Assembly: GCA_016191165.1 (NCBI GenBank)
Contig: JACPPF010000158.1
Location: 1-64,000, forward strand
Origin: Planctomycetota bacterium
GTDB taxonomy: Bacteria; Planctomycetota; Planctomycetia; Gemmatales; Gemmataceae
DNA length: 64,000 bases
Reading direction: 5' to 3'
The position numbers and the translations under genes are program-made. The notes beneath the pieces were generated by a model, which did no database searches, was not told the DNA's origin, and worked only from the letters and a program-made list of their open reading frames with translations. This document shows, piece after piece, positions 1 through 64,000 of the stretch; position 1 is the first letter of the stretch; the number at the start of each line of letters is the position of its first letter.

Positions 1-64
1 CAAGGCGATCCGTGACTTGATTGAGGCGGAGACACCCAAAGTCGAAGACGCCGCATCGGTTTGA
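1..64 (+). CDS. C-terminal tail of an unidentified protein (cut by window edge)
   Basis: An open frame enters from the left edge and ends at a TGA at 62-64. The last 20 residues read KAIRDLIEAETPKVEDAASV. The mix of charged and Ala/Val residues looks like a normal coding tail, but it is too short to identify. About 170 bp separate its stop from the stop of the convergent DUF4432 gene. Confidence 0.45.
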   Translation, partial: KAIRDLIEAETPKVEDAASV

Positions 65-234
65 TTCACTGCCCAGGCAACGCCGTTCGAATCCAAATCC
101 TCACCGCGCCGATTCCGCGCGCTCCCCCGCGTCCACGGCCGACCGCCACCGCCGTCTGTCACCGACGGCGATCCGAACCCGCCGGCGTCGGCGCGCGGCC
201 GCCGGGAAGGCTCAGCAACGCAACTGCCTCGCGT

Positions 235-1434
235 TCACGGCGCCACCGCAAACCGCGCGTGCGGCGTCCGGTGCAAGATCGCCTTCGCCTGCGCCTGCAG
301 GCTGACGATCTCCGCGAGAACGCCGGAGACTTCGGCGGCGCCGTCGTGGGCCTCGATGCTCCAGGTCGTTTCCCAGTGCCCGCCCGCGGGCAGCACAACC
401 ACCCTGCCCTGCTGGCGCTCGAACGTCTTGAAGTTCGGGAAGTTCGTCGCCGGCTCCAGGCCCGTGACGTATCCATCCTCCAGCGCGGCGGTGTTTTTCC
501 AGACCGTGAAGCAAGGCAACTCCTGGCGATTGAAACGCAGGACGACGCCCTTGTCGCGCGCGTGATTGTAGAGCATCGCCAGGGTGTGGCCCGCGGAGTC
601 GCCAAGCGGGTCGATGCAGAATACCTGTTCCGCGAAGCCGGCAACCGGGCCGGCGTAGGTGTCGAACGTGGCGATCCCGCCGGCCGCGCTTGCGCTGATC
701 GGCGCGGCCTCGCGAATCGGCACGGCGAAACGGCTGCCCGCTTCCAAAAGCGGCGGGCCGAAGTTGCAATGATATAAAAGCTGCATCTCGGCGGACTGCC
801 CGCCGCGGTTCTCGACATGATCGTGAATCACGATGCGGTTCGATCCGGGAATCGTCGTATAGGTAGTCGTCAGTACCAGGCGCGGATGGAAAAGACCGCC
901 TTCCTCAACCTGGCCGGTCACGCACAACTCATGAGGCGAGTCGAGCCCGACGCGAACCTCAACGTAATAGGCGGGCTGGTTGGCGATCCGGCCATGCAGG
1001 GGAAGTAGGTCGCGCCGCGTTTGCCCGTGCCGATCCGTGTGGACATCCTCACCGGGCGGACCGTTGGACGCCAGGCCGCAACGGCACAGCCATTCGTCGA
1101 AGCCGGTCAGCCAGCCGATGCCGCCGCGCTCGGTCGTGTTGACGTGGCGTGGATGCACCGGTCCATGCAGCGGCGCGTTCCAGCCGAGGTCGATCCCGCG
1201 GTACCGGCCGCTGTGCAGGCCCATGCCGCGTGTGGGCAAGATCGAGTACGACAGCGCGCCGTTGGTGACCTCGATGACATCGACGCCGTCGCGCAGCCCG
1301 CCGCGCAAGGTGCGCTTGCGGATCGACCAGTTTTGCGCCTGGCCGAGGTGAAGGCGATCTCCGCCCGTGGTGAAGCTGTCGAGCCATACATCGTTGACCA
1401 GATCGGTCAGCGTCCAGGTGCGATAGCGTTTCAC
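235..1434 (-). CDS. DUF4432 family protein (aldose-1-epimerase-like fold)
   Basis: The protein of about 399 residues matches the overall look of DUF4432, a cytoplasmic galactose-mutarotase-like beta-sandwich family thought to act on sugars. After the start comes RTWTLTDLVNDVWLDSF, then a Gly/His-rich core with VLPTRG-like SILPTRGMG, and a later HDHVENRG segment. The start at 1434 is GTG and gives VKRYRTWTL, which resembles family N-termini. The frame stays open to another GTG at 1494, but that adds a Gly/Pro-rich stretch with no family character. The substrate is unknown. The downstream side faces the tail of an unrelated gene. Confidence 0.75.
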   Translation of the reverse strand: MKRYRTWTLTDLVNDVWLDSFTTGGDRLHLGQAQNWSIRKRTLRGGLRDGVDVIEVTNGALSYSILPTRGMGLHSGRYRGIDLGWNAPLHGPVHPRHVNTTERGGIGWLTGFDEWLCRCGLASNGPPGEDVHTDRHGQTRRDLLPLHGRIANQPAYYVEVRVGLDSPHELCVTGQVEEGGLFHPRLVLTTTYTTIPGSNRIVIHDHVENRGGQSAEMQLLYHCNFGPPLLEAGSRFAVPIREAAPISASAAGGIATFDTYAGPVAGFAEQVFCIDPLGDSAGHTLAMLYNHARDKGVVLRFNRQELPCFTVWKNTAALEDGYVTGLEPATNFPNFKTFERQQGRVVVLPAGGHWETTWSIEAHDGAAEVSGVLAEIVSLQAQAKAILHRTPHARFAVAP

Positions 1435-1507
1435 GTCGCGTCTCCCATCGCCAGGAATTCGAAGCGAGTCGATGGCGCCAGTGCCGGGAATCACGCAAAT
1501 GTGCCGT

Positions 1508-1948
1508 TCAGGCCGAAGCAGTGGCAGGTCCGGCGAGTTCCCGCAAGGTCTGCAGGTGCCGGCGTTTCATGTCGAGATAGGCTTGGCCAATCCTGCGAAT
1601 CTCCTCGCCCTCCAGGTTGTTCGACGTGGATTCGATCCGGGCAACCTCTTTTTCATGTTCGCCAATGAGTCGGGGAAGTAGATAATCAAGCGAAGCAAAG
1701 TTGGTCGTCGTGAAATGCGAAGGATAAGACACGGACCTCGGCAACGGCAGATGTTGCTTTTGCATCAGCCTGGTCAAACGTGCCGCTTCGTCCCGTTCTT
1801 CTTCAGCCAAGGCAATGACGCGATCGACATGGGAGCGCGCCGCGGCAGGCGCATAGGGAAACGACTCGCTGACATACTGCAAAAGCGAACGCGACCCCAT
1901 CGCGATGAGCTGGTGCAAGAACCTGACGCTGCCGACGTTCATCGTCAT
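1508..1948 (-). CDS. Small helical protein coupled to nuoN
   Basis: This 146-residue protein has no signal peptide or membrane segment and looks all-helical, with long amphipathic stretches around residues 10-60 and 85-140 (many E, R, H and L), as in a four-helix bundle. Its ATG overlaps the TGA of nuoN in an ATGA at 1945-1948, so it is probably translated by coupling as the last gene of the complex I operon. A second ATG two codons in (1942) is also possible. I do not recognise the family. Position suggests an accessory or assembly role for complex I, but that is inference only. Confidence 0.8.
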   Translation of the reverse strand: MTMNVGSVRFLHQLIAMGSRSLLQYVSESFPYAPAAARSHVDRVIALAEEERDEAARLTRLMQKQHLPLPRSVSYPSHFTTTNFASLDYLLPRLIGEHEKEVARIESTSNNLEGEEIRRIGQAYLDMKRRHLQTLRELAGPATASA

Positions 1949-3648
1949 TCCATCCCCATGCCTTTTTTCTTTTTTTTCTTGCCTCCGCCCATTTTCATCC
2001 CCGGATTCAGCCCAATAGGCGCGTTCTTGGGCGGCCCCTTCGTCACCGTGGGCCGGGGCGTGGAGCGGAAGTCGGCAATGCCTCCTTGCCTGCCGCTCGC
2101 GTCCGCCAGCGGATTGACGTAGACCCCGAGCACCAGAACCACCAGGGCGATCGCCACGGCATACGCCGAGTGCAGGATCGGCGCCGGCTTCGCCTCGACC
2201 GGCCGCTCCTCGACGTCCTCCAGCGTCTTTTCGAGAATCATCACCTTGAGAACCTTGACGTAATAGAAAAGACTTATCACCGTATTCAGGCCGCCCGCCA
2301 GGAGGAGCGCGTACATCGTCCAGCTCAGGTGCGGCTTGCCGAGCCGATCGTATTCCTGGCCCGCATCGTACAGCACCGTGAAGATATGGAACTTGGCCAT
2401 GAACCCCGCCAGCGGCGGCATGCCCAGCAGGCTCAGCAGAAAAACCCCAAGCGTGATAACCAGGATCGGCGAGCGATAGATGAAGCCGCGAAAATAGCTG
2501 ATGTCTTCCTGCCCCGTCAGGTTGCGCAGCATGGCGACCACTGCGAAGGCGCCCAGATTCATGAAAAGGTAGGTGACGAGGTAGAACAGCACCGCGGCGG
2601 CGCCGTCCCGATTCAGCGCAGCCAGGCCCATCATCATGAAGCCCGCATGGGCGATGGTCGAATAGGCCAGCAGGCGCTTGAGGTTCGTTTGCCCATAGGC
2701 GGCCAAGTTGCCGAAGGTCGTGGTTAGCACGGCGAAGACCGCCAGCACGGGAACCAGATAATCGGTGGCCACGTTCCAGGCATCGAAGCGGTCAGCGGTC
2801 CCCGTCAATCCGCCCATGCCGAGGACCACGCGCGCCAGCATCGCCAGCGCCGCGCCTTTCGAGGCCACCGACAGGAATGCACCCACCTCCGCGGCCGCCC
2901 CCTCGAACACGTCGGGGCACCAGAAATGAAACGGCACGGAGGCCAGCTTGAAGCCAATCCCCGCGAGAATGAAGGTCAGCCCCATGACGACGGCCGGCTC
3001 CATCAGGTGCCCCTCCGCCGTGATTTTTACCAGGATCACGGGCAAGAACCCCGTGCCGAACTTCCCCGCCAGCAAGCTAATGCCGTACAGCATGACCCCC
3101 GAAGCGCCACCGCCGTAAACGACATATTTCAAGGCCGCCTCGCTGGATTGCCGCCGGCCCTTCAAGAACCCCGCCAGGGCGTAGCTCGGCAGGCTGGCCA
3201 TCTCGATGCTCAAAAACACCATCAGCAAATGGCTCGACGACGCCATCAACGACATGCCCAGGGTGGAGCCAAAGAGCAGCACGTAAAAGTCGGCCGAATC
3301 CTCGCGATCGGGGATACCCGTCAAAAGAGTCAGCAGGATGACCAGCGTCAGAAAAGCGAGCAAAAAGATTTTCAAGAAGATGGTGAAGTTGTCGAAGACG
3401 AGCATTCCGCCGAACAGGTATTCCGTCCGCGCCACGTTGGTCATCTGAGTCCACTGATAGCAGGCCAGGCCGCAGGCGAAACCCGCGATCAAAATCGCGA
3501 TGGCGCCCATGTGAACGCGGTCGTAGCGCGGAACCAGCCGGATCAGCAGCATCACGACGATCGCGCCGCACAACACCAGCTCGGGCAAAAACGCGACCGC
3601 GTCGGCCGGGAGGCGGGATTGCAGGGCTTCCGCGAATGTGGCATTCAT
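1945..3648 (-). CDS. nuoN: NADH-quinone oxidoreductase subunit N
   Basis: Antiporter-like membrane subunit of complex I, part of the proton-pumping arm. The 567-residue product has about 14 hydrophobic segments. It carries the Mrp/Nuo core, with GIGFKLASVPFHFWCPDVFEG and the conserved Lys and His residues of the channel around positions 225-245, followed by KRLLAYSTIAHAGF near 310. The chosen ATG at 3648 gives MNATFAEALQ just before the first helix; the frame extends 51 codons upstream with non-membrane sequence. The C-terminus ends in an odd Met/Gly/Lys tail (GGGKKKKKKGMGME). It follows nuoM by 32 bp and overlaps the next gene by 4 bp. Confidence 0.95.
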   Translation of the reverse strand: MNATFAEALQSRLPADAVAFLPELVLCGAIVVMLLIRLVPRYDRVHMGAIAILIAGFACGLACYQWTQMTNVARTEYLFGGMLVFDNFTIFLKIFLLAFLTLVILLTLLTGIPDREDSADFYVLLFGSTLGMSLMASSSHLLMVFLSIEMASLPSYALAGFLKGRRQSSEAALKYVVYGGGASGVMLYGISLLAGKFGTGFLPVILVKITAEGHLMEPAVVMGLTFILAGIGFKLASVPFHFWCPDVFEGAAAEVGAFLSVASKGAALAMLARVVLGMGGLTGTADRFDAWNVATDYLVPVLAVFAVLTTTFGNLAAYGQTNLKRLLAYSTIAHAGFMMMGLAALNRDGAAAVLFYLVTYLFMNLGAFAVVAMLRNLTGQEDISYFRGFIYRSPILVITLGVFLLSLLGMPPLAGFMAKFHIFTVLYDAGQEYDRLGKPHLSWTMYALLLAGGLNTVISLFYYVKVLKVMILEKTLEDVEERPVEAKPAPILHSAYAVAIALVVLVLGVYVNPLADASGRQGGIADFRSTPRPTVTKGPPKNAPIGLNPGMKMGGGKKKKKKGMGME

Positions 3649-3680
3649 GTCGTTACACTCACTCCCGTCTGACCGAAAGA

Positions 3681-5525
3681 TCACATCTTCAACTGCACCA
3701 GGGAATCGACCAGGCCGGTGACGTGCGGCTCCATCCATTGCAAGATCAACACCGGCAGGATACCAAGGACGATCGCCAGGATCGCCAACGGGATAATGCA
3801 CACCAGTTCGCGCGGCGTGATGTCTTTATAGTCCTTGTAGGCCGGGTTCGTGCCCAGATAGACGCGCTGGAGCGTCCAGAGGATATAGGCCGCGGTGATG
3901 ACGACCGTTAGCGCCGCCAGGATCGCGAGCACCTTGCCAGCGTGGGGATGATCCGGTGTCGAGAAATTCCAGGTCGAGAGAATGACCATGAACTCACCGA
4001 CGAAGCCGCACAGGCCAGGCAGACCCAGACCGGCGAAAAAGATCAGCGCGCTGATCCCGCCGTAGAGCGGCATCGGCTCGTTCAGACCGCGGAAATTGTC
4101 GAGGTTGCGATGGTGAGCGCGGTCATAAATAACGCCGACGCAGAAGAACATGCCGGCCGAGCTGATGCCGTGCGCGATCATCTGGTACATCGCCCCGTTC
4201 ATGCCCCAGGCCCAGTTGTTGAAGTTCGACTCCGGCCAGACGGCGATGCCCAGAAGGACGTAACCCATGTGGCTGATCGAGCTGTAGGCGACCAGCTTCT
4301 TGAAGTCGGTCTGCGCCATGGCGGCGAAGGCGCCATAGATGATGTTGATCATCGCCAGGATGCACAAGTAATACGCCAGGGCATGCGCCGCCCACGGACA
4401 GATCGGGTAGGCGATACGTAAAATGCCGTACCCACCCAGCTTGAGCAGGATGCCGGCGAGGATCATGCTGATCGGCGTCGGCGCCTCGACGTGCGCGTCG
4501 GGAAGCCAGGTGTGGAACGGAAAAATCGGCACCTTGATCGCGAAGCCAACGAAGAGGAACAAAAACATCACGTATTGAAAAGTCGGGCTGAAAAAGGCCT
4601 GCTCCAGCCGGCGCTCCACGTCAGCGGCGCTGGTCGGATTGCGTTCCTTCTCGCGGCGATCGACAATCGCTTGCACGAATTTTTTGCGTTCCGCCTCGCT
4701 CTCCAGGTGCATCCAGTCCATGCCCTGCTTGCCCACCTTGGCGAGCAAAACCAGGTCAAACGTGTGAATCTCGGCGGTCCCCTTGCCCTTGACGGCCGCA
4801 TTGGCCGCGGCCACGGTTTCTTTCGGGGCAAAGTCCTGCACGTCAGTGAAATAGAACGCCAGGAGCGCGATCAAAATGAACACGCTGCCAAACAGCGTGT
4901 AAAGAAAGAACTTGATGGCGGCGTATTCGCGGCGCGGCCCGCCCCAGATGCCGATCAGAAAATACATTGGCAGGAGCATCACTTCCCAGAAGATGTAGAA
5001 GAGGAAAAAGTCCAGCGCGAAAAACGTGCCCAGGACCCCGGTCTCCAGGATCAGGAACAACATGCAATAACCCTTGACATGCTTCTCGATCCCCCAGCTG
5101 GCGATCATGGACAGAAAAAACAGCACCGTCGTCAGGAGCACCATCGCCATCGAAATGCCATCGATGCCAAGGTAATATTCGATGCCAAACCGTCCGATCC
5201 AGGGATACCGTGCGAGACCATCGTCACTCGATGGCTCGCCGCTTCGGGCCTTGACGTTGGCCGCGGCCTCGGCGCGGGCCGAAAGCTGGGTCGAGGCATC
5301 GGCCCGCCGAATCCCCGCCGGAGTCAGCGTGTTGTCCTGATTGCGCTGGAGCATCGCGTAGTAGTCGATGAACACGAACATGCTGAAGACAAACGTGGCG
5401 GCCGTGCCTACCAACGACCACCAGCGCATATATTCCTCGGTCCCCTTCGGAAAGAAGAGGAGGCCCAGCGCAAACGCGCTGGGAATAAAAATACAAAGCG
5501 ACATCATCAAGAGGTCGGTTTCCAT
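3681..5525 (-). CDS. nuoM: NADH-quinone oxidoreductase subunit M
   Basis: Antiporter-like proton-pumping subunit of complex I, 614 residues and about 100 longer than usual. The core is clear: LGIDGISMAMVLLTTVLFFLS, an FWEVMLLPMYFLIGIWGG segment with the conserved Glu, KVPIFPFHTWLPDAHVEAPT, and KKLVAYSSISHMG. Two hydrophilic insertions explain the extra length. One follows the second helix (about residues 60-105, rich in Ala, Arg and Ser). The other (about 225-310) is highly charged and lies between helices. The gene sits between nuoL and nuoN in the operon. Confidence 0.96.
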   Translation of the reverse strand: METDLLMMSLCIFIPSAFALGLLFFPKGTEEYMRWWSLVGTAATFVFSMFVFIDYYAMLQRNQDNTLTPAGIRRADASTQLSARAEAAANVKARSGEPSSDDGLARYPWIGRFGIEYYLGIDGISMAMVLLTTVLFFLSMIASWGIEKHVKGYCMLFLILETGVLGTFFALDFFLFYIFWEVMLLPMYFLIGIWGGPRREYAAIKFFLYTLFGSVFILIALLAFYFTDVQDFAPKETVAAANAAVKGKGTAEIHTFDLVLLAKVGKQGMDWMHLESEAERKKFVQAIVDRREKERNPTSAADVERRLEQAFFSPTFQYVMFLFLFVGFAIKVPIFPFHTWLPDAHVEAPTPISMILAGILLKLGGYGILRIAYPICPWAAHALAYYLCILAMINIIYGAFAAMAQTDFKKLVAYSSISHMGYVLLGIAVWPESNFNNWAWGMNGAMYQMIAHGISSAGMFFCVGVIYDRAHHRNLDNFRGLNEPMPLYGGISALIFFAGLGLPGLCGFVGEFMVILSTWNFSTPDHPHAGKVLAILAALTVVITAAYILWTLQRVYLGTNPAYKDYKDITPRELVCIIPLAILAIVLGILPVLILQWMEPHVTGLVDSLVQLKM

Positions 5526-5604
5526 TGCTTCACTCTCGCGTCATGACTTCCGTCGATCACTTGGTCAACTACGTCCCTGGTCCGCCCGAGCCAAATGGCC
5601 CCGC

Positions 5605-8280
5605 TCAGGGCGCTCCCAGGGCGCTCGCCCAGGCATAGAGCAGGATCCACACGCCCATCGCGGCCAGGGCCAGGAAAAGAATATAACTGCGCAAATAACC
5701 GGTCTGCACATTTCGCAGCCAGCTGCCAATCGCATAGGAAACATCGGCCAGCAGGTTCACACTGCCGTCGATGATGCCGCGATCAAAGCGCCCGCTCCAC
5801 GCCGAAGTCAACACCGTCCAATGGCCAACGAGGTTGAGGAACCCGTCGATGGCGTAGGTATCAACGTTGCGGCACCAGTGCGCGATTTGCAGAGCGGGGC
5901 GGACCAGCGCGGCGCTGTAGAATTCGTCGAAACACCACTTGTTCATCAGGAAGCGATGCACGCCCGGGAACTGTTCCTTGGCGTCTTCCGGATCGAGCAC
6001 GCCGTAATAGTAAAGCACCAGGGCGAAGGCGAGGCCGATGCCCACGACACCGAGCGCGAGGAAGCCGACGATGGCGTGATTCTCAAGGGCCGAGCGATTC
6101 TCCGCGACGAAATCGACATCGACTGGAATCCCGTGGCCGTGATCGTCAACGAGATCGCCGAACTCCACGGTTTTCGGCTGACTGTAATGGTGCAACTGAT
6201 GTCCCAGCCAGCTATGCGACGGCTCATGCGGAGGCCAGCCCCAGGCGACACCCACGCTCAGGATCGCAAGAAGAATGAGCGGAACTGTCATCGGCCACGG
6301 AGACTCATGGGCGTGATCGTAAACGTGTTCATCACGGGGCTTGCCGGTGAAGGTCATGAACCACATGCGGAACATATAGAACGTGGTGATGCCCGCCGTC
6401 ACGAGCGGCAACAGGAACAACAGGAAGTGGTGCTTGTTTACCATGAAGAAACCGAACGCACCGGCGAGGATTTCGTCCTTACTGTACCAGCCGCTGAAGA
6501 ACGGCGTGCCGGCAATCGCCAGGACGCCCATCAACATCGTGAGCGCGGTGATCTTCATTTTCGGGTACAGGCCGCCCATCTTAAGCATGTCCTGCTGATG
6601 ATGGCAACCATAGATGACGCTGCCGGAGCCGAGGAAGAGCAGCGCCTTGAAGAACGCGTGGGTCAACAGGTGCAACAGCCCCGCCGTCCAGCCGCCCACG
6701 CCCAGCGCGAGCATCATGTACCCGAGCTGGCTAACGGTGGAATAGGCGAGCACCTTTTTGATGTCGGTCATAACCACCGCGATCGAAGCGGCCACGAAGA
6801 GCGTGATGGCGCCGACATATGCGATCGTCAACAACACCTCGACGGTGAAGAGCGGATAGCACCGGCCAACGAGATAAACGCCCGCGGCAACCATGGTGGC
6901 GGCATGGATCAGCGCGCTGACGGGCGTCGGGCCTTCCATCGCGTCCGGGAGCCAGACTTGAAGCGGGAACTGCGCCGACTTGCCGACGCAGCCCAGGAAG
7001 ATGCCCAGCCCGCCGACGATGAGCAGCCAGTAGGGAATGTAGCCATATTGGGTGGGCGCCGGATCGTGGTAGGCGTATTTTTCCCGGCCCAGCCGAGGCG
7101 CGTCAAAGTGCCCGGGCGTCTCGCGTGGAAAGATGAAGGCGACATCGCCGACGCCATTCTCGACCTTGATCGATGCCGAGCCATCGGGATACTTCTTGAC
7201 CAGATTCCCGCGTACAATCTTGTGCCCCGCCGACTCCTTGCCGAGCTTGATGGCGCCGTGGCTATCCGCTTCAGGGGCACGGACCCTCGCGAATATTTCC
7301 TGGAAATTGAAGGTGCCAAAGTAGGTCCAGAAGATCAGAAGGCCAATGATGAACCCGGCATCGCCGATGCGGTTCGTGATAAACGCCTTGTTGGCCGCGT
7401 TCGAAGCGCTGGTGCGCTCGAAATAGAAGCCGATCAACAAGAACGAACAGATGCCGACGAGTTCCCAGCTCACGAAGATCTGAAAGAGATTGTCGGCCAG
7501 GATCAAGTTCAACATCGAGAAGCAGAACAGTGACAGGAACATGAAGAACCGGCCAAAGCGCCCGCGGCGGTGGTAATGGCCGTGGGCAGTGTGGACCTCG
7601 TGATCTTCCACTTCCTTTTGCAATTCGTCGGACATGTAGCCGATCGAGAAGAGGTGGATCAAGGTGGCGATAAAGGTGACCATCACGAACATGACGGCCG
7701 CGAGCATATCGATGCGGAAACCGATCTGGAGGATGGAGCCTCGCGCGGAGTCATGCGTGGATTTCGGGAAGACGCGCGCCCAATCCCATGCGCCTTCCCA
7801 GCGATTTTTGAGGGCGTTGTATTCGCCCTGAAGGTTCCTGGGCGCCTGTTTGGCCGCGTCAACCTTTTTCTTTTCTTCGCCCTTCGCATCCTTGGCCTTG
7901 TCGACCTTCTGCTCGTTGTGCTTGGCTTTTTCGTTCTTGTCGTGATCGTGATCGTCGTGATGGCCTGGATGAAGCTTGGCGTGGTCGAGTTTGTGCTTGA
8001 GTTCGTGCATCTCGCCAACTTCGGCGAGGAAGATGCAGAAACCGGCGAAGCTGCACAAAAACGCAAGGCCGATCGCCGCCGTAGCGACATAGGCCGGGGC
8101 CTGACCAGGGACCGCGCCGCCCAGGCCTTCAAAAATCGTCTTGACGGTCGCGTTGTCGCTTGCGTAGGGGCGCAGCGCCCAACGGATCGCGCCCCACAGC
8201 AGCAAGATCGTAAACGACGCAATCGGCAGCAATGTCGCCACGACGAAAAGCAGTCCCGGTTGCAATTCATTCTCAGGCAT
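5605..8280 (-). CDS. nuoL: NADH-quinone oxidoreductase subunit L, enlarged
   Basis: Distal antiporter-like subunit of complex I with the long lateral helix. It has 891 residues against roughly 600-650 in most bacteria. The start at 8280 gives MPENELQPGLLF; upstream codons look non-coding. Core motifs include FSIGYMS, the SWELVGICSFLLIGF segment with the conserved Glu, QVWLPDAMEGPTPVSALIHAATMVAAG, and KVLAYSTVSQLGYM. Extra sequence includes a His/Asp/Lys-rich stretch at about residues 95-150 (HPGHHDDHDHDKNEKAKHNE), a loop at about 330-410, and a His-rich loop near 680. The C-terminal membrane anchor is present. Between nuoK (72 bp) and nuoM (79 bp). Confidence 0.95.
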   Translation of the reverse strand: MPENELQPGLLFVVATLLPIASFTILLLWGAIRWALRPYASDNATVKTIFEGLGGAVPGQAPAYVATAAIGLAFLCSFAGFCIFLAEVGEMHELKHKLDHAKLHPGHHDDHDHDKNEKAKHNEQKVDKAKDAKGEEKKKVDAAKQAPRNLQGEYNALKNRWEGAWDWARVFPKSTHDSARGSILQIGFRIDMLAAVMFVMVTFIATLIHLFSIGYMSDELQKEVEDHEVHTAHGHYHRRGRFGRFFMFLSLFCFSMLNLILADNLFQIFVSWELVGICSFLLIGFYFERTSASNAANKAFITNRIGDAGFIIGLLIFWTYFGTFNFQEIFARVRAPEADSHGAIKLGKESAGHKIVRGNLVKKYPDGSASIKVENGVGDVAFIFPRETPGHFDAPRLGREKYAYHDPAPTQYGYIPYWLLIVGGLGIFLGCVGKSAQFPLQVWLPDAMEGPTPVSALIHAATMVAAGVYLVGRCYPLFTVEVLLTIAYVGAITLFVAASIAVVMTDIKKVLAYSTVSQLGYMMLALGVGGWTAGLLHLLTHAFFKALLFLGSGSVIYGCHHQQDMLKMGGLYPKMKITALTMLMGVLAIAGTPFFSGWYSKDEILAGAFGFFMVNKHHFLLFLLPLVTAGITTFYMFRMWFMTFTGKPRDEHVYDHAHESPWPMTVPLILLAILSVGVAWGWPPHEPSHSWLGHQLHHYSQPKTVEFGDLVDDHGHGIPVDVDFVAENRSALENHAIVGFLALGVVGIGLAFALVLYYYGVLDPEDAKEQFPGVHRFLMNKWCFDEFYSAALVRPALQIAHWCRNVDTYAIDGFLNLVGHWTVLTSAWSGRFDRGIIDGSVNLLADVSYAIGSWLRNVQTGYLRSYILFLALAAMGVWILLYAWASALGAP

Positions 8281-8352
8281 CGGCAACTCCGCTAACCCGA
8301 TTGTGGCCTGGCGCTCGCATGGCTCCCTGCGAACGCGAAACCGCAAGCGGCC

Positions 8353-8670
8353 TTAGCCTTTCAACTCTTCGGCGCTATCGACGTCCACGGTGGTGTGGTT
8401 GTTGTAAAAATTCAAAACGATGGCCAGCGCAACCGCCGCCTCGCCGGCGGCCATCACGATCACGAACAGAGCGAAGATCATGCCTTCGATTTCAAACGCT
8501 GGATTGTAGCGCGAGAAGGCGACGAAATTGACGTTCGCGCCGTTGAGCACCAGTTCCACGCCGATCAGCACGCCGATCGCGTTGCGTTTGGTCGCCATGC
8601 AGACGACGCCGCACACGAACAGCAGTGCGCCCAGGGCAAGATACAGGTTGAGCTGCTCGGCGGGATTCAT
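8353..8670 (-). CDS. nuoK: NADH-quinone oxidoreductase subunit K
   Basis: Small three-helix membrane subunit of complex I, 105 residues, the normal size. It has the family core GVLIGVELVLNGANVNFVAFSR with the conserved Glu in helix 2, then FVIVMAAGEAAVALAIVLNFY with the second conserved Glu in helix 3. Its ATG overlaps the stop of nuoJ by 4 bp (8667-8670), so the two are translationally coupled. Confidence 0.97.
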   Translation of the reverse strand: MNPAEQLNLYLALGALLFVCGVVCMATKRNAIGVLIGVELVLNGANVNFVAFSRYNPAFEIEGMIFALFVIVMAAGEAAVALAIVLNFYNNHTTVDVDSAEELKG

Positions 8671-9230
8671 TTGGGCTCCTCCCCGCGGCGTTTCGCCCGC
8701 GCCAAGTAGGCCGCGCCGATGAGGACGACCAGCAGGTGAACCGACACGATTTCAAAAGGCAGCAGATAATGAGCCCGAACTTGCGTCGGCGAGTCGAAGG
8801 GACCATACGGAACGCCGGTCAACACCTGACCGATCGTCACGGCGTGGTGCGAATCCTTCGGGTCTTCCGGCGTTGAGGTCGAGGCGCTGAAGCGACCCCA
8901 GGTCCCAAAGAGCAGTACCGCGAACAGGAGGATGCCCGCGACGATGGAGATCGCCCATTCCGCTCCGCTCGTCTTCATGTTGATGAACGGCCCCTGGGCC
9001 GTGAGCATGACGCCGAACACCACGAGCACCATGGTGCCGCCGACGTAAATCAACAGCTGGATCGCGCCCACGAAGTCAGCGCCCAACAGGAAGAAGATGC
9101 CCGACGTTCCCGCCAACGTGAAAAGCAACCAGGTGGCGGAGCGCACGATGTTCTGTGTGATGACCGTCGCCAGGGCGCACAGGCCCGTCAACAGCGCGAT
9201 CAACCAGAACATGAATGCGTGCAATTCCAT
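8667..9230 (-). CDS. nuoJ: NADH-quinone oxidoreductase subunit J
   Basis: Membrane subunit of complex I, 187 residues with five predicted helices. The conserved LLGADFVGAIQLLIYVGGTMVLVVFGVML segment, the pi-bulge helix involved in coupling quinone reduction to pumping, is at about residues 47-76. The C-terminus ends in a short Arg/Lys/Glu tail. It lies 86 bp downstream of nuoH, and that gap holds a palindromic repeat where nuoI would usually sit. Confidence 0.96.
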   Translation of the reverse strand: MELHAFMFWLIALLTGLCALATVITQNIVRSATWLLFTLAGTSGIFFLLGADFVGAIQLLIYVGGTMVLVVFGVMLTAQGPFINMKTSGAEWAISIVAGILLFAVLLFGTWGRFSASTSTPEDPKDSHHAVTIGQVLTGVPYGPFDSPTQVRAHYLLPFEIVSVHLLVVLIGAAYLARAKRRGEEPK

Positions 9231-9245
9231 GAATCAACATTCTCC

Positions 9246-9310
9246 ACCAGCCCGGAGCGCGAGCGACGGGGCCTCGGTTCACTGCGCCCGCGTCGCTCGC
9301 ACTCCCGGCT
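9246..9310. repeat. Palindromic repeat, AGCGACGG family
   Basis: Imperfect inverted repeat filling most of the nuoH-nuoJ gap. One arm reads ACCAGCCCGGAGCGCGAGCG and the other is close to its complement (CGTCGCTCGCACTCCCGGCT). The same family occurs at 25334-25400 and 36017-36143. It could form a stable RNA hairpin in the nuo transcript. Confidence 0.8.
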
Positions 9311-9316
9311 GAAACT

Positions 9317-10549
9317 TTACAATTTCGCCGCCCCTTGATACCCGGGCAGCGTGGTCATGCGCCACATGCCCGGCATCGCAGAACCTGGCTTCAGGCTGAC
9401 CCAGGTGACCACGCGGTAAACGAAGAACCCGGCTCCGGCGGCGCTGACCCCGAAAATCAAATATCCGACGATCGACTGCACCAGGGCGGGCAGCCACAGG
9501 TTCCACAGGCTCACCCCCGCCATCAAGACACAGCTGATCGGGATCAGGTATTTCAGACAGAGCATCATGACCTGGTCAATGCGAAGCCGGGGCAACGTCC
9601 AGCGCACCCACATCATCACGAAGACCAACACCCAGCCCTTGACGAGGAACACCACCACGTTGATGACGTTGCCGATCACCAGCCCAACCACTCCCAGGCC
9701 GCCAAAAAGCTCCGTCAATTCCCAGGGCAAACCCGTGCTCCAGCCTCCCAGGAACATGATGCACGCAATGCCGCTGACGGCGAACATGCTGCCATACTCG
9801 GCCATGAAGATGACCAGCCAGCGAAACCCGGAGTATTCGGTATGGAATCCGGCGACGAGTTCGCTCTCGGCTTCCGCAAGATCGAACGGCGCCCGCTTAC
9901 AGCTGGCCATGGCGCAGGTGAAATAAGTCCAAAACGCACAGAACGTGAACGGATCGTGAAACACGAGCCAGTTCCAGAGGCCCGACTGGCTCCTGGCGAT
10001 ATCGCCAAGGTTCATGCTGCCGGCGACGATCACCGGCACGAGGACGCACATCGCCATCGGGATTTCATAGCTGACCATCTGGGCCGCCTCGCGCATGCCG
10101 CCGAAGAGCGACCACTTGCTGCCCGACCCGTAACCGATGAGAATGATGCCGAAGACCTCGCTCGACATGACCGCGAGCATGAAGAAGATGGCGATGTTCA
10201 TTTCACGGGCAACGACGCCGTCGCCGAATGGAAGAACGATAAATGCAAGGAAAGAACCGACCAGGGCGATATAAGGCCCCACCCGAAAGAGGAACTGATC
10301 GGCCGCGGCGGGAATAGTGTCTTCCTTCACGAGCAACTTCATGCCGTCGGCCAGGGTCTGCAGCCAGCCAAACTTGCCGCCGACGCGGGTGGGGCCGAGA
10401 CGATCCTGAATGCGGCCCGCGACCTTGCGTTCCATCCAGACCGAAAAAATGGCGTTGATCAGCATGAAGCCGATCAGGACGTTGGACGCGATCAGCGCGA
10501 GCACGAAGATGCCATAGTCGGTCCAAAATTCGCCTAGCCAATCGAGCAC
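9317..10549 (-). CDS. nuoH: NADH-quinone oxidoreductase subunit H
   Basis: Membrane subunit that helps form the quinone-binding site at the junction with the peripheral arm; 410 residues. Family motifs are strong: ERKVAGRIQDRLGPTRVG near residue 40, DGMKLLVKEDTIP near 68, and the RAPFDLAEAESELVAGFHTEYSG loop near 225. It is the first gene of the visible minus-strand nuo block; upstream is a repeat-rich region and divergent scpB. The C-terminal 60 residues carry an extra hydrophobic segment. Confidence 0.96.
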   Translation of the reverse strand: MLDWLGEFWTDYGIFVLALIASNVLIGFMLINAIFSVWMERKVAGRIQDRLGPTRVGGKFGWLQTLADGMKLLVKEDTIPAAADQFLFRVGPYIALVGSFLAFIVLPFGDGVVAREMNIAIFFMLAVMSSEVFGIILIGYGSGSKWSLFGGMREAAQMVSYEIPMAMCVLVPVIVAGSMNLGDIARSQSGLWNWLVFHDPFTFCAFWTYFTCAMASCKRAPFDLAEAESELVAGFHTEYSGFRWLVIFMAEYGSMFAVSGIACIMFLGGWSTGLPWELTELFGGLGVVGLVIGNVINVVVFLVKGWVLVFVMMWVRWTLPRLRIDQVMMLCLKYLIPISCVLMAGVSLWNLWLPALVQSIVGYLIFGVSAAGAGFFVYRVVTWVSLKPGSAMPGMWRMTTLPGYQGAAKL

Positions 10550-10627
10550 AGTCCTGGCTCCTGATCGGATTTCGTCTGGTCAAGCAGTTTGATGGGCGTT
10601 ACTTTATGGTGGTTGGCGGTAAGTGGC

Positions 10628-10676
10628 CAGTGCTGAGTTCTGAGTGCTGAGTGCTGAGTGCTGAGTGCTGAGTGCG
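10628..10676. repeat. Heptamer tandem repeat (GAGTGCT)n
   Basis: About seven head-to-tail copies of a 7-base unit. Four are exactly GAGTGCT (10642-10669), one is GAGTTCT before them, and the outer copies are degenerate. It is a simple microsatellite-like array in the nuoH upstream region and may vary in copy number. Confidence 0.85.
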
Positions 10677-10744
10677 CTACTCCGCGCGTTGGGAAATGGC
10701 ACAATCGTTTCGCCGCGACCCGAAGGGGAACGCAGCCTAACGCA

Positions 10745-10858
10745 ATACCATTCGTCGAAGAGCATTTGACCAGCCCCCAACCCAAGCTGGGGGTTTCGAG
10801 AGGTTGCCCCCCCACGCTTGCGCGTGGGGCTGGGATCGCTCGGCTTGACGAACGGCAT
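10745..10858. mobile_element. MITE-like element, copy 1
   Basis: A 114-bp element with near-perfect terminal inverted repeats (ATACCATTCGTC and GACGAACGGCAT). Inside are two GC-rich hairpins (CCCCCAACCCAAGCTGGGGG and CCCCACGCTTGCGCGTGGGG). The same order of parts is found at 54852-54969 and, inverted, at 55922-56023. There is no coding capacity. Confidence 0.75.
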
Positions 10859-10913
10859 CACGGCCAAACGTGTCAACGCCTCCCGCGAGTGGTATTAAGG
10901 GGCGAGGAGAGTC

Positions 10914-11561
10914 ATGTTTCGGGGATTCGTAACTCTTGCGCACCAAGGGCCGCGACGGGCGGACCCCGCGCGGAACCATCGCTTGCCGGCGATCTATCGA
11001 TTGCAAGGCGAAATTGGGGACGTCGCCGGGTCGTCCGACCCGCTCGGGCGCGACAACGAACTCGCCCTGCTGGAAGCGGTGCTGCTTGTCGCGGACGAGC
11101 CGCTGCCAATCCGCAAGCTCGTGCAGGCGTCCGGATTGCCCGATGCGGCAGCGGTCCGCCGGTTACTGAAGACCTTGCAGGAGCTTTACGATCTGGATGG
11201 TTCCGCGTTTGAGTTGGAGGAGTTGGCTGGCGGGTTTCAACTGATGACCCGGCCGGAATACCATCGCTGGTTAACGACGCTGCGAAAAAGCCAGCAGGAG
11301 TTGCGCCTGACCCCGGCGTCGCGGGAAACCCTCGCGATTGTCGCATACCGGCAGCCGATCATGCGGGCCGACATCGAGGCGATCCGCGGCGTCCACTGCG
11401 GCGAGACGCTGCGCTTGCTGATGGAAAAGGGCCTGGTGAAAATAACGGGCAGACACGACTCGCTGGGCCGGCCCGTACTTTATGGGACCACCAAAAAGTT
11501 TCTGCAAATGTTTGGCTTGAAAAGCCTGAAGGATCTGCCCAACGCGGAGCGGATGCGCTAA
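10914..11561 (+). CDS. scpB: SMC-Scp complex subunit ScpB
   Basis: Chromosome-condensation kleisin-partner (kite) protein of 215 residues, made of two winged-helix domains. The body from about residue 46 matches the family: LLEAVLLVADEPLPIRKL, then FELEELAGGFQLMTRPEYHRWL, and the signature LTPASRETLAIVAYRQPIMRADIEAIRGV around 140-165, ending with GRPVLYGTTKKFLQMFGL. The first 40 residues are not family-like, so translation may begin internally, although GAGGAG precedes the ATG at 10914. No scpA is adjacent. Confidence 0.95.
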   Translation: MFRGFVTLAHQGPRRADPARNHRLPAIYRLQGEIGDVAGSSDPLGRDNELALLEAVLLVADEPLPIRKLVQASGLPDAAAVRRLLKTLQELYDLDGSAFELEELAGGFQLMTRPEYHRWLTTLRKSQQELRLTPASRETLAIVAYRQPIMRADIEAIRGVHCGETLRLLMEKGLVKITGRHDSLGRPVLYGTTKKFLQMFGLKSLKDLPNAERMR

Positions 11562-11608
11562 ACGCTTGCGACGTAGCGGTCGCGTGGGGAACGCAAAGTC
11601 GCAAGCGG

Positions 11609-12451
11609 CTATTGGTAGCTCGCGCCGGCATCGTCAAGGATTTTCTTGAATGCCGCAACCGCCCTGGGGAACAACTCCGGCCCCGTCACGCCGCCCGTCG
11701 GCCCGCCACCCAGCAAGTGTGGTTCCAGGGTCGCGAAACCGTCGTAGCCCATCTTGATGGCGTCGGCAATCACCTCGGGAACGAGCCCCTGCCCTTCGCC
11801 CGCCAGGCTGCCGTGCTTGGCGTTGGCGATCCAGTCCTTGATGTGAAAATGCACGAGCCACGGCTTCGTCGCCAGCCAGCCTTGCCAGGGATCGTAGCCG
11901 CAGAATACGAAGTTGGCGGGATCATGAACGGCGCCGATGACGCTGGCATCGAAATCCTTGCGAAGCGTCGACATCAGATCGTTCACACGCTCAGGGGAAT
12001 CCCCGTAAATGCGGTGCTCGTTTTCATGCACGAGACGAACGCCGGCCTTCTTCGCCAGCTCGCATTTTTGCGACATGCGGCTCAAAACCTCGCCTCGCCA
12101 TCGGCTCCAGTCACCATCGAAATGGTCGGGCGGGTAATAGCTGAAAACGCGAATATTGTTGGTGCCGAATACGCCGCACAGTTCAATGGCTCGCTTGAAT
12201 TTCTCCAGGTGCGGCTCAAACGGCTCGTCGATCTTGATCTTGCCGATTGGCGAACCGATAGCGCTGAGCTTGAAGCCACTCTTGTCCAGGAGCGCCTTGA
12301 AGTCCTGAATTTCCAGATCGCTCAAACTCAAGACATTCGTGCCATGAATTGAGCGAAATTCAACATGCCGAACACCGCAGGAATTCAGAATGTCGATCTG
12401 CTTGATCGGATCGGGGTCAATTTCATCGGCAAAAGCGCTGAGGGTGAACAT
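11609..12451 (-). CDS. Sugar phosphate isomerase/epimerase (xylose-isomerase-like TIM barrel)
   Basis: A 280-residue cytoplasmic TIM-barrel protein of the AP-endonuclease-2/IolE-like superfamily. It begins MFTLSAFADEIDPD, a common opening in this family. Metal-ligand candidates follow at the strand ends: HENEHRIYGDS (Glu, about residue 145), GAVHDPANFVFCG (Asp/His, about 178), VHFHIKDW (His/Asp, about 207), and a final Glu in ATLEPHLLG. The substrate cannot be told from sequence. Planctomycetes have many such paralogues for sugar and inositol catabolism. Confidence 0.85.
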   Translation of the reverse strand: MFTLSAFADEIDPDPIKQIDILNSCGVRHVEFRSIHGTNVLSLSDLEIQDFKALLDKSGFKLSAIGSPIGKIKIDEPFEPHLEKFKRAIELCGVFGTNNIRVFSYYPPDHFDGDWSRWRGEVLSRMSQKCELAKKAGVRLVHENEHRIYGDSPERVNDLMSTLRKDFDASVIGAVHDPANFVFCGYDPWQGWLATKPWLVHFHIKDWIANAKHGSLAGEGQGLVPEVIADAIKMGYDGFATLEPHLLGGGPTGGVTGPELFPRAVAAFKKILDDAGASYQ

Positions 12452-12472
12452 GGTCGGAATTTCCGCGGATTT

Positions 12473-12510
12473 CGTTTAGCGCTCGCGCGGCGCGATGCGA
12501 GCGCTAAACG
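12473..12510. repeat. Palindrome, GTTTAGCGC family
   Basis: Perfect 14-bp arms (CGTTTAGCGCTCGC and GCGAGCGCTAAACG) around a 10-base loop. It lies between the TIM-barrel gene and the secreted paralogue pair. Related copies lie at 26796, 39057, 40867 and 46028. It could act as a terminator or transcript-stability hairpin. Confidence 0.85.
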
Positions 12511-12531
12511 CACAATGGTAAACCAAGACGA

Positions 12532-13032
12532 TCACACCTTCACGGGCGGCAGCCGCTTGGGCTTGGGGGCCGGCACCGGGGGCGCGGGCACCAACGCCGC
12601 CGGTGGTGGAATAATGACCAGGGTATCCACGCTGAGCGCCTTCAGATACGCGGCGGCCGGCACAGCGCCGTTGTCACTCACCGCCACGACGGTATTCGCC
12701 TTCACGCGCTTCCACACTTGATCGATCGGCAGTTGCTGTCCGGCGGTCGTGATGACCCGGCTGCTCGCTGCGTTGATTGCCTGAAAACGTTGTTCCAGGA
12801 CGGTTTGATATTTCGTTACCGTGACTTTCTGGGCCTGACCATTGACAATCACCTCCTCCTCGACGACGACCGGGACAACGCGTGTCACGGTCACAAGGAA
12901 GGTGATTTCGCCCTTCTTCTTATTCACGCCATGGACCAGTCTCAACGACGGCGGCGTGCCAGACGGAGCACCCTGGGCGTGAACGCTACTTGCCAGGATC
13001 ACGCTGGTCAGCAAGGCCAATGCGATTCTCAT
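12532..13032 (-). CDS. Secreted protein, tandem paralogue 2
   Basis: This 166-residue protein has a Sec signal peptide (MRIALALLTSVILASSVHAQ, cleavage near residue 20). The mature part is rich in Val and Thr, beta-like, and ends in a Pro/Ala/Lys-rich tail. The second half matches the upstream neighbour: SRVITTAGQQLPIDQVW then KANTVVAVSDNGAVPAAAYLKAL and TLVIIP. It lies 10 bp downstream of that neighbour and was probably made by tandem duplication. I do not recognise a family; the role is unknown. Confidence 0.8.
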   Translation of the reverse strand: MRIALALLTSVILASSVHAQGAPSGTPPSLRLVHGVNKKKGEITFLVTVTRVVPVVVEEEVIVNGQAQKVTVTKYQTVLEQRFQAINAASSRVITTAGQQLPIDQVWKRVKANTVVAVSDNGAVPAAAYLKALSVDTLVIIPPPAALVPAPPVPAPKPKRLPPVKV

Positions 13033-13042
13033 GGAGCCTACC

Positions 13043-13489
13043 TCACTTGGGGAAAGGAATTGGTTTGAGCGGAGCCGGTATGATCACGAGCGTCTGCGGA
13101 TTCAATGCTCGCAGGAAAATCGGCGCGGGCAGGTTGGAGTCGCCACTGACGGCGACGACGGTGCTTTTCTTGAGCCGTCGCCATACCTCGTCGATCGGCA
13201 GTTGCTTGCCCTTTGGGGTGATGACCCTGGAATTGCCCAGTTCGTAGACAACGCTGACCTCGCGATCCACGACGCGTGTGATGATCCGGACGCGTTCCAC
13301 GAAGTCGCCGTTTTCGAGGGATTTTTCCGAGACGGCGATCTGCTCTTGTTGCTTAACGATGCGAGTCAGGACTACTTGCCCCTTGTTCGGCGCCGTGCTT
13401 TGCACGACGCTGAAGGTCGGCGCCGGGCCGGGGAATTGGGCCTGGGCGATTCCTGCCGTCAACACCAGAACAGTGAAAGTGATCGTCAT
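13043..13489 (-). CDS. Secreted protein, tandem paralogue 1
   Basis: This 148-residue protein has an N-terminal hydrophobic signal (MTITFTVLVLTAGIAQAQ). Its core SRVITPKGKQLPIDEVWRRL, KKSTVVAVSGDSNLPAPIFLRAL and TLVIIPAP is shared with the next gene. The N-terminal halves differ more, though both carry a Val/Glu-rich beta stretch. It is first of the pair on the minus strand and begins 75 bp after the stop of the helicase gene upstream. Function unknown. Confidence 0.8.
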   Translation of the reverse strand: MTITFTVLVLTAGIAQAQFPGPAPTFSVVQSTAPNKGQVVLTRIVKQQEQIAVSEKSLENGDFVERVRIITRVVDREVSVVYELGNSRVITPKGKQLPIDEVWRRLKKSTVVAVSGDSNLPAPIFLRALNPQTLVIIPAPLKPIPFPK

Positions 13490-13563
13490 GATGGTTCCCC
13501 CGGCTGGCCGCGATAAGAAGGGGTTGCTTTTGTGGCGGCGCTCCCCTTTGGGTCGCGGCTAAA

Positions 13564-15819
13564 CTAGGCTTTCTTGACAACGGCCAACTTTGCCTTGGAC
13601 GCCATGAACGTGCGAGCGCCGGTCGCGAAACGAATCTTGAGCTTACGCAATACGCCCTGGCCGCTCACCTCCGTGATTCTACCGACGCCGTAGACTTCGT
13701 GGTGAACCAACACGCCGACTTCGTAGGCGGTCTCATGGGCGGCGGGCGTACCAAAGTCGTCCAGGCCCTTGTTTTCCCGTTTTGGCCCGGCCTTCGAGAA
13801 ACCGGTTTCGTACCAGCCGGCGCTCGCCTTGGCGGTGCTGGCACGCCAGGTGTCAGTCGCCGGTTTCCATTTGTTGTTGCTCGAGGAGAGGTCGATCTCC
13901 TCGACATCGTCCTCGGGCAATTCCTCCAGGAACATACTATGAATCGTGTAGAGTGTCTGCCCGCGAAATTCACGCATGCGGGCGTAGGACAGGTAAAGCT
14001 CTTCTTCCGCGCGCGTGATGCCGACGAAGGCGAGCCGGCGTTCCTCCTCGATCTCGGCCTTGCTGCCCAGGCTGCGTTCGTGCGGCAAAATCCCCTGCTC
14101 CACGGCCATCATGTAGACGACCGGGAACTCCAGCCCCTTGGCCGCGTGCAGCGTCATCACCGCGACGCAATCCTGCTTCTCGTCCCAGCCGTCCACGTCG
14201 CTGGCGAGGGTGATGTTCTCCAAGAAGTCGGCGATCGTCCGGGAATCGTCCTCCTCGTGGAACTGATGGGCGGCGGTCACCAGTTCCTCCACGTTCGCCA
14301 GCCGCTGCTGATCTTCAGGATCGGCAGACTGCTTCAACATGCGGCGATAGCCCGAGCGGTCGATAACCTGCCGCATCACCTCGTCGGGCGTGGTGGTGTC
14401 CACCATCTCGCTTAACTCGGCAATCAGCTTCGCAAACGCCTTCAACCCGCTGGCGGCCTTGCCCTTGATGGCGGGGATTTTATCGACTTGCTCGGCCGCG
14501 TTGAGAAGGTTCATCTCGCGCGGACCGGCGTAGTCTTGCAGGTGTTGCAGCGACGTCTTGCCGATGCCGCGCGCCGGCTCGTTGACGGCGCGCAAGAACG
14601 ACAGGTCGTCCCGCGGGTTGAGGAGTAGCCGAAGGTACGCGAGGATGTCGCGGTTCTCCTTGCGATCGAAGAATGCGACGCCGCGCACGATCTGGAACGG
14701 CACGCGCTGGCGCACGAACGCCGTCTCGAGCGTGCGCGACAGGGCGTTGAGTCGCAGGAGAATCGCAAAGTCACGATAATGCCGCCTGCCCGACTCGACC
14801 GCTTCCTTGATTCGCTGGACGACCAGATCGGCCTCGTCAAGTCCCGTTTCGCACAGTAGCACGCCAGCCTTGGTTCCCTCTTGATTGCCGGTGTAAAGGG
14901 TCTTCGGCTTGCGCTCTTCGTTGTGTTCGATGAGGTGATCCGCGACGCGCAGGATCGCCTTGGTGCTGCGGAAATTCTCCGCCAAGGTGATGACGCGCGC
15001 CTGCGGAAAGTCGCGTTCGAAGCTGAGGATGTTGCGTATGTCGGAGCCGCGCCAGCCGTAGATCGATTGATCGGGATCGCCCACCACGCACAAGTTCGGG
15101 TAATCGACCGACAGCCCGCGGGCGATGGCGTACTGGGCCTTGTTGGTGTCCTGGTATTCGTCGATCAGGACGAAGCGAAAACGGGCGTCGAGCTCGGCTC
15201 GCATCTCAGGATCGTTTTTCAGTGCCAGCGCCGGCCAGAGCAACAGGTCGTCGAAATCGACGGCGTTGGCGTCGCGCATCTTCTTCTCATAAACCTCGTA
15301 CACCAGGGCGACGACCTGCTTGAAATAATCGCCCGCCTGCTTGGCGTACTCGCCTGGGAGCAACAGCTGGTTCTTCGCCTTGCTGATCGCCCCTTGAATG
15401 GCATCCGGCGAGAAGCGCGTGTTGTCGATGCCCGTGAGATCAAGCGCGTTTTTCACCAGGCGGGTGCGATCGCCCTGATCGTAAATTGTGAAGTTGCGTT
15501 CCAGCCCGAGCCGATCGGCGTACTGACGCAGCAGGCGCACACCCAGGCTGTGAAAGGTGCTGATCCAGATGCCCTTGCCCGGCAACATCGCATCGACGCG
15601 CTGCTTCATCTCACCAGCGGCCTTGTTGGTGAACGTGATGGCGAGGATTTGGGAAGGCCGAACGCCCTGGTGGATGAGGTGTGCGATCCGGCACGTGATG
15701 ACGCGCGTCTTGCCGCTGCCAGGGCCAGCCAGGACCAGAAGGGGCCCATCCATTTGCAAAACCGCCTCACGCTGCGTTTCCGTGAGGTTGGCGAGCATCT
15801 CGTCGAAGGTTGCCGGCAT
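13564..15819 (-). CDS. pcrA: ATP-dependent 3'-5' DNA helicase, PcrA/UvrD type
   Basis: Superfamily 1A DNA helicase of 751 residues for nucleotide-excision and replication repair. All motifs are visible in order: Walker A GPGSGKTR (about residue 32), Ia ITFTNKAAGEM, II VLIDEYQDTN (about 218), III GDPDQSIYGWRG, IV LAENFRST, V VMTLHAAKGLEFPVVYM and VI RLAFVGITRAEEELYL. The C-terminus carries the KOW/Tudor-like PcrA tail (HHEVYGVGRI, about 700-750), known in the family to contact RNA polymerase. The start ATG at 15819 is well placed before the first motif. Confidence 0.95.
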   Translation of the reverse strand: MPATFDEMLANLTETQREAVLQMDGPLLVLAGPGSGKTRVITCRIAHLIHQGVRPSQILAITFTNKAAGEMKQRVDAMLPGKGIWISTFHSLGVRLLRQYADRLGLERNFTIYDQGDRTRLVKNALDLTGIDNTRFSPDAIQGAISKAKNQLLLPGEYAKQAGDYFKQVVALVYEVYEKKMRDANAVDFDDLLLWPALALKNDPEMRAELDARFRFVLIDEYQDTNKAQYAIARGLSVDYPNLCVVGDPDQSIYGWRGSDIRNILSFERDFPQARVITLAENFRSTKAILRVADHLIEHNEERKPKTLYTGNQEGTKAGVLLCETGLDEADLVVQRIKEAVESGRRHYRDFAILLRLNALSRTLETAFVRQRVPFQIVRGVAFFDRKENRDILAYLRLLLNPRDDLSFLRAVNEPARGIGKTSLQHLQDYAGPREMNLLNAAEQVDKIPAIKGKAASGLKAFAKLIAELSEMVDTTTPDEVMRQVIDRSGYRRMLKQSADPEDQQRLANVEELVTAAHQFHEEDDSRTIADFLENITLASDVDGWDEKQDCVAVMTLHAAKGLEFPVVYMMAVEQGILPHERSLGSKAEIEEERRLAFVGITRAEEELYLSYARMREFRGQTLYTIHSMFLEELPEDDVEEIDLSSSNNKWKPATDTWRASTAKASAGWYETGFSKAGPKRENKGLDDFGTPAAHETAYEVGVLVHHEVYGVGRITEVSGQGVLRKLKIRFATGARTFMASKAKLAVVKKA

Positions 15820-15876
15820 CGTGCGGGGCTCCTGGCGTTCAGGGTGACATCCCTTGCATTGTATGCGCCAAGAGCC

Positions 15877-15908
15877 CTACCAGCCCCACGCGCGAGCGTG
15901 GGTGGGGA
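15877..15908. repeat. Fragment of the MITE-like hairpin family
   Basis: A short palindrome (ACCAGCCCCACGCGCGAGCG then TGGGTGGGGA) resembling the right-hand hairpin of the MITE-like elements, without the terminal repeats. It lies between the helicase start and the CBS gene stop. Confidence 0.5.
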
Positions 15909-15912
15909 ATTG

Positions 15913-16419
15913 TCAACCGTCAGAGCGCAGGCGTTTCAGCACGTCCATCGTGGTGATGACGCCAACCAGCACGCCGGCCTCATCGACGACGAACAGGCGA
16001 TGCACGTGCAGGCCAACCATGTCGTTGACCACCTGGCTCACCGGCGTCGCGGGCGCGACGGCGAACACGGCGGGGGTCATCAGGTCGGCGACCGTGGTGC
16101 GGCCGGTCGGCCTGTTTTCGTCGGGCAGGTCGAGTTGCTCGAAGGTTGGGGCGTAAAAGTAATCGTTGGCGCGGCGGGCGCCCGGATCGTGTTCTTGTTG
16201 ATGGATTAGCAAATCCGACCGGCTGACGACGCCGATCGGCCGCCCCGCCTCATCGATGACGGGAGCCGCGGTGATCGCCTTTTCCGTGAACAACGCCATG
16301 GCTTCATTCACACCCGCTTCCGCACGCAGCGAAATCGGATTTGGAACCATCAGGTCGGACGCCTGTAGCGCGGCAAGTGTCAAAACGGCGTCGGCTGGAT
16401 GAGCAAGAGTCGCATGCAT
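15913..16419 (-). CDS. Tandem CBS-domain protein
   Basis: This 168-residue soluble protein consists of two CBS domains, the energy-sensing Bateman module that binds adenosine ligands. The first has LMVPNPISLRAEAGVNEAM and AAPVIDEAGRPIGVVSRSDLL (about 22-75). The second has VADLMTPAVFAVAPATPVS and RLFVVDEAGVLVGVITTMDVL (about 105-165). No catalytic domain is attached. It lies 46 bp downstream of a second CBS gene, with which it probably forms an operon. Confidence 0.9.
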   Translation of the reverse strand: MHATLAHPADAVLTLAALQASDLMVPNPISLRAEAGVNEAMALFTEKAITAAPVIDEAGRPIGVVSRSDLLIHQQEHDPGARRANDYFYAPTFEQLDLPDENRPTGRTTVADLMTPAVFAVAPATPVSQVVNDMVGLHVHRLFVVDEAGVLVGVITTMDVLKRLRSDG

Positions 16420-16465
16420 GGCTGCTCTCCTTCCTTTGACGAAAGAATTGAAAAAACCGGATTCG

Positions 16466-17002
16466 TTAACTGAATTCGCCCGCCATGGCCGGTTGCTGGA
16501 ATGGTGTCGGTTCGCCCAACTCCGTGGAGGCCCGGGCGACCGCGGCCAGCACGTCCATGCTGGACACGATGCCGATCGGTTTCTGCCCGGGGCCGTCGAC
16601 GACGATCACCCGATGAATATGGGCATCCATCATCAGGTGCGCCAACTCGCCGATCATCGCATTGGCGTTGACGAATACCGGATCCTTCGTCATGAAATTC
16701 TCCACGCGGCAGGGGCTCGGCGTGGCAACATCGGGTATTTGCCAGGCGCTGCACATGCAATCCGCAGCCGCCGTAGAATAGGGCGCTCTCCCGCGTCGGT
16801 CAACGGAATTCATGAAGTCCGTGGTGGACAAAACCCCGATACACTGGCCATCCTCGTTCACGACCGGAGCACCGGTGACGCCGGCGCGTGCCAACAAACG
16901 CGCCGCGCCTTCCAGCGACATTTCGCGCGGGATCAACACCAGTTCCCGCGACATCAAATCGACAGCACGAAGGGCAAGCAACGTCTTGGTCGATGCGTTC
17001 AT
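16466..17002 (-). CDS. Tandem CBS-domain protein
   Basis: A 178-residue protein of two CBS domains: AVDLMSRELVLIPREMSLEGA with GAPVVNEDGQCIGVLSTTDFM, then VENFMTKDPVFVNANAMIGE with HRVIVVDGPGQKPIGIVSSMDVL. The start at 17002 is preceded by AAAGGGG at a good distance; the frame continues 63 codons upstream with unlikely composition. It probably senses adenine nucleotides. It is upstream partner of the CBS gene at 15913-16419. Confidence 0.9.
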   Translation of the reverse strand: MNASTKTLLALRAVDLMSRELVLIPREMSLEGAARLLARAGVTGAPVVNEDGQCIGVLSTTDFMNSVDRRGRAPYSTAAADCMCSAWQIPDVATPSPCRVENFMTKDPVFVNANAMIGELAHLMMDAHIHRVIVVDGPGQKPIGIVSSMDVLAAVARASTELGEPTPFQQPAMAGEFS

Positions 17003-17229
17003 TTCGTTCCCCTTTCGTCCATTACAAAGGGGAATAATGGAGCAAAAGTCATGCCGACCAAGGTTTCGATGCAGCCCGGTCCTTTTCACTCGCGTCTGGT
17101 CATCTTTTTGGGAGACATTTCGCGAAATAGAGAAATTCGCGCCCGCAGATGAGCGGTTTCGGCACACCGTCCAGGCGGACCAGAGACGCAAACGTCATCC
17201 GACGCCGAATTCCTATGAAACGATTCAGT

Positions 17230-17604
17230 CTATCCTTGCTCCCTCTGCTCGGCCTGGTTTGGCTTCTCGGTCGGACGGTAGGGGAAAAAGACCCAGCCTA
17301 TGACGCCCACGGCCGCGCCGCAAACAAGCCCCCAGGACAGCCCCCCAAGCGACGCCTGGGAAAACGACTGGCCTGCCCGTTGGGAGATTCCCACAGAGAT
17401 CAGCGCGCCTAACAGAAACCCGGCCGCTGCCCTGACGAGAAATGAACCGATTGGCCGTAAACGTGTTTCCGGCGCCGTCCCCGCTGGAGTGAACGAAGGC
17501 GCCTCGGCCTCGGAAAGGTGGTCCGGCATTTCCGCGCCGACGCACTTCCAGCATTCCTTGAACTGGTCTTGATGCGGTTCGCCACAACTCGGACATATCC
17601 ACAT
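17230..17604 (-). CDS. Zinc-ribbon membrane protein
   Basis: A 124-residue protein starting with a zinc-ribbon (CPSCGEPHQDQFKECWKC; two CxxC knuckles at residues 4-7 and 18-21), followed by a soluble linker and two hydrophobic segments (about 60-78 and 85-108). This DUF2007/zinc-ribbon plus transmembrane layout is common in planctomycetes and of unknown function. The interval 17003-17229 upstream of the CBS genes contains no other gene. Confidence 0.75.
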   Translation of the reverse strand: MWICPSCGEPHQDQFKECWKCVGAEMPDHLSEAEAPSFTPAGTAPETRLRPIGSFLVRAAAGFLLGALISVGISQRAGQSFSQASLGGLSWGLVCGAAVGVIGWVFFPYRPTEKPNQAEQREQG

Positions 17605-17661
17605 GCCGAGGATCCTCCGTTTTTTAGCGCGACGTAGGCCGCGCTCGCCAGAGGCGCGCGG

Positions 17662-18660
17662 CTAAACACGCGGCGCCATCGGTCGGGGCAGGTGATACCA
17701 GGCCCGATTGCACATCTCCATCTCTTCCGCATCGAGCGCGACGTTGACCGACGCGAGACTGGCGTCAAGCTGCTCGGGCTTGCTGGCGCCGACGATCGCC
17801 GACGTCATCCCCGGTTGCGCCAGGACCCAGGCAATCGCGACTTGGAGGATTGACTTGCCGCGCGGCTGAAGGAATCTCTGCAATTCCTGCACCCCTTCCA
17901 GCTGCGCCTGCTGCCAGTAGCGCTCGCGATAGAGTTCCCCGGTCTTACCGATACTGAAGCGAGTCTGGTCTGCGGGCGGCGCTTCAAGGGTCTGATACCG
18001 GCCCGTCAAGAATCCGCCCGCCAGGGGATTATACGCGATGACGCCGATCCCCTGATCGCGACACAAAGGCAAAAGCTCCGCCTCGATATCCCGAAAGAGC
18101 AGGTTGTAGCGCGGCTGCACACAGTCGAAGCGCGCCAGCCCCTCGGCCGCGCTGACACCCAGCGCCAGGGCGACGCGCCAGGCGGGAAAATTGGAACAGC
18201 CGAGGTAGCGGACCTTGCCCTGGCTGACCAGATCATCGAGGGCACGCATGGTCTCCTCAATAGGCGTCTCCGCATCGAAGCTGTGCGGTTGATAAAGGTC
18301 GATGTAATCGGTCTGCAGTCGCCTCAGGCTGTCGTCGCAGGCTTTCAATATATGCCGGCGCGACAGTCCCTCGTCGTTGGCGCCAGGACCGACTTTCATT
18401 CGGCACTTGGTCGCCAGGACGAAGCGATCACGCTGGCCTTTCAGCCATCGGCCCACGATCTCCTCCGTGCGCCCCGCTGTCTCCACGCTGGGCGGGACCG
18501 GGTAGACATCGGCCGTATCGATGAAGTACACCCCATGCTCATGCGCCTTGTTCATGATCGAAAACGAGGTCTTCTCGTCGCACTGATAGGCGAACGTCAT
18601 CGTGCCGAGACAGATTTCGGAAACCTTCAGACCAGTACGACCCATGCGGACAGTTTTCAT
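17662..18660 (-). CDS. Aldo/keto reductase
   Basis: NADPH-dependent oxidoreductase of the AKR TIM-barrel family, 332 residues. The catalytic tetrad is visible: Asp in FIDTADVY with Tyr four residues on, Lys in LATKCRMKVG, and His in LYQPHSFD. The cofactor end shows AIVGASKPEQLDASL near residue 290. A Tas/YajO-type subgroup is likely from the length and the GRTEEIVGRWL segment. Substrate unknown. Confidence 0.93.
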   Translation of the reverse strand: MKTVRMGRTGLKVSEICLGTMTFAYQCDEKTSFSIMNKAHEHGVYFIDTADVYPVPPSVETAGRTEEIVGRWLKGQRDRFVLATKCRMKVGPGANDEGLSRRHILKACDDSLRRLQTDYIDLYQPHSFDAETPIEETMRALDDLVSQGKVRYLGCSNFPAWRVALALGVSAAEGLARFDCVQPRYNLLFRDIEAELLPLCRDQGIGVIAYNPLAGGFLTGRYQTLEAPPADQTRFSIGKTGELYRERYWQQAQLEGVQELQRFLQPRGKSILQVAIAWVLAQPGMTSAIVGASKPEQLDASLASVNVALDAEEMEMCNRAWYHLPRPMAPRV

Positions 18661-18793
18661 CGGAAACCCTTAAATAAAGCAAACGGGCATCGCATCCCTG
18701 AGATTATAGAGCGTATCGCGGCTTGCGTTTAGCGCTCGCATGGCGTCACGCGATCGCCCGACGCAAGCGCCCAAAAATGGACCGACTTTCCTT

Positions 18794-18821
18794 TTGACAC
18801 GCACCATTTCGATGATATGAT
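18794..18821 (+). promoter_or_regulatory. Sigma-70-type promoter for the GNAT gene
   Basis: TTGACA at 18794-18799 and TATGAT at 18816-18821 with a 16-base spacer, a near-consensus housekeeping promoter. It would give a leader of about 40 bases before the ATG at 18867. Confidence 0.7.
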
Positions 18822-18866
18822 ACCGCCTTCGCAGCAGTTTCGCTGGCTCCGAGCGGGATATACCCC

Positions 18867-19466
18867 ATGGCCGTCGGGCTCGATTCCAACGCTGTCACGT
18901 ACTACAAGCGCTACCGCATGGAGCTGGACCTGATCGCTCCCTTGCCGGGCGTGCCAAGTCTTCCCGCGGGACATGCGTGGATTCCGTGGGAGGATCGCCT
19001 GCTCGACGCGCACGCCGAGGTAAAATGCCAATGTTTTCAGGACGAAATCGACGGAATCGTATTTCCCAACCTCGCCAACCGCATCGGCTGCGCGACGCTC
19101 ATGCGTGAAATTGCGACGCGTTCAGGCTTCCGACCCGAAGCGACCTGGCTCATTGCCGAAAGGAACAACCTCGTCGGCACGGTGCAGGGCGTCTCCGAAC
19201 GCGGCGGCACGGGCAGCATCCAAAACCTGGGCGTCATCCCATCCCATCGCGGTCGAGGCCTCGGCCTGGCGCTTTTATTGCAAGCGTTGCACGGGTTCAG
19301 ACGCTACGGGCTTGCGACGGCCCGCCTCGAGGTAACGGCCCAAAATGAAACGGCCATCCGCATGTACCGGCGCGTTGGTTTTCGGTCTCGCAAGACGTTT
19401 TATCGCCAGGTGGAGGCCTCCATTTTCTCCTTGACACCGTATTCCGATCCGGAATGGGTGCTGTAG
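18867..19466 (+). CDS. GNAT family N-acetyltransferase
   Basis: A 199-residue acetyl-CoA-dependent acetyltransferase. The acetyl-CoA loop is HRGRGLG in LGVIPSHRGRGLGLALL (about residues 125-142), followed by ARLEVTAQNETAIRMYRRVGF, a typical motif B. The N-terminal 60 residues include WIPWEDRLLDAHAEVKCQCF, found in a group of planctomycete acetyltransferases. A near-consensus promoter precedes it. Substrate unknown. Confidence 0.88.
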   Translation: MAVGLDSNAVTYYKRYRMELDLIAPLPGVPSLPAGHAWIPWEDRLLDAHAEVKCQCFQDEIDGIVFPNLANRIGCATLMREIATRSGFRPEATWLIAERNNLVGTVQGVSERGGTGSIQNLGVIPSHRGRGLGLALLLQALHGFRRYGLATARLEVTAQNETAIRMYRRVGFRSRKTFYRQVEASIFSLTPYSDPEWVL

Positions 19467-19499
19467 TTGCCTGCCTGTGTACAATGAAAACGTAGTGCG

Positions 19500-19542
19500 G
19501 GCGGCTCGCCTGCACGCGAACCAAACGTGCAGGCCAGCCGCC
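19500..19542. repeat. Palindrome before the M16 pair
   Basis: 17-base arms with one mismatch (GGCGGCTCGCCTGCACG and CGTGCAGGCCAGCCGCC) around a short loop. It lies between the GNAT stop and the M16 start and could end the GNAT transcript. Confidence 0.7.
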
Positions 19543-19561
19543 TGCACCACGGAACAACATC

Positions 19562-20800
19562 GTGGCGCAACAGATCTTTCAACACTCCTTCGCCAACGGC
19601 CTGACCTTGTTGCTGGAACGCATGGACCATGTGCGCTCGGCGGCGGTCAATTTCCTCGTGCCCGCCGGTTGTGTTTACGATCCACCCGACGAACTCGGTC
19701 TGGTGTCAATCTTCTCGGACATGATCACGCGCGGCGCCGGCGACCGCGATAGCCGGGCGTTGACGCTCGCCATGGACAGCCTCGGTCTGGATCATTCCGA
19801 AAGCGTCGGCCAGTTGCACCTGCGTTTCTGGGGCTCGACGCTGGCGCGCAATATCCCATCATCCCTCGAACTCTTCGCCGACATCCTACGCCACCCCCAC
19901 TTGCCCGCGGAAGAGCTTGATTCGGTCAAGGCGCTGGCCCTGCAAGATTTGCAAGCACTTGAGGATGAGCCCCGCGCGAAGGTCATGGTCGAGATGCGCC
20001 GCCGCTTTTGGCCCGCGCCCCTGGGGCAAGACCGCCGGGGCACCGAGGCCTCCATCGGCCGCATCACCGAGAAGAGTATTCGCGACTTCCATGACGCCCA
20101 TTTCGGTCCCAGGGGGACGATCCTGTCGGTCGCCGGGAACGTCGAATGGCTGCCGCTGCGCGATCAGGTCGAGAAACTCTTCGGCGACTGGACGGGAAAA
20201 GACGTCCGCCCCCCCGAACTCACGCCGCCCGTGAAAGGCAGCACGCATCTCGACAAGGACACGACGCAAACGCAGATCGTCATCGGCTACCCCAGCGTGC
20301 CGTTCGGCCATCCCGAATATTACGCCGCTCTCGGGGCCGTCCAGGTCCTCTCGGGCGGCATGGGCGCCCGGCTCTTCACTGAGGTTCGCGAAAAGCGTGG
20401 CCTTTGTTATTCGGTCAGTGCGAATTATCAGACGTTCAAACAGGTCGCCGGTATCCTCTGCTACGCCGGCACGACCACCGAACGCGCCCAGGAAACCCTC
20501 GACGTGACGATCGGCGAACTCAGGCGCCTTGCCGACGGCGTCAGCGACGACGAGGTCCAGCGCGTGCGCGCCGGGCTGAAATCGTCGGTTATCATGCAGG
20601 AAGAATCGACCTCGTCGCGCGCCGGCGCTCTCGCCAGCGATTGGTACTACCTGGGCCGCGTGCGCTCGATGGAGGAAATTCACGACGCCATCGAATCGCT
20701 TTCGCCAACCAGCATTCTCGATCACGTGAGGAAACATCCGCCGCGCGATTTCACGATTGTGACGCTCGGCAAGAATGCGTTGCAATTGCCGACAAAATGA
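19562..20800 (+). CDS. M16 family peptidase-like subunit, apparently inactive
   Basis: A 412-residue protein with the two-domain M16 (insulinase/processing-peptidase) fold: FANGLTLLLERMDHVRSAAVNFLVPAG at the start and the R/Y substrate-binding region TEVREKRGLCYSVSANYQ near 275. Where active members have HxxEH, this one has SIFSDMI, so the zinc site is missing. It precedes an active M16 gene, and inactive/active pairs commonly form a heterodimer. No signal peptide is visible. Confidence 0.9.
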   Translation: MAQQIFQHSFANGLTLLLERMDHVRSAAVNFLVPAGCVYDPPDELGLVSIFSDMITRGAGDRDSRALTLAMDSLGLDHSESVGQLHLRFWGSTLARNIPSSLELFADILRHPHLPAEELDSVKALALQDLQALEDEPRAKVMVEMRRRFWPAPLGQDRRGTEASIGRITEKSIRDFHDAHFGPRGTILSVAGNVEWLPLRDQVEKLFGDWTGKDVRPPELTPPVKGSTHLDKDTTQTQIVIGYPSVPFGHPEYYAALGAVQVLSGGMGARLFTEVREKRGLCYSVSANYQTFKQVAGILCYAGTTTERAQETLDVTIGELRRLADGVSDDEVQRVRAGLKSSVIMQEESTSSRAGALASDWYYLGRVRSMEEIHDAIESLSPTSILDHVRKHPPRDFTIVTLGKNALQLPTK

Positions 20801-20804
20801 CGCC

Positions 20805-20885
20805 AAGCCCCGCCATGAGCGCAGCGAATGGTGGGGGTCAGGGGCGCCCCGATCCCCACCATTCGCTGCGCTCATGGTGGGGCTT
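20805..20885. repeat. Long palindrome, ATGAGCGCAGCGA family
   Basis: Two 32-base arms with a single mismatch (AAGCCCCGCCATGAGCGCAG and its complement) separated by 17 bases, in the gap between the two M16 genes. Relatives occur at 33320, 50671 and 53088. It would form a very stable hairpin in the joint transcript. Confidence 0.85.
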
Positions 20886-20898
20886 GTTTGGAACTACT

Positions 20899-22131
20899 AT
20901 GTCTTTCCACAAACACACGCTCCCCAACGGCCTCACCATCGTCGGCGAGATCAGCCCCTCGGCACGATCGGTTGCCGTCGGTTTCTTCGTCAAGACCGGC
21001 TCGCGCGATGAAACCCCTGACGAATCGGGCGTTTCCCATTTCCTGGAGCACATGGTCTTCAAGGGCACGCCCAACCGCACCGCCCTGCAAGTGAATTTCG
21101 ACTTCGACAAGATCGGCGCCAGCTACAACGCCTTCACCAGCGAGGAAAACACCGTCTTCTACGCCGCCATCCTCCCGGAGTATTTACCCCAGGCAGTCGA
21201 TATCCTGGCGGACATCCTGCGGCCATCTTTGCGCGGCGATGATTTCGACATGGAAAAGAAGGTCATCATCGAGGAGATCGGCATGTACGACGATCAGCCG
21301 ATGTGGTGCGCCTACGACAACGCCAAGAAGGCGTTTTTCGCCGAGCATCCGCTGGGTAATAGCATCCTCGGCACGGCGGCGAGTATCACGTCGCTCCAGC
21401 GCGAACAGATGCAAGCCTACTACGATCGCCGCTATGTCGCTCCGAATATCACTGTCGCCATCGCGGGAAACCTGGCCTGGGACGATGCGGTCAAGCTCAT
21501 CGAAAAACAGTGCAGCCACTGGCCGTCCGGCGCCGCGCCGCGCGGCAACATCACTCCGGCGACGGCACGCAAGCACCTCCAGGTGATGACGAAAGAATCG
21601 TTGAAACAAGAGCAAGTCTTCATGCTCTCTCCTGGCCCCGCCGCCGATTCCATGCAGCGCTACGCCGCCGACGCCCTGGCAATGATCCTCGGCGACGATT
21701 CCGGTAGCCGGCTGTATTGGGCCCTCGTCGATCCCGGCCTCGCCGACTCCGCCGACATGGGCTTTCACGATTACGAAGGCGCCGGCGGCTACTTCACGTC
21801 TTTTAGCTGCGAGCCGGAGAACACCGAGGACAACCTCGCGATCATCCACGAAATCCTGCGCGAAGTGCAACGGGAAGGCGTCAGCGAAGAGGAATTGGCG
21901 GTTGCCAAGAGCAAGATCCTCTCCCGTGTAGTCCGCGGCAGCGAACGCCCGATGGGCCGCATGCAAGCTTTGGGCATGGGTTGGACCTACTTGAAAACGT
22001 ATCGCAGCGTCGATGAGGAATTGGCGAACTACGACGCCGTCACGCTCAAGGATATCCGCGGCGTGCTGGACAAATATCCGTTCGACCAATTGACGGTGCT
22101 GGCGCTGGGGCCGCTGGCGGGGTTGGAGTGA
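20899..22131 (+). CDS. M16 family zinc metallopeptidase, active subunit
   Basis: A 410-residue zinc peptidase. The inverted zinc motif HFLEH is at residues 47-51, and the distal Glu is in EKKVIIEEIGMYDD around 120. The start at 20899 gives MSFHKHTLPNGLTIV, the usual M16 opening; the frame runs upstream through the repeat and the previous gene, which is not coding here. It likely pairs with the inactive subunit encoded just upstream. No signal peptide, so probably cytoplasmic. Confidence 0.93.
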   Translation: MSFHKHTLPNGLTIVGEISPSARSVAVGFFVKTGSRDETPDESGVSHFLEHMVFKGTPNRTALQVNFDFDKIGASYNAFTSEENTVFYAAILPEYLPQAVDILADILRPSLRGDDFDMEKKVIIEEIGMYDDQPMWCAYDNAKKAFFAEHPLGNSILGTAASITSLQREQMQAYYDRRYVAPNITVAIAGNLAWDDAVKLIEKQCSHWPSGAAPRGNITPATARKHLQVMTKESLKQEQVFMLSPGPAADSMQRYAADALAMILGDDSGSRLYWALVDPGLADSADMGFHDYEGAGGYFTSFSCEPENTEDNLAIIHEILREVQREGVSEEELAVAKSKILSRVVRGSERPMGRMQALGMGWTYLKTYRSVDEELANYDAVTLKDIRGVLDKYPFDQLTVLALGPLAGLE

Positions 22132-22284
22132 CTTCAACGAGCCGCGACCGTTGGGGAGCGGAAGATCGAGTTCCCAAGGAGATCTGCTTGGTAGTCCAGC
22201 AGTCTGAATCGCTGAGCGATCTATATGAAAAAGACAAAACCGCCTAACGCTCGTTGCGTTCGCGCAAAAACCGAGCAATGACGG

Positions 22285-23487
22285 CTACTCCCCCCAGTCC
22301 CAAGCCTCGCGATTCGACCAAAGCGCAAGAAAATCCTTGTAGCGGCTACCATCCACCGGAATTTCCAGAAACACCAGCCGACCCTGGCGCGCCAGCTGAA
22401 AACGTCCGACTTCAGTGCGCTCTTCGTCCGGTGTGCGCATGATCTTGGGCTTCGACATTCCCGCCCAACGGCAGGCCTCCAGGAGAAAGTAGTCAAATCG
22501 GGCGGCCGCTTCCACTGCGGAGCCGAACGCGAGCACCGACTGCGCCTTGTTGTTCCAAAATTCCCAGCGATGCTCTGGATGGCCAAGGTGGAAAAAATAC
22601 TCCAGCCCAATCTTGAGATCAGCCGGTAGGAGCCATTCTGGAATTGGCGGCGGATCTTTGAGTTTGCGATCTTCCTTCCCCCGACGTTTCGATTGCGTTA
22701 AAAACAATTCGTTGACGCTGATCTCGTCGCCTGGAAAAAGCTCCACTGTAAAAGCATCGCCGGCTTTGAACCGGTCGCACAACTCGTACTGGGCGTGCAG
22801 TTCGAAGACATCGATAGTTTCGCTCGCCGGTTCAACTAGCCAGAGGTGAGGCACCCCGGCCTTGCGATACACTTCCATGCGCGGACCGCAGTCCAGCCGA
22901 CGTGACGGCGCCGACAAAATCTCGGCGACCACATCGGGAGGGGCGCCAAAGTAATCGCCTTTGATCATGATGTTCTTGCGGCCCTTGCGATAGTAAAACG
23001 CATCGGGCGCGACCGCGGCGGTATCGGAGATCGCAATGTCGCAGCGGCTGGAATGCTTCCCGCCATGCCGATCGCTGAGGCGGCCGAACAAAGACCAGAG
23101 ATTCATCCGGACGTCGCCTTCGTTCCAGGCGCTGTCCCATCCGGTTTCCATTCCCTCCGGTTGTCCAGGCCAGAAGTCGCGGCGATTGAACGTACCGTGA
23201 AAAACTCGGAAAGCCTCCGGAGAAATTGGGAACCGCATCTCGATGGGTCGTGGGAAAAGCTCCATGCGGATGCCATGGATAACCGCCTTCCAGTTCTCGC
23301 CTGTTTTTCGGATCCGCGTGGGCCCGCTGACCTGCTTCCAGCGGCGAATGGTCTCGAACCAGGCGTGAAAATGCGCCTCACCCTCCGCGCGACTGGCGAA
23401 TGGAAACGCCCAGCGCGATCCGCCTTCAAGCAACTCAATCTTGTTGTCGGGAACGCCGAAGTAAAGGGCATGTTCGAGGTTGTACAT
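22285..23487 (-). CDS. Uma2-like (DUF820) PD-(D/E)xK protein, long form
   Basis: A 400-residue protein whose middle part matches Uma2 nuclease-fold proteins: GAPPDVVAEILSAPSRRLD and MEVYRKAGVPHLWLVEPASETIDVF (about residues 180-235). Asp and Glu of the nuclease-like core are present. Most Uma2 proteins are near 190 residues, so both flanks are extra. The N-terminal 150 residues may be another domain, and the C-terminal 120 include a Trp-rich helical part. It lies 29 bp downstream of the cytochrome-WD40 gene. Substrate or role unknown. Confidence 0.75.
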   Translation of the reverse strand: MYNLEHALYFGVPDNKIELLEGGSRWAFPFASRAEGEAHFHAWFETIRRWKQVSGPTRIRKTGENWKAVIHGIRMELFPRPIEMRFPISPEAFRVFHGTFNRRDFWPGQPEGMETGWDSAWNEGDVRMNLWSLFGRLSDRHGGKHSSRCDIAISDTAAVAPDAFYYRKGRKNIMIKGDYFGAPPDVVAEILSAPSRRLDCGPRMEVYRKAGVPHLWLVEPASETIDVFELHAQYELCDRFKAGDAFTVELFPGDEISVNELFLTQSKRRGKEDRKLKDPPPIPEWLLPADLKIGLEYFFHLGHPEHRWEFWNNKAQSVLAFGSAVEAAARFDYFLLEACRWAGMSKPKIMRTPDEERTEVGRFQLARQGRLVFLEIPVDGSRYKDFLALWSNREAWDWGE

Positions 23488-23516
23488 GGATCAACACCTC
23501 GGTCAGAATGCGTAGT

Positions 23517-26500
23517 TTATTTGACCCGCAACACTACCGACTTCGCCGCGTGTTCGCTGTTTTTCCCCTCGCGCTTCGCCAGCACCACGAAGGGATGATC
23601 CTGCGCCCGCACCCACGGCTCGGCGTAGATGACGACGGTGCGCGTCGTCTCATTCGGGTTGACGAGGATGCCGTTGAGGCCGATGTCGAGAACCTTGACG
23701 CCGTGCGGCAGGCCACGCACTTCGAGGGGCACACGGCCCGTGAAACCATTCTTGCGCTCGATGCGGACGAGCAGTTTCGCCTGGCCGCCCGGCTTGATCG
23801 CGACTTCGGACACCTGCGTGGTCGTCACGATGTCGCCGGGGTCGATCAGGTTTGGCAACTCGACGGCCTCGGCGCTGCCGAAGGGAAGACCTTTCACGAG
23901 ACCCTCTCCTTGGAGAATTGCTTTTGTTCCAGGGGGCGACGGTTTGGCGTCCACGGCGGCGTAGAGGGCGACCGTCGTCGAAAACCTGCCGGCTTCGATC
24001 ATCGTGGCAGGCACGTGGAATCCCGCCGGCAGGTTGCTCATGCTAATCCTGATGGGACCTTCATATCCATCGATGCGCTCGGCCGTGAACGTGAGTGGAA
24101 TAGCCCCCCCTCTGCACACGGACGTCCTCGCCGGAGAAACCCGAAGCTTGAATTGCTCTTTGGGAGGTCTCACCGTGAGCCGATACCCGAAGTTAACACC
24201 GCCCCGGTCACGCGCATCGCGGATGCGCACCTTGTACTCGCCGTCAGCGGGCGGGTCAAAGAGGATACGCGAGTCGCGGCCAAAGCCAGGCCCACCGTCG
24301 TCGTTGCGGTAGTAGAGCGTGAACACCGGATAGCCATTGGGTGGAAACGTCGCGCTGGGTGGATGCACGCTGACCTTGTACATCGGCGTGCCATTGGCGT
24401 GATGCGTCGGCGTCGTGTCGAGATAGCCGATGCGCTGGCCTTGCGTCGCGAAGAAATTGCAATCAGCGTCGGGGTGCGTCGGCAGGGCCTGGATCTTCAT
24501 CAACTCGTTGCCCGCGAAAAGGTAATCGTTGATCGTCAGCTCACTCCACGCCTCGATGCGGATATTGCCTTGCGCGGAATCGTGATCGCGAAAGGTGACG
24601 TGCGTTTTCGCCTGGGAACGTAACACCGCGCGCGGCACAAGTTGATCGTTTTTGTCGAGGATCTCGATGATCGAATCCAGCTTGCTGCCAATGCGGCGGG
24701 CGTCGACCTCGATCACGAGGCGCCGGCCTTTCTGGGCGGGGAAGGCCCATACGTCGTTTTGCTTATCCACAACCAGCTGGCCGTTTGCAGTCCCCGGCAC
24801 GGGCACTTTGCCGCCGCCAAGAACCTCCGGCCACTCGCCGACGACGACTTGCGCCTTGCCGAGGACTCCGTTGCCAAGGGACAATGGAATCGCCTGGCCC
24901 GGCCTGCCATCGGGGGGGGCGACAATCCGGAGGGCCTTTCTCGGCAAGAAAACGCCTTCCAGTCCGATTTCGCCCTTGGTACCGCCCTGAACTCCCAGAG
25001 GAAAAACCGCGGTGACAATCGGAATCTCGCCGAGCTTGAGCCGATATTTGAAATCCGCCCCGCCGCGGTATTCCCGGTCGCGCACGCCAATCGCATAGCT
25101 GCCGGCCTCGGCGAACGTGTGGCCGAGAAGTCCGTCGTGGCTCTCCGCGAGCGTGCGGCCGGCGAGGTCGGTTAGAGTCAGGACCGGATCGATTTTTGAC
25201 TTCAACTCAAGATGAATGCCGAGCGGTTGTCCCTTTTTCACGTCGAACCGATAGTAATGAACCGCGCCGGCACGGTCAAGCGTGCCCGCGCGAGTGGTGG
25301 GAGTCGTGATTTTCGCGGCACTGGCGGGCGATCCACCAGCCCGGAGCGCCAGCGACGGTGCCGCACCCCGGAACCCCGTCGCTTGCGCTCCGGGCTGGTT
25401 GACTTTTGCCTTTTTCTTTTCTTTGCCAAATTCGTGGACGACCATGCCCGTTTTGATGTCAATCAACTGCACGATGCCATCGTAACGGCCAATGATGATC
25501 TGCCCGGCGTCCTCGCGCAGGGCCATGCACAACACCGTCTCCGGTTGTTTCGCGTAAACCTTGCGTTCGACCATTTTTTCGACATCCCACGCCTTGATGA
25601 CGCGGTCCTGCCCCACGGAGTAAAGCGTCCTGGAATCGCGCGAGAACAGCACTTTTTGCACCGGCCCTTCGTGCGCGAACACGGACTGGCGTAATTTGAT
25701 GTTTAGCCGCTCGCCTTTGGCGAGCGGGTTCAGTTCATACACGCGAATACTCTTATCGACGCCGCCGGAAACGAGATACCTGCCGTCCGGGCTCCACGCC
25801 ACGGTGTAGAGCCAATCGGTCGCTTCACCGAGCGTGTAGAGGAGCTTGCCTTTTTCGACATCGAACACCTTCATGGCCCGATCGGCGGATACCGAGGCGA
25901 GCAGCGTGCCATCGGGATTGAACGCGAGGCCATAGACGGCGTCGCTGTGTTCTTTAAGGGTGAACAGGGCTGTGGCCGCGTCGTCCTCGCGACGTGGCCG
26001 CGCTACTTTTCCCCGAGTCAATTTGGAAACGTCGGTTATTTGGATCAAGGAATCGTATCCGCACGTGGCAACAAGCTTCCCCCTTGGATCGAATGCGACA
26101 TCGAGGATGGCATCGGTGTGCCGTGTGGGTAATTGCTCGACATGCGCACGCAAACGCCCCGTCCAAAACAAAATCGCGGTGCCGGGTTCGCCCGTCCCAC
26201 CGAAGCCCAATGCAATGTAATCGTCAATTGGAGAGATCGCCATTGCACGGATATCCGTCTTGAATTCTATCTTCATGCTCGCGCCGCCCGGTAACCGGAA
26301 TGGTTCGCCCCCTCGCGCAAAAAAACCTTCTGCTCGGTAAGCCATGACCCTCACCGGCGCCAGCACATCGGCCTTCGCCTTGATCACCGGCAGCACGACC
26401 TTCACGCTCGCGCCATCGTCCCTCGCGCCCGCGGCGACCCAGGCGCGCAGCAGCTTGATCTCATCGGCCTTGGGCTGAAACTTCGCCTTCCTGGGCGGCA

Positions 26501-26768
26501 TTTTTGGCTTGTCCTTGCCCTCGCAAAGAAGCACGAGCCGGCTGTCGTCGGGCTTCCCGGGCACGATGACGGCCCCGCCGTCGGCGCCTGCCATCACGGC
26601 CTTGTACGTTTCCAGAGACAGGCCCGCTTTCGCGTCCTTGCCGGCGTGGCATTCCAGGCAATACTTCACGAAGAAGGGGCGGATGTGCTTGGAGTAACTG
26701 GGGGGCTGAGCCCATAGAGAGGACGCGCCGATCAGCGCGGCGGATAAGGTGAGAACATAACGGCTCAT
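23517..26768 (-). CDS. Secreted cytochrome-c-like/WD40/pre-peptidase-domain protein
   Basis: A 1083-residue exported protein with a signal peptide (residues 1-20), a PSCyt1-type heme-binding motif CLECH at 37-41 and KPKMPPRKAKF further on. WD40 repeats follow at about 190-450 (for example HSDAVYGLAFNPDGTLLASVS). Then come two or more beta-sandwich pre-peptidase-like domains (about 500-1060; AGSYAIGVRDREYRGG and YKVRIRDARDRGGVNFGYRL). It belongs to the planctomycete module with the DUF1549/DUF1553 gene 81 bp upstream. Two palindromic repeats lie in frame inside it at 25334-25400 and 25701-25730. The role is unproven; surface redox or polymer handling is often suggested for the families. Confidence 0.9.
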   Translation of the reverse strand: MSRYVLTLSAALIGASSLWAQPPSYSKHIRPFFVKYCLECHAGKDAKAGLSLETYKAVMAGADGGAVIVPGKPDDSRLVLLCEGKDKPKMPPRKAKFQPKADEIKLLRAWVAAGARDDGASVKVVLPVIKAKADVLAPVRVMAYRAEGFFARGGEPFRLPGGASMKIEFKTDIRAMAISPIDDYIALGFGGTGEPGTAILFWTGRLRAHVEQLPTRHTDAILDVAFDPRGKLVATCGYDSLIQITDVSKLTRGKVARPRREDDAATALFTLKEHSDAVYGLAFNPDGTLLASVSADRAMKVFDVEKGKLLYTLGEATDWLYTVAWSPDGRYLVSGGVDKSIRVYELNPLAKGERLNIKLRQSVFAHEGPVQKVLFSRDSRTLYSVGQDRVIKAWDVEKMVERKVYAKQPETVLCMALREDAGQIIIGRYDGIVQLIDIKTGMVVHEFGKEKKKAKVNQPGAQATGFRGAAPSLALRAGGSPASAAKITTPTTRAGTLDRAGAVHYYRFDVKKGQPLGIHLELKSKIDPVLTLTDLAGRTLAESHDGLLGHTFAEAGSYAIGVRDREYRGGADFKYRLKLGEIPIVTAVFPLGVQGGTKGEIGLEGVFLPRKALRIVAPPDGRPGQAIPLSLGNGVLGKAQVVVGEWPEVLGGGKVPVPGTANGQLVVDKQNDVWAFPAQKGRRLVIEVDARRIGSKLDSIIEILDKNDQLVPRAVLRSQAKTHVTFRDHDSAQGNIRIEAWSELTINDYLFAGNELMKIQALPTHPDADCNFFATQGQRIGYLDTTPTHHANGTPMYKVSVHPPSATFPPNGYPVFTLYYRNDDGGPGFGRDSRILFDPPADGEYKVRIRDARDRGGVNFGYRLTVRPPKEQFKLRVSPARTSVCRGGAIPLTFTAERIDGYEGPIRISMSNLPAGFHVPATMIEAGRFSTTVALYAAVDAKPSPPGTKAILQGEGLVKGLPFGSAEAVELPNLIDPGDIVTTTQVSEVAIKPGGQAKLLVRIERKNGFTGRVPLEVRGLPHGVKVLDIGLNGILVNPNETTRTVVIYAEPWVRAQDHPFVVLAKREGKNSEHAAKSVVLRVK
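25334..25400. repeat. AGCGACGG-family palindrome inside a coding region
   Basis: The arms AACCAGCCCGGAGCGC / GCGCTCCGGGCTGGTT with a GGCG-type core match the intergenic copies at 9246 and 36017. Here the element lies inside the cytochrome-WD40 gene. Read on the minus strand it encodes [20 protein letters not shown] without interrupting the frame. Confidence 0.85.
25701..25730. repeat. GTTTAGCCGCTCGCC palindrome inside a coding region
   Basis: A perfect 9-bp stem CCGCTCGCC-TTT-GGCGAGCGG (25707-25727) preceded by GTTTAG. The same stem occurs between genes at 49146-49166 and nearly so at 35142-35168. Here it encodes NPLAKGERLN in the WD40 part of the cytochrome-WD40 protein. Confidence 0.8.
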
Positions 26769-26795
26769 GGTGCACCGATGGTAAAAACCCGTCTT

Positions 26796-26833
26796 CGTTT
26801 AGCGCCCGCAAGGCGGCGCGCGGGCGCTAAACG
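26796..26833. repeat. Palindrome, GTTTAGCGC family
   Basis: Perfect 14-bp arms (CGTTTAGCGCCCGC and its complement) around a 10-base loop, in the 81-bp gap between the DUF1549/DUF1553 gene and the cytochrome-WD40 gene. Both genes read leftward, so it lies within their joint transcript, if they share one. Confidence 0.85.
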
Positions 26834-26849
26834 AGAAAAAACGAGGAAA

Positions 26850-29438
26850 TCAGCGATTGAACAAGAACTCGCGGCTCGTCAGCACCGCCCAGAACAGGTC
26901 TTCCAGCACTTCGCGCCGGGCGGCGCGCGGATCCTCGGCCATCAGCTTGCGAAAGCGCGTCAGTTCCGCCTCGCTCGGTGGTCGCGACAGGGCCAAAGCA
27001 AACACGCGGCGGATGGCGTCGTCGTTGCTGATTTTTTCTTTCAGAAAATCCTCGATACGCGATTTCTTGCTGCGAAGTTTATCGTTCAGCGTTTGTCCGT
27101 TGTTCAGGTGCAGCGCCTGCGTGACGCTCGATTCCTGTTGCCGTTCGCAGGCACACGTTTGGCCTCGCTCGGGTCGGCCGAAGGCGTCGAGGAATTGCGA
27201 CACGAGTTGCGTATCGGGCAGTTGCAACGCTCGTGTTCCGAGTGGATAGTCGAGCGTCTTCGCATTGCCGCCGGACGAACCGACCGCGACCTGCGTGAAC
27301 GCCGTCGGCACGTTCGTGAGGTCGCTATAGGCGTCGAGGACGACTTCCGCGGGTAGGCGGCGAATCAAATAACGCGAATAGTAGCGATCGTCGCGCGCGT
27401 TTCCCCCCCCTCCCTTTGGGAGAGGGGTCGGGGGTGAGGGTGAAGCGCCCTGGCCCTTGCCCGTTCCCCCCTCACCCCCGTTCCCGCTCCCAACGGGAGA
27501 GGGGAGAGAGGACCGTTGATACGCGGCCGAGTTCATGATCGTGCGCGCCAAATGTTTCACGTCGTACTTGTGCTTGACGAAATCCTGCGCAAGCGCGTCG
27601 AGCAATTCCTCATTGCTAGGCGGATTCGTTTGCCGAAGGTCATCCTCGGCTTCGACAAGGCCGCGGCCCATGAAGTTGCGCCAGACGCGATTGACGAGGG
27701 CCTTGGCGAAGTAGGGGTTGTCGGGCGAGGTGAGCCAATTGGCGAGGTATTCGCGGCGGTCCTTCGGGGCACCTCCGGCTGACGCCGGAGGCTCGGTCAG
27801 CGGCTTGTAATCGAGCGGAGCGGGGGGCATGGCGATGCCGCGGCGAAGGTGCATCACGTCGCCTTCGCTCGTCGATTGAATCGTGAACTCGCCGGGGCGG
27901 TCGCCGTTCTTGATGGCGATCCGGCCAAACAGATTCGCCATGCTCCAGTATTGATCCTGCGTCCATTTCTCCAGCGGATGATTGTGGCAACGGCAACAGG
28001 TGATTGACATGCCAAGGAACGTGACCGCAGTCGATTCGGTCAAGTCGCTGATGTCCTTGTGCAGCATGAAATAGTTCACCTGCCCCTGTTGCAGGTTGCT
28101 GCCGCGGGCCGTAATGATTTCGCGCGCGAACCGGTCCCACGGCTTGTTGTCGGCAACGCTTGAGCGCACGAAATGATGAAACGCCCGCATGGCCGGCTGT
28201 GAAAGTTTTCGGCTGGAGATCAGCAACAAGTCGGACCACTTGTACGACCAGTAATCGACGAACTCTGGGCGGGCCAGAAGGGAATCGATTAACTTCGCGC
28301 GTTTCTTCGCTGACGCTTCAGGCTCGGATACAAACGCGTGCACCTCGGCAGGCGTTGGCAGTTTGCCGATGGCGTCGAGGTACGCCCGTCGAATGAACTC
28401 GCGGTCGGTACACTGCGGTGACGTCGGAATCCTGAGGGTCTCAAGCTTTTTCAACACCAAACCGTCGATGAAATTGTGCCTAGGCGATTGCGCGAACACT
28501 TTGGGCTCGATCTTGTTTTCAAACGGCGAGGCGATGCGCACGAGGGCCACCTGGTTGGCGTAAAGCACCGCGATGGCCGCCTCGCCGTGGCCGCCGACCT
28601 TGACCAGCCCGCTGTCATCGACGCCGGCGACGAGGTCCTCGGTGCTGGAGAACTTCGCCAATCGCGTCACATCCTTGGCATGGCCGTCGGAATACCAGGC
28701 GCGTACGACGATTTGAAGTTTGTCGTCCTTCGTCAGCGTCGTGCGCGGCGGAAACGCCTCGATGCTTGTGAGTTTCGGGTCGCCCACCCCCAGCTTACGC
28801 TGGAGGCTCGCAAACGATGCGCCTTCCGCGATCCAGTCGGCGAGCACCTGGAACTCGGGCGACTTCACCTCGAGCTTCAAGCCGCCGCCGTGCGACAGGG
28901 CGAGCGTCGGCTTCATCAACATCAAGCTCTTGTGCGGCTGCTGGCGATTGACGCGGCGCGCGCCGACCTGGCGCGTCAGCACGAAGTGATCGGCCGTGGG
29001 GTCGTAACCACGCAGCGATAGCTTCAGGCCGCCCTTGCCCGCGAGGGCACCGTGGCAGGCGCCGGAGTTACAGCCGAGGCGGGTCAGGATCGGGATGACG
29101 TGATTGGTGAAGCTCACCGGATCAGGTTTGCGCGTTTTCTCGACTTTGACCTTGATGACGGCGCGCAGGTCGTCATGCGAGGCGGAGATCGTCGTCACGC
29201 CATCGCCGACCGCCTTGAGGACGCCGGCCTCGTCGATGGTCGCGACCTTGGGGTTGGACGAGAAGAACTCCGCCCGTTCGGTGACATCGCCGACGATCTG
29301 CTTGGCCTCGGTGCGCAGGGCGATAACCCGTTGCGTTGCACGCGGGCCGGTGAGCGTGACAGCGGGGGGGTGGATTTCGAGCGCGGGTTGGGCGGGCGTG
29401 AAGGTAAGGACACAAGCGGCAAGGGTAACGGAGAGCAT
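26850..29438 (-). CDS. DUF1549/DUF1553 planctomycete cytochrome-like protein with Ig-like domain
   Basis: An exported protein of about 862 residues. The start at 29438 gives a signal peptide (MLSVTLAACVLTFTPAQPA) and has AGGGGG upstream; the frame extends 96 codons further but overlaps the divergent toxin gene. Order: bacterial Ig-like domain (about 25-110), CNSGACHGAL cytochrome-like motif (about 125), DUF1549 (about 330-540, with CCRCHNHPLEKW), then DUF1553 (about 570-860, ending RPPSEAELTRFRKL). The two repeat insertions at 27400-27512 and 27772-27791 add Gly/Pro/Ser-rich peptides. Partner DUF1501 genes are usual neighbours. Confidence 0.92.
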   Translation of the reverse strand: MLSVTLAACVLTFTPAQPALEIHPPAVTLTGPRATQRVIALRTEAKQIVGDVTERAEFFSSNPKVATIDEAGVLKAVGDGVTTISASHDDLRAVIKVKVEKTRKPDPVSFTNHVIPILTRLGCNSGACHGALAGKGGLKLSLRGYDPTADHFVLTRQVGARRVNRQQPHKSLMLMKPTLALSHGGGLKLEVKSPEFQVLADWIAEGASFASLQRKLGVGDPKLTSIEAFPPRTTLTKDDKLQIVVRAWYSDGHAKDVTRLAKFSSTEDLVAGVDDSGLVKVGGHGEAAIAVLYANQVALVRIASPFENKIEPKVFAQSPRHNFIDGLVLKKLETLRIPTSPQCTDREFIRRAYLDAIGKLPTPAEVHAFVSEPEASAKKRAKLIDSLLARPEFVDYWSYKWSDLLLISSRKLSQPAMRAFHHFVRSSVADNKPWDRFAREIITARGSNLQQGQVNYFMLHKDISDLTESTAVTFLGMSITCCRCHNHPLEKWTQDQYWSMANLFGRIAIKNGDRPGEFTIQSTSEGDVMHLRRGIAMPPAPLDYKPLTEPPASAGGAPKDRREYLANWLTSPDNPYFAKALVNRVWRNFMGRGLVEAEDDLRQTNPPSNEELLDALAQDFVKHKYDVKHLARTIMNSAAYQRSSLPSPVGSGNGGEGGTGKGQGASPSPPTPLPKGGGGNARDDRYYSRYLIRRLPAEVVLDAYSDLTNVPTAFTQVAVGSSGGNAKTLDYPLGTRALQLPDTQLVSQFLDAFGRPERGQTCACERQQESSVTQALHLNNGQTLNDKLRSKKSRIEDFLKEKISNDDAIRRVFALALSRPPSEAELTRFRKLMAEDPRAARREVLEDLFWAVLTSREFLFNR
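27400..27512. repeat. C/G-rich palindromic repeat inside DUF1553 region
   Basis: A long imperfect inverted repeat of CCTCCCTTTGGGAGAGGGGT and CCCAACGGGAGAGGGGAG type. It encodes on the minus strand a Pro/Gly/Ser-rich peptide (GASPSPPTPLPKGGGGN among others) between QRSSLPS and RDDRYYSRYL. Flanking residues fit normal DUF1553 sequence, so this looks like an in-frame insertion. Confidence 0.75.
27772..27791. repeat. Small hairpin repeat inside coding region
   Basis: Perfect 8-bp stem CCTCCGGC-TGAC-GCCGGAGG, encoding PPASAGGA on the minus strand within the DUF1553 region (PLTEPPASAGGAPKDRRE). Confidence 0.6.
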
Positions 29439-29531
29439 CTTTTTCCCCCTGGCGATGAACGTCGGCGAACCAATAGTCTTTATAATAGCCAACGGCCATT
29501 GCGCGAACCGGTCAAAGAGCGAAGAATCGGG

Positions 29532-30108
29532 ATGATTCATCCAAACGTCGTCGTCCTGGCAGGCCCAAACGGGGCCGGAAAGTCCACCCTCGCCGAGCCG
29601 CTGCTGGCCGAGACGCTGGGCATCCGCCACTTCGTCAACGCCGACACGCTCGCCCGCGGCCTGTCCGCCTTCCATGCCGAGGACATGGCAATCAAGGCCG
29701 GCAAGATCATGCTCGAACACTTGCACGACCTTGCCGAACGGCGCGTCAACTTCGCGTTCGAGACCACACTTGCCAGCCGCACGTTTGCGCCGTGGATCGC
29801 CGGGCTGAAGGCTTCAGGATACCAATTTCACCTGTTTTATGTCTGGGTGCCGTCGGCCGAAGTTTCCGTGCAGCGAGTTCTCGGACGCGTCATGATGGGC
29901 GGGCACGGCGTACCGGAGGAAACGATCCGCCGGCGTTATCAGCGTGGAGAATTTCTTTCGCATTTACCGGCCGATAGCCGACGCCTGGGAGTTTTACGAC
30001 AACGAAAAACCCACGGCGCCCAGGTTGATTGCCATTGCAGATGGTACAATGGAACTCGTTGCGGACGAAAGCTTGTGGACGAAGATCAAGGCACAGGTGC
30101 AGGCATGA
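29532..30108 (+). pseudogene. Zeta-toxin-like AAA/kinase gene, frameshifted
   Basis: The first about 139 codons read as a zeta-toxin family P-loop protein: Walker [11 protein letters not shown] (about residues 9-18), NADTLARGLS, FETTLASRTF, and PEETIRRRYQRG. After GGA at 29946-29948 the family-like sequence continues only in the +1 frame (NFFRIYRPIADAWEFYDNEK, then LIAIADGTMELVADESLW), ending with TGA at 30106-30108. The unshifted frame gives unrelated sequence. So a one-base insertion or multi-base deletion has occurred, unless the assembly is wrong. The kinase fold phosphorylates UDP-GlcNAc in classical zeta toxins. It points opposite to the module around it. Confidence 0.8.
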
Positions 30109-30329
30109 AAGAAGAGCAGGAAATTAACGTTCGCGAAATCCTCAAGGACCGCACCCGCCTAGAGAAGGCGCTGCGCAATGGGGTCCAGAAAGCTCTGCGA
30201 TTGCACAAGGCAATGGGCGTACCGATCATCGTTGGGGAGAACGGTAAGATCATTGTGATTCCGCCGGAGGAGATAGAACTGCTTGATGAGACCAACGGGC
30301 GGGCGAACAAGTCGAACGGCACGATATGA
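30105..30329 (+). CDS. Small partner protein of the zeta-toxin-like gene
   Basis: A 74-residue charged protein (MKEEQEINVREILKDRTRLE onward) with the pattern KALRLHKAMGVPIIVGENGKIIVIPPEEI, typical of short proteins encoded after such P-loop genes. Its ATG overlaps the TGA of the true toxin frame by ATGA (30105-30108), so the pair was a coupled two-gene unit. Position suggests an antitoxin or accessory role; this is not shown by sequence. It has no membrane segment. Confidence 0.75.
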   Translation: MKEEQEINVREILKDRTRLEKALRNGVQKALRLHKAMGVPIIVGENGKIIVIPPEEIELLDETNGRANKSNGTI

Positions 30330-30388
30330 GCCAACGACTCCGAACCCTTACCTCCCATCGCACACTGTAATTCCAGAACTCTCGCAGT

Positions 30389-30655
30389 TCAACACGCATT
30401 TCCATTTGGACAGGCTAACCGGACAATCTCACCGTTAGAACTGATTTCAGCCACGGCGATCCTCTCGCCGGCGATTGGCCCGATGCCGATTCCTTCACCA
30501 TGCTCGGGATAGGCAAGATCGTAGTCGCGGGCCACTCGTCGCCATGATTCGGTCGGGAAAACTCCGCGGCCAGAATGTGAGATGGTCAAGAGGAACTTGC
30601 CGCTTGCATCGAATCCCGCAGCGACAAGACCACCGACAAAGAGGGTCGTCTTCAT
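30389..30655 (-). CDS. Small hypothetical protein after DUF1501
   Basis: An 88-residue protein starting MKTTLFVGGLVAAGFDASGK, with a Gly-rich beta-like opening and ending LACPNGNAC. It starts 12 bp after the stop of the DUF1501 gene, so it is probably co-transcribed. The initial part could be a short repeat of a propeller blade (FVGGLVAAGFDASGKFLLTIS) but no family is recognised. It ends 59 bp from the convergent small partner of the toxin. Confidence 0.6.
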   Translation of the reverse strand: MKTTLFVGGLVAAGFDASGKFLLTISHSGRGVFPTESWRRVARDYDLAYPEHGEGIGIGPIAGERIAVAEISSNGEIVRLACPNGNAC

Positions 30656-30667
30656 CTACCGGTGTCC

Positions 30668-32068
30668 TCAAAACAACTCCCCAATCGCCCGCACCCCAAA
30701 ATCGACCAGCGGAATCGGCCGGTTCTGCGGCCCCGGCAGTTCGCGGTGCGGGTCCAAACCCAGGCCACGGAAGAGCGTCGCCGCGACTTCGCCGGTGGTG
30801 ACCGGGCGCGACTTCGGGCGGTAGCCGAGTTCGTCAGACTCGCCGATGACACGGCCGCCCTTGATCGGCCCGCCGCCCATCAGGATCGTCCACACGCCTG
30901 GATGATGATCGCGGCCCCCGGCGGGGTTCACCTTGGGGGTGCGGCCGAATTCGCCCATCGCGGTAACGATGGTGTTCGAGTAGAGGCCGCGGTCCGTCAA
31001 GTCTTCGAGCAAGGCGGTGTACGCGCGATCGAAGTTTGGCACGACCTCGCGCGACATCTGGGCAATGTCGGTGAAGGGCCGCGAGCCGTGGATGTCCCAC
31101 GTGACTTCATCGAAGACGGTCTCGAACATGTTGACCGTGACGAAGCGGACGCCGCGCTCGATCAGGCGACGCGCGAGCAAACAACTCTGCCCGAAGCGCG
31201 TGCGGCCATAGCGGTCGCGCATGACGGGCGATTCCTGACCGAGATTGAATGCCTCCCGGGCGCGTGGGCTGGACATCAGCCGGTACGCCAGTTGAAAGCT
31301 GCTGTCGAGTTGCCGGGATTGCTGATTGTTCTCAAACGATTGCATCGCCGCATCGACGGCGTTGCGCATGCGTTGACGCCGATCGGCGCGGATGGGCGAG
31401 ATGTACGCCGGCGGCAGCAGGTCGGGCACCTGGAAGTTGGGCACCGCCGGGTCGGCGTTCAGGATGAACGGATCGTGCTGCCGGCCCAGATAGCCCGCCG
31501 TATGCCCGTGCGGCAGGTTGCCCCCCGTCCGGCCAATCGGTCGCGGCACCAGGACGTGCGCCGGCATCTCGCCGCGCTGGCCCTTGACGTAGCCCAGCAC
31601 GCAGCCCACGTGCGGATGCTCGATGCCTCCCGCGAACAGCCGGCCGGTCTGCATCATCTGATGTCCGGTGTCATGAACGGCAGTGGCTGTGTGATAGACC
31701 GAGCGGATCAGCGAATACTTGTCGGCATGACGCGCCATGCGCGGAAACGTCTCGGCGATTTGCATCCCTGTGACGTTGGTCGCCGTCGGCTGAAACGGGC
31801 CACGCACTTCCACCGGGGCCAGCGGCTTGGGGTCCCAGGTGTCAATATGGCTCGGCCCGCCGACCAGAAACAGCATGATGCAGTTGACATCGTTGGGCCC
31901 CCCTCTCCCCTCGCGGGAGTGGGGTTGGGGATGAGGGGGACGCCCTTGGGCTGCGAGATAATCGCCCAGCGTCAAGCCCAACGTCGTGATCGCCCCGGCG
32001 TGCAGGAAATCGCGTCGAGTCAGGCCGTCGCAGAAACGGGCGGGCTTTCGCGCATCCAGTCGAATCAT
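30668..32068 (-). CDS. DUF1501 Tat-exported protein
   Basis: A 466-residue DUF1501 (sulfatase-like alkaline-phosphatase-fold) protein. A twin-arginine signal LTRRDFLHAGAITTLGLTLG is at residues 16-35. DUF1501 landmarks follow: FLVGGPSHIDTWDPKP, HTATAVHDTGHQMMQTGR, MGEFGRTPKVNPAGGRDHHPGVW and GPIKGGRVIGESDELG. It is the usual partner of DUF1549/DUF1553 proteins; here the toxin pair separates the two. A repeat at 31896-31942 adds RPPHPQPHSREGRGG after the signal region. Confidence 0.94.
   Translation of the reverse strand: MIRLDARKPARFCDGLTRRDFLHAGAITTLGLTLGDYLAAQGRPPHPQPHSREGRGGPNDVNCIMLFLVGGPSHIDTWDPKPLAPVEVRGPFQPTATNVTGMQIAETFPRMARHADKYSLIRSVYHTATAVHDTGHQMMQTGRLFAGGIEHPHVGCVLGYVKGQRGEMPAHVLVPRPIGRTGGNLPHGHTAGYLGRQHDPFILNADPAVPNFQVPDLLPPAYISPIRADRRQRMRNAVDAAMQSFENNQQSRQLDSSFQLAYRLMSSPRAREAFNLGQESPVMRDRYGRTRFGQSCLLARRLIERGVRFVTVNMFETVFDEVTWDIHGSRPFTDIAQMSREVVPNFDRAYTALLEDLTDRGLYSNTIVTAMGEFGRTPKVNPAGGRDHHPGVWTILMGGGPIKGGRVIGESDELGYRPKSRPVTTGEVAATLFRGLGLDPHRELPGPQNRPIPLVDFGVRAIGELF
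31896..31942. repeat. C/G-rich palindromic repeat inside DUF1501 gene
   Basis: An imperfect inverted repeat (CCCCCCTCTCCCCTCGCGGG with GAGTGGGGTTGGGGATGAGG) of the same kind as 27400-27512. It encodes PPHPQPHSREGRGG in frame between the Tat signal and the first DUF1501 strand. Confidence 0.65.
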
Positions 32069-32179
32069 GGTTGTGCCTCAAAATCCAAACAACGAAGCGA
32101 TGGTTCAATAAAACCTACCCTATCCGACTGGTTCACTCTGGTCAATTCATTTCGCCCTGTCACCAACGGAGCTTTTGCC

Positions 32180-32982
32180 ATGTTGAAACGTTCCATCCTT
32201 CTCGCCGTCGCCCTGGTGTTGGTGAGTCTCACCCGGCCCGCGGCGGCGCAGAAGTATCCGCCCGATGTGCAGAAAGCGGTGACCCTGGTGCGAGAGCACA
32301 TCGACAAGATGAAGTTCGGCAAGGGCGCCGGCGAAGTCAAACCGCAAGACGCCCCCAACGTGAAAAACACCCTGCCCGATTACAACCTGGTCATCGTGCG
32401 CTTTCGGCAGTTCCCGATCGCGCGCATCATGCCGGAAGGCCTTCGGTCGTCCAACATCTTCGCCGTCAGCAAGGACGGCAAGATCGAGTACCTGAAAGAT
32501 GCGCAGACGTTGCAAAAATTCATCCGCGCCCACCAGACGCCCGCCAAGACCGAGGCCGATGCCAAACGTATCCTGGCCGCCTGGTTGACGTTGACGCAGG
32601 AGTTTCATCAGGACGGCATGTTCAAGTTCGAAGTGATGACCAGGGAATTCGAGGTCGGCGGCAAGGGCGAAACCGTCGCGGGCCGGGCGATGGTCACCCA
32701 GGGGGTAACGGCCAGTTGATGGCGGTGATCACCCTCGACAAGGACGGAAAACTCGCCAAGACGACCGAAAAAACCGCGATTCGCCCCGGCCCGCGTCCGA
32801 TCTGCCAGGCGACCAAACTGCTCGACGCCGACCCAATCGTGCGCCGCATGGCCGAGCAGGACCTGCTCATCATGGGCCTGTCCGCCCGTGACTACATGAC
32901 GGAACAACGCGCCCGTGCGACGCCAGCGTTGCGCGAGGCGATCGATCGCTTGTGGCGGCAGATGGTAAAGAACGGCTGGTAA
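32180..32982 (+). pseudogene. Secreted hypothetical protein broken by a frameshift
   Basis: The first 179 residues start at 32180 with a Sec signal (MLKRSILLAVALVLVSLTRPAAA). They continue as an alpha/beta protein with HIDKMKFGKGAGEVKPQD and TREFEVGGKGETVAGRAM, and stop at TGA 32717-32719. The next frame opens at the overlapping ATG 32719 and runs to 32982 (MAVITLDKDGKLAKTTEKTA; ending LWRQMVKNGW). Adding one G to the GGGGG run near 32700 joins the two parts as MVTQGGNGQLMAVITLDKDG, which reads as a single protein. Either a real frameshift or an assembly error; I see no known family. Confidence 0.65.
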
Positions 32983-33098
32983 GCTTTTCCTGGCAGCAGG
33001 GGCGCACCGCGGTTGCGCCCCTGCAACCAGGCAAATAGCCCACAAATTCCTAGGTTCCTTGATCCGAGAATCTCATGGCGCATAAGTCAAGTTTCGAT

Positions 33099-33162
33099 AC
33101 AAGCCCGAAGCGTTAGCGAGGGAGGAAGTGGAAGAATTCCCTCGCTAACGCTTCGGGCTTGT
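33099..33162. repeat. Perfect 24-bp inverted repeat
   Basis: ACAAGCCCGAAGCGTTAGCG continuing AGGG, and its exact complement at 33139-33162, separated by 16 bases. It lies after the stop of the frameshifted gene at 32982 and would form a strong hairpin in RNA. The arms read GAAGCGTTAGCGAGG, a different family from the others here. Confidence 0.9.
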
Positions 33163-33319
33163 GTCGCGGCCGTTTTTGGTCTGAGGTGAAACCTCGCTGG
33201 GTTTTTCACCGATTTGCCGACCAGGGACGCACGTTCCACGGGGCCCACGGCCGCCCGTTTTTAGGACAACCGACATCGAAACAATGCGTCCGGTGTAGCA
33301 GAATGGAGGTGGACCCACG

Positions 33320-33358
33320 AAGCCTCGCCATGAGCGCCGCGATTGGCGGGGCGAGCTT
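33320..33358. repeat. Palindrome, ATGAGCGC family
   Basis: AAGCCTCGCCATGAGCGCCG followed by CGATTGGCGGGGCGAGCTT, an imperfect inverted repeat related to those at 20805 and 53088. It lies just upstream of the small protein gene at 33406. Confidence 0.65.
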
Positions 33359-33405
33359 GCAAACGCCAAGTGGCCTCCCTTGTTCACAGTGCCTACATTG
33401 AAAAC

Positions 33406-33672
33406 ATGAAGCGAAGCCTCAACACACTTGACCGCCTCGTGGAGCCCGTGGTCCGTACGCTAACTCCGGACGTTGCGAAAGCCCTTGTGGATTTACGCGC
33501 CGATCCAGTTTTGCAGGCACGCATGGATGAACTGGCCGAAAAGTGCAACGAGGGCAAACTCACGGCGGACGAGCGCGAGGAGTATGAGACGAGTATCCGT
33601 TTTGGCAACTTCATTGCCATTCTGCAAGCCAAAGCGCGGCGGTTGCTCAAACGCCGGCCGAACCGAACATGA
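33406..33672 (+). CDS. Small protein preceding HNH nuclease
   Basis: An 88-residue soluble protein starting MKRSLNTLDRLVEPVVRTLT. It is mostly helical and charged, with MDELAEKCNEGKLTADEREEYE in the middle and a basic end LLKRRPNRT. Its stop overlaps the ATG of the HNH gene (33669-33672, ATGA). This two-gene arrangement recurs in planctomycetes and cyanobacteria, as far as I know; the small protein may regulate the nuclease. Confidence 0.75.
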   Translation: MKRSLNTLDRLVEPVVRTLTPDVAKALVDLRADPVLQARMDELAEKCNEGKLTADEREEYETSIRFGNFIAILQAKARRLLKRRPNRT

Positions 33673-34052
33673 ACGCCCACAGACGCCGACAAGTTTGGTC
33701 GCGGGCGAATTATCGCTGCGAATATTGCCAGCTCCACCAGGATGACGAGCCGTACTATCGCTTTCACGTCGAACACATCACTTCCAAGCAACATGGCGGC
33801 GGTGACGGACTTGCCAACTTGGCCCTGGCATGTCACCATTGCAATCGGCACAAAGGGACCAATCTTTCCAGCATTGACCCGCGGACCGGAAATGTGGTGA
33901 CTTTGTTTCATCCGCGCCGGCAGCGATGGGATCGCCATTTTCGACGCCTTGGGGGGCGCGTGGTGGGTCGAACGCAATGCGGTCGCGCCACCGTCGCGCT
34001 TCTGTGCATGAATATGCGCGATCGCGTTGAAATTCGGAACGTGGTGGGGTAG
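33669..34052 (+). CDS. HNH endonuclease
   Basis: A 127-residue protein with a compact HNH domain: CEYCQLHQDD (first zinc knuckle), FHVEHITSKQHGGGDGLANL with the catalytic His, and CHHCNRHKG (second knuckle) in the first 60 residues. The tail holds GRTQCGRATVALLCMN, a conserved end segment of this small group. Preceded by, and overlapping with, a small charged protein gene. The biological target is unknown. Confidence 0.88.
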   Translation: MNAHRRRQVWSRANYRCEYCQLHQDDEPYYRFHVEHITSKQHGGGDGLANLALACHHCNRHKGTNLSSIDPRTGNVVTLFHPRRQRWDRHFRRLGGRVVGRTQCGRATVALLCMNMRDRVEIRNVVG

Positions 34053-34106
34053 GCGATAAACCAGCCGCTTACGCGGCTCGGCTCGCCTTCATTTCCACAA
34101 CCGGCC

Positions 34107-34135
34107 TTGACACCTCCCTTAATTAGGCCTACCTT
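34107..34135 (+). promoter_or_regulatory. Possible promoter of the metal-import operon
   Basis: TTGACA at 34107-34112 and a weak TACCTT at 34130-34135 with a 17-base spacer. The inverted repeat at 34121-34160 covers the -10 element, so a protein bound there would block transcription. Confidence 0.45.
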
Positions 34136-34160
34136 ATATCTCATTAAGGCAAACCTAATT
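34121..34160. promoter_or_regulatory. Metal-regulator operator, inverted repeat
   Basis: AATTAGGCCTACCTT (34121-34135) and AAGGCAAACCTAATT (34146-34160) with a 10-base centre. The outer seven bases AATTAGG/CCTAATT and the inner CCTT/AAGG match exactly as inverted repeats. The TTAGG...CCTAA pattern resembles DtxR/MntR-family boxes. Placed 20 bases before the likely start of the lipoprotein gene whose operon encodes a DtxR-like domain. Confidence 0.65.
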
Positions 34161-34180
34161 CTCTTATCGTGCGGCCCTTC

Positions 34181-35137
34181 ATGCGACGACTTTATCCGCT
34201 ACTCGTCCTTTTTCTCACTCCCGTCCTGTTCGGCTGCGGCCGGGAATCCCAGGCGAAGTTCGGCGGGCGCACGCTCAGCGTCACGCAGACGCATCAGAGC
34301 GATCGGCCGATTAAGGTCGTTTGCACCACCGGCATGGTGGCGGACCTCGTTCGCAATGTTGGCGGTGATCGTATCGCCGTCGAGCAACTTATGGGAGCGG
34401 ATGTCGATCCGCACCTTTACAAGGCAACCTTTGCCGATGTCACCAAGATGAACGACGCCGATGTCATTTTCTATTCCGGGCTGCACCTGGAAGGCAAGAT
34501 GACCGAAGCCCTGGAGGAGTTGGCTCGCAAGAAGCCGAGTTTTCCGGTGACGGAGTATCTCAAGCCCACGGCGATCCTGATCGACGCCCATCAACATCCC
34601 GATCCGCATGTCTGGTTTGACGTTTCGCTCTGGAGTGAAGTCGCCGGCATCATCGGCGATGCGCTGGCGCTTTACGATCCCGCCAACTCCGCCATTTACA
34701 AAAAAAACATGGCCGCCTATCGCCTCAAACTGGCGGAACTGCATGACGAGGCGAAGAAAAAAATCGCGTCCATCGAGCCCGTGGAGAAGCGGGTCATGGT
34801 CACATCGCATGACGCCTTCCGCTATTTCGGCCGGGCGTACGGCCTTGAGGTGCGCGGCATTCAAGGCATCAGTACCGATGCCGAGGCGAGCGTGCGGGAC
34901 ATCAATGAACTGGTGGACTTCCTCGTCCGGAGGAAGATCAACGCCGTGTTCGTCGAGACCAGCGTCAGCCCACGTACTATGAAATCCCTCCAGGAAGGCT
35001 GCAAGGCCCGTGGCCACACGGTGGTGCTGGGCGGCGAGCTTTTCTCCGATGCGATGGGCAAGGAAGGCACGGCGCAAGGGACGTACATCGGCATGATCCG
35101 GCACAATGTAAACACCATCGTGAAAGCGCTCAGGTAA
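34181..35137 (+). CDS. Metal ABC transporter substrate-binding lipoprotein
   Basis: A Zn/Mn/Fe-type (cluster A-I, TroA/PsaA/YtgA-like) binding protein of about 318 residues. The lipoprotein signal MRRLYPLLVLFLTPVLFGC has the lipobox Cys. Metal ligands fit by position: His in ADVDPHLYKA, His in HPDPHVWFD, Glu in GISTDAEAS, Asp in GGELFSDAMG. The Glu rather than His in the third place favours Mn or Fe over Zn, but with low certainty. The start could also be GTG at 34169. It is first in a four-gene operon. Confidence 0.93.
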   Translation: MRRLYPLLVLFLTPVLFGCGRESQAKFGGRTLSVTQTHQSDRPIKVVCTTGMVADLVRNVGGDRIAVEQLMGADVDPHLYKATFADVTKMNDADVIFYSGLHLEGKMTEALEELARKKPSFPVTEYLKPTAILIDAHQHPDPHVWFDVSLWSEVAGIIGDALALYDPANSAIYKKNMAAYRLKLAELHDEAKKKIASIEPVEKRVMVTSHDAFRYFGRAYGLEVRGIQGISTDAEASVRDINELVDFLVRRKINAVFVETSVSPRTMKSLQEGCKARGHTVVLGGELFSDAMGKEGTAQGTYIGMIRHNVNTIVKALR

Positions 35138-35141
35138 TCGC

Positions 35142-35168
35142 GTTTAGCCGCTCGCCATTGGCGAGCGC
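35142..35168. repeat. Hairpin, GTTTAGCCGCTCGCC family
   Basis: GTTTAGCCGCTCGCCATTGGCGAGCG, a stem of CGCTCGCC and GGCGAGCG, between the lipoprotein gene and the ATPase gene. Same stem as 25707-25727 and 49146-49166. Confidence 0.75.
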
Positions 35169-35195
35169 GTTGCGCTCAAAACGGTGGACGGAAAC

Positions 35196-36017
35196 ATGAA
35201 CGCCATGCACACGGTCGATTCGAGCGCCGCACCAACAATCAAACACGCCGTGAAGGTTCCGATCCTCGACGTTCACGATGTCACCGTCGCCTATCATCGC
35301 AAGCCGGTGCTCTGGGACATCGACCTGACGTTGACGCAACCGTGCCTGCTTGGCATCGTCGGTCCGAACGGCGCGGGCAAAAGCACGCTCATCAAGGCAA
35401 TTCTGGGGTTGGTGCCGCTCGTGAGCGGGTCGGTGCAAATCTTTGGGCAACCCGTCACAAGTCAGCGAAAGCGAATCGGCTATGTGCCGCAGCGGGAGAG
35501 CGTCGATTGGGAATTTCCCGTCAGCGTTCTCGACGTGGTCTTGATGGGCACGTATGGGAGCCTGGGCTGGTTTCGCCGGCCAGGCGCGACGGAGAAGGCC
35601 TGGGCGCGTCAGTGTCTGGACATGGTCGGGCTGCGCGATCTGGAGGATCGCCAGATCGGGCAACTTTCCGGCGGGCAACAACAACGCACTTTTTTGGCTC
35701 GCGCCCTGGCCCAGCAGGCGGACGTTTATTTCATGGACGAGCCGTTCGCCGGCGTCGACGCGGCCACCGAGCGCGCGATTTTTTCGCTGCTCGTCAATTT
35801 GCGCGAGCAAGGAAAAACGGTGTTGGTTGTCCACCACGACTTGCGCACGGTGCCGGCGTATTTCGATCAAGTCGCATTGCTGAACGTGCGTCTGGTCGGC
35901 AGCGGGCCGACTGCCACCGTGTTCAACGAGGGCAACCTGCGCCAGACCTATGGCGGCCGGCTCGCGGTCTTGGAAACCCTGAGCCAGGCGGTGGAGGCGC
36001 AAGAGCGCACGAAATAA
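35196..36017 (+). CDS. Metal ABC transporter ATPase
   Basis: A 273-residue ABC ATPase of the Mn/Zn/Fe import family (ZnuC/MntB/YtgB type). Walker [10 protein letters not shown] is at about residues 55-63, the signature LSGGQQQR at about 157, and Walker [12 protein letters not shown] at about 178. A His follows in VVHHDLRT. The ATG at 35196 is preferred to GTG at 35184. Second gene of the operon; a repeat lies on each side of it. Confidence 0.95.
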
Positions 36018-36143
36018 ACCAGCCCGGTGCGCAAGCGACGGGGTTTTGACGAAATTCGCGACCCCGTCGCTGGCGCTCCGGGCTAGTACAAGGACGCAAG
36101 CGACGGGGTTGTGCCCTCCCCGTCGCTTGCGCTCCGGGCTGGT
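36017..36143. repeat. AGCGACGG-family palindromic repeats, two copies
   Basis: Two linked inverted repeats (AACCAGCCCGGTGCGCAAGC to GCTGGCGCTCCGGGCTA, then ACGCAAGCGACGG to CCGTCGCTTGCGCTCCGGGC) in the gap between ATPase and permease. Same family as 9246-9310 and 25334-25400. Confidence 0.85.
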
Positions 36144-36154
36144 GAGAAAATCCT

Positions 36155-37063
36155 ATGACCGATTGGCTCACCTACAACAGCCTGATCGTTTTGCAAGGCG
36201 TCACGCTTCTTGGCGCTTGCTCGGGCGTCATTGGCTGTTTCGCCGTGTTGCGACGGCGCTCGCTGGTCGGCGATGCGCTGGCCCATGCGTCTCTTCCCGG
36301 CGTGTGCCTGGCTTACCTGATCATCGGCGAAAAGCACTTCTTTGCCATGTTGATCGGAGCGTTCCTCTCGGGCCTGCTCGGCATCGGCTTTCTGGCGATC
36401 TTGCGCAAGTTCACGCGCATCAAGGAGGACGCCGGGATTGCGATCTTGCTTAGTGTTTTCTTCGGAGCGGGAATTGTCTTACGCAGCGTGATCCAGCAGA
36501 TGCCCGCGAGTGGACGGGCGGGGCTGGATTCGTTCATCTTCGGGCATTCCGCGGGCATTGTGCAAAGCGATGTTCACTGGATCACGGGTCTGTCCGCCGG
36601 CACGCTGCTGATCGTGCTATTGTGCTACAAGGAATTTCGGCTCGTCGCATTCGATCCAGAGTTCGCCCAGGTCCAGGGTTGGCCCGCGCGGCTCCTCGAT
36701 TTCGCGTTGATGTTGCTCCTGCTCGGCGCGGTCGTGATCGGCCTGCCAGCAGTCGGCATCCTTTTGATGGCGGCCATGCTGATCATTCCCGCGGCGGCGG
36801 CCCGGTTCTGGACGCAGCGGTTTTCCTTTCTGCTCCTGCTCTCCGCCGGCGCCGGCATGGGGTCAGGCATCGTCGGCACGATTCTCAGTGCGAAATTCGG
36901 GGTTCCGACCGGAGCGTGCATCATTCTGGTTTGTGCCGCCTTCTTCTTCATTTCGCTGCTTTTCGCGCCGGGCCGGGGCGTGGTGGCGCGCATCCTGGCG
37001 CGCCAGCGCAATAACCTGGCCCTGCAAGCGCAAATGAAAGCGGGAGAGGAGCCGCCGCCATGA
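36155..37063 (+). CDS. Metal ABC transporter permease
   Basis: A 302-residue ABC-3 family permease with eight or so hydrophobic helices. ATPase-contact region: RRRSLVGDALAHASLPGVCLAYL at about 30-52. It continues with FGAGIVLRSV and the GLPAVGILLMAAMLIIPAAAARFW segment at about 192-215. Its stop overlaps the next start by ATGA (37060-37063). It works with the other permease half as a heterodimer. Confidence 0.95.
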   Translation: MTDWLTYNSLIVLQGVTLLGACSGVIGCFAVLRRRSLVGDALAHASLPGVCLAYLIIGEKHFFAMLIGAFLSGLLGIGFLAILRKFTRIKEDAGIAILLSVFFGAGIVLRSVIQQMPASGRAGLDSFIFGHSAGIVQSDVHWITGLSAGTLLIVLLCYKEFRLVAFDPEFAQVQGWPARLLDFALMLLLLGAVVIGLPAVGILLMAAMLIIPAAAARFWTQRFSFLLLLSAGAGMGSGIVGTILSAKFGVPTGACIILVCAAFFFISLLFAPGRGVVARILARQRNNLALQAQMKAGEEPPP

Positions 37064-38376
37064 CCGGAGCCGAGTTCCATCAGGCGTTCTGGACGGTCGC
37101 CATCGCGGCGGTGTGCAGCGTGTCGTGCGCTCTACTCGGCTGTTTTCTCTTGCTCAAACGTATGAGCATGTTGGGCGACGCCATCGGCCACGGCGTGCTG
37201 CCTGGCATCGTCCTCGCGGTGCTGCTGACAGGACAGGTCACGAGCGTTTATGTGCTGCTTGGCGCGATGATCTTCGGCGTCTTGACTGCGGTACTGTCCG
37301 AGACGCTCGCGTCGTCCACGGAAGTCACCGAGGACGCCGGGTTGGGGGTCGTGTACACCTCGCTCTTCGCGGCCGGCGTGATCTTGCTGTCGGTATTCGC
37401 ACGCCATGCCCATCTCGATCTGGATTGCGTATTCCTCGGTCTGCTTGAGGTCGCGCCTTTACGAACCATGTCGTTTCTCGGTTTCGACATTCCGCGCGCG
37501 GCGCCGACGATGGCGCTGGCCCTGGGATTGACGCTTGGGTTTCTGTTGGTGTTCTGGAAGGAATTGAAGATCGCGGCATTTGATCCCGCCCTGGCCGCGT
37601 CGATGGGGTTTTCGCCCCGGGTCATCAACTATCTCCTCATCGCCCTGATCGCGGGGAACACGGTCTCGGCCTTTGAGGCGGTCGGCTTGATCCTGGTCCT
37701 GGCGGTCCTGATCGTGCCGGCGGCCAGCGCCCACTTGCTCACGGATCGCCTGGGCGCGATGCTCGGCTGGTCGGCGTGCTTCGCGTTATCCGCGTCGGTA
37801 CTCGGCTTTGCCCTGCGCGGCCTGGGCGGGTTCTCGCTCGACATCTCCGGGATGATCGCCGTGGTGTTGGGCGTGCAGTTTGCCGTCGTTGTGCTGCTGG
37901 CGCCGCGGCATGGCATTCTGGCAAAGGCGTGGCGCAACCTTCGACTGTCGCTGCGCATTGCCGCGGAGGATATTCTCGGGACGCTCTATCGCGCGGAGGA
38001 AGCCGGCGTCGTCACGTTTTCGCTCGCGCTGAAGGACCACGGGCTTTCGAGCTGGGTGATCTGGCTGGCGCATCGCCAGCTGGTCCAGGCGGGGTGGATC
38101 GAGACCAACGACAAGGGCCTGCTCGTTTTGACCGCTTCGGGCCGGCAGCGAGCGCAATACGTGGTGCGGTCGCATCGCCTCTGGGAGACGTTCGCCGGTG
38201 AGTTCCTCGACCTGCCCGCCGACCATGTCCACACGGCTGCCGCCCGGGTCGAGCACTACATTGGCCCAAAGTTGCAGGATGAACTCGCCACGGCCCTCAA
38301 CCAACCGCCGATCGATCCGCACGGCAAGGCGATCCCTCCGTCCGCTGTTGAGACCCCGCCGCCGCCAGCGAATTGA
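37060..38376 (+). CDS. Metal ABC permease fused to a DtxR/MntR-like repressor
   Basis: A 438-residue fusion. Residues 1-290 are an ABC-3 permease (RMSMLGDAIGHGVLPGIVLAVLL near 35-56; AVGLILVLAVLIVPAASAHLL near 210-230). From about 298, AAEDILGTLYR opens a DtxR/MntR-like winged helix (LSSWVIWLAHRQLVQAGWIE, then GLLVLTASGRQRA). Next is VRSHRLWETFAGEFLDLP and VHTAAARVEHYIGPKLQDEL, which match the metal-binding dimerisation helix, then IDPHGKAIP. In a by-eye alignment the His before and the Glu-His pair are kept, but the Cys/Glu ligand position is Ala. The layout equals chlamydial YtgCR, reported to release its repressor part. Confidence 0.9.
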   Translation: MTGAEFHQAFWTVAIAAVCSVSCALLGCFLLLKRMSMLGDAIGHGVLPGIVLAVLLTGQVTSVYVLLGAMIFGVLTAVLSETLASSTEVTEDAGLGVVYTSLFAAGVILLSVFARHAHLDLDCVFLGLLEVAPLRTMSFLGFDIPRAAPTMALALGLTLGFLLVFWKELKIAAFDPALAASMGFSPRVINYLLIALIAGNTVSAFEAVGLILVLAVLIVPAASAHLLTDRLGAMLGWSACFALSASVLGFALRGLGGFSLDISGMIAVVLGVQFAVVVLLAPRHGILAKAWRNLRLSLRIAAEDILGTLYRAEEAGVVTFSLALKDHGLSSWVIWLAHRQLVQAGWIETNDKGLLVLTASGRQRAQYVVRSHRLWETFAGEFLDLPADHVHTAAARVEHYIGPKLQDELATALNQPPIDPHGKAIPPSAVETPPPPAN

Positions 38377-38390
38377 TACTGAGTATCAAT
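38372..38390. promoter_or_regulatory. Fur-like palindrome upstream of bfr
   Basis: ATTGATACTGAGTATCAAT is an exact 9-1-9 palindrome. Its core TGATACTGAGTATCA matches the 7-1-7 Fur box pattern TGATAATNATTATCA except for one base in each arm. It overlaps the stop codon of the permease-repressor gene and lies about 180 bases before the bacterioferritin start. Confidence 0.5.
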
Positions 38391-38572
38391 ATTAAGTCCT
38401 TAAAATTCAAGATGTTGTGGCAATCCAGTCTTGCGATCAGGCGGCCGTTCCTCTATCTGTGAAAATAGCTACCACCCGTGGGCTATTGGCTTTCCTGATT
38501 CCATGTTCGGCTGATCGCTCAAGGCTTATAGCTGAAAGCCTATTCCTGACGACTTTTACCAAGGAGCAAACC

Positions 38573-39049
38573 ATGAAAGGCAACGACCAGGTCATTGAAG
38601 CGCTTAATCGCGCGCTGACCATCGAACTGACGGCGATCAACCAGTACTTCTGCCAGGCCAAGATGTGCATGAACTGGGGCTTCAAGCTCCTTGGCAAGAA
38701 GCACTACGAGGAATCGATGGGTGAAATGAAACATGCCGAGAAGCTGATCGATCGCATCCTTTTCCTCGACGGCGTTCCGGAGATTGCACGCTACGACGTG
38801 ATCCGCGTCGGCACCGATGTGAAGGAGCAATTCGAGAACGATCTCAAGCTCGAAATGGGCGGCGTGAACCACTACAACGCCGCGATTGAGCTGTGCGCCA
38901 AGCTGAAGGACAACGGCACGCGCGAACTCCTGGAGCCGATCCTGGTCGAATCGGAAGAGCACGTCGATTGGCTGGAAACGCAGCTTGGCCTGATCGCATC
39001 GGTCGGGTTACAAAACTACCTGTCGGAGCAGATGGGCGGGCACGGTTAG
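38573..39049 (+). CDS. bfr: Bacterioferritin
   Basis: A 158-residue iron-storage protein aligning without gaps to Escherichia coli Bfr. Heme Met52 is in EMKHAE, and ferroxidase ligands Glu18, Glu51, His54, Glu94 and His130 are in place. At position 127, where Bfr normally has Glu, this protein has Ser (LVESEEH: Glu126, Ser127, Glu128). The ATG is preceded by AAGGAG. It follows the metal importer operon after a Fur-like palindrome, consistent with iron control of storage. Confidence 0.95.
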   Translation: MKGNDQVIEALNRALTIELTAINQYFCQAKMCMNWGFKLLGKKHYEESMGEMKHAEKLIDRILFLDGVPEIARYDVIRVGTDVKEQFENDLKLEMGGVNHYNAAIELCAKLKDNGTRELLEPILVESEEHVDWLETQLGLIASVGLQNYLSEQMGGHG

Positions 39050-39056
39050 CCGAATT

Positions 39057-39094
39057 CGTATAGCGCCCGCCTGACCCCAGGCGAGCGCTATACG
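39057..39094. repeat. Palindrome at convergent gene ends
   Basis: CGTATAGCGCCCGCCTG-ACC-CCAGGCGAGCGCTATACG, 17-bp arms with two mismatches. It lies after the bfr stop and runs into the last codons of the MnmE-like gene, whose TAG stop (39088-39090 on the minus strand) is inside the repeat. Possible bidirectional terminator. Confidence 0.8.
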
Positions 39095-40101
39095 CAAACG
39101 GCGCGCACCCAGGCGATTTGTTCAGGCAAACACGGCACGGGCTCGCCCGGTTCCGGTGGCGCCGGCACAAGGGCGTGGGAGACCGCCTGGCACAATTCCT
39201 CCAGTCCCGCGCCGGTTTTTGCCGACGTCCGGCACGAACCGGTCACGTTCTCCCAGTCCCACGCCGCGGGCTGATCGATCTTGTTGATGACGTACATCCA
39301 CGCTCCCGGGTCATCCGGCAAGGTTGGCTCGGCGGCGCCGTCGAGCACCCACAACCGCAGGTCGGCATCGCGGGCTGCCGTCCGGGCGCGGTCGATGCCC
39401 TGCCCTTCCAACTCGCCCGCGCCGGCGCGGATGCCGGCGGTGTCGATCAGTTCCACGGGCCAGCCATCGATGGCGAACCGCACGGCCACCGCGTCGCGCG
39501 TGGTTCCTGGCGTCGCCGCGACGATGGTGCGCGTGTAGCCCGCCAGCGCGTTCATCAGACTGCTCTTGCCCACGTTCGGCGCGCCGGCGAGAGCGACCTG
39601 CCACGGGGTGATAAGATGCTGGCCCAGGGGAATCAATTCTTTGATGCGGGAGATCGTCCTGGCGTCATTCTTGGCTTCAACCTGCTGCCAGGCGCCATTC
39701 GCCTGGTCCCAGAGGATGGCCGCCGTGCGCGCGGTCGGCGCCTGCGCCAGCATTTCGAGGAATCGGCCTTCGGCGCCCAGAAATTGAGGCCAGGGGACTT
39801 GTGTCGCGCCTTCGGCTTCGCACAATTCCACGATGCACCGCACGACCTCGATCCCGCCGTGGCAGTGAACCTCAATCTCGGATTCCGGGAGATCGTGCTT
39901 GACGGCAAGGATGACGTCATCGCCGAGATCGGGGCCGAGCTTGCCCAGAAAAAATCTCCCGGTACTCGGTTCGTGCGGCAAGGCGCCGGCGCGAGGCTTG
40001 AAGAGTCGATGAGCGATGGACCAGGCCAGCGACCCACGCAGGGCCACGGTGGCGATGGCGGCCTTGCCCGGGGGGGTCAAGCAGGCAACGTGCGTGTCCA
40101 T
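39088..40101 (-). CDS. MnmE-like tRNA-modification GTPase, short form
   Basis: A 337-residue protein with the MnmE order: an N-terminal fold (MDTHVACLTPPGKAAIATVALRG, about 1-105) with EIEVHCHGG, a shortened helical part, and a G domain. In the G domain G1 is GAPNVGKSS (about 172), the K-loop/switch is TPGTTRDAV, G3 is DTAGI and G4 is NKIDQP. Canonical MnmE has about 450 residues with a C-terminal CxGK Cys motif; this one ends 25 residues after ATSAKTG-like CRTSAKTG, in AVCV, and lacks it. It starts 4 bp after coaX. It may be a paralogue with another role or a truncated copy. Confidence 0.85.
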   Translation of the reverse strand: MDTHVACLTPPGKAAIATVALRGSLAWSIAHRLFKPRAGALPHEPSTGRFFLGKLGPDLGDDVILAVKHDLPESEIEVHCHGGIEVVRCIVELCEAEGATQVPWPQFLGAEGRFLEMLAQAPTARTAAILWDQANGAWQQVEAKNDARTISRIKELIPLGQHLITPWQVALAGAPNVGKSSLMNALAGYTRTIVAATPGTTRDAVAVRFAIDGWPVELIDTAGIRAGAGELEGQGIDRARTAARDADLRLWVLDGAAEPTLPDDPGAWMYVINKIDQPAAWDWENVTGSCRTSAKTGAGLEELCQAVSHALVPAPPEPGEPVPCLPEQIAWVRAVCV

Positions 40102-40105
40102 GACG

Positions 40106-40846
40106 TCACCTCGCCGCCCTGGAATGGAGGATGCCCTCCAGCGTCATTTCGGGCCAGACGTCCTTCGACCGGTGCAGTTTGGCGGCGATAACGCCGGCGT
40201 CGCCTCCGGTCAGGAAAACCTCAAACGCCGTCGGGAACCGATGTTGAAATTCGTTGATGAGGCGTTCGATGCCGCCGATAACCGCATGGAGGATACCGGC
40301 CTGAATGGCGGGACCGGTCGACGTTCCGGGCAGCGTGGCCGCCTCATCCAGCGGCACCAGAGGCAGCAGGGCCGTGTAAGCATGCAGCGCTTTCGCCATC
40401 AGGCCGAAGCCGGGGAAGATCGCGCCGCCACGGAAGACGCCGGCGCAGTCGACATAGTCAACCGTGACGGCCGAGCCGGCGTCGATGAGGATGGCGGCGA
40501 CGTTTTCCTGCCGGCGTCGGTTCGCAGCCACGGCGTTGAGCAGGCGGTCGATGCCAACCGCTTCGGAGTTTTCCAGATCGACGCGAATCGGAAGTTGCGA
40601 GTTCGACGTCAACAATTCGACGCGGTCGCAACGCGCTTTGAGCCAGGTTGCCAGCTCATCACGCCGGGCCGGGTGAACGCCCGCAAGAATCCAGGGTTGC
40701 ACGCGCTCAATTTTCCAGGCGCGCCACTGTGCGTCCCAGGCGTTCGGATCGTCCGGCGGTAACGACGCCACGCTCCACACGAGGTCGGAGCTGCATAGCC
40801 CCCACTTCATGCGCGTGTTGCCGACATCGACGACGATGGGACCCAT
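40106..40846 (-). CDS. coaX: Type III pantothenate kinase
   Basis: Catalyses the first step of CoA synthesis, phosphorylating pantothenate. The product has 246 residues from the ATG at 40846, which has GAGG 6 bases before it; an ATG at 40858 is the alternative. The phosphate-binding motifs are IVVDVGNTRMKWG at the start, ILIDAGSAVTVDYV near 120 with the metal Asp, and GGAIFPGFGLM near 140. It lies 66 bp downstream of obg. Confidence 0.93.
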   Translation of the reverse strand: MGPIVVDVGNTRMKWGLCSSDLVWSVASLPPDDPNAWDAQWRAWKIERVQPWILAGVHPARRDELATWLKARCDRVELLTSNSQLPIRVDLENSEAVGIDRLLNAVAANRRRQENVAAILIDAGSAVTVDYVDCAGVFRGGAIFPGFGLMAKALHAYTALLPLVPLDEAATLPGTSTGPAIQAGILHAVIGGIERLINEFQHRFPTAFEVFLTGGDAGVIAAKLHRSKDVWPEMTLEGILHSRAAR

Positions 40847-40866
40847 TATGGACCTCATCAGTTTTA

Positions 40867-40904
40867 CGTTTAGCGATCGCGTGGCGCGACGCGGGCGCTA
40901 AACG
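40867..40904. repeat. Palindrome, GTTTAGCGC family
   Basis: CGTTTAGCGATCGCGTGGCG with CGACGCGGGCGCTAAACG, arms imperfect in the middle, in the obg-coaX gap. Confidence 0.7.
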
Positions 40905-40912
40905 AAGACGGC

Positions 40913-41902
40913 CTAGCTTTCCTGCAACAACCCCGCCACGCGCCCAACCAGTTGCGCCAGCCCCTGCCCCGTCACCGCGGAAATTGCCAGCACCTCGCGT
41001 TCCAGGTCGCGCTCCATTTGCAAGCGGATCTCTTCGCTGCCGGTCAACTCGCACTTGCTCATCACGACAACTTCCGGCTTGCCCGCCAACTCCTGGCGGT
41101 AGAGTTCCAGTTCCTTGCGCACCAGCCGATAGTTTTCCGCGGGATTGCTGCCGTCGGTCGGCAACGGCTCGACCAGATGCACGAGCACGCGCGTGCGCTC
41201 GACATGGCGTAGAAACTCGTGGCCCAAACCGATGCCGCTGTGAGCACCTTCGATAAGGCCTGGCAGATCGGCGAGAACGAAGACGCGTTCGCCCCCGGTG
41301 TGGACGACGCCCAGATTTGGATGCTTGGTCGTGAACGGGTAGTCGGCAATTTCCGGGTGCGCCTGCGAAAGCCGACTTAGAAGGGTCGATTTGCCCGCGT
41401 TGGGCAGTCCGATGAGACCCGCATCTGCGATGACCTTGAGTTCGAGGACCAGCCAGCGTTCTTCGCCTGGTTCGCCCGGTTCGGCCTCGCGCGGCGTGCG
41501 ATTGGTGGCAGTGGCGAAGCATTTGTTGCCTCGCCCGCCGCGCCCGGCCTTGGCGACGATCACCTCATCGCCATCGTTGACTAGGTCGCGCAAGATGTTG
41601 CCTCGATCGCGATCCTTGATGATGGTTCCCGGCGGCACGGCGATGACGACGTCCTCGGCGGAGCGCCCGGTTTTCTGAGCGCCGCTGCCAGGACTGCCGC
41701 TTGGGGCGCGCCAGTGCTTGCGATTGACGATGTCCGCCAGACTGTCGGTGCCTGCGACGGCGCGAATGATGATGCTGGCGCCGTCGCCCCCGTCGCCGCC
41801 GTCCGGTCCTCCTTTGGGTACGTACTTTTCGCGCCGGAAGCTGACGCAGCCTCTGCCGCCGTCGCCGCCCTTGACGAATATGGTTACGCGGTCGATGAAC
41901 AT
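40913..41902 (-). CDS. obg: GTPase Obg/CgtA
   Basis: Conserved ribosome-assembly and stringent-response GTPase, 329 residues. The start at 41902 (MFIDRVTIFVKGGDGGRGCVSF) gives the Gly-rich Obg fold of residues 1-157. Then G1 GLPNAGKST at about 165, G3 DLPGLI, G4 SKCEL in place of NKxD, and ISAVTG as G5. The usual C-terminal OCT domain is absent or very short. No Shine-Dalgarno is seen; upstream sequence up to 42067 is unlikely to be coding. Confidence 0.95.
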   Translation of the reverse strand: MFIDRVTIFVKGGDGGRGCVSFRREKYVPKGGPDGGDGGDGASIIIRAVAGTDSLADIVNRKHWRAPSGSPGSGAQKTGRSAEDVVIAVPPGTIIKDRDRGNILRDLVNDGDEVIVAKAGRGGRGNKCFATATNRTPREAEPGEPGEERWLVLELKVIADAGLIGLPNAGKSTLLSRLSQAHPEIADYPFTTKHPNLGVVHTGGERVFVLADLPGLIEGAHSGIGLGHEFLRHVERTRVLVHLVEPLPTDGSNPAENYRLVRKELELYRQELAGKPEVVVMSKCELTGSEEIRLQMERDLEREVLAISAVTGQGLAQLVGRVAGLLQES

Positions 41903-42077
41903 GAGGAGTATTGTAGCAGGTGGGAACGACGCGTTCAGCCATACCGCAGAGCATTCAAACATAAGGGCGCCGGTATTCGGTGAAACAATCGCGAAATCAG
42001 AAGTGAATCCTCGCTCAGTCCGGCCCAAGTTTGGCGACCTCCCTTTCGGTTGGACCGCGCGGCGCACGCACCTTTGC

Positions 42078-42905
42078 CTATCGAAGGCGCATCAATTCTG
42101 CTTTGTCCCACAGTGCGCGAACCAATTTCAAAGCCGCCGGTGCGTTACTGAGGTCAGGGGAGGTTGACCCGCCCCGCCCGAACTCTCGCGGACGGGGGAA
42201 ACGTGAAAGCACGAAGAGAAAGGCAAGGTCGGCCCGGTTTGCATTCGTCCGTGCGGCCTTGCTCAGCGCCGTGCCGAAGCGCGTCATGGCCTCATTAGTC
42301 CTGGTGTACCGATCCGAAAAATTCGGAGTTTCCGCCGCATTGACAACCTGCAAATAGGAGTAGATGAGATCAGCGTTCGCTTCCTTGCTTTGAATAAGAG
42401 GCCTCGCGATTTGAAGCGCGGCGATGGTCCGACTGTTTGCTTCAGCAAACTTCGCCAGGGCTCGCGCCGTCTCCTTCTTGGTCGGCGTTCGGTTCACGGT
42501 GATGAGGTAGACCGCGGCCACGATTTGGTCGTCGCTCAAATCGGGCTTCCGCGTCAGAATCTGAACGAGCCGGTCCTTGACGTAGTAGGGAGAGTCCAGC
42601 ATCTGCCAATTTTTCGCCTCCACAGCCAGAAGATTGAACTCAATGCGCTCAACAAGGATTTCGATGCGGCGTTTGGTCTCCAGCAGGGGACTTGTCCTCG
42701 CCGCCCTGTTCAGTGCGGGCAGTGCCGGGCCGCCGATCCTCACCAGTGCCCTGCCCGCTTGCTCACGGACGCGATAATTTGCATCGCCGAGTTGTGCGAT
42801 GCGCTTGGCAACAGCGTCCTCCGACCGAGGCGCCGTTTGAGCCGAGATCAGATGAGGAACGTCACAGACAATGACGAGCACGGCTGCCGCGAATCGAATC
42901 GACAT
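42078..42905 (-). CDS. Secreted HEAT-like/planctomycete DUF1549-like repeat protein
   Basis: A 275-residue exported protein: the signal peptide MSIRFAAAVLVIVCDVPHLISA runs to about residue 22. DANYRVREQAGRALVRIGGPALPAL (about 38-62) is HEAT-repeat-like. Later, DDQIVAAVYLITVNRTPTKKETARAL resembles the DUF1553 end segment, so it may sit in the same extracytoplasmic setting. The tail contains a Pro/Arg/Gly-rich stretch (RFPRPREFGRGGSTSPDL). Function unknown. Confidence 0.75.
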   Translation of the reverse strand: MSIRFAAAVLVIVCDVPHLISAQTAPRSEDAVAKRIAQLGDANYRVREQAGRALVRIGGPALPALNRAARTSPLLETKRRIEILVERIEFNLLAVEAKNWQMLDSPYYVKDRLVQILTRKPDLSDDQIVAAVYLITVNRTPTKKETARALAKFAEANSRTIAALQIARPLIQSKEANADLIYSYLQVVNAAETPNFSDRYTRTNEAMTRFGTALSKAARTNANRADLAFLFVLSRFPRPREFGRGGSTSPDLSNAPAALKLVRALWDKAELMRLR

Positions 42906-43005
42906 GACCAACCTCCAAAGCGACGGTCCTTGGATCTCGCCGATTATCGCTGTTTTCTCGAACGATTGCAAGCCATTCGTCAAATCAACAGCGAGCCGCG
43001 GGCGC

Positions 43006-43494
43006 TCATCCCTGGGCTTGCCTGGGATTTGCGTTGAGGATTGCGTCAACCGCAGCCAGGACGCGCTTGTCCCAATCGAGATCGGTCGGCGTTACGACTA
43101 CAACGCGGAAGCCGTGTTGGTCGCCTTCCATCTTGACGCCTTCCGAATCGTCCACGTGCAGGTCGATGCCAAACGCGGGCGGATATTTCGACGGCACATA
43201 TCCCGCGAAGTGCGACTTCTTGACGTGCTGGTCGTGAATATCTTGATTGACGACATCGGTAAGCCTCACGCCAAAGCTTCGGAACCAGCCTTTCATGTAG
43301 CGTGGATGGCGATACGAAGTGGTGTAGATCCAGAGTTCGCATTGGCGCGCGCGAAGTTCCTGCATGAGCGCCTTCGTCCCCTGGCGCAATGGCTCGGCGT
43401 AGCGCCAGCGCCACCACCAGGGGACGACGCGTTCTGCCGGCATACCGGCATCGTAGAGAACCAGAGTATCGTCGACGTCGAAGGAAATGCGCAT
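43006..43494 (-). CDS. HAD superfamily hydrolase-like protein
   Basis: A 162-residue protein opening with the HAD motif I, MRISFDVDDTLVLYD, with both Asp residues. Motif II is IYTTSY at about 53-58. A late Asp pair, VDDSEGVKMEG (about 115), fits motif IV. The length is short and a cap domain is absent, as in small phosphatases. It begins 1 bp after the stop of the universal stress gene; the two are probably co-transcribed. Confidence 0.8.
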   Translation of the reverse strand: MRISFDVDDTLVLYDAGMPAERVVPWWWRWRYAEPLRQGTKALMQELRARQCELWIYTTSYRHPRYMKGWFRSFGVRLTDVVNQDIHDQHVKKSHFAGYVPSKYPPAFGIDLHVDDSEGVKMEGDQHGFRVVVVTPTDLDWDKRVLAAVDAILNANPRQAQG

Positions 43495-43495
43495 G

Positions 43496-43945
43496 TTACT
43501 TCAACGCTTCGGGCCGCAAGGTCAGGACCGCGCAGGCGGCGCCGCGGACAACCTGCTCGGCGACGCTGCCCATGAGGAGGTGGGTGAACCCCGTGCGGCC
43601 GTGGGTGGCCATCACGACCAGGTCGATGTGGTTGTGCTCGACATAGCGTAGGATGGCAGCGGGTACATCGGCGCCGACCTGGACGACTTCGATGCGCCGC
43701 ACATCGCCGGTGTCGCCGACCAGTTCCCCGAGCCAGCGATGGTAATCGTCCTGGGGTTCGGATGAATCCAGAACGCCCGTGACGGGGTACTCGGACGCCG
43801 CCTTTTCCGCATCGTCGATCACGCGCAAAACATGCAACTCGGCGCCGAACGTCTTGGCCAGGGCGCGTGCGTATTCGACCGCCTTTTCGGAGAAGGCGCT
43901 GCGATCAGTCGGAGCCAGGATGCATTGCCAGTTGGGAGTCGGCAT
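43496..43945 (-). CDS. Universal stress protein (UspA)
   Basis: A 149-residue UspA fold: ILAPTDRSAFSEKAVEYARALAKTFGAELHVLRV at the start. The ATP-binding loop GRTGFTHLLMGSVAEQVVRGAACAVLTL is at about residues 112-145 (the G2xG9xG-type pattern). It likely binds ATP and acts in stress survival. First of a two-gene minus-strand unit with the HAD gene. Confidence 0.92.
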   Translation of the reverse strand: MPTPNWQCILAPTDRSAFSEKAVEYARALAKTFGAELHVLRVIDDAEKAASEYPVTGVLDSSEPQDDYHRWLGELVGDTGDVRRIEVVQVGADVPAAILRYVEHNHIDLVVMATHGRTGFTHLLMGSVAEQVVRGAACAVLTLRPEALK

Positions 43946-44120
43946 GGGTCGGGTCCTTTTTCCTTATCGTACCAAACTCCACGTGAGAAGAAAGCCGATC
44001 TGGCAACGAGCTGGAGCGTGAGCGACGCGGGGAATGAGAATTCGACGCCTACGCTTTGGGCTTGTTAGTTTTCCTCGACAGGTTCCCTTAAACGACGTGG
44101 CCTCGACTCCGTGTACCGGC

Positions 44121-44126
44121 TATAAT
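44121..44126 (+). promoter_or_regulatory. -10 element candidate
   Basis: TATAAT at 44121-44126, with GGGGGAGG as ribosome binding site before the ATG at 44147. No clear -35 at 16-18 bases, so support is partial. Confidence 0.35.
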
Positions 44127-44146
44127 TCAGGGGGGAGGTTCCGAGC

Positions 44147-44443
44147 ATGAATGTATTCCGTGTCCTGGCCGTGATGGTTGCCCTATTCATGCCGCTCGTG
44201 GCGCCCGTCCAGGCGATTGCGTGCCCGCTCTGCTCCGAGGCGATTGCCAATTCCAACGCCGACAATGCCGACGAGGATACCGACAATTTTCCCGCGGCCA
44301 TGAATCAGAGCATTTACTTGATGCTGGGCGTTCCCTACATGGCGTTCGGCGTCGTGGGATTCATGATTTATCGCGGGGCGCGCAAAAACGATGAATATCG
44401 GCGGGGCCTGGGTGAAAACCCCGACAATCGGCCTGCCGTCTAG
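44147..44443 (+). CDS. Small secreted/membrane protein with CPLC motif
   Basis: A 98-residue protein: signal or anchor MNVFRVLAVMVALFMPLVAPVQA, then CPLCSEAIANSNADNADEDTD with a CxxC pair, then a membrane helix (IYLMLGVPYMAFGVVGFMIY, about 53-72) and a charged tail. This arrangement is found in planctomycete heme/redox-linked proteins of unknown function. It lies 62 bp upstream of the Tat protein gene. Confidence 0.78.
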   Translation: MNVFRVLAVMVALFMPLVAPVQAIACPLCSEAIANSNADNADEDTDNFPAAMNQSIYLMLGVPYMAFGVVGFMIYRGARKNDEYRRGLGENPDNRPAV

Positions 44444-44505
44444 CGCGTACTGCAATTCGCCCGCTCCGGACCCGTTACGTCTCTCCAGTCTACGGGAGCA
44501 ACACC

Positions 44506-46029
44506 ATGTCCACTCGGCGCGATTTTCTCAAAACGTCTGCCCAGGCCGGTGCGGTAGGAGCAGCCGCCGCGGCTGGCGATTTCGCATTCTTGAACAACTT
44601 GCCGCCGCTGTCGGCCCAGGACGTGCGACGCGCCCTTGCTCCGGTGCAGGCGGATGTCGAGCCGCTGGTGCGTCTCATCGAGGACACGGCCGCCGAACGC
44701 CTGCTGCCCGCGATGGCCGAACGCATTCGCAACGGCGTCAGTTACCAGCAAATCCTGGCGGCGTTGATGCTCGCCGGCGTGCGTGGCATTCAACCGCGGC
44801 CCGTGGGCTTCAAGTTTCACGCGGTGCTGGTCGTCAACTCCGCTCATCTGGCGAGTCTGGCGGCGGCTGATCGCGACCGCTGGCTGCCGCTCTTCTGGGG
44901 GATGGACAACTTCAAGCGTTCGCAGGCGCGCAACGCGCGCGAGGGCGACTGGCGCATGTCGGTCTTGGCCGACAATCGCCTGCCCGCACCCGAGCACGCG
45001 GTGCGTAACTTCCGCACGGCGATGGATGGCTGGGAGGTCGAGAATGCCGATCGCGCCATCGCGCAGGTGGCGCGCGTGGCGAGTCTCAACGAGGTTTACG
45101 AGATGATGTGGCGTTACGGCGCCCGTGACTTCCGCGACATTGGCCATAAGGCAATCTTCGTCGCCAATTCCTATCGCACGCTGGTGACCATCGGCTGGCG
45201 TCATGCGGAGCCGATCCTTCGATCGCTGGCCTACGCCCTCGTCGATTCGGGCCGGGACGCGAACCCCGCCCGCAACGATCACGCTGCCGACCGCCCGGGC
45301 CGCGACAACTTGCGGCGTTTGACGCGCATCCGCGCCGGCTGGCAGCGCGGGCGGGTCACACGTGAGGCCGTCACCGACCTCCTCGCAACCCTGCGCAATG
45401 CCAGTGCCGCCGACGCTGCCGAGGCCGTGCTTACGAAGATCAACGAGCGCATCGATCCTTCGTGTGTATGGGATGCCATTTTCCTGTTTGCGGGTGAACT
45501 CCTGATGAAGCAGCCCGGCATCGTCGGCCTGCACACGATCACCACGATGAACGCGCTCGCCTTCGGCTACCAAACGACCGCCAGCGACGAGACCCGGCGA
45601 TTCCTGATGCTGCAAGCGGCGTCTTTCTTGACGATGTTTCGGGCGCGCATGGGCGAGTTGCCCGCCAACCCGCGCATCGACACGCTGGAGGCCGGCGAGT
45701 TGATGGGGCAAGGCCAGGCGGCGGTTGACGATATCTTCGCAACCGCCTCGACCAACAAGCTGCAAGCCGCCCGCAAGACGCTGGCCCTTCTGACCAATCA
45801 GGCGAGCCAGCTGGCGCCACTGATGACGACCGCGCGCCGCCTGATCTTCGCCAAGGGGAACGATTCGCACGATTACAAGTTCAGCTCGGCCGCGCTTGAG
45901 GATTTCTACCACGTCAGCCCCGCGTGGCGCAATCGGTTCCTGGCCGCGAGCACTTATTGGCTCAAGGGCTCGGGCGGCGCCGATTCGCCGGTGTTGCGCC
46001 GAACCCGCGCTGCCCTGGGGAACAACTAA
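44506..46029 (+). CDS. Tat-exported hypothetical protein
   Basis: A 507-residue protein with a twin-arginine signal (MSTRRDFLKTSAQAGAVGAA). The remainder is alpha-helical, with NSAHLASLAAADRDRWLPLFWGMDNFK near 110-135 and HAVRNFRTAMDGWEVENADRAIAQVAR near 165. No known catalytic motif is seen. It begins the plus-strand planctomycete module with the DUF1549/DUF1553, DUF1501 and WD40 genes. Function unknown. Confidence 0.85.
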   Translation: MSTRRDFLKTSAQAGAVGAAAAAGDFAFLNNLPPLSAQDVRRALAPVQADVEPLVRLIEDTAAERLLPAMAERIRNGVSYQQILAALMLAGVRGIQPRPVGFKFHAVLVVNSAHLASLAAADRDRWLPLFWGMDNFKRSQARNAREGDWRMSVLADNRLPAPEHAVRNFRTAMDGWEVENADRAIAQVARVASLNEVYEMMWRYGARDFRDIGHKAIFVANSYRTLVTIGWRHAEPILRSLAYALVDSGRDANPARNDHAADRPGRDNLRRLTRIRAGWQRGRVTREAVTDLLATLRNASAADAAEAVLTKINERIDPSCVWDAIFLFAGELLMKQPGIVGLHTITTMNALAFGYQTTASDETRRFLMLQAASFLTMFRARMGELPANPRIDTLEAGELMGQGQAAVDDIFATASTNKLQAARKTLALLTNQASQLAPLMTTARRLIFAKGNDSHDYKFSSAALEDFYHVSPAWRNRFLAASTYWLKGSGGADSPVLRRTRAALGNN

Positions 46030-46090
46030 AGCCGCGTGCGGCTTAGCGCCCGCCTGGCGCCGCGCGAGCGCTAAACCGCAAGCGGCTTTA
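46028..46090. repeat. Palindrome, GCTTAGCGC family with outer arms
   Basis: AAAGCCGCGTGCGGCTTAGC and AGCGCTAAACCGCAAGCGGC nested arms. The core TTAGCGCCCGC pairs with GCGAGCGCTAA. It starts at the stop of the Tat gene and precedes the promoter at 46102. Confidence 0.7.
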
Positions 46091-46101
46091 CAAAAAAAAC
46101 C

Positions 46102-46130
46102 TTGCACCGGCGCGTTTCAGCGCGTATGAT
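46102..46130 (+). promoter_or_regulatory. Sigma-70-type promoter for the DUF1549 gene
   Basis: TTGCAC (46102-46107) and TATGAT (46125-46130) with a 17-base spacer, 58 bases before the ATG at 46188. This suggests that the module from 46188 on can be transcribed separately from the Tat gene. Confidence 0.6.
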
Positions 46131-46187
46131 CGAGTTTATCCTGCCCGATGTAGCCCTCCCACCTGCCCACGAATCTGGAATCACGTA

Positions 46188-47762
46188 ATGCACCCGCGTT
46201 TTACCATCCTCGCCGTGGCAGTGCTTTTGATTTTGCCAATCTGGGCCCGCGCCGACGAACAACTGGCGAAGCGTATCGACGCCCGCGTCCAGGCCAAGGC
46301 CAAAGGCAAGGCCATCAGTCCGCGCGCCGACGATGCGGAGTTTCTGCGCCGTGTCTATCTGGATTTCGCCGGGCGCATTCCGTCGGCAACCGAAACCCGC
46401 GGGTTCCTGGCCGACAAGACGTCCGACAAACGTGCCAGGTTGATTGATCGTCTCCTCGCCAGCCCTGAGTATGCCGTTCGGATGCGCGAGCTTTTCAACG
46501 TGATGCTGATGGAACGCCTCGGCGAGCATCCCGACTGGCTTAACTTTCTGCAAACCAGTTTCGAGAAGAACACGCCGTGGGATCAAATGGCTCGCGAGAT
46601 GCTCGGCGGCAGCCCTTCCGGCGGCGTCTTCTTCCTGTCGAAACGCCTTGAGAACTACGGCCAAAACCCGGTCGATTATCCCGCGCTCACGCGCGATGTT
46701 GGTCGCCTGTTTCTGGGCAAAGATTTACGTTGCGCGCAATGTCACGATCACTTGACCGTCAAGGATTACCATCAGAGCGATTTCCAGGGCCTCTACGCTT
46801 TCGTAAGAAACGTCGCGCTGAAGCCGGGAAAAACACCAGCCGTCCTGGAAAAGCCGACGACCATGAAGGTCGAATTCGCGTCAGTATTCACGGGCGAGAA
46901 GGGACTAACCGGGCCGCGCCTGCCAGGCCGCAAGGAAATCGACATCCCCACTTTTAAGAAGGGCGAGGAATTTTCCCAGAAGCCAAACCCAAAGACCAAG
47001 ACGCCCGGCGTCCTCAAGTTCAGCACGCTCAAAACGCTGGCGCAGCAAGTCGCGGCCGCGGACAATGACGCGTTTAATCGCAATATCGTCAATCGGCTCT
47101 GGTTCGTCGTCATGGGCCGCGGGCTGGTGCATCCGCTCGACTTGCAGCACAGCGCCAATCCGCCTTCCCACCCGGAAGTGCTCGACCTCCTGGCCAAGGA
47201 ATTCGTCGCGCGGAAGTACGACATCAAGGCGATGTTGCGGACGCTCGCATTGACCGAGACTTACCAGCGTTCCAGCAAGCTGCCAACGGGCGAGAAGCAG
47301 ATCGCCGCGAGCGAATTCCGCACCGCACTGGAGAAACGTCTGGAACCCGAGCAACTCCTGCGCGCCATGCTGGAAGCGACCGGCGAGAAGAACGTCAAGG
47401 GGGGTACGCCATTCGCCACCGCCCGGCCAATATTCCTGAAGGCGTTCGCCTATGGCCCGCGCGAGCCTGAAGAGGAATTCGCGCCCACGCTCAAAGGCGC
47501 GCTGTTCGTCCTCAACGATCAATCGGTCCTGAGCTGGCTGACCGTGAAACCAGGCAACCTGCTCGAGCGCGTTGGTAAAATGACCGATGATCGCAAAGTG
47601 GTTGACGAGTTGTACCTGTCGATCCTGTCGCGCTCGCCGAACGCCGAAGAGACCGAACAGGCCACGCGTTTCTTGACCGAACGCAAGGCGCGGCGAGCGC
47701 CGGCGCTACGCAACCTCGCATGGGCATTGCTGGCCTCGACGGAGTTTTGTGTGAATCATTGA
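46188..47762 (+). CDS. DUF1549/DUF1553 protein, short form
   Basis: A 524-residue exported protein with a signal peptide (MHPRFTILAVAVLLILPIWARA). DUF1549 begins AEFLRRVYLDFAGRIPSATETRGFLAD and RARLIDRLLASPEYA (about 48-98) and contains CAQCHDH near 182. DUF1553 follows, with FNRNIVNRLWFVVMGRGLVHP and a final LSRSPNAEETEQATRF. It lacks the N-terminal Ig and PSCyt region of the 862-residue relative at 26850. It is followed 67 bp later by its DUF1501 partner. Confidence 0.93.
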   Translation: MHPRFTILAVAVLLILPIWARADEQLAKRIDARVQAKAKGKAISPRADDAEFLRRVYLDFAGRIPSATETRGFLADKTSDKRARLIDRLLASPEYAVRMRELFNVMLMERLGEHPDWLNFLQTSFEKNTPWDQMAREMLGGSPSGGVFFLSKRLENYGQNPVDYPALTRDVGRLFLGKDLRCAQCHDHLTVKDYHQSDFQGLYAFVRNVALKPGKTPAVLEKPTTMKVEFASVFTGEKGLTGPRLPGRKEIDIPTFKKGEEFSQKPNPKTKTPGVLKFSTLKTLAQQVAAADNDAFNRNIVNRLWFVVMGRGLVHPLDLQHSANPPSHPEVLDLLAKEFVARKYDIKAMLRTLALTETYQRSSKLPTGEKQIAASEFRTALEKRLEPEQLLRAMLEATGEKNVKGGTPFATARPIFLKAFAYGPREPEEEFAPTLKGALFVLNDQSVLSWLTVKPGNLLERVGKMTDDRKVVDELYLSILSRSPNAEETEQATRFLTERKARRAPALRNLAWALLASTEFCVNH

Positions 47763-47829
47763 GCACGCGGCGCCAACAAGTACGAACGAATACAGCCCTT
47801 GCTCGCGCTGCGGGCTCTGGAGAAAGAAA

Positions 47830-49107
47830 GTGAAACCCAACCCCTGCAATCCCATCGATCATCGCCTATCGCGCCGTCAATGGCTCGGCACAAGCGCGGG
47901 CGCCGCCCTCGGCATGCTTGGCGTTTGCCGGCCTGGCGTCGCGCAGCAACTTCGCCAGCGCCGCAAGCAGGTGTTGTTCATCTGGCTCGACGGCGGCATG
48001 AGCCAGCTGGAAAGCTGGGACCCAAAACCCAACACACAGTTCGGCGGGCCGTTCCGCTCGATCGAGACAGCGGTGCCCGGCATTCGCATCAGCGAGTTGA
48101 TGCCACGCACCGCCCGCCAGATGCGGCACCTCGCGCTCATTCGCAGCGTCCATACCCAGGACAACTCGCATTCCGCCGGCGTGGCGCGCATTCAGCGCGG
48201 CGACCCGTCCAACCGCGGCGTGACGTACCCATACTTCGGTTCCGCAGTCGCCAAGCTGCTTGGGCCCGGTGAAAGCGGCCTGCCTCCGTACATCTGGGTC
48301 AAGCCGGGCAATGGCGGTTTCATTACGCAAGACGCCGGGTTCCTCGGGCCCCGCTACGGCGCGCTAGCACTGGGCGATGGCCGACCGCCGGCCAACTTTC
48401 TGCGGCCCGATACGCTGACCGCTCAGGACGATCAGGAGCGCAACGACCTGCGCCGGTTGCTTGACCGCCGCTACGCCGCCGGCCGGCGCAGCGCCGGGAC
48501 CGACGCCAACAGCTACGTCTACGAGATGGCCGCTCAGCTTCAGCGCAACGCCAATCTGTTCGATTCGCGATCCTTGCCAGCGCGTGACGTCGAGCGCTAC
48601 GGCAGCAGCGATTTTGGCCGACACATGCTGCTCGCGCGGCGCCTGCTTGAGGCAGGCGTCACGTTCGTCAAGGTCAACTCTTACGGCTGGGACACGCACG
48701 GCGACAATTTCAACGCCCATCACACCATGGTCCCCAAGGTCGATCAGGCCTTCGCCGCCATGATCGAGGACCTGGCCCAGCGGTCGATGCTTGATAACGT
48801 CCTCGTCGTCATGATGTCCGAGTTTGGCCGCACGCCGCGCATCAACGGCGACGTGGGCCGCGACCATTGGCCTGAAGCCTGGTCGGTCGTGATGGCGGGC
48901 TCGGGAATCCGGCGCGGCATCGTGGTGGGCCAGACCAACGCCCTGGGCACGTTCGTGCAAGCCGACGAACACGACATCGGGCACCTGTTCCACACCTGGT
49001 TCACGGCCCTGGGCATCAACACCGCACGCACGCGCTACGACAACAACGGGCAGCCGCTGCCGATCGCCCATGACGAATGCCGCCCCGTGCGGGCGCTGCT
49101 CGCGTAG
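47830..49107 (+). CDS. DUF1501 Tat-exported protein
   Basis: A 425-residue DUF1501 protein starting at GTG 47830. The Tat signal is LSRRQWLGTSAGAALGMLG at about 13-31. Family landmarks: IWLDGGMSQLESWDPKPN, DNSHSAGVARIQRG, MMSEFGRTPRINGDVGRDHW and GIRRGIVVGQTNALG. It is paralogous to the DUF1501 gene at 30668. Confidence 0.93.
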   Translation: MKPNPCNPIDHRLSRRQWLGTSAGAALGMLGVCRPGVAQQLRQRRKQVLFIWLDGGMSQLESWDPKPNTQFGGPFRSIETAVPGIRISELMPRTARQMRHLALIRSVHTQDNSHSAGVARIQRGDPSNRGVTYPYFGSAVAKLLGPGESGLPPYIWVKPGNGGFITQDAGFLGPRYGALALGDGRPPANFLRPDTLTAQDDQERNDLRRLLDRRYAAGRRSAGTDANSYVYEMAAQLQRNANLFDSRSLPARDVERYGSSDFGRHMLLARRLLEAGVTFVKVNSYGWDTHGDNFNAHHTMVPKVDQAFAAMIEDLAQRSMLDNVLVVMMSEFGRTPRINGDVGRDHWPEAWSVVMAGSGIRRGIVVGQTNALGTFVQADEHDIGHLFHTWFTALGINTARTRYDNNGQPLPIAHDECRPVRALLA

Positions 49108-49112
49108 TTCAG

Positions 49113-49166
49113 CCCCCCGCCTTTGGCGAGGGCTTCGCGCACAACCCGCTCGCCAAAGGCGAGCGG
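49113..49166. repeat. Hairpin repeats, CCGCTCGCC family
   Basis: Two stems: CCGCCTTTGGCGAGGG near 49116 and CCGCTCGCC-AAA-GGCGAGCGG at 49146-49166. The second equals the in-gene copy at 25707-25727. It lies between the DUF1501 and WD40 genes. Confidence 0.75.
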
Positions 49167-49173
49167 CCAAGCG

Positions 49174-50241
49174 ATGGGAAAAATCATGCAACAACCGCGT
49201 CCCCAAGCGAACCAGCCGCGCCGCGTGCGCACGGTGAATACCGACCGTCAACTGGGCGTGATACGCTTCAGCCCGTGCGGGCGTTTCCTCGCGGGTGGCG
49301 GGTACGACGCCACGGTGCGCCGCTGGGATTACACGGAAGCCGCGCTCAATGCGCTGCCCAATCTCACGGGCCATCGGGGCTGGGTGCAAGCGCTGGCGTT
49401 TCATCCCGATCAGCGCCGGCTTTTCACGGCCGACTCCTGGGGCGAAGTCCGCGTCTGGAACCACACCGAGCGCCAGCCCAACGCTTCGCGCACCATCGCC
49501 GCGCACGACGGCTGGGTTCGCGACCTGGCGGTCAGCGCCGATGGCCGAACGCTGGCGACCTGCGGGCGCGATCGCAAGGTGTGCCTGTGGTCCACACAGA
49601 CCGGCAACAAGCTGCATGAGTTGACCGCACATACCGACGACGTTTTCGCCGTCGCGTTTCATCCGAATAATCAAAAACTCGTATCCGGCGATTTGCGTGG
49701 CAACGTGTATGAATGGGACGTGGCCAACGGCCGGCGCGGGCGGACATTCGATGCGAGATCGCTCTTCGGAGTGCAGCGTCTGAATGACGTGGGCGGCGCG
49801 CGCCGCCTGGTGTTCGACGCCGCGGGGCGCTCCCTCGCCGTCGCCGGCGGTCGGCCTGGCACCAGCGGCAGCGTCCCGACAATCCTGCTTTTCGATTTTG
49901 CTGCCGCTCGTTTGCAACACACGGTCAGCGTCGGCGCCGCCACCGATGGATTCGTCTTCGATCTCGCCTTTCATACCGCCGGTTATCTCATCGCCGTCAC
50001 CAGCGGCACGCCGGGGACCGGCAAGTTCTTCCTGCATCGACCTGGCGAGCAGGCGCCGTATTTTGTTTCCACGGCCATGCCCAACTGCCATTCGCTGGCT
50101 GTGCATCCCAGTGGGCAGCGACTGTTCGTGGCCGCCACCAACGCCGGCTCGAACGGCAACGGCCGGCCGCTACGCAATGGAACGTATCCGGGCAACACTT
50201 CGCCCTTGCACCTCTGGGAATTGCCGCGCGCAACGCCTTGA
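49174..50241 (+). CDS. WD40 repeat protein
   Basis: A 355-residue beta-propeller with at least four clear WD40 repeats, such as RWVQALAFHPDQRRLFTADSWGEVRVWN-like segments (about 72-95), DGWVRDLAVSADGRTLATCGRDRKVCLWS and DDVFAVAFHPNNQKLVSGDLRGNVYEWD. No signal peptide. The start could be ATG at 49174 or 49186; neither has a strong ribosome site. It ends the plus-strand module; the partner of the propeller is unknown. Confidence 0.88.
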   Translation: MGKIMQQPRPQANQPRRVRTVNTDRQLGVIRFSPCGRFLAGGGYDATVRRWDYTEAALNALPNLTGHRGWVQALAFHPDQRRLFTADSWGEVRVWNHTERQPNASRTIAAHDGWVRDLAVSADGRTLATCGRDRKVCLWSTQTGNKLHELTAHTDDVFAVAFHPNNQKLVSGDLRGNVYEWDVANGRRGRTFDARSLFGVQRLNDVGGARRLVFDAAGRSLAVAGGRPGTSGSVPTILLFDFAAARLQHTVSVGAATDGFVFDLAFHTAGYLIAVTSGTPGTGKFFLHRPGEQAPYFVSTAMPNCHSLAVHPSGQRLFVAATNAGSNGNGRPLRNGTYPGNTSPLHLWELPRATP

Positions 50242-50253
50242 TTCACAACCCTT

Positions 50254-50643
50254 TCACTGCGGCGTCTGATTCTGCGCCTGCTGGCGTGCTTTCCGCGCAT
50301 CCACGAAGGACTTGATGCACAGCCCCAGAAACCCGGCGCAGAGCAGGGCCATGCAAATCGACGTGTAGACAGCCGCGTTCATCTCGAAATCGGGTTTCAT
50401 CATTACCACGACCACGCGACCCAGTGCCAGCGACGTGCCGATCAGGGCAAGAACGGCGGCGACGTGCATGGCATGTTTGCGGGCCTTGTCACCGATCGTC
50501 GCGATCCCGCCCAAGGCGATTAGCGGAATGCCGACAAAGGCCGGTATGAGGGCGGTGATGTGTTTCATGTCGGTCGCGAAATACATGCCGCCGCCGAGTG
50601 CCGTGAGCAGGATGCCAAATAATATCGCGTAGAGTGCCACCAT
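50254..50643 (-). CDS. Four-helix membrane protein
   Basis: A 129-residue integral membrane protein with four hydrophobic segments (MVALYAILFGILLTALGGGMY; ITALIPAFVGIPLIALGGIA; VAAVLALIGTSLALGRVVVVM; YTSICMALLCAGFLGLCIKSF) and a basic/Gln-rich tail. It looks like the DUF-type planctomycete membrane proteins of unknown function. The start at 50643 precedes the first helix; the upstream extension is repeat sequence. Confidence 0.78.
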   Translation of the reverse strand: MVALYAILFGILLTALGGGMYFATDMKHITALIPAFVGIPLIALGGIATIGDKARKHAMHVAAVLALIGTSLALGRVVVVMMKPDFEMNAAVYTSICMALLCAGFLGLCIKSFVDARKARQQAQNQTPQ

Positions 50644-50670
50644 GAGTTTTCCTTGATTTTGCGAACACCA

Positions 50671-50703
50671 TCCCCGGGGTTCGCTGCGCTCGCCCCGGGG
50701 CTT
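50671..50703. repeat. Palindrome with CCCCGGGG arms
   Basis: TCCCCGGGGTTCGCTGCGCTCGCCCCGGGGC, stem CCCCGGGG around TTCGCTGCGCTCG, related in its loop to the 20805 family. It lies between the membrane protein gene and the PQQ gene. Confidence 0.7.
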
Positions 50704-50714
50704 GCTTGGGTTGT

Positions 50715-51851
50715 TTATTGTTTCTTGCCAAGACAATACAGAAGCCCATCCGTGGTGCCGATGACCAGGCAGCCATGCGCCACAGCCGGCGAGGCGGTGA
50801 TGCCCTGGCCGAGATCGATGCTCTGAACTTGCTTGCCGGTGTTGAGATCAACAACGTAGAGCGTCCCGCTCGTGTCGCCGAACACAACGCGCTGGCCGAC
50901 GATCACCGGCGAGCTATCGACGCGCCCGTTGGCCTTGAACGACCAGGCCGCTTCGCCGGTGGCGCGCTTCACTGCGTGAACGGAGCGATCCCGGCTGCCG
51001 GCGACGACCAGCTTGTCGGTGACTGCTGACGACGAGTAGAACGGCTGAGCCCGCTTGGGCATGTACGACCATTGCACGTCCCTTTTTTTCAGGTCGATGC
51101 CTTGCAGCTCGCTGTTCATATTGCCGACGTAGAGCTTGTCGCCGGAGACCGCCGCGGTTGCGGCCGCCTGGCCTGAGAGTTCGATTTTCGCCAGCGTCTT
51201 GCCCCTGGCCACCTCGATGATGTGCAAATGGCTATCGCACCCGGCCATGAAGGTTTGCCCGTTGGCGACGACCGGCGAACCGTTGACCGGTCCTTCCGTC
51301 TTGACCTTCCAAATGACCTCCTTGGTCTTGATCGCCAGGCAGTACAGCGTGGAGTCGTGGGAACCGAAGAGGACGTTATCGCCCGAGAAATTGGCGCCGC
51401 CGGTGATCTCGCCGTTGGTCTCGAACTTCCAGAGTTCCTTGCCAGCCCTGGCATCCACGCAATGGAACACGCCGTCTTCATCGCCGACGAAAATGCGGTC
51501 GCGATAAAAGCTGGGCGGCGCCTTGATGGGGCCGAGCTTCACCTTCCAGCGCGGCTGGCCGGTCTTGAGGTCGAAGGCGTGCAGGTGATCGTCATAGCAA
51601 CCGACGTAAACGGTGTCCTTGACGATGGCGGCGGTCGATTCGATTCCCTTCTTGAGGTTGACTTTCCAGCGTATTTCGAGCTTCGCCGGTAGCGTGGTGC
51701 GGGCCACACCGGTTTGTAGAGGACCGCCGCGGAACATGGGCCAATCGCCCTCGGCAACGACCTTGGGCTGAAGTGCGGGCGCTCCAGGTTGGGTTTGCGT
51801 GAGGACCGCCAGCGAGGCGCTCGCGAACAAGATCGTTAATGCGCGTAACAT
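50715..51851 (-). CDS. Exported PQQ-like beta-propeller protein
   Basis: A 378-residue protein with a Sec signal ([21 protein letters not shown]) and about seven PQQ/YVTN-like blades with the usual AxDxxTG pattern: [51 protein letters not shown]. It begins [14 protein letters not shown], the standard opening of outer-membrane or periplasmic PQQ-like proteins of planctomycetes. Usually a non-enzymatic scaffold or binding protein. Confidence 0.9.
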
Positions 51852-52062
51852 CTCATGACTCCGAAGATGCCGAGTTTAGCCGCGACCCGAAGGGGAGCGC
51901 GGGCCCGATGCCGCGCCCAGGCAATAATGCTAAACGACCGACATGTCAGGGCAATCCTATTGTAACAACCAATCCGCGAACAGGAATCATTTTGCGCTTG
52001 CTCCACGCCCCGGCGCGGTTACGATGCACCAACGCCTGAACCTCATTCGCAAGGAGATTGAA

Positions 52063-53079
52063 ATGAAACCATCATGGTTCGCCGCCGGCCTATTCGTCCT
52101 GGGTTTGCTCTTCACCACCAGCTCGGCCCAGCAAAAGAAGGAGCCGAAAGAGCCAACGTACCCGCGGGTCAACGTCGCGGTCGATTACGTCGTGGACGCC
52201 AAATGGCCGCAGCGCCCCGCCGGAATGCAGTGGGGCCACGTCCCCGGCATCGCCGTCGATGCCAGCGATAACGTTTTCGTCTACACCCGCGCCGAACATC
52301 CCGTGCAGGTCTATGACAAGCACGGCAAATTCGTGCGGTCGTGGGGCAAGGAGCTTGGTTCACCACACCATATCAAGATCGATCAGGCCGGGAATGTCTG
52401 GATCGCCGACATCAAGCATCATGTCGTCCAGCGCTACACCCCCGAGGGCAAGTTGCTGCAAACGCTCGGCACCAAGGGCGAGGCGGGCCGGGACAAATCT
52501 CACTTCTTCATGCCCACCGACATGGCCATCGCCGCCAACGGGGACATCTTCGTCGCCGACGGTTACGGCAACGCGCGCATCGTCCACTTCGACAGCAAGG
52601 GAAAGTACCTCAACGAGTGGGGCGGTCTGGGCCACGGACCGGGGCAGTTCAGCATCCCACACGCCATCGCAATCAGCTCCACGGGCAAGATCTTCGTCGC
52701 GGATCGCAACAACGTGCGCATCCAGGTGTTCACCACCAAGGGCAAGTTTCTTACTCAGTGGCGCAATATCGTCACCCCCTGGGGGTTCCACATGACGAAG
52801 AAGGACGAGCTTTGGGTGTGCGGTTCGTCGCCGATGCAGTGGCGCAAGACCGATGGCGCCCTCGGCTGTCCGCCCAAGGACCAAGTCTTTATGAAGTTCG
52901 ACACCTCGGGAAAACTGCTCCAGCTGTTCACGCTGCCCAAGGGCTATGACGGCCTGGAGCGCCCCGGCGAGGTCAACTGGGTCCACTGCATCGCCTTCGA
53001 TTCCACGGGCAACATGTACCTGGGCGACATCATCGGGCGGCGGGCGCAGAAGTTCGTCTTCCGCCCCGCGCAAAAATAA
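52063..53079 (+). CDS. Exported NHL-repeat propeller protein
   Basis: A 338-residue protein: signal MKPSWFAAGLFVLGLLFTTSSA, then six NHL blades, for example GIAVDASDNVFVYTRAEHPVQVYDKHGKFVRSWG and DMAIAANGDIFVADGYGNARIVHFDSKGKYLNEWG. AAGGAG precedes the ATG. NHL proteins bind RNA, protein or peptidyl substrates; some are peptidyl-glycine lyase-like, and this one has no clear catalytic motif. The 210 bp before it hold a GTTTAGCCGCGACCC-type repeat. Confidence 0.9.
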   Translation: MKPSWFAAGLFVLGLLFTTSSAQQKKEPKEPTYPRVNVAVDYVVDAKWPQRPAGMQWGHVPGIAVDASDNVFVYTRAEHPVQVYDKHGKFVRSWGKELGSPHHIKIDQAGNVWIADIKHHVVQRYTPEGKLLQTLGTKGEAGRDKSHFFMPTDMAIAANGDIFVADGYGNARIVHFDSKGKYLNEWGGLGHGPGQFSIPHAIAISSTGKIFVADRNNVRIQVFTTKGKFLTQWRNIVTPWGFHMTKKDELWVCGSSPMQWRKTDGALGCPPKDQVFMKFDTSGKLLQLFTLPKGYDGLERPGEVNWVHCIAFDSTGNMYLGDIIGRRAQKFVFRPAQK

Positions 53080-53430
53080 TTCTTCTCAAGCCCCGGGATG
53101 AGCACAGCGATTCCCGGGGGTGGAATCCCACAAACCCCAGGAATCGCTGTGGTCATCCTGGGGTTTGCCTTTTACCCACTTCATCCGACTCGGCCCTTTC
53201 GCGCACCATCCGCCTCTTGCACATTTCTGCCAACCTCTTGGCTTAACCGACTGAAACAAAAGCACTTCCGGCACTTCCGATGAAGTGACGCCACGCGTGT
53301 GCCGATACCTGATCTGGCACGACGAATTGCAGCACAATCAAGGCGAGCCGGAAGGGCCGGCAACCGGAGACCGCGGGCGAAAAGCGGCGTCCCTCCACGC
53401 TTGGGCTCCTTGCTCGCCAGGAGAACGCGA
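53080..53430. other. Intergenic region before the histidine kinase
   Basis: 351 bp. The first half is a palindrome of the ATGAGC family at 53088-53167. The rest carries no good gene; an open frame at 53299-53430 continues into the kinase but lacks kinase features and precedes its ribosome binding site. Confidence 0.6.
53088..53167. repeat. Palindrome, ATGAGCACAGCGATT family
   Basis: AAGCCCCGGGATGAGCACAG and its imperfect complement CTGTGGTCATCCTGGGGTTT surround a GGGTGGAAT loop. Located directly after the NHL gene stop at 53079, where a transcription terminator is expected. Confidence 0.75.
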
Positions 53431-54198
53431 ATGATCGACCAGGAAGTTCTCTCCGTCTCCACGGAAAATGAACAGTTGCGGGAACAGCTCTTGCGAGCGC
53501 AACGCCTCAGCAGCGTCGGCACACTGGCGTCCAGCGTGGCGCATGAATTCAACAACATCCTCACGACGCTCATCAACTATGCCAAGCTCGGCATGAGGCC
53601 CGATTGCAGCGACGCCAGCAAACAACAGGCGTTCGAGAAAATCCTCAAGGGCAGCCATCGAGCGGCCGCGATCATCTCCAGCATGTTGGGTTTCGCCCGC
53701 AATGGCGCCACCCATCGCGAAATGACCGATCTGGTCGCCTTGATCGAGGAGGTCTTGCTGTTGACCGAAAAGGATTTGAGCAAGCATCAGATCAAGATCG
53801 AAAAGCGTTTTCAGGGCCGCCCGGCCGCGCCGATCATCCGCGGGCAGATCGAGCAGATTCTCCTGAACCTCTTCATCAACGCCAGGCAAGCGATGAGCAG
53901 CGGCGGCAGGCTCACCATCGATGTGCGTGAAAACAAGAAAACCCAAATGGCCGAGATCGCCATCTGCGACACCGGCGTCGGCATCCCGCCCGAACAACTC
54001 CGCCTCATCTTCGAACCCTTCTACACCACCAAGCGCCCCGACGATCAAGGCCACGGCGGCTCCGGCCTTGGCCTGAGCGTCTGCCGCCAAATCATCGAAC
54101 AGCATCATGGACGCATCCGCGTCGAGAGCGTCGTCGGCAAAGGCTCGAAGTTCACGGTCAAGCTGCCGCTGGAAGCACCGACGGAGCCGTCGGTCTAA
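53431..54198 (+). CDS. Soluble sensor histidine kinase
   Basis: A 255-residue kinase with no membrane or sensor domain. An N-terminal coiled coil (about 1-30) leads to the H-box VAHEFNNILTTLINYAKLG with the phospho-His near 39. Then come the N box LNLFINARQAMSSGG, the G1 box DTGVGIPPE, the F box IFEPFYTTK and the G2 box GSGLGLSV. Start at ATG 53431 with AGGAG before it. The HEFNN pattern belongs to NtrB-like kinases. No response regulator is adjacent. Confidence 0.9.
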   Translation: MIDQEVLSVSTENEQLREQLLRAQRLSSVGTLASSVAHEFNNILTTLINYAKLGMRPDCSDASKQQAFEKILKGSHRAAAIISSMLGFARNGATHREMTDLVALIEEVLLLTEKDLSKHQIKIEKRFQGRPAAPIIRGQIEQILLNLFINARQAMSSGGRLTIDVRENKKTQMAEIAICDTGVGIPPEQLRLIFEPFYTTKRPDDQGHGGSGLGLSVCRQIIEQHHGRIRVESVVGKGSKFTVKLPLEAPTEPSV

Positions 54199-54305
54199 CC
54201 CGCAATTCTCACCAGTAGTTGGCAACGCCGCCGTTTCATGGTTTCCGATCGGTGTTCTCTTGTTTTCACGCATTTCCTATGTCTAATAGGAGTGGGGAGG
54301 GAACC

Positions 54306-54713
54306 ATGAACACACCCATTCCGATCTGCAAGTCCTTTCTGACCTGCCGAGAAGTCACCGCCGACCCGAAATACAACGATACGTGCCTCATCGGTCTGCG
54401 ATCCTTCTTCGACCATCACCGCTATCCTGCATCGGTGCGGGTGGGCATTTTTGCTCGTCTCGCGTCCGCCCATGGACAATATCGCATCGAAATCCAGCTG
54501 CAATCGACGACAGGCGAAGTGGTCTGGACCGACGCGCCGCCGGACCCGTGGGACCTGAACGATCCGCTCTACAACTACGACCTGAGGTTCAACATCACCC
54601 TCGTGTTCCCGGCGCCAGGCACTTACGAGCTTGTTCTCCTCGTCAACGGCCAGGAACTGGCTCGCGAGCGCTTTTTTGCACGGCTCCTGCAACCTACTGG
54701 AAGCCAGCCATGA
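54306..54713 (+). CDS. Beta-sandwich protein, DUF6941-like
   Basis: A 135-residue cytoplasmic protein, mostly beta (YRIEIQLQSTTGEVVWTDA; LRFNITLVFPAPGTYELVLLVNGQELARERFFARL). It resembles the DUF6941 group of planctomycete proteins, by eye only. A strong GGAGTGGGGAGG lies before the ATG at 54306. Its stop overlaps the next ATG by ATGA (54710-54713). Confidence 0.65.
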   Translation: MNTPIPICKSFLTCREVTADPKYNDTCLIGLRSFFDHHRYPASVRVGIFARLASAHGQYRIEIQLQSTTGEVVWTDAPPDPWDLNDPLYNYDLRFNITLVFPAPGTYELVLLVNGQELARERFFARLLQPTGSQP

Positions 54714-55036
54714 ACCGGGCCTTCAAGGTCGATTACACGTTCGTTGCCCTCGTCGAGTTGTCCGACGACGAGTCCGGTCAGGACATAAGAAGTTGTGTGT
54801 GTCTCAATGGCTTGTTAGGGGCGTCGAGCCATACCAGCACGATTAGTCGCGATACCGTTCGTCAAAGAGCACTTGACCAGCCCCCAGCGCAAGCTGGGGG
54901 TTTTGGGAGGCTGGCCAAATCCCCACGCTTGCGCGTGGGGCTGGTATCGCTCCGCTTTACGAACGGTATTGGGGTTAGCTGGGAAGAGCAACATTGTGGT
55001 AGATTTCCTGCACATCATCGCAATCGTTTAGCATGA
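54710..55036 (+). CDS. Short ORF truncated by a MITE-like element
   Basis: The first about 45 residues (MNRAFKVDYTFVALVELSDD and on) read as coding and are coupled to the previous gene by an ATGA overlap. From about residue 48 the frame runs into the MITE-like element and translates its repeats (RQRALDQPPAQAGG), then overlaps yebC on the other strand. So the gene probably lost its 3' part when the element was inserted. Confidence 0.5.
   Translation: MNRAFKVDYTFVALVELSDDESGQDIRSCVCLNGLLGASSHTSTISRDTVRQRALDQPPAQAGGFGRLAKSPRLRVGLVSLRFTNGIGVSWEEQHCGRFPAHHRNRLA
54852..54969. mobile_element. MITE-like element, copy 2
   Basis: 118 bp with perfect 11-base terminal inverted repeats ATACCGTTCGT and ACGAACGGTAT. 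The inside carries two hairpins (CCCCCAGCGCAAGCTGGGGG and CCCCACGCTTGCGCGTGGGG). No reading frame for a transposase. It stops 5 bp before the yebC stop codon and is inverted relative to the copy upstream of yebC. Confidence 0.85.
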
Positions 55037-55697
55037 CCAGCAATCTCTCGAACGAGGCCAAGTCTTCGCCGCTGAGCATCTTGCTTGCCTGCGGAAGGAA
55101 AGTGATTTCCTGGATTTCCAGCTCAAGGTCCGGGAACGCCTCGAACAAGGCGGTTTTCGCTTTATAGAACTCGGCGGGAGGGGTAAAGACCGTAATCGTG
55201 CCATCCTTGCTTTCGATCTCTTCGATGGCGACATCCGCGGCAAATATGGCCTCCAGCACTTTCTCGTCATTGTCACCCTTGAATGAGAGGATCGCCAGGT
55301 GATCAAACGACATCACGACGGATCCATTGGCAGCCAATTTGGATCCCGTCTTGGTGAAACAAGTGCGAACCTCGGAGATGGTACGTGTACTGTTGTCGGT
55401 CAAGCAATCGACAATGACTAGCGCGCCGCCGGGACCAAACCCTTCATAACGCGCGGACTGGAAATCCTCGCCCCCCGTGCCAGCGGCTTTCTGAATCGCC
55501 TTTTCAATGACATGGCTCGGAACATTTTCGCGCTTGGCTTTCTCGACCAAACTGCGCAGAACCGGATTGGCCTCCGGATCAGGCACGCCATTCTTGGCCG
55601 CCATGTACAATTGCTTGCTGTACTTGGAATAGAGTTTTGAGTTCTGAGCGGCCGTCTTGAAGATTGAGTGCTTGCGCTTCTCGAAAATTCTTCCCAT
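54975..55697 (-). CDS. yebC: YebC/PmpR family regulator
   Basis: A 240-residue member of the YebC/TACO1 family: MGRIFEKRKHSIFKTAAQNSKLYSKYSKQLYMAAKNG at the start. The next signature is RAVEKAK-like LVEKAKRENVPSHVIEKAIQKAAG, then the FQSARYEGFGPGGALVIVDCLTDNSTRTISEVR core at about 80-115. Known roles are transcriptional regulation and ribosome/translation support at proline stretches. The gene is bracketed by inverted MITE-like copies. Confidence 0.93.
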   Translation of the reverse strand: MGRIFEKRKHSIFKTAAQNSKLYSKYSKQLYMAAKNGVPDPEANPVLRSLVEKAKRENVPSHVIEKAIQKAAGTGGEDFQSARYEGFGPGGALVIVDCLTDNSTRTISEVRTCFTKTGSKLAANGSVVMSFDHLAILSFKGDNDEKVLEAIFAADVAIEEIESKDGTITVFTPPAEFYKAKTALFEAFPDLELEIQEITFLPQASKMLSGEDLASFERLLVMLNDCDDVQEIYHNVALPS

Positions 55698-56282
55698 GTG
55701 AATTCTACCTCATCACTTTTACAAAGGAGCCGGACCTTGAGGAATCCAGTTCCATCATTGTATTTCAGACCCCAGCGGGTGGAGCGGAGCAAACCCCATC
55801 GCAATCCGTCCGGCGGTCGGCGGTGTGATAAGGCGGTCGCTTCAGGCACGCTGCGGGGACGCCCAATAGGCGGGCTCGGTGAGTGAACGACCTGATTGGC
55901 GCGGGCACGCGAGACATGGGGGGAGCGACACCAGACCCGCGCGCAACCGTGGGGATTTGGGCAGCCTCCCAAAACCCCCAGCTTGCGCTGGGGGCTGGTC
56001 AAGGGCTCGTTGACGAACGGTATTGAGGACAAACGAATGGGCCATTTCTCTACGCGCCCTTTATCCAAAAAAAGTCGACAAATCTCAAAATAAGCAAGAC
56101 AGGAAAGCAAAAAAAGTCAGATCCGCATTCTTCCTATCTTCCGGCTTTCCTGATCGTTTCGGTTGTGACCAAACTACGCAGTTTTCGGGGTAGACGGCGC
56201 CCCGTTACTAAAGATCGGCGTCTTCAAGGCCGAATCGATCAACATAGTTTCTGCAAATTGCGTCAAACCCGGGGAAAAAACC
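55698..56282. other. Intergenic region upstream of yebC and the porin
   Basis: 585 bp. It contains GC-rich hairpins around 55830-55900 (GCGGGGACGCCCAATAGGCG region), a degraded MITE-like copy at 55922-56023, and an A-rich part at 56070-56115 just before the porin leader. No gene is seen. Promoters for the divergent yebC and porin genes should lie in it. Confidence 0.6.
55922..56023. mobile_element. MITE-like element, copy 3 (one end lost)
   Basis: Reverse-oriented relative of 54852-54969: hairpins ACCCCCAGCTTGCGCTGGGG and CGCGCGCAACCGTGGGGATT, ending in ACGAACGGTAT (56013-56023). The expected ATACCGTTCGT at the left end is missing. Confidence 0.75.
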
Positions 56283-57617
56283 ATGTTGCTCCGCTTACCA
56301 CCGTTGCGCCGATGTGTGGTCCTTGCCGTGCTTGCGATCATCACTCAGACGCTGCAGGTTCACGCCCAGAATGGCCCGTTTCTCACGGGCGCGGGGCCGA
56401 TCAACCGCTCGATGGGCGGCGCCTCCGTGGCCGCGCCGCTGGACAGTCTAGGCGCAACTTACTGGAACCCGGCCACGACGTCGGCGTTGGGTAATTCCAT
56501 GGATTTTGGCGTGGAACTGCTGAACGTTCAGTCCACGCTTTCGTCCAGCTATCCCGCCAGTGTATTCGGACCGGGCATACCACCGATTCCACTGTCGGGC
56601 ACAACCAATGGGGATAACGGCATTGTGCCGTTGCCATCCCTTGGACTCGTGTACCGGCCGGAAGGGTCGCCGTGGACCTACGGCCTGGGCGTTTTTGCCG
56701 TGGCGGGTTTTGGCGTGAATTATCCCGGCAGTGCCTTGTTTCCGCTGGACAGCGCCAATCCAATCCTGACGGCGCAAGCACCAAACGGCCTTGGTCTCGG
56801 CCCGCTCTATGGCAACTTGCAGGTCATGCAAATCGCGCCGACGTTGTCGCTCCAGGTAACGGATCGACTCTCCATCGGTGGCGGACCGACCGTGAATCTG
56901 GCGCTGCTCCAGATTGACCCGTTATTCGTCGCGCCGCTCGATCCCCGCCTGAACTATGTCCCAGGAACTCATAGCCACATGACGTGGGGCGGCGGTTTTC
57001 AGGTGGGCGCCTTTTACAAGCTGGACGGCGGCTGGAATCTGGGCGCGTCGTTCAAGAGCCCTCAGTGGTTTGAGCCGTTCCGCTTCAACACGGTGGACAC
57101 CCTCGGCACGCCGCGCCGGTCGAATTTTCGCGGCGAATTGCCGCTGATCGCCTCGGTCGGCGTTGCGTACTCCGGTTTCGACCGCTGGCTTCTGGCGGCC
57201 GACTTCCGCTACGTTGACTTCGGCAACGCCGATGGTTTTCAGCAAGCCGGTTTTGACGCCGCCGGGGCGACACGCGGGCTTGGCTTCCGCAGTACCTTCG
57301 CCATGGCAGCAGGCGCGCAATACCAGGTGACCGACAGGGTATCGCTAAGGTTGGGTTACACGTTCAACGAGAATCCGATCCCCGACAGCCAGACCAGCTT
57401 CAACGTCGTGTCGCCGACGATTATTGAGCACACGCTTTATTGTGGTGCTTCGTACAACGTTTCAAATGCTCTGAAGCTGTCCGTGGGCTATGCCCACGCC
57501 TTCCAGAATTCGATCGAGGGACCGCTGGTGCTTCCGGTGGGCACCATTCCAGGAACTCTTATCCGCAGCACCGTGGCTGCCGACACCTACATGGTCGGGG
57601 CAACGGTGCGCTATTAA
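56283..57617 (+). CDS. Outer membrane FadL/OmpP1/TodX-like transporter
   Basis: A 444-residue beta-barrel for hydrophobic compounds. Signal MLLRLPPLRRCVVLAVLAIITQTLQVHA, then the family N-terminus GPFLTGAGPINRSMGGASVAAPLDSLGATYWNPA (the hatch segment). C-terminal strands end YSGYAH-like KLSVGYAHAF and TVAADTYMVGATVRY with a terminal aromatic (Tyr), as in outer membrane proteins. Located 79 bp before the flavoprotein fusion. Confidence 0.9.
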   Translation: MLLRLPPLRRCVVLAVLAIITQTLQVHAQNGPFLTGAGPINRSMGGASVAAPLDSLGATYWNPATTSALGNSMDFGVELLNVQSTLSSSYPASVFGPGIPPIPLSGTTNGDNGIVPLPSLGLVYRPEGSPWTYGLGVFAVAGFGVNYPGSALFPLDSANPILTAQAPNGLGLGPLYGNLQVMQIAPTLSLQVTDRLSIGGGPTVNLALLQIDPLFVAPLDPRLNYVPGTHSHMTWGGGFQVGAFYKLDGGWNLGASFKSPQWFEPFRFNTVDTLGTPRRSNFRGELPLIASVGVAYSGFDRWLLAADFRYVDFGNADGFQQAGFDAAGATRGLGFRSTFAMAAGAQYQVTDRVSLRLGYTFNENPIPDSQTSFNVVSPTIIEHTLYCGASYNVSNALKLSVGYAHAFQNSIEGPLVLPVGTIPGTLIRSTVAADTYMVGATVRY

Positions 57618-57696
57618 TGCTTGCAATTCGTAAACGGGCTGCTAGAATTCCGGGGCTGATTGACCAATTCCCGTCACCACCCCGGAGGTCCGTTCC

Positions 57697-60600
57697 ATGC
57701 CCGCGCCCGAAAAGATCGCCATTCTCGGAGGCGGCGTTGGCGCCATGAGCGCTGCGTTCGCCCTGACCAACCAAGCCGGCTGGGACAGCAAATACGAAAT
57801 CACAATCTACCAGATGGGGTGGAGGCTTGGCGGCAAAGGCGCGAGCGGCCGCAATAAGGACAAACGCAACCGCATCGAGGAACATGGCCTGCACATCTGG
57901 ATGGGCATGTATGAAAACGCCTTCCACCTGATGCAAGACTGTTACGCCGCCCTGGGCCGAGACCCCCTGACCGACCCGCTCGCCACTTGGGACGCAGCTT
58001 TCAAGAAGCACAGCTTCTGCACGATGATGGAACCGATGAACGGCACCTGGGAGCCGTGGTCGTTCAACGTGCCAACCAATAACGCCGTGCCGGGCGAGGG
58101 CGGCGTCTGTTTGAGCATCAGCAACCTCATCGACCGCATCCTGCAGTGGATCTTCGGCGCGCACACCATGTCCCCCTTCGCAGGCATGGAGGACGGTCTG
58201 GGCTATCTGGTCACCGCTCGCGCCGACCTCAGCGCATGCGCCGGGCCGATTCACGAGCTTGACCCGGCGACGAAATTGCACATCGTAAAAAGTCTGGAGA
58301 AATATCGCACCAAACGACACGCCGCCCTGTTCGGCACGGGAACCTCCTGGGCCACGTCGTTGCGACGAACCTGGATTCTGGTGGACCTCGCCATCACGCT
58401 GGTCCGCGGGCTTCTGGTCGATCACGTCACTACTTCGTTCGATCCCCTCGACCAGTATGATTTTCGTGAATGGCTCACCATCCACGGAGCATCAACCGGG
58501 AGCGTCTGGTCGGCGCCGATCCGCTGCATCTACGAACTGGTGTTCGCCTACGCCAAGGGCGACCCGAACGTGCCGCGGTTGGGAGCGGGGGTGGCTCTGC
58601 GATTCGTGTTACGTTCCATCTTTACCTACCAGGGCGCTTTCATCTACTTCATGCAGGCGGGCATGGGCGACGTGGTTTTCGTGCCGCTGTATCAGGTCCT
58701 CAAGAATCGCGGGGTTAAGTTCAAGTTCTTTCATCGCGTGGACAACCTGGGCCTCGACGCAAGCGGGCAGTTCGTTGACACGATTCAGATCAGCCGGCAA
58801 GCCACCATGAAGGCCGGCGAATACCAGCCTCTCGTTCCCATTCCCCTGGCCGGCTACACCAACCCGCTCGATTGCTGGCCTGCGACGCCGCTGGCCGATC
58901 AGTTCGTCGACGCCGAGCGCGTCGCCTATGAAAACTACCAGAACCAGGGCATCGAGGTGTTCGAGTCGGCCTGGTCGCCGTGGCCACACCTTTATCCAAC
59001 CACCCTTCAGCGCGGCACGGATTTCGACAAGGTGGTGCTGGGCATTTCCCTGGGCGCCCTCAAGTACGTTTGCCCGGAGTTGATTGCCGCCCGTCCCGCC
59101 TGGCAAAACATGGTGGCCCAGGTGCAGACCGTGCAAACCCAGGCGTTCCAGCTGTGGCTGAATCGCACCGCCGATGACATGGGCTGGACCAACGTGCCCG
59201 AGCCGGCCATCCTCGACTCCTATCGCGATAGCTGGGCCGACTTCAGCCACCTGATCGGCGTCGAGAACTGGGGGCCCTCGGACAACGTTCGCAACATCGC
59301 CTACTTTTGCAACGCCCTGGAGGATGCTCCCAGCATTCCGGATCCCGCGGCGACTTCGGCCTTTCAGGTCAGTGAAATGCAGCGTGCTCACGACAATAGC
59401 CTGAATTACCTCAAGACGGGTCTGACCCGACCGCTTTGGCCCAACGCGACCAACCCGTCCAACCCGAACGAACTCGACTGGAACGCCCTCGTCGATCCGA
59501 GTGGCGCAGCAGGCCAGGCCCGTTTCGACTACCAGTTCTGGCGCGCCAACATCGACCCGACCGAGCGGTATGTTCAATCGGTCCCCAACAGCACGCAATA
59601 TCGCCTCAAGGCCGACCAATCTGGATTCGCCAACCTGGTGCTGGCAGGGGACTGGCTCAAGACCGGCATCAATGCGGGCTGTGTCGAGGCCGCGGTCATG
59701 GGCGGGCTGCAAGCCTCTCGGGCGATCTGCGGCTACCCGGGGGTCATCTTCGGGGAAACGGATTTCTGCTCAAGCGCCCTGGCGACGGCGCCGGCGGGCA
59801 CAGCCAGCTATGTCGTGCGCGGCGGCGAACAGGTGCCATGCCAGCCGGCCAGACTCACAGGCGTGGATTTCTATAGCTACCTGCTCCCCTCGGATACGGG
59901 GGCGTTGCAGCAAATGTGCGATCGCTACTTGAACCTTCCGGGGCAAGACCGGATCCGCTACCAGGCGTTCGTGCCGCGCGTTTTGCTCACCATGGCCTAC
60001 ATTGCACGCGTGCAGTCGTTGACCCCGCCCGACGACGCCAAGGGCTGGAGCCCGGAGACCGATGTGTCATTCTGGGTCCCGCTCCTGGCCATTGACCAGA
60101 CCGGCTGGTCGTTGCCGCGCCTCGTCTGGTTCCAGCCCTACCTTTTCGTCGATAACGCCTGGGCCGTGGCGGCGGGTCGTGAGATCTACGGTTTCGCCAA
60201 GGAAACCGCGACGTTCCCTGGCGCCGCAGGGCCGGTGTTCAGCGTGAATGCCCTGGCCATCAAGAATTTCGGCAGCAATACCGAGGCGGTCGCCACGACT
60301 CTGATCGATGTCCGCCGCAAAAATCCCACCAGCCCCGTCGCGAAATCCCGGAAATATGAAAGCACAACAGCCGCCATGCGCGGCTTTGTCGAGGCATTTG
60401 ACAAGGCGGGCGGAAAAACCCGTGGTAAAGCCGCCAGCGCTGCGTTCGATTTGGCCAGCCTTCTGTCGCTGACGGACGTTCCTCTCGTGTTCCTCAAGGA
60501 ATTCCGCGATGCCGTCGATGGCAAGCAGGCCTGTTACCAGGCCATCGTTGAGGCGACGGCCACCATTGGACGCATCGGAAGTCTGGGAACGGCGCCGGGT

Positions 60601-60771
60601 GGTCCATTTCAGGTAACCGTGACCCAGTGTGACAGCCACCCCATGATCGATGAACTCGGCCTGCCTCGCTCCGGGTCGGCCAGCGCTGACACCGTGATCG
60701 ATGTGAACAACGCCTGGCACCTGGACTTCGATTTCGCCATCGGCAACGGCCGGATCATCTGGCGGGCTTGA
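57697..60771 (+). CDS. FAD amine-oxidase-like protein fused to an acetoacetate-decarboxylase-like domain
   Basis: A 1024-residue protein. Residues 1-690 form an FAD-dependent desaturase/amine-oxidase module: dinucleotide-binding AILGGGVGAMSAAFALTNQ (7-25), QMGWRLGGKGASGRN, HGLHIWMGMYENAFHLM near 67-83, and a C-terminal FAD end LVLAGDWLKTGINAGCVEAAVMGG near 648-671. Residues about 730-1024 match acetoacetate decarboxylase folds (FVDNAWAVAAGREIYGFAKE; PGAAGPVFSVN). In that family a Lys in GREVYG-type neighbourhoods forms the Schiff base; the Lys here needs alignment. No signal peptide. Good Shine-Dalgarno (GGAGGT). The fused pair may act on a lipid, terpenoid or quinone. Confidence 0.85.
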   Translation: MPAPEKIAILGGGVGAMSAAFALTNQAGWDSKYEITIYQMGWRLGGKGASGRNKDKRNRIEEHGLHIWMGMYENAFHLMQDCYAALGRDPLTDPLATWDAAFKKHSFCTMMEPMNGTWEPWSFNVPTNNAVPGEGGVCLSISNLIDRILQWIFGAHTMSPFAGMEDGLGYLVTARADLSACAGPIHELDPATKLHIVKSLEKYRTKRHAALFGTGTSWATSLRRTWILVDLAITLVRGLLVDHVTTSFDPLDQYDFREWLTIHGASTGSVWSAPIRCIYELVFAYAKGDPNVPRLGAGVALRFVLRSIFTYQGAFIYFMQAGMGDVVFVPLYQVLKNRGVKFKFFHRVDNLGLDASGQFVDTIQISRQATMKAGEYQPLVPIPLAGYTNPLDCWPATPLADQFVDAERVAYENYQNQGIEVFESAWSPWPHLYPTTLQRGTDFDKVVLGISLGALKYVCPELIAARPAWQNMVAQVQTVQTQAFQLWLNRTADDMGWTNVPEPAILDSYRDSWADFSHLIGVENWGPSDNVRNIAYFCNALEDAPSIPDPAATSAFQVSEMQRAHDNSLNYLKTGLTRPLWPNATNPSNPNELDWNALVDPSGAAGQARFDYQFWRANIDPTERYVQSVPNSTQYRLKADQSGFANLVLAGDWLKTGINAGCVEAAVMGGLQASRAICGYPGVIFGETDFCSSALATAPAGTASYVVRGGEQVPCQPARLTGVDFYSYLLPSDTGALQQMCDRYLNLPGQDRIRYQAFVPRVLLTMAYIARVQSLTPPDDAKGWSPETDVSFWVPLLAIDQTGWSLPRLVWFQPYLFVDNAWAVAAGREIYGFAKETATFPGAAGPVFSVNALAIKNFGSNTEAVATTLIDVRRKNPTSPVAKSRKYESTTAAMRGFVEAFDKAGGKTRGKAASAAFDLASLLSLTDVPLVFLKEFRDAVDGKQACYQAIVEATATIGRIGSLGTAPGGPFQVTVTQCDSHPMIDELGLPRSGSASADTVIDVNNAWHLDFDFAIGNGRIIWRA

Positions 60772-63700
60772 CGACACCTGGCCCTGGCGCCAGCGCGTGG
60801 ATCATCCGCGTGGGATCCAGGACGCCCTGCTCGACAAACCTGGCGACGGCGGCATCGATCAACGCCGCCCCTTGCGGGCCTGCCAGCAGCTGTCCGCGCC
60901 GATGGCTTGCCGCCGCTGCGAAAAGGCCCATGTCAGCGGCGTCGAACCCGGCTGCTGCCTCCGCGAAACGAAACGCTGCCTCTGCCGTTTCCCCGCGCAA
61001 TACCGCGATCCCGGCCCGGATCATTGCGGCGAGTGGAACAGAATAGGGCGTCCGTTCTCGTTCCAGCCTGCCGGCATCACGCCCGGCGGCGCGCACCAAG
61101 GGCATCGGATCGGTCGCCTCGCGCGCCGCCGCCAGAGCGCTACGGGCACGCAGATTGATCAACAGGGCACGAATCACCTGGACAACCAGAAGGTTCGAGC
61201 CTTTCAAAGCCGGCCACCGGTCGTTGATGCGCTGCCAGGCCGCGGCGCCTTGTTCGCAGTAGAGATCAATGTAGGTCTGACTCATCAAGGCAATCATGTG
61301 TTGCACGTGAAACCCTTGCTGGGACCATTGCCCCAGATACTCGGTCACGACCTGTCTGGCTCCAGGCGGATCGTTCGCGGTTAGCCGGGCAATCGCTTCG
61401 GAAAAAGTGCCAAGCGTGGTGGCGGCGTAGAGATCGCCTCTTTCCTGCGCCTCGCGCAGCAGCAATGCCGACCGTTCGCTCATGCGGGCCAACTCCCCAA
61501 GGTAGAAGAGCGACCACAGCGTGAATGTGTGGGCCGTGCCGAGTTCCCAGGCCGCGCCGGTGCATTCGTCGCGCAGGATCTGTTCGGCGCGCTCCAACCC
61601 GATCCGGGCGTTTTTCCAGCGGCCGGAGGTGAACTCCGCGACGCCGGCCGACAGCGTCGTTATTCCCAGGGCGTAGGGATGGGCGATTCGCCGCGCCAGC
61701 GTTTGGGCCTCGTTGAGAAGCTTGAGCGTGCGCGGCCAGTAGGCGCAGCCGAGGTTGGACGTATGGGCCGCCTGCCAGGCCAGGGCGCGTACCACGCGAA
61801 ACGGTTCGCCGGCGCGGAGGGCCAGCAAGAGATTGCGAGTTTGGAAGTCGGCGCCAGCGACGACGTCGAACATGCTAAGGCCGGCGGAAGCGGACCAGGC
61901 CACGTCGATTCGGTCGATATCCTGCTGGGCAACCTGATCGGCGCTTCGCTCGTGAAAGCGCGTGCCACGCAGCCACAGGCGAAGCCTGCCAAACAACAGC
62001 GAGACAAGAGCACGCCAGGGCGCGCGCGGGCGATGCATGCCGACGCGCGCGAGGACTGCATCGAAGGCCGCCTTGCCTTCCTCCAGGCGGCCGCTGATGC
62101 AGTAGTGGTAGGCCGCCCGCCGTTCGAGGTCGAGCGCCTCGGCGCCGTGCACGTCCACGCACGCGGCCTGATATTCCTGTGCCGCCTCGGCGCCTCGCCC
62201 AGCATTGGCCAGCGCGTGCGCCAGTTCGACGCGCAGCGAGTGCTGGTCGGCGGCGGCTTTTGGCTGGTGTTCCAGCGCCAGCCGAAAAAGCGTGGCGGCG
62301 CGATCGAATGCCAGGGCTTCCACGGCTCTCTTGGCGGCCACGCCGTAGTAGTGCCCTGCTCGCGCCGCGTCATCGCTTCGCTGGAAGTGAACCGCCAGGC
62401 TCTCGGGATCGGCGTGTCCCGACTCTTCGAGGGTGGCGGCAAGGCGGGCGTGGTGTCCTTTCAACAGGTCGTTTGTCAGGTGCGCCGCGATGATTTCTCG
62501 TACCCGGTCGTGGAATACCTCGATGTCGTCATCCGTGCCCGGTCCGGTGCCGCGCACCAGGTGAGCGATGCGAAGACTCAACAAGACAACCTCCTGTTCC
62601 CCCGCGAGCTGGGCCGCCTTGCAGGCATCGGCCTGTTGCAGGGGCCGACCCGCGACGGCCAGGACTTCCAGGAGTCGGCGGGCTTCCGCTGGCAATGCCT
62701 GAAATCCCTCCCAAAGAACCTGGTCAAGCGACAGCTCCCGCGAGGCGACTGAAGAGCGGGCCCCGGCCCGCGCCTGAATGTGCCGGGCCAGCGCCGAAAC
62801 AAACAGCGGATTCCCGCTCGCTTCCTGGACGATGGTGTCCGCCTGCGCAGCCCGCGCGACGTCGTCCGCATCGACCAGGGCAAGTGCCAGCTCGCTGGCC
62901 TCGGCAGTCGTCAGGACATCGACTGCCAGGGTGCGCCGCTCCATCGCAGGGTCGGCCCGTTCGAGTGGCTGAAAAAGCGAACTCAGGAGCGCGCCGGCAC
63001 GGGCGTCTTCGCTACGGAAGCAGCCGATCAGCAAAAAGACGGGCGGATCGGGAGGCCGCAAAACCTCGGAGAGCAGCGCGGCACTATCCGGGTCGCCCCA
63101 CTGCAGGTCGTCGATAAACAGGACTAGCGGTCGCCGGTCACCCAGGCGAGTCAGAAGCTCGCGCAGGGCGCTGAAGGCCCTGCGACGCAACTCCTGTGGA
63201 TCGGGGGCTTCCGTAGGCTGGCGCGCCGATCCGGAAAGGGCAGCAATGTTACGCAACACGGGAAAAACGCGGGCCAGCGCCAGGATGTCGCGCGGCAGCA
63301 ACGCCGCAGCCTCCAGCGGCGCCAGCCGACCCAAATATTGGCTCAAGGAATCGATCAGACTGTCGAGCGCCTTGTAAGGGACCGATTCGCGTTCATAACA
63401 TCGGCCGCTCAATACGACCACCCCGTCGACGTCTTGCAGGCTCGCCAGGAATCGCTGCACCAGCGCGCTTTTGCCAAGCCCGGACCGGCCGTGAACATAC
63501 ACGGTCACCGCCTTGCCCGTCTGGGTTGCCAGAAACGCTTCGCGCAGGGCTGCAAGGTGGTGCTTTCGCCCAACGAACGGCATCTGCGGCATTGGTTCCG
63601 TCACGGGCGCCGGCGGTTTTTCGGCCTGCAATTCCTGAGAGCGCAACCGGCGCACGACCTCGGGGCCGGAAGGGCGACTCTCGGCGGTCCGGTTCAGCAA

Positions 63701-64000
63701 ATCGAGGCACAGGGAATTGAGATCGTCCGGGATATCCGGCACGAGCGACCTCGGCAGCGGCGGGTCAACGTGTTGCTTGTCGATGAGCACCTGGCGCCGG
63801 CCGCCGACGTGAGGCCGCCGGCCGGTCAGCGCTTCATAAAGCATCACGCCAACGCTATACCAGTCGCAAGCCGGGGTCACCGGCCGGCCCAGCGCCTGTT
63901 CGGGCGCCATGTAAGGCGCCGTGCCAACGACGCGGACGGCATCGCTCTGGTTCTCGATGTCGGCGGCCAGACCGAAATCGAGCAGCACCAGCCGGCCTTC
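60755..64000 (-). CDS. Ser/Thr protein kinase-AAA ATPase-TPR regulator (N-terminus beyond window)
   Basis: At least 1081 residues; the frame runs off the right edge with LVLLDFGLA, so only the C-lobe of the kinase is visible (DFGLA, GTAPYMAPEQALGRPV, DWYSVGVMLYEALTGRRP). Next is an AAA_16-type ATPase with PFVGRKHHLAAL, Walker A GRSGLGKSA and Walker B PLVLFIDDLQWGD. The long C-terminal 550 residues are helical and TPR-like, ending APGPGVVKPAR. Homologues are large cytoplasmic signal-transduction ATPases (related to MalT-like STAND proteins). The gene overlaps the convergent flavoprotein gene by 17 bp. Confidence 0.9.
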   Translation of the reverse strand, partial: EGRLVLLDFGLAADIENQSDAVRVVGTAPYMAPEQALGRPVTPACDWYSVGVMLYEALTGRRPHVGGRRQVLIDKQHVDPPLPRSLVPDIPDDLNSLCLDLLNRTAESRPSGPEVVRRLRSQELQAEKPPAPVTEPMPQMPFVGRKHHLAALREAFLATQTGKAVTVYVHGRSGLGKSALVQRFLASLQDVDGVVVLSGRCYERESVPYKALDSLIDSLSQYLGRLAPLEAAALLPRDILALARVFPVLRNIAALSGSARQPTEAPDPQELRRRAFSALRELLTRLGDRRPLVLFIDDLQWGDPDSAALLSEVLRPPDPPVFLLIGCFRSEDARAGALLSSLFQPLERADPAMERRTLAVDVLTTAEASELALALVDADDVARAAQADTIVQEASGNPLFVSALARHIQARAGARSSVASRELSLDQVLWEGFQALPAEARRLLEVLAVAGRPLQQADACKAAQLAGEQEVVLLSLRIAHLVRGTGPGTDDDIEVFHDRVREIIAAHLTNDLLKGHHARLAATLEESGHADPESLAVHFQRSDDAARAGHYYGVAAKRAVEALAFDRAATLFRLALEHQPKAAADQHSLRVELAHALANAGRGAEAAQEYQAACVDVHGAEALDLERRAAYHYCISGRLEEGKAAFDAVLARVGMHRPRAPWRALVSLLFGRLRLWLRGTRFHERSADQVAQQDIDRIDVAWSASAGLSMFDVVAGADFQTRNLLLALRAGEPFRVVRALAWQAAHTSNLGCAYWPRTLKLLNEAQTLARRIAHPYALGITTLSAGVAEFTSGRWKNARIGLERAEQILRDECTGAAWELGTAHTFTLWSLFYLGELARMSERSALLLREAQERGDLYAATTLGTFSEAIARLTANDPPGARQVVTEYLGQWSQQGFHVQHMIALMSQTYIDLYCEQGAAAWQRINDRWPALKGSNLLVVQVIRALLINLRARSALAAAREATDPMPLVRAAGRDAGRLERERTPYSVPLAAMIRAGIAVLRGETAEAAFRFAEAAAGFDAADMGLFAAAASHRRGQLLAGPQGAALIDAAVARFVEQGVLDPTRMIHALAPGPGVVKPAR

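Follow-up and report, generated by a model that had tools for sequence, protein, structure and literature searches.

MntR/SirR/TroR-type operators are palindromes at the promoters of Mn/Fe ABC importers, in genomes that carry a repressor of the DtxR family; for Treponema TroR, an 18-bp dyad lies before troA (PMC2628430). Several repressor dimers may occupy neighbouring palindromes. SloR, which controls both an ABC importer and mntH, binds cooperatively as multiple dimers at sloABC and mntH (PMC12096823), and B. subtilis MntR likewise binds cooperatively at mneP as multiple dimers on 18-bp sites 1 bp apart (a 19-bp step), where it is activating (PMC11275975). DR2539 from Deinococcus radiodurans is reported to be a Mn/Fe-dependent repressor of the DtxR family that binds the mntH promoter (PMC3327659). 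A different architecture is found in Chlamydia, where the repressor YtgR is fused to a permease, cleaved off and autoregulates its own operon (PMC6504234).

The locus described here lies in a planctomycete contig, of which a stretch of 64,000 nucleotides (the window) was analyzed. Like the MntR/SirR/TroR-type systems, it has a palindrome at the promoter of a Mn/Fe-type ABC importer and a DtxR-family repressor in the genome, but it differs in that its two 14-bp boxes keep a fixed 22-bp step and the likely repressor gene lies outside the operon. The predicted binding of several dimers to neighbouring palindromes resembles SloR and MntR at mneP; in contrast to the latter, its boxes follow each other at 22-23 bp, and their position points to repression. 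With DR2539 it shares the link between a DtxR-family repressor and an mntH promoter, in another phylum. As in YtgCR, a metal-import operon encodes an ABC permease with a C-terminal DtxR-like part, but the planctomycete additionally has a standalone MntR-like protein, the winged helix of the fused part is eroded, and the box is also found without the fusion.

A pair of palindromic boxes at the importer promoter

The operon is encoded on the plus strand and begins with a substrate-binding lipoprotein of the Mn/Zn/Fe type (ZnuA/MntC family, 34181-35137; Pfam ZnuA, 1.8e-79). Its start is the ATG at 34181, with a GTG at 34169 also possible, and its NCBIfam matches are to Mn and Zn binding proteins, under the equivalog cut-offs. 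On the same strand follow an ABC transporter ATPase of the Mn/Fe type (35184-36017; Pfam and NCBIfam profile matches), an ABC-3 family permease (36155-37063; Pfam ABC-3, 7.4e-65) and an ABC-3 permease fused to a DtxR-like C-terminal part (37060-38376), which was assigned by Pfam ABC-3 and Fe_dep_repr_C matches, DtxR-family PDB relatives and conservation. A bacterioferritin gene (38573-39049, plus strand) was identified by TIGR00754 above cut-off and by synteny. Within the genus, bacterioferritin sits directly downstream of the importer, be it the ABC operon or mntH, and a check of its leader turned up no box. A small HNH endonuclease gene (33669-34052) directly precedes the operator in the window; in G062, its place within about 150 bp of the promoter is taken by the end of an unrelated conserved gene.

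The initial annotation had described a symmetric 40-base site beginning 8 bases after TTGACA, and this inverted repeat, AATTAGGCCTACCTT-ATATCTCATT-AAGGCAAACCTAATT, is present exactly as given at 34121-34160, downstream of TTGACA at 34107-34112. Each half of the 40-bp site forms a palindrome of its own, of the form TWAGG-N4-CCTWA. Box 1, TTAGGCCTACCTTA, occupies 34123-34136 and box 2, TAAGGCAAACCTAA, 34145-34158, neither with an assigned strand; start to start they lie 22 bp apart, and the box and the 22-23 bp spacing are kept in relatives. The stretch from 34121 to 34160 is better read as two boxes than as one symmetric site.

Uniqueness was assessed by genome-wide pattern search. The exact 40-bp sequence is single copy in the 7.2 Mb genome, and within the window no second copy was found at up to three mismatches, with zero in shuffles as well. 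The pattern TWAGGN4CCTWA occurs in the whole 7.2 Mb only at 34123-34136 and 34145-34158, compared to 35 matches for the reversed control pattern. Three further double-box matches in the source genome, each at three mismatches, were discounted, as the reversed control gives 45. The arms are symmetric at 12 of 15 positions (binomial p 1.2e-5, rising to about 0.19 once positions and gaps are roughly allowed for). Arm symmetry by itself is thus modest evidence, and significance comes from the comparison with relatives: the site is significant because the box pattern is unique in the genome and relatives keep the pair far more often than shuffles produce it.

TTGACA (plus strand) is the probable -35 element, supported by its sequence and by a similarly placed TTGAC in seven relatives, where it lies 14-18 bp upstream of a box start. 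From this distance it follows that box 1 would cover the -10 and box 2 the region just downstream, i.e., box 2 is expected over the first transcribed bases. The presumed -10, TACCTT at 34130-34135, is located 17 bp after TTGACA and inside box 1. Of the two promoter elements, TTGACA is conserved and the presumed -10 is weak: no standard sigma-70 promoter passes the 4-of-6 plus 9-of-12 rule (reference TTGACA and TATAAT at 16-18 bp).

An inverted repeat at this position could also act as a leader RNA hairpin, i.e., an attenuator or terminator, instead of a DNA operator. The strand does fold at -12.4 kcal/mol (z = -2.2). However, the presumed start point lies within the repeat, which would leave the left arm untranscribed, a terminator-like site was looked for and none was found, and relatives conserve the box words and their spacing, not the stem. 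We consider a hairpin function very improbable.

By sequence, position and gene association, the predicted operator is of the DtxR/MntR kind. It is likely, in our assessment, that a trans-acting MntR-type repressor, activated by Mn(II), uses it as a twin operator, and the standalone MntR-like protein is the candidate for this role. From the arrangement we infer the following mode of control. The two 14-bp TWAG-N6-CTWA boxes, spaced by roughly two turns of the helix, would overlie the -10 and the transcription start of the operon for the manganese ABC importer. With enough Mn, and perhaps Fe too, in the cytoplasm, one dimer of the standalone protein would bind each box on the same face of the DNA, probably cooperatively, and block RNA polymerase. 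When Mn is short, the repressor would leave and the importer would be made. Dimers two turns apart on one DNA face over the -10/start region fit repression. The metal is most likely Mn and perhaps Fe, in view of the reports on SloR, MntR and DR2539.

Conservation before ABC importers and mntH

Searching for the same repeat upstream of related planctomycete operons, as the initial annotation had proposed, showed that 15 of the 22 testable promoters of the order carry a TWAG-N6-CTWA pair at 22 or 23 bp before the first gene of the ABC operon, with one mismatch per box allowed and with the promoters of related genomes not being independent. Dinucleotide shuffles of these promoters yielded no pair in 492 of 500 rounds and one pair in the other 8. 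Spacings cluster at 22, 23 and 44-45 bp, and two others lie at 56-57 bp; the values outside 22/23 (44, 45, 56 and 57) stem from promoters whose boxes are twice as far apart or that contain additional boxes. The number of boxes varies: some promoters have a single box or three, others have boxes at a spacing of 44-45 bp, and no box at all was found in the ABC-operon promoters of three genomes (G080, G081 and G070).

A strict pair search across 102 genomes was positive in nine. In five of these the pair lies upstream of the binding-protein gene, in two upstream of mntH and in one upstream of a DUF1559 gene; the ninth pair falls in low-complexity DNA. The pair match in G034:C340 was set aside for low complexity, and a near-match in G041 was set aside as a short tandem repeat.

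The pair also precedes mntH, which encodes a Mn importer unrelated to the ABC operon. Among the 17 genes above cut-off in the order, all of which were included, 14 (each in its own genome) carry the pair. The remaining three are preceded by a single box, and one of these single-box promoters is shortened by a contig end. Here, 300 shuffles gave 0 or 1 pair. In the genus of the source genome, mntH (G064 and G065) and the ABC operon (the other five genomes) are mutually exclusive. The G065 locus reads, in order, the same upstream gene as for the ABC operon, the twin box, mntH and bacterioferritin, and the G064 locus the twin box, mntH and bacterioferritin. Judged by this gene order, mntH in these two genomes takes the place that the ABC operon has elsewhere in the genus, behind the same operator. 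An operator was thus retained while the transporter behind it was swapped. As a side observation, the mntH of G037 (L162:185-2119) carries a fused universal stress protein domain (Nramp plus Usp, 645 aa), and the related genomes G038-G040 have open frames of similar length.

These promoters also bear on whether a single large oligomer binds all 40 bp as one wide operator with an overall dyad, or whether the two boxes are autonomous. In the genus, the inner arms (CTTA/TAAG) are mirror images just as the outer arms are, and central complementarity within boxes (0.41) equals that between boxes (0.42); therefore, symmetry alone cannot tell whether there is one large site or a pair of smaller ones. 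Before the same gene classes, however, boxes also occur singly, in triple arrays with 22-bp steps and in pairs at a 44-45 bp spacing, which makes a single wide operator improbable. These arrangements agree with the earlier idea of two dimers, one on each half, as do the TWAG-N6-CTWA palindrome formed by every half and the recurrence of the 22-23 bp register. Likewise, the proposed resemblance of TTAGG/CCTAA to DtxR/MntR boxes gained support from the genome-unique pattern and from the conserved pair before metal importers.

The fused permease and the standalone MntR-like protein

Since the same pair precedes unrelated Mn importers in related bacteria, a separate MntR repressor probably reads the site, and not the fused one. 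The source genome encodes such a standalone protein on another contig (G000:C165:37864-38529), with the domains Fe_dep_repress, Fe_dep_repr_C and FeoA. Of the 102 genomes of the order, 87 contain a match to it, as do 68 of the 71 good ones; a few of these matches are partial or cover only the fused domain. The standalone protein has a near-invariant recognition helix (V-K/R-APSVTGMLKRL). All three genomes with boxless ABC promoters are among those in which the standalone protein was not found. In G064 the box is present with no match to the standalone protein in an assembly that is 74% complete, and in G065 the standalone protein is present and the fused domain absent.

Nearest solved relatives of the standalone protein include ScaR, SloR and, as the top match, the putative repressor 8pvt. 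PDB entry 8pvt is probably the DR2539 protein. The NCBIfam equivalog cut-offs for MntR were not reached (best match NF047407 MntR, 145 bits versus 350), and we therefore refer to the protein as MntR-like. By eye, an Asp is found where MntR has Glu99 and DtxR has Cys102, and given this residue the metal specificity of the protein is uncertain.

The DtxR-like part of the fused permease consists of an eroded winged helix (about residues 300-357) and a metal-binding/dimerisation domain (358-426). It matches PF02742 (Fe_dep_repr_C) and has DtxR-family structures among its PDB relatives; the Pfam search gave no match in the fused protein to PF01325 (Fe_dep_repress), the DNA-binding domain. In nine genomes holding both proteins, the mean pairwise identity of the recognition helix is 0.42 for the fused protein versus 0.85 for the standalone one, and the fused dimerisation domain and permease reach 0.59 and 0.55. 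The alignment shows indels in the recognition-helix region of the fused protein. The fused DtxR-like domain has probably kept metal binding and dimerisation and lost sequence-specific DNA reading. The fused permease has four named relatives, of which three come from planctomycete assemblies, one of them labelled Pirellula sp., and the fourth from a verrucomicrobial assembly. Across the order, C-terminal winged-helix-like extensions, with or without the dimerisation domain, occur on either permease (L036, L038, L040, L045-L047 and L071-L085), and in L045-L047 the fuller DtxR-like part sits on the first permease.

The initial annotation had suggested autoregulation by the fused repressor, in the style of chlamydial YtgCR, with the DtxR-like part binding the boxes, perhaps after cleavage. 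Besides the chlamydial precedent (PMC6504234) and the family matches, this is backed by the predicted fold of the fused domain as a solo sequence, in which the elements follow one another as in a winged helix, albeit at low confidence (pLDDT 59.5). Yet the twin box stands before mntH in genomes that have no fused protein, and it also precedes ABC operons (L072 and L073) with a permease devoid of the dimerisation domain, so that the operator is not restricted to fusion-bearing genomes. Conversely, three distant fused operons (L172, L173 and L175) showed no box, and their genomes have a diverged standalone protein (38-43% identical). By sequence comparison, the fused permease appears to lack two features of an autoregulator, namely a conserved DNA-reading helix and an operator limited to genomes with the fusion. 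Autoregulation thus seems unlikely, and the standalone MntR-like protein appears to be the better candidate regulator. The two proteins may act jointly on the site, because in genomes of the order examined for both, the standalone protein occurs beside the fused one. A transporter-fused repressor domain need not regulate its own operon.

With the standalone protein as its likely repressor, the twin box defines a testable manganese regulon for a planctomycete order; by title or abstract, none turned up in the literature searched. The predicted regulon also links DUF1559, a large uncharacterised planctomycete family, to metal supply. Tandem MntR-type boxes in the 22-bp register lie up to about 80 bp upstream of pseudopilin-like DUF1559 genes in nine genomes (G005, G009, G037, G038, G044, G055, G006, G091 and G065; loci L139, L140, L146, L147, L151, L152, L054/L068, L167 and L169), with triple arrays in G037 and G038. 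Each of these nine box-bearing genomes has 35 to 108 DUF1559 matches. The DUF1559 genes behind the box and the transporter carrying a degenerate repressor domain are the more novel by-products of the analysis. More tentatively, and with the balance leaning against it, the captured repressor domain could serve as a metal-sensing gate on the transporter while the standalone MntR-like protein runs transcription, and the box-bearing pseudopilin-like DUF1559 proteins could be part of planctomycete manganese acquisition. In a further genome (G019, locus L141), a near-match double box is located 173 bp upstream of a gene for a membrane protein that, by eye, looks like the PepSY type.
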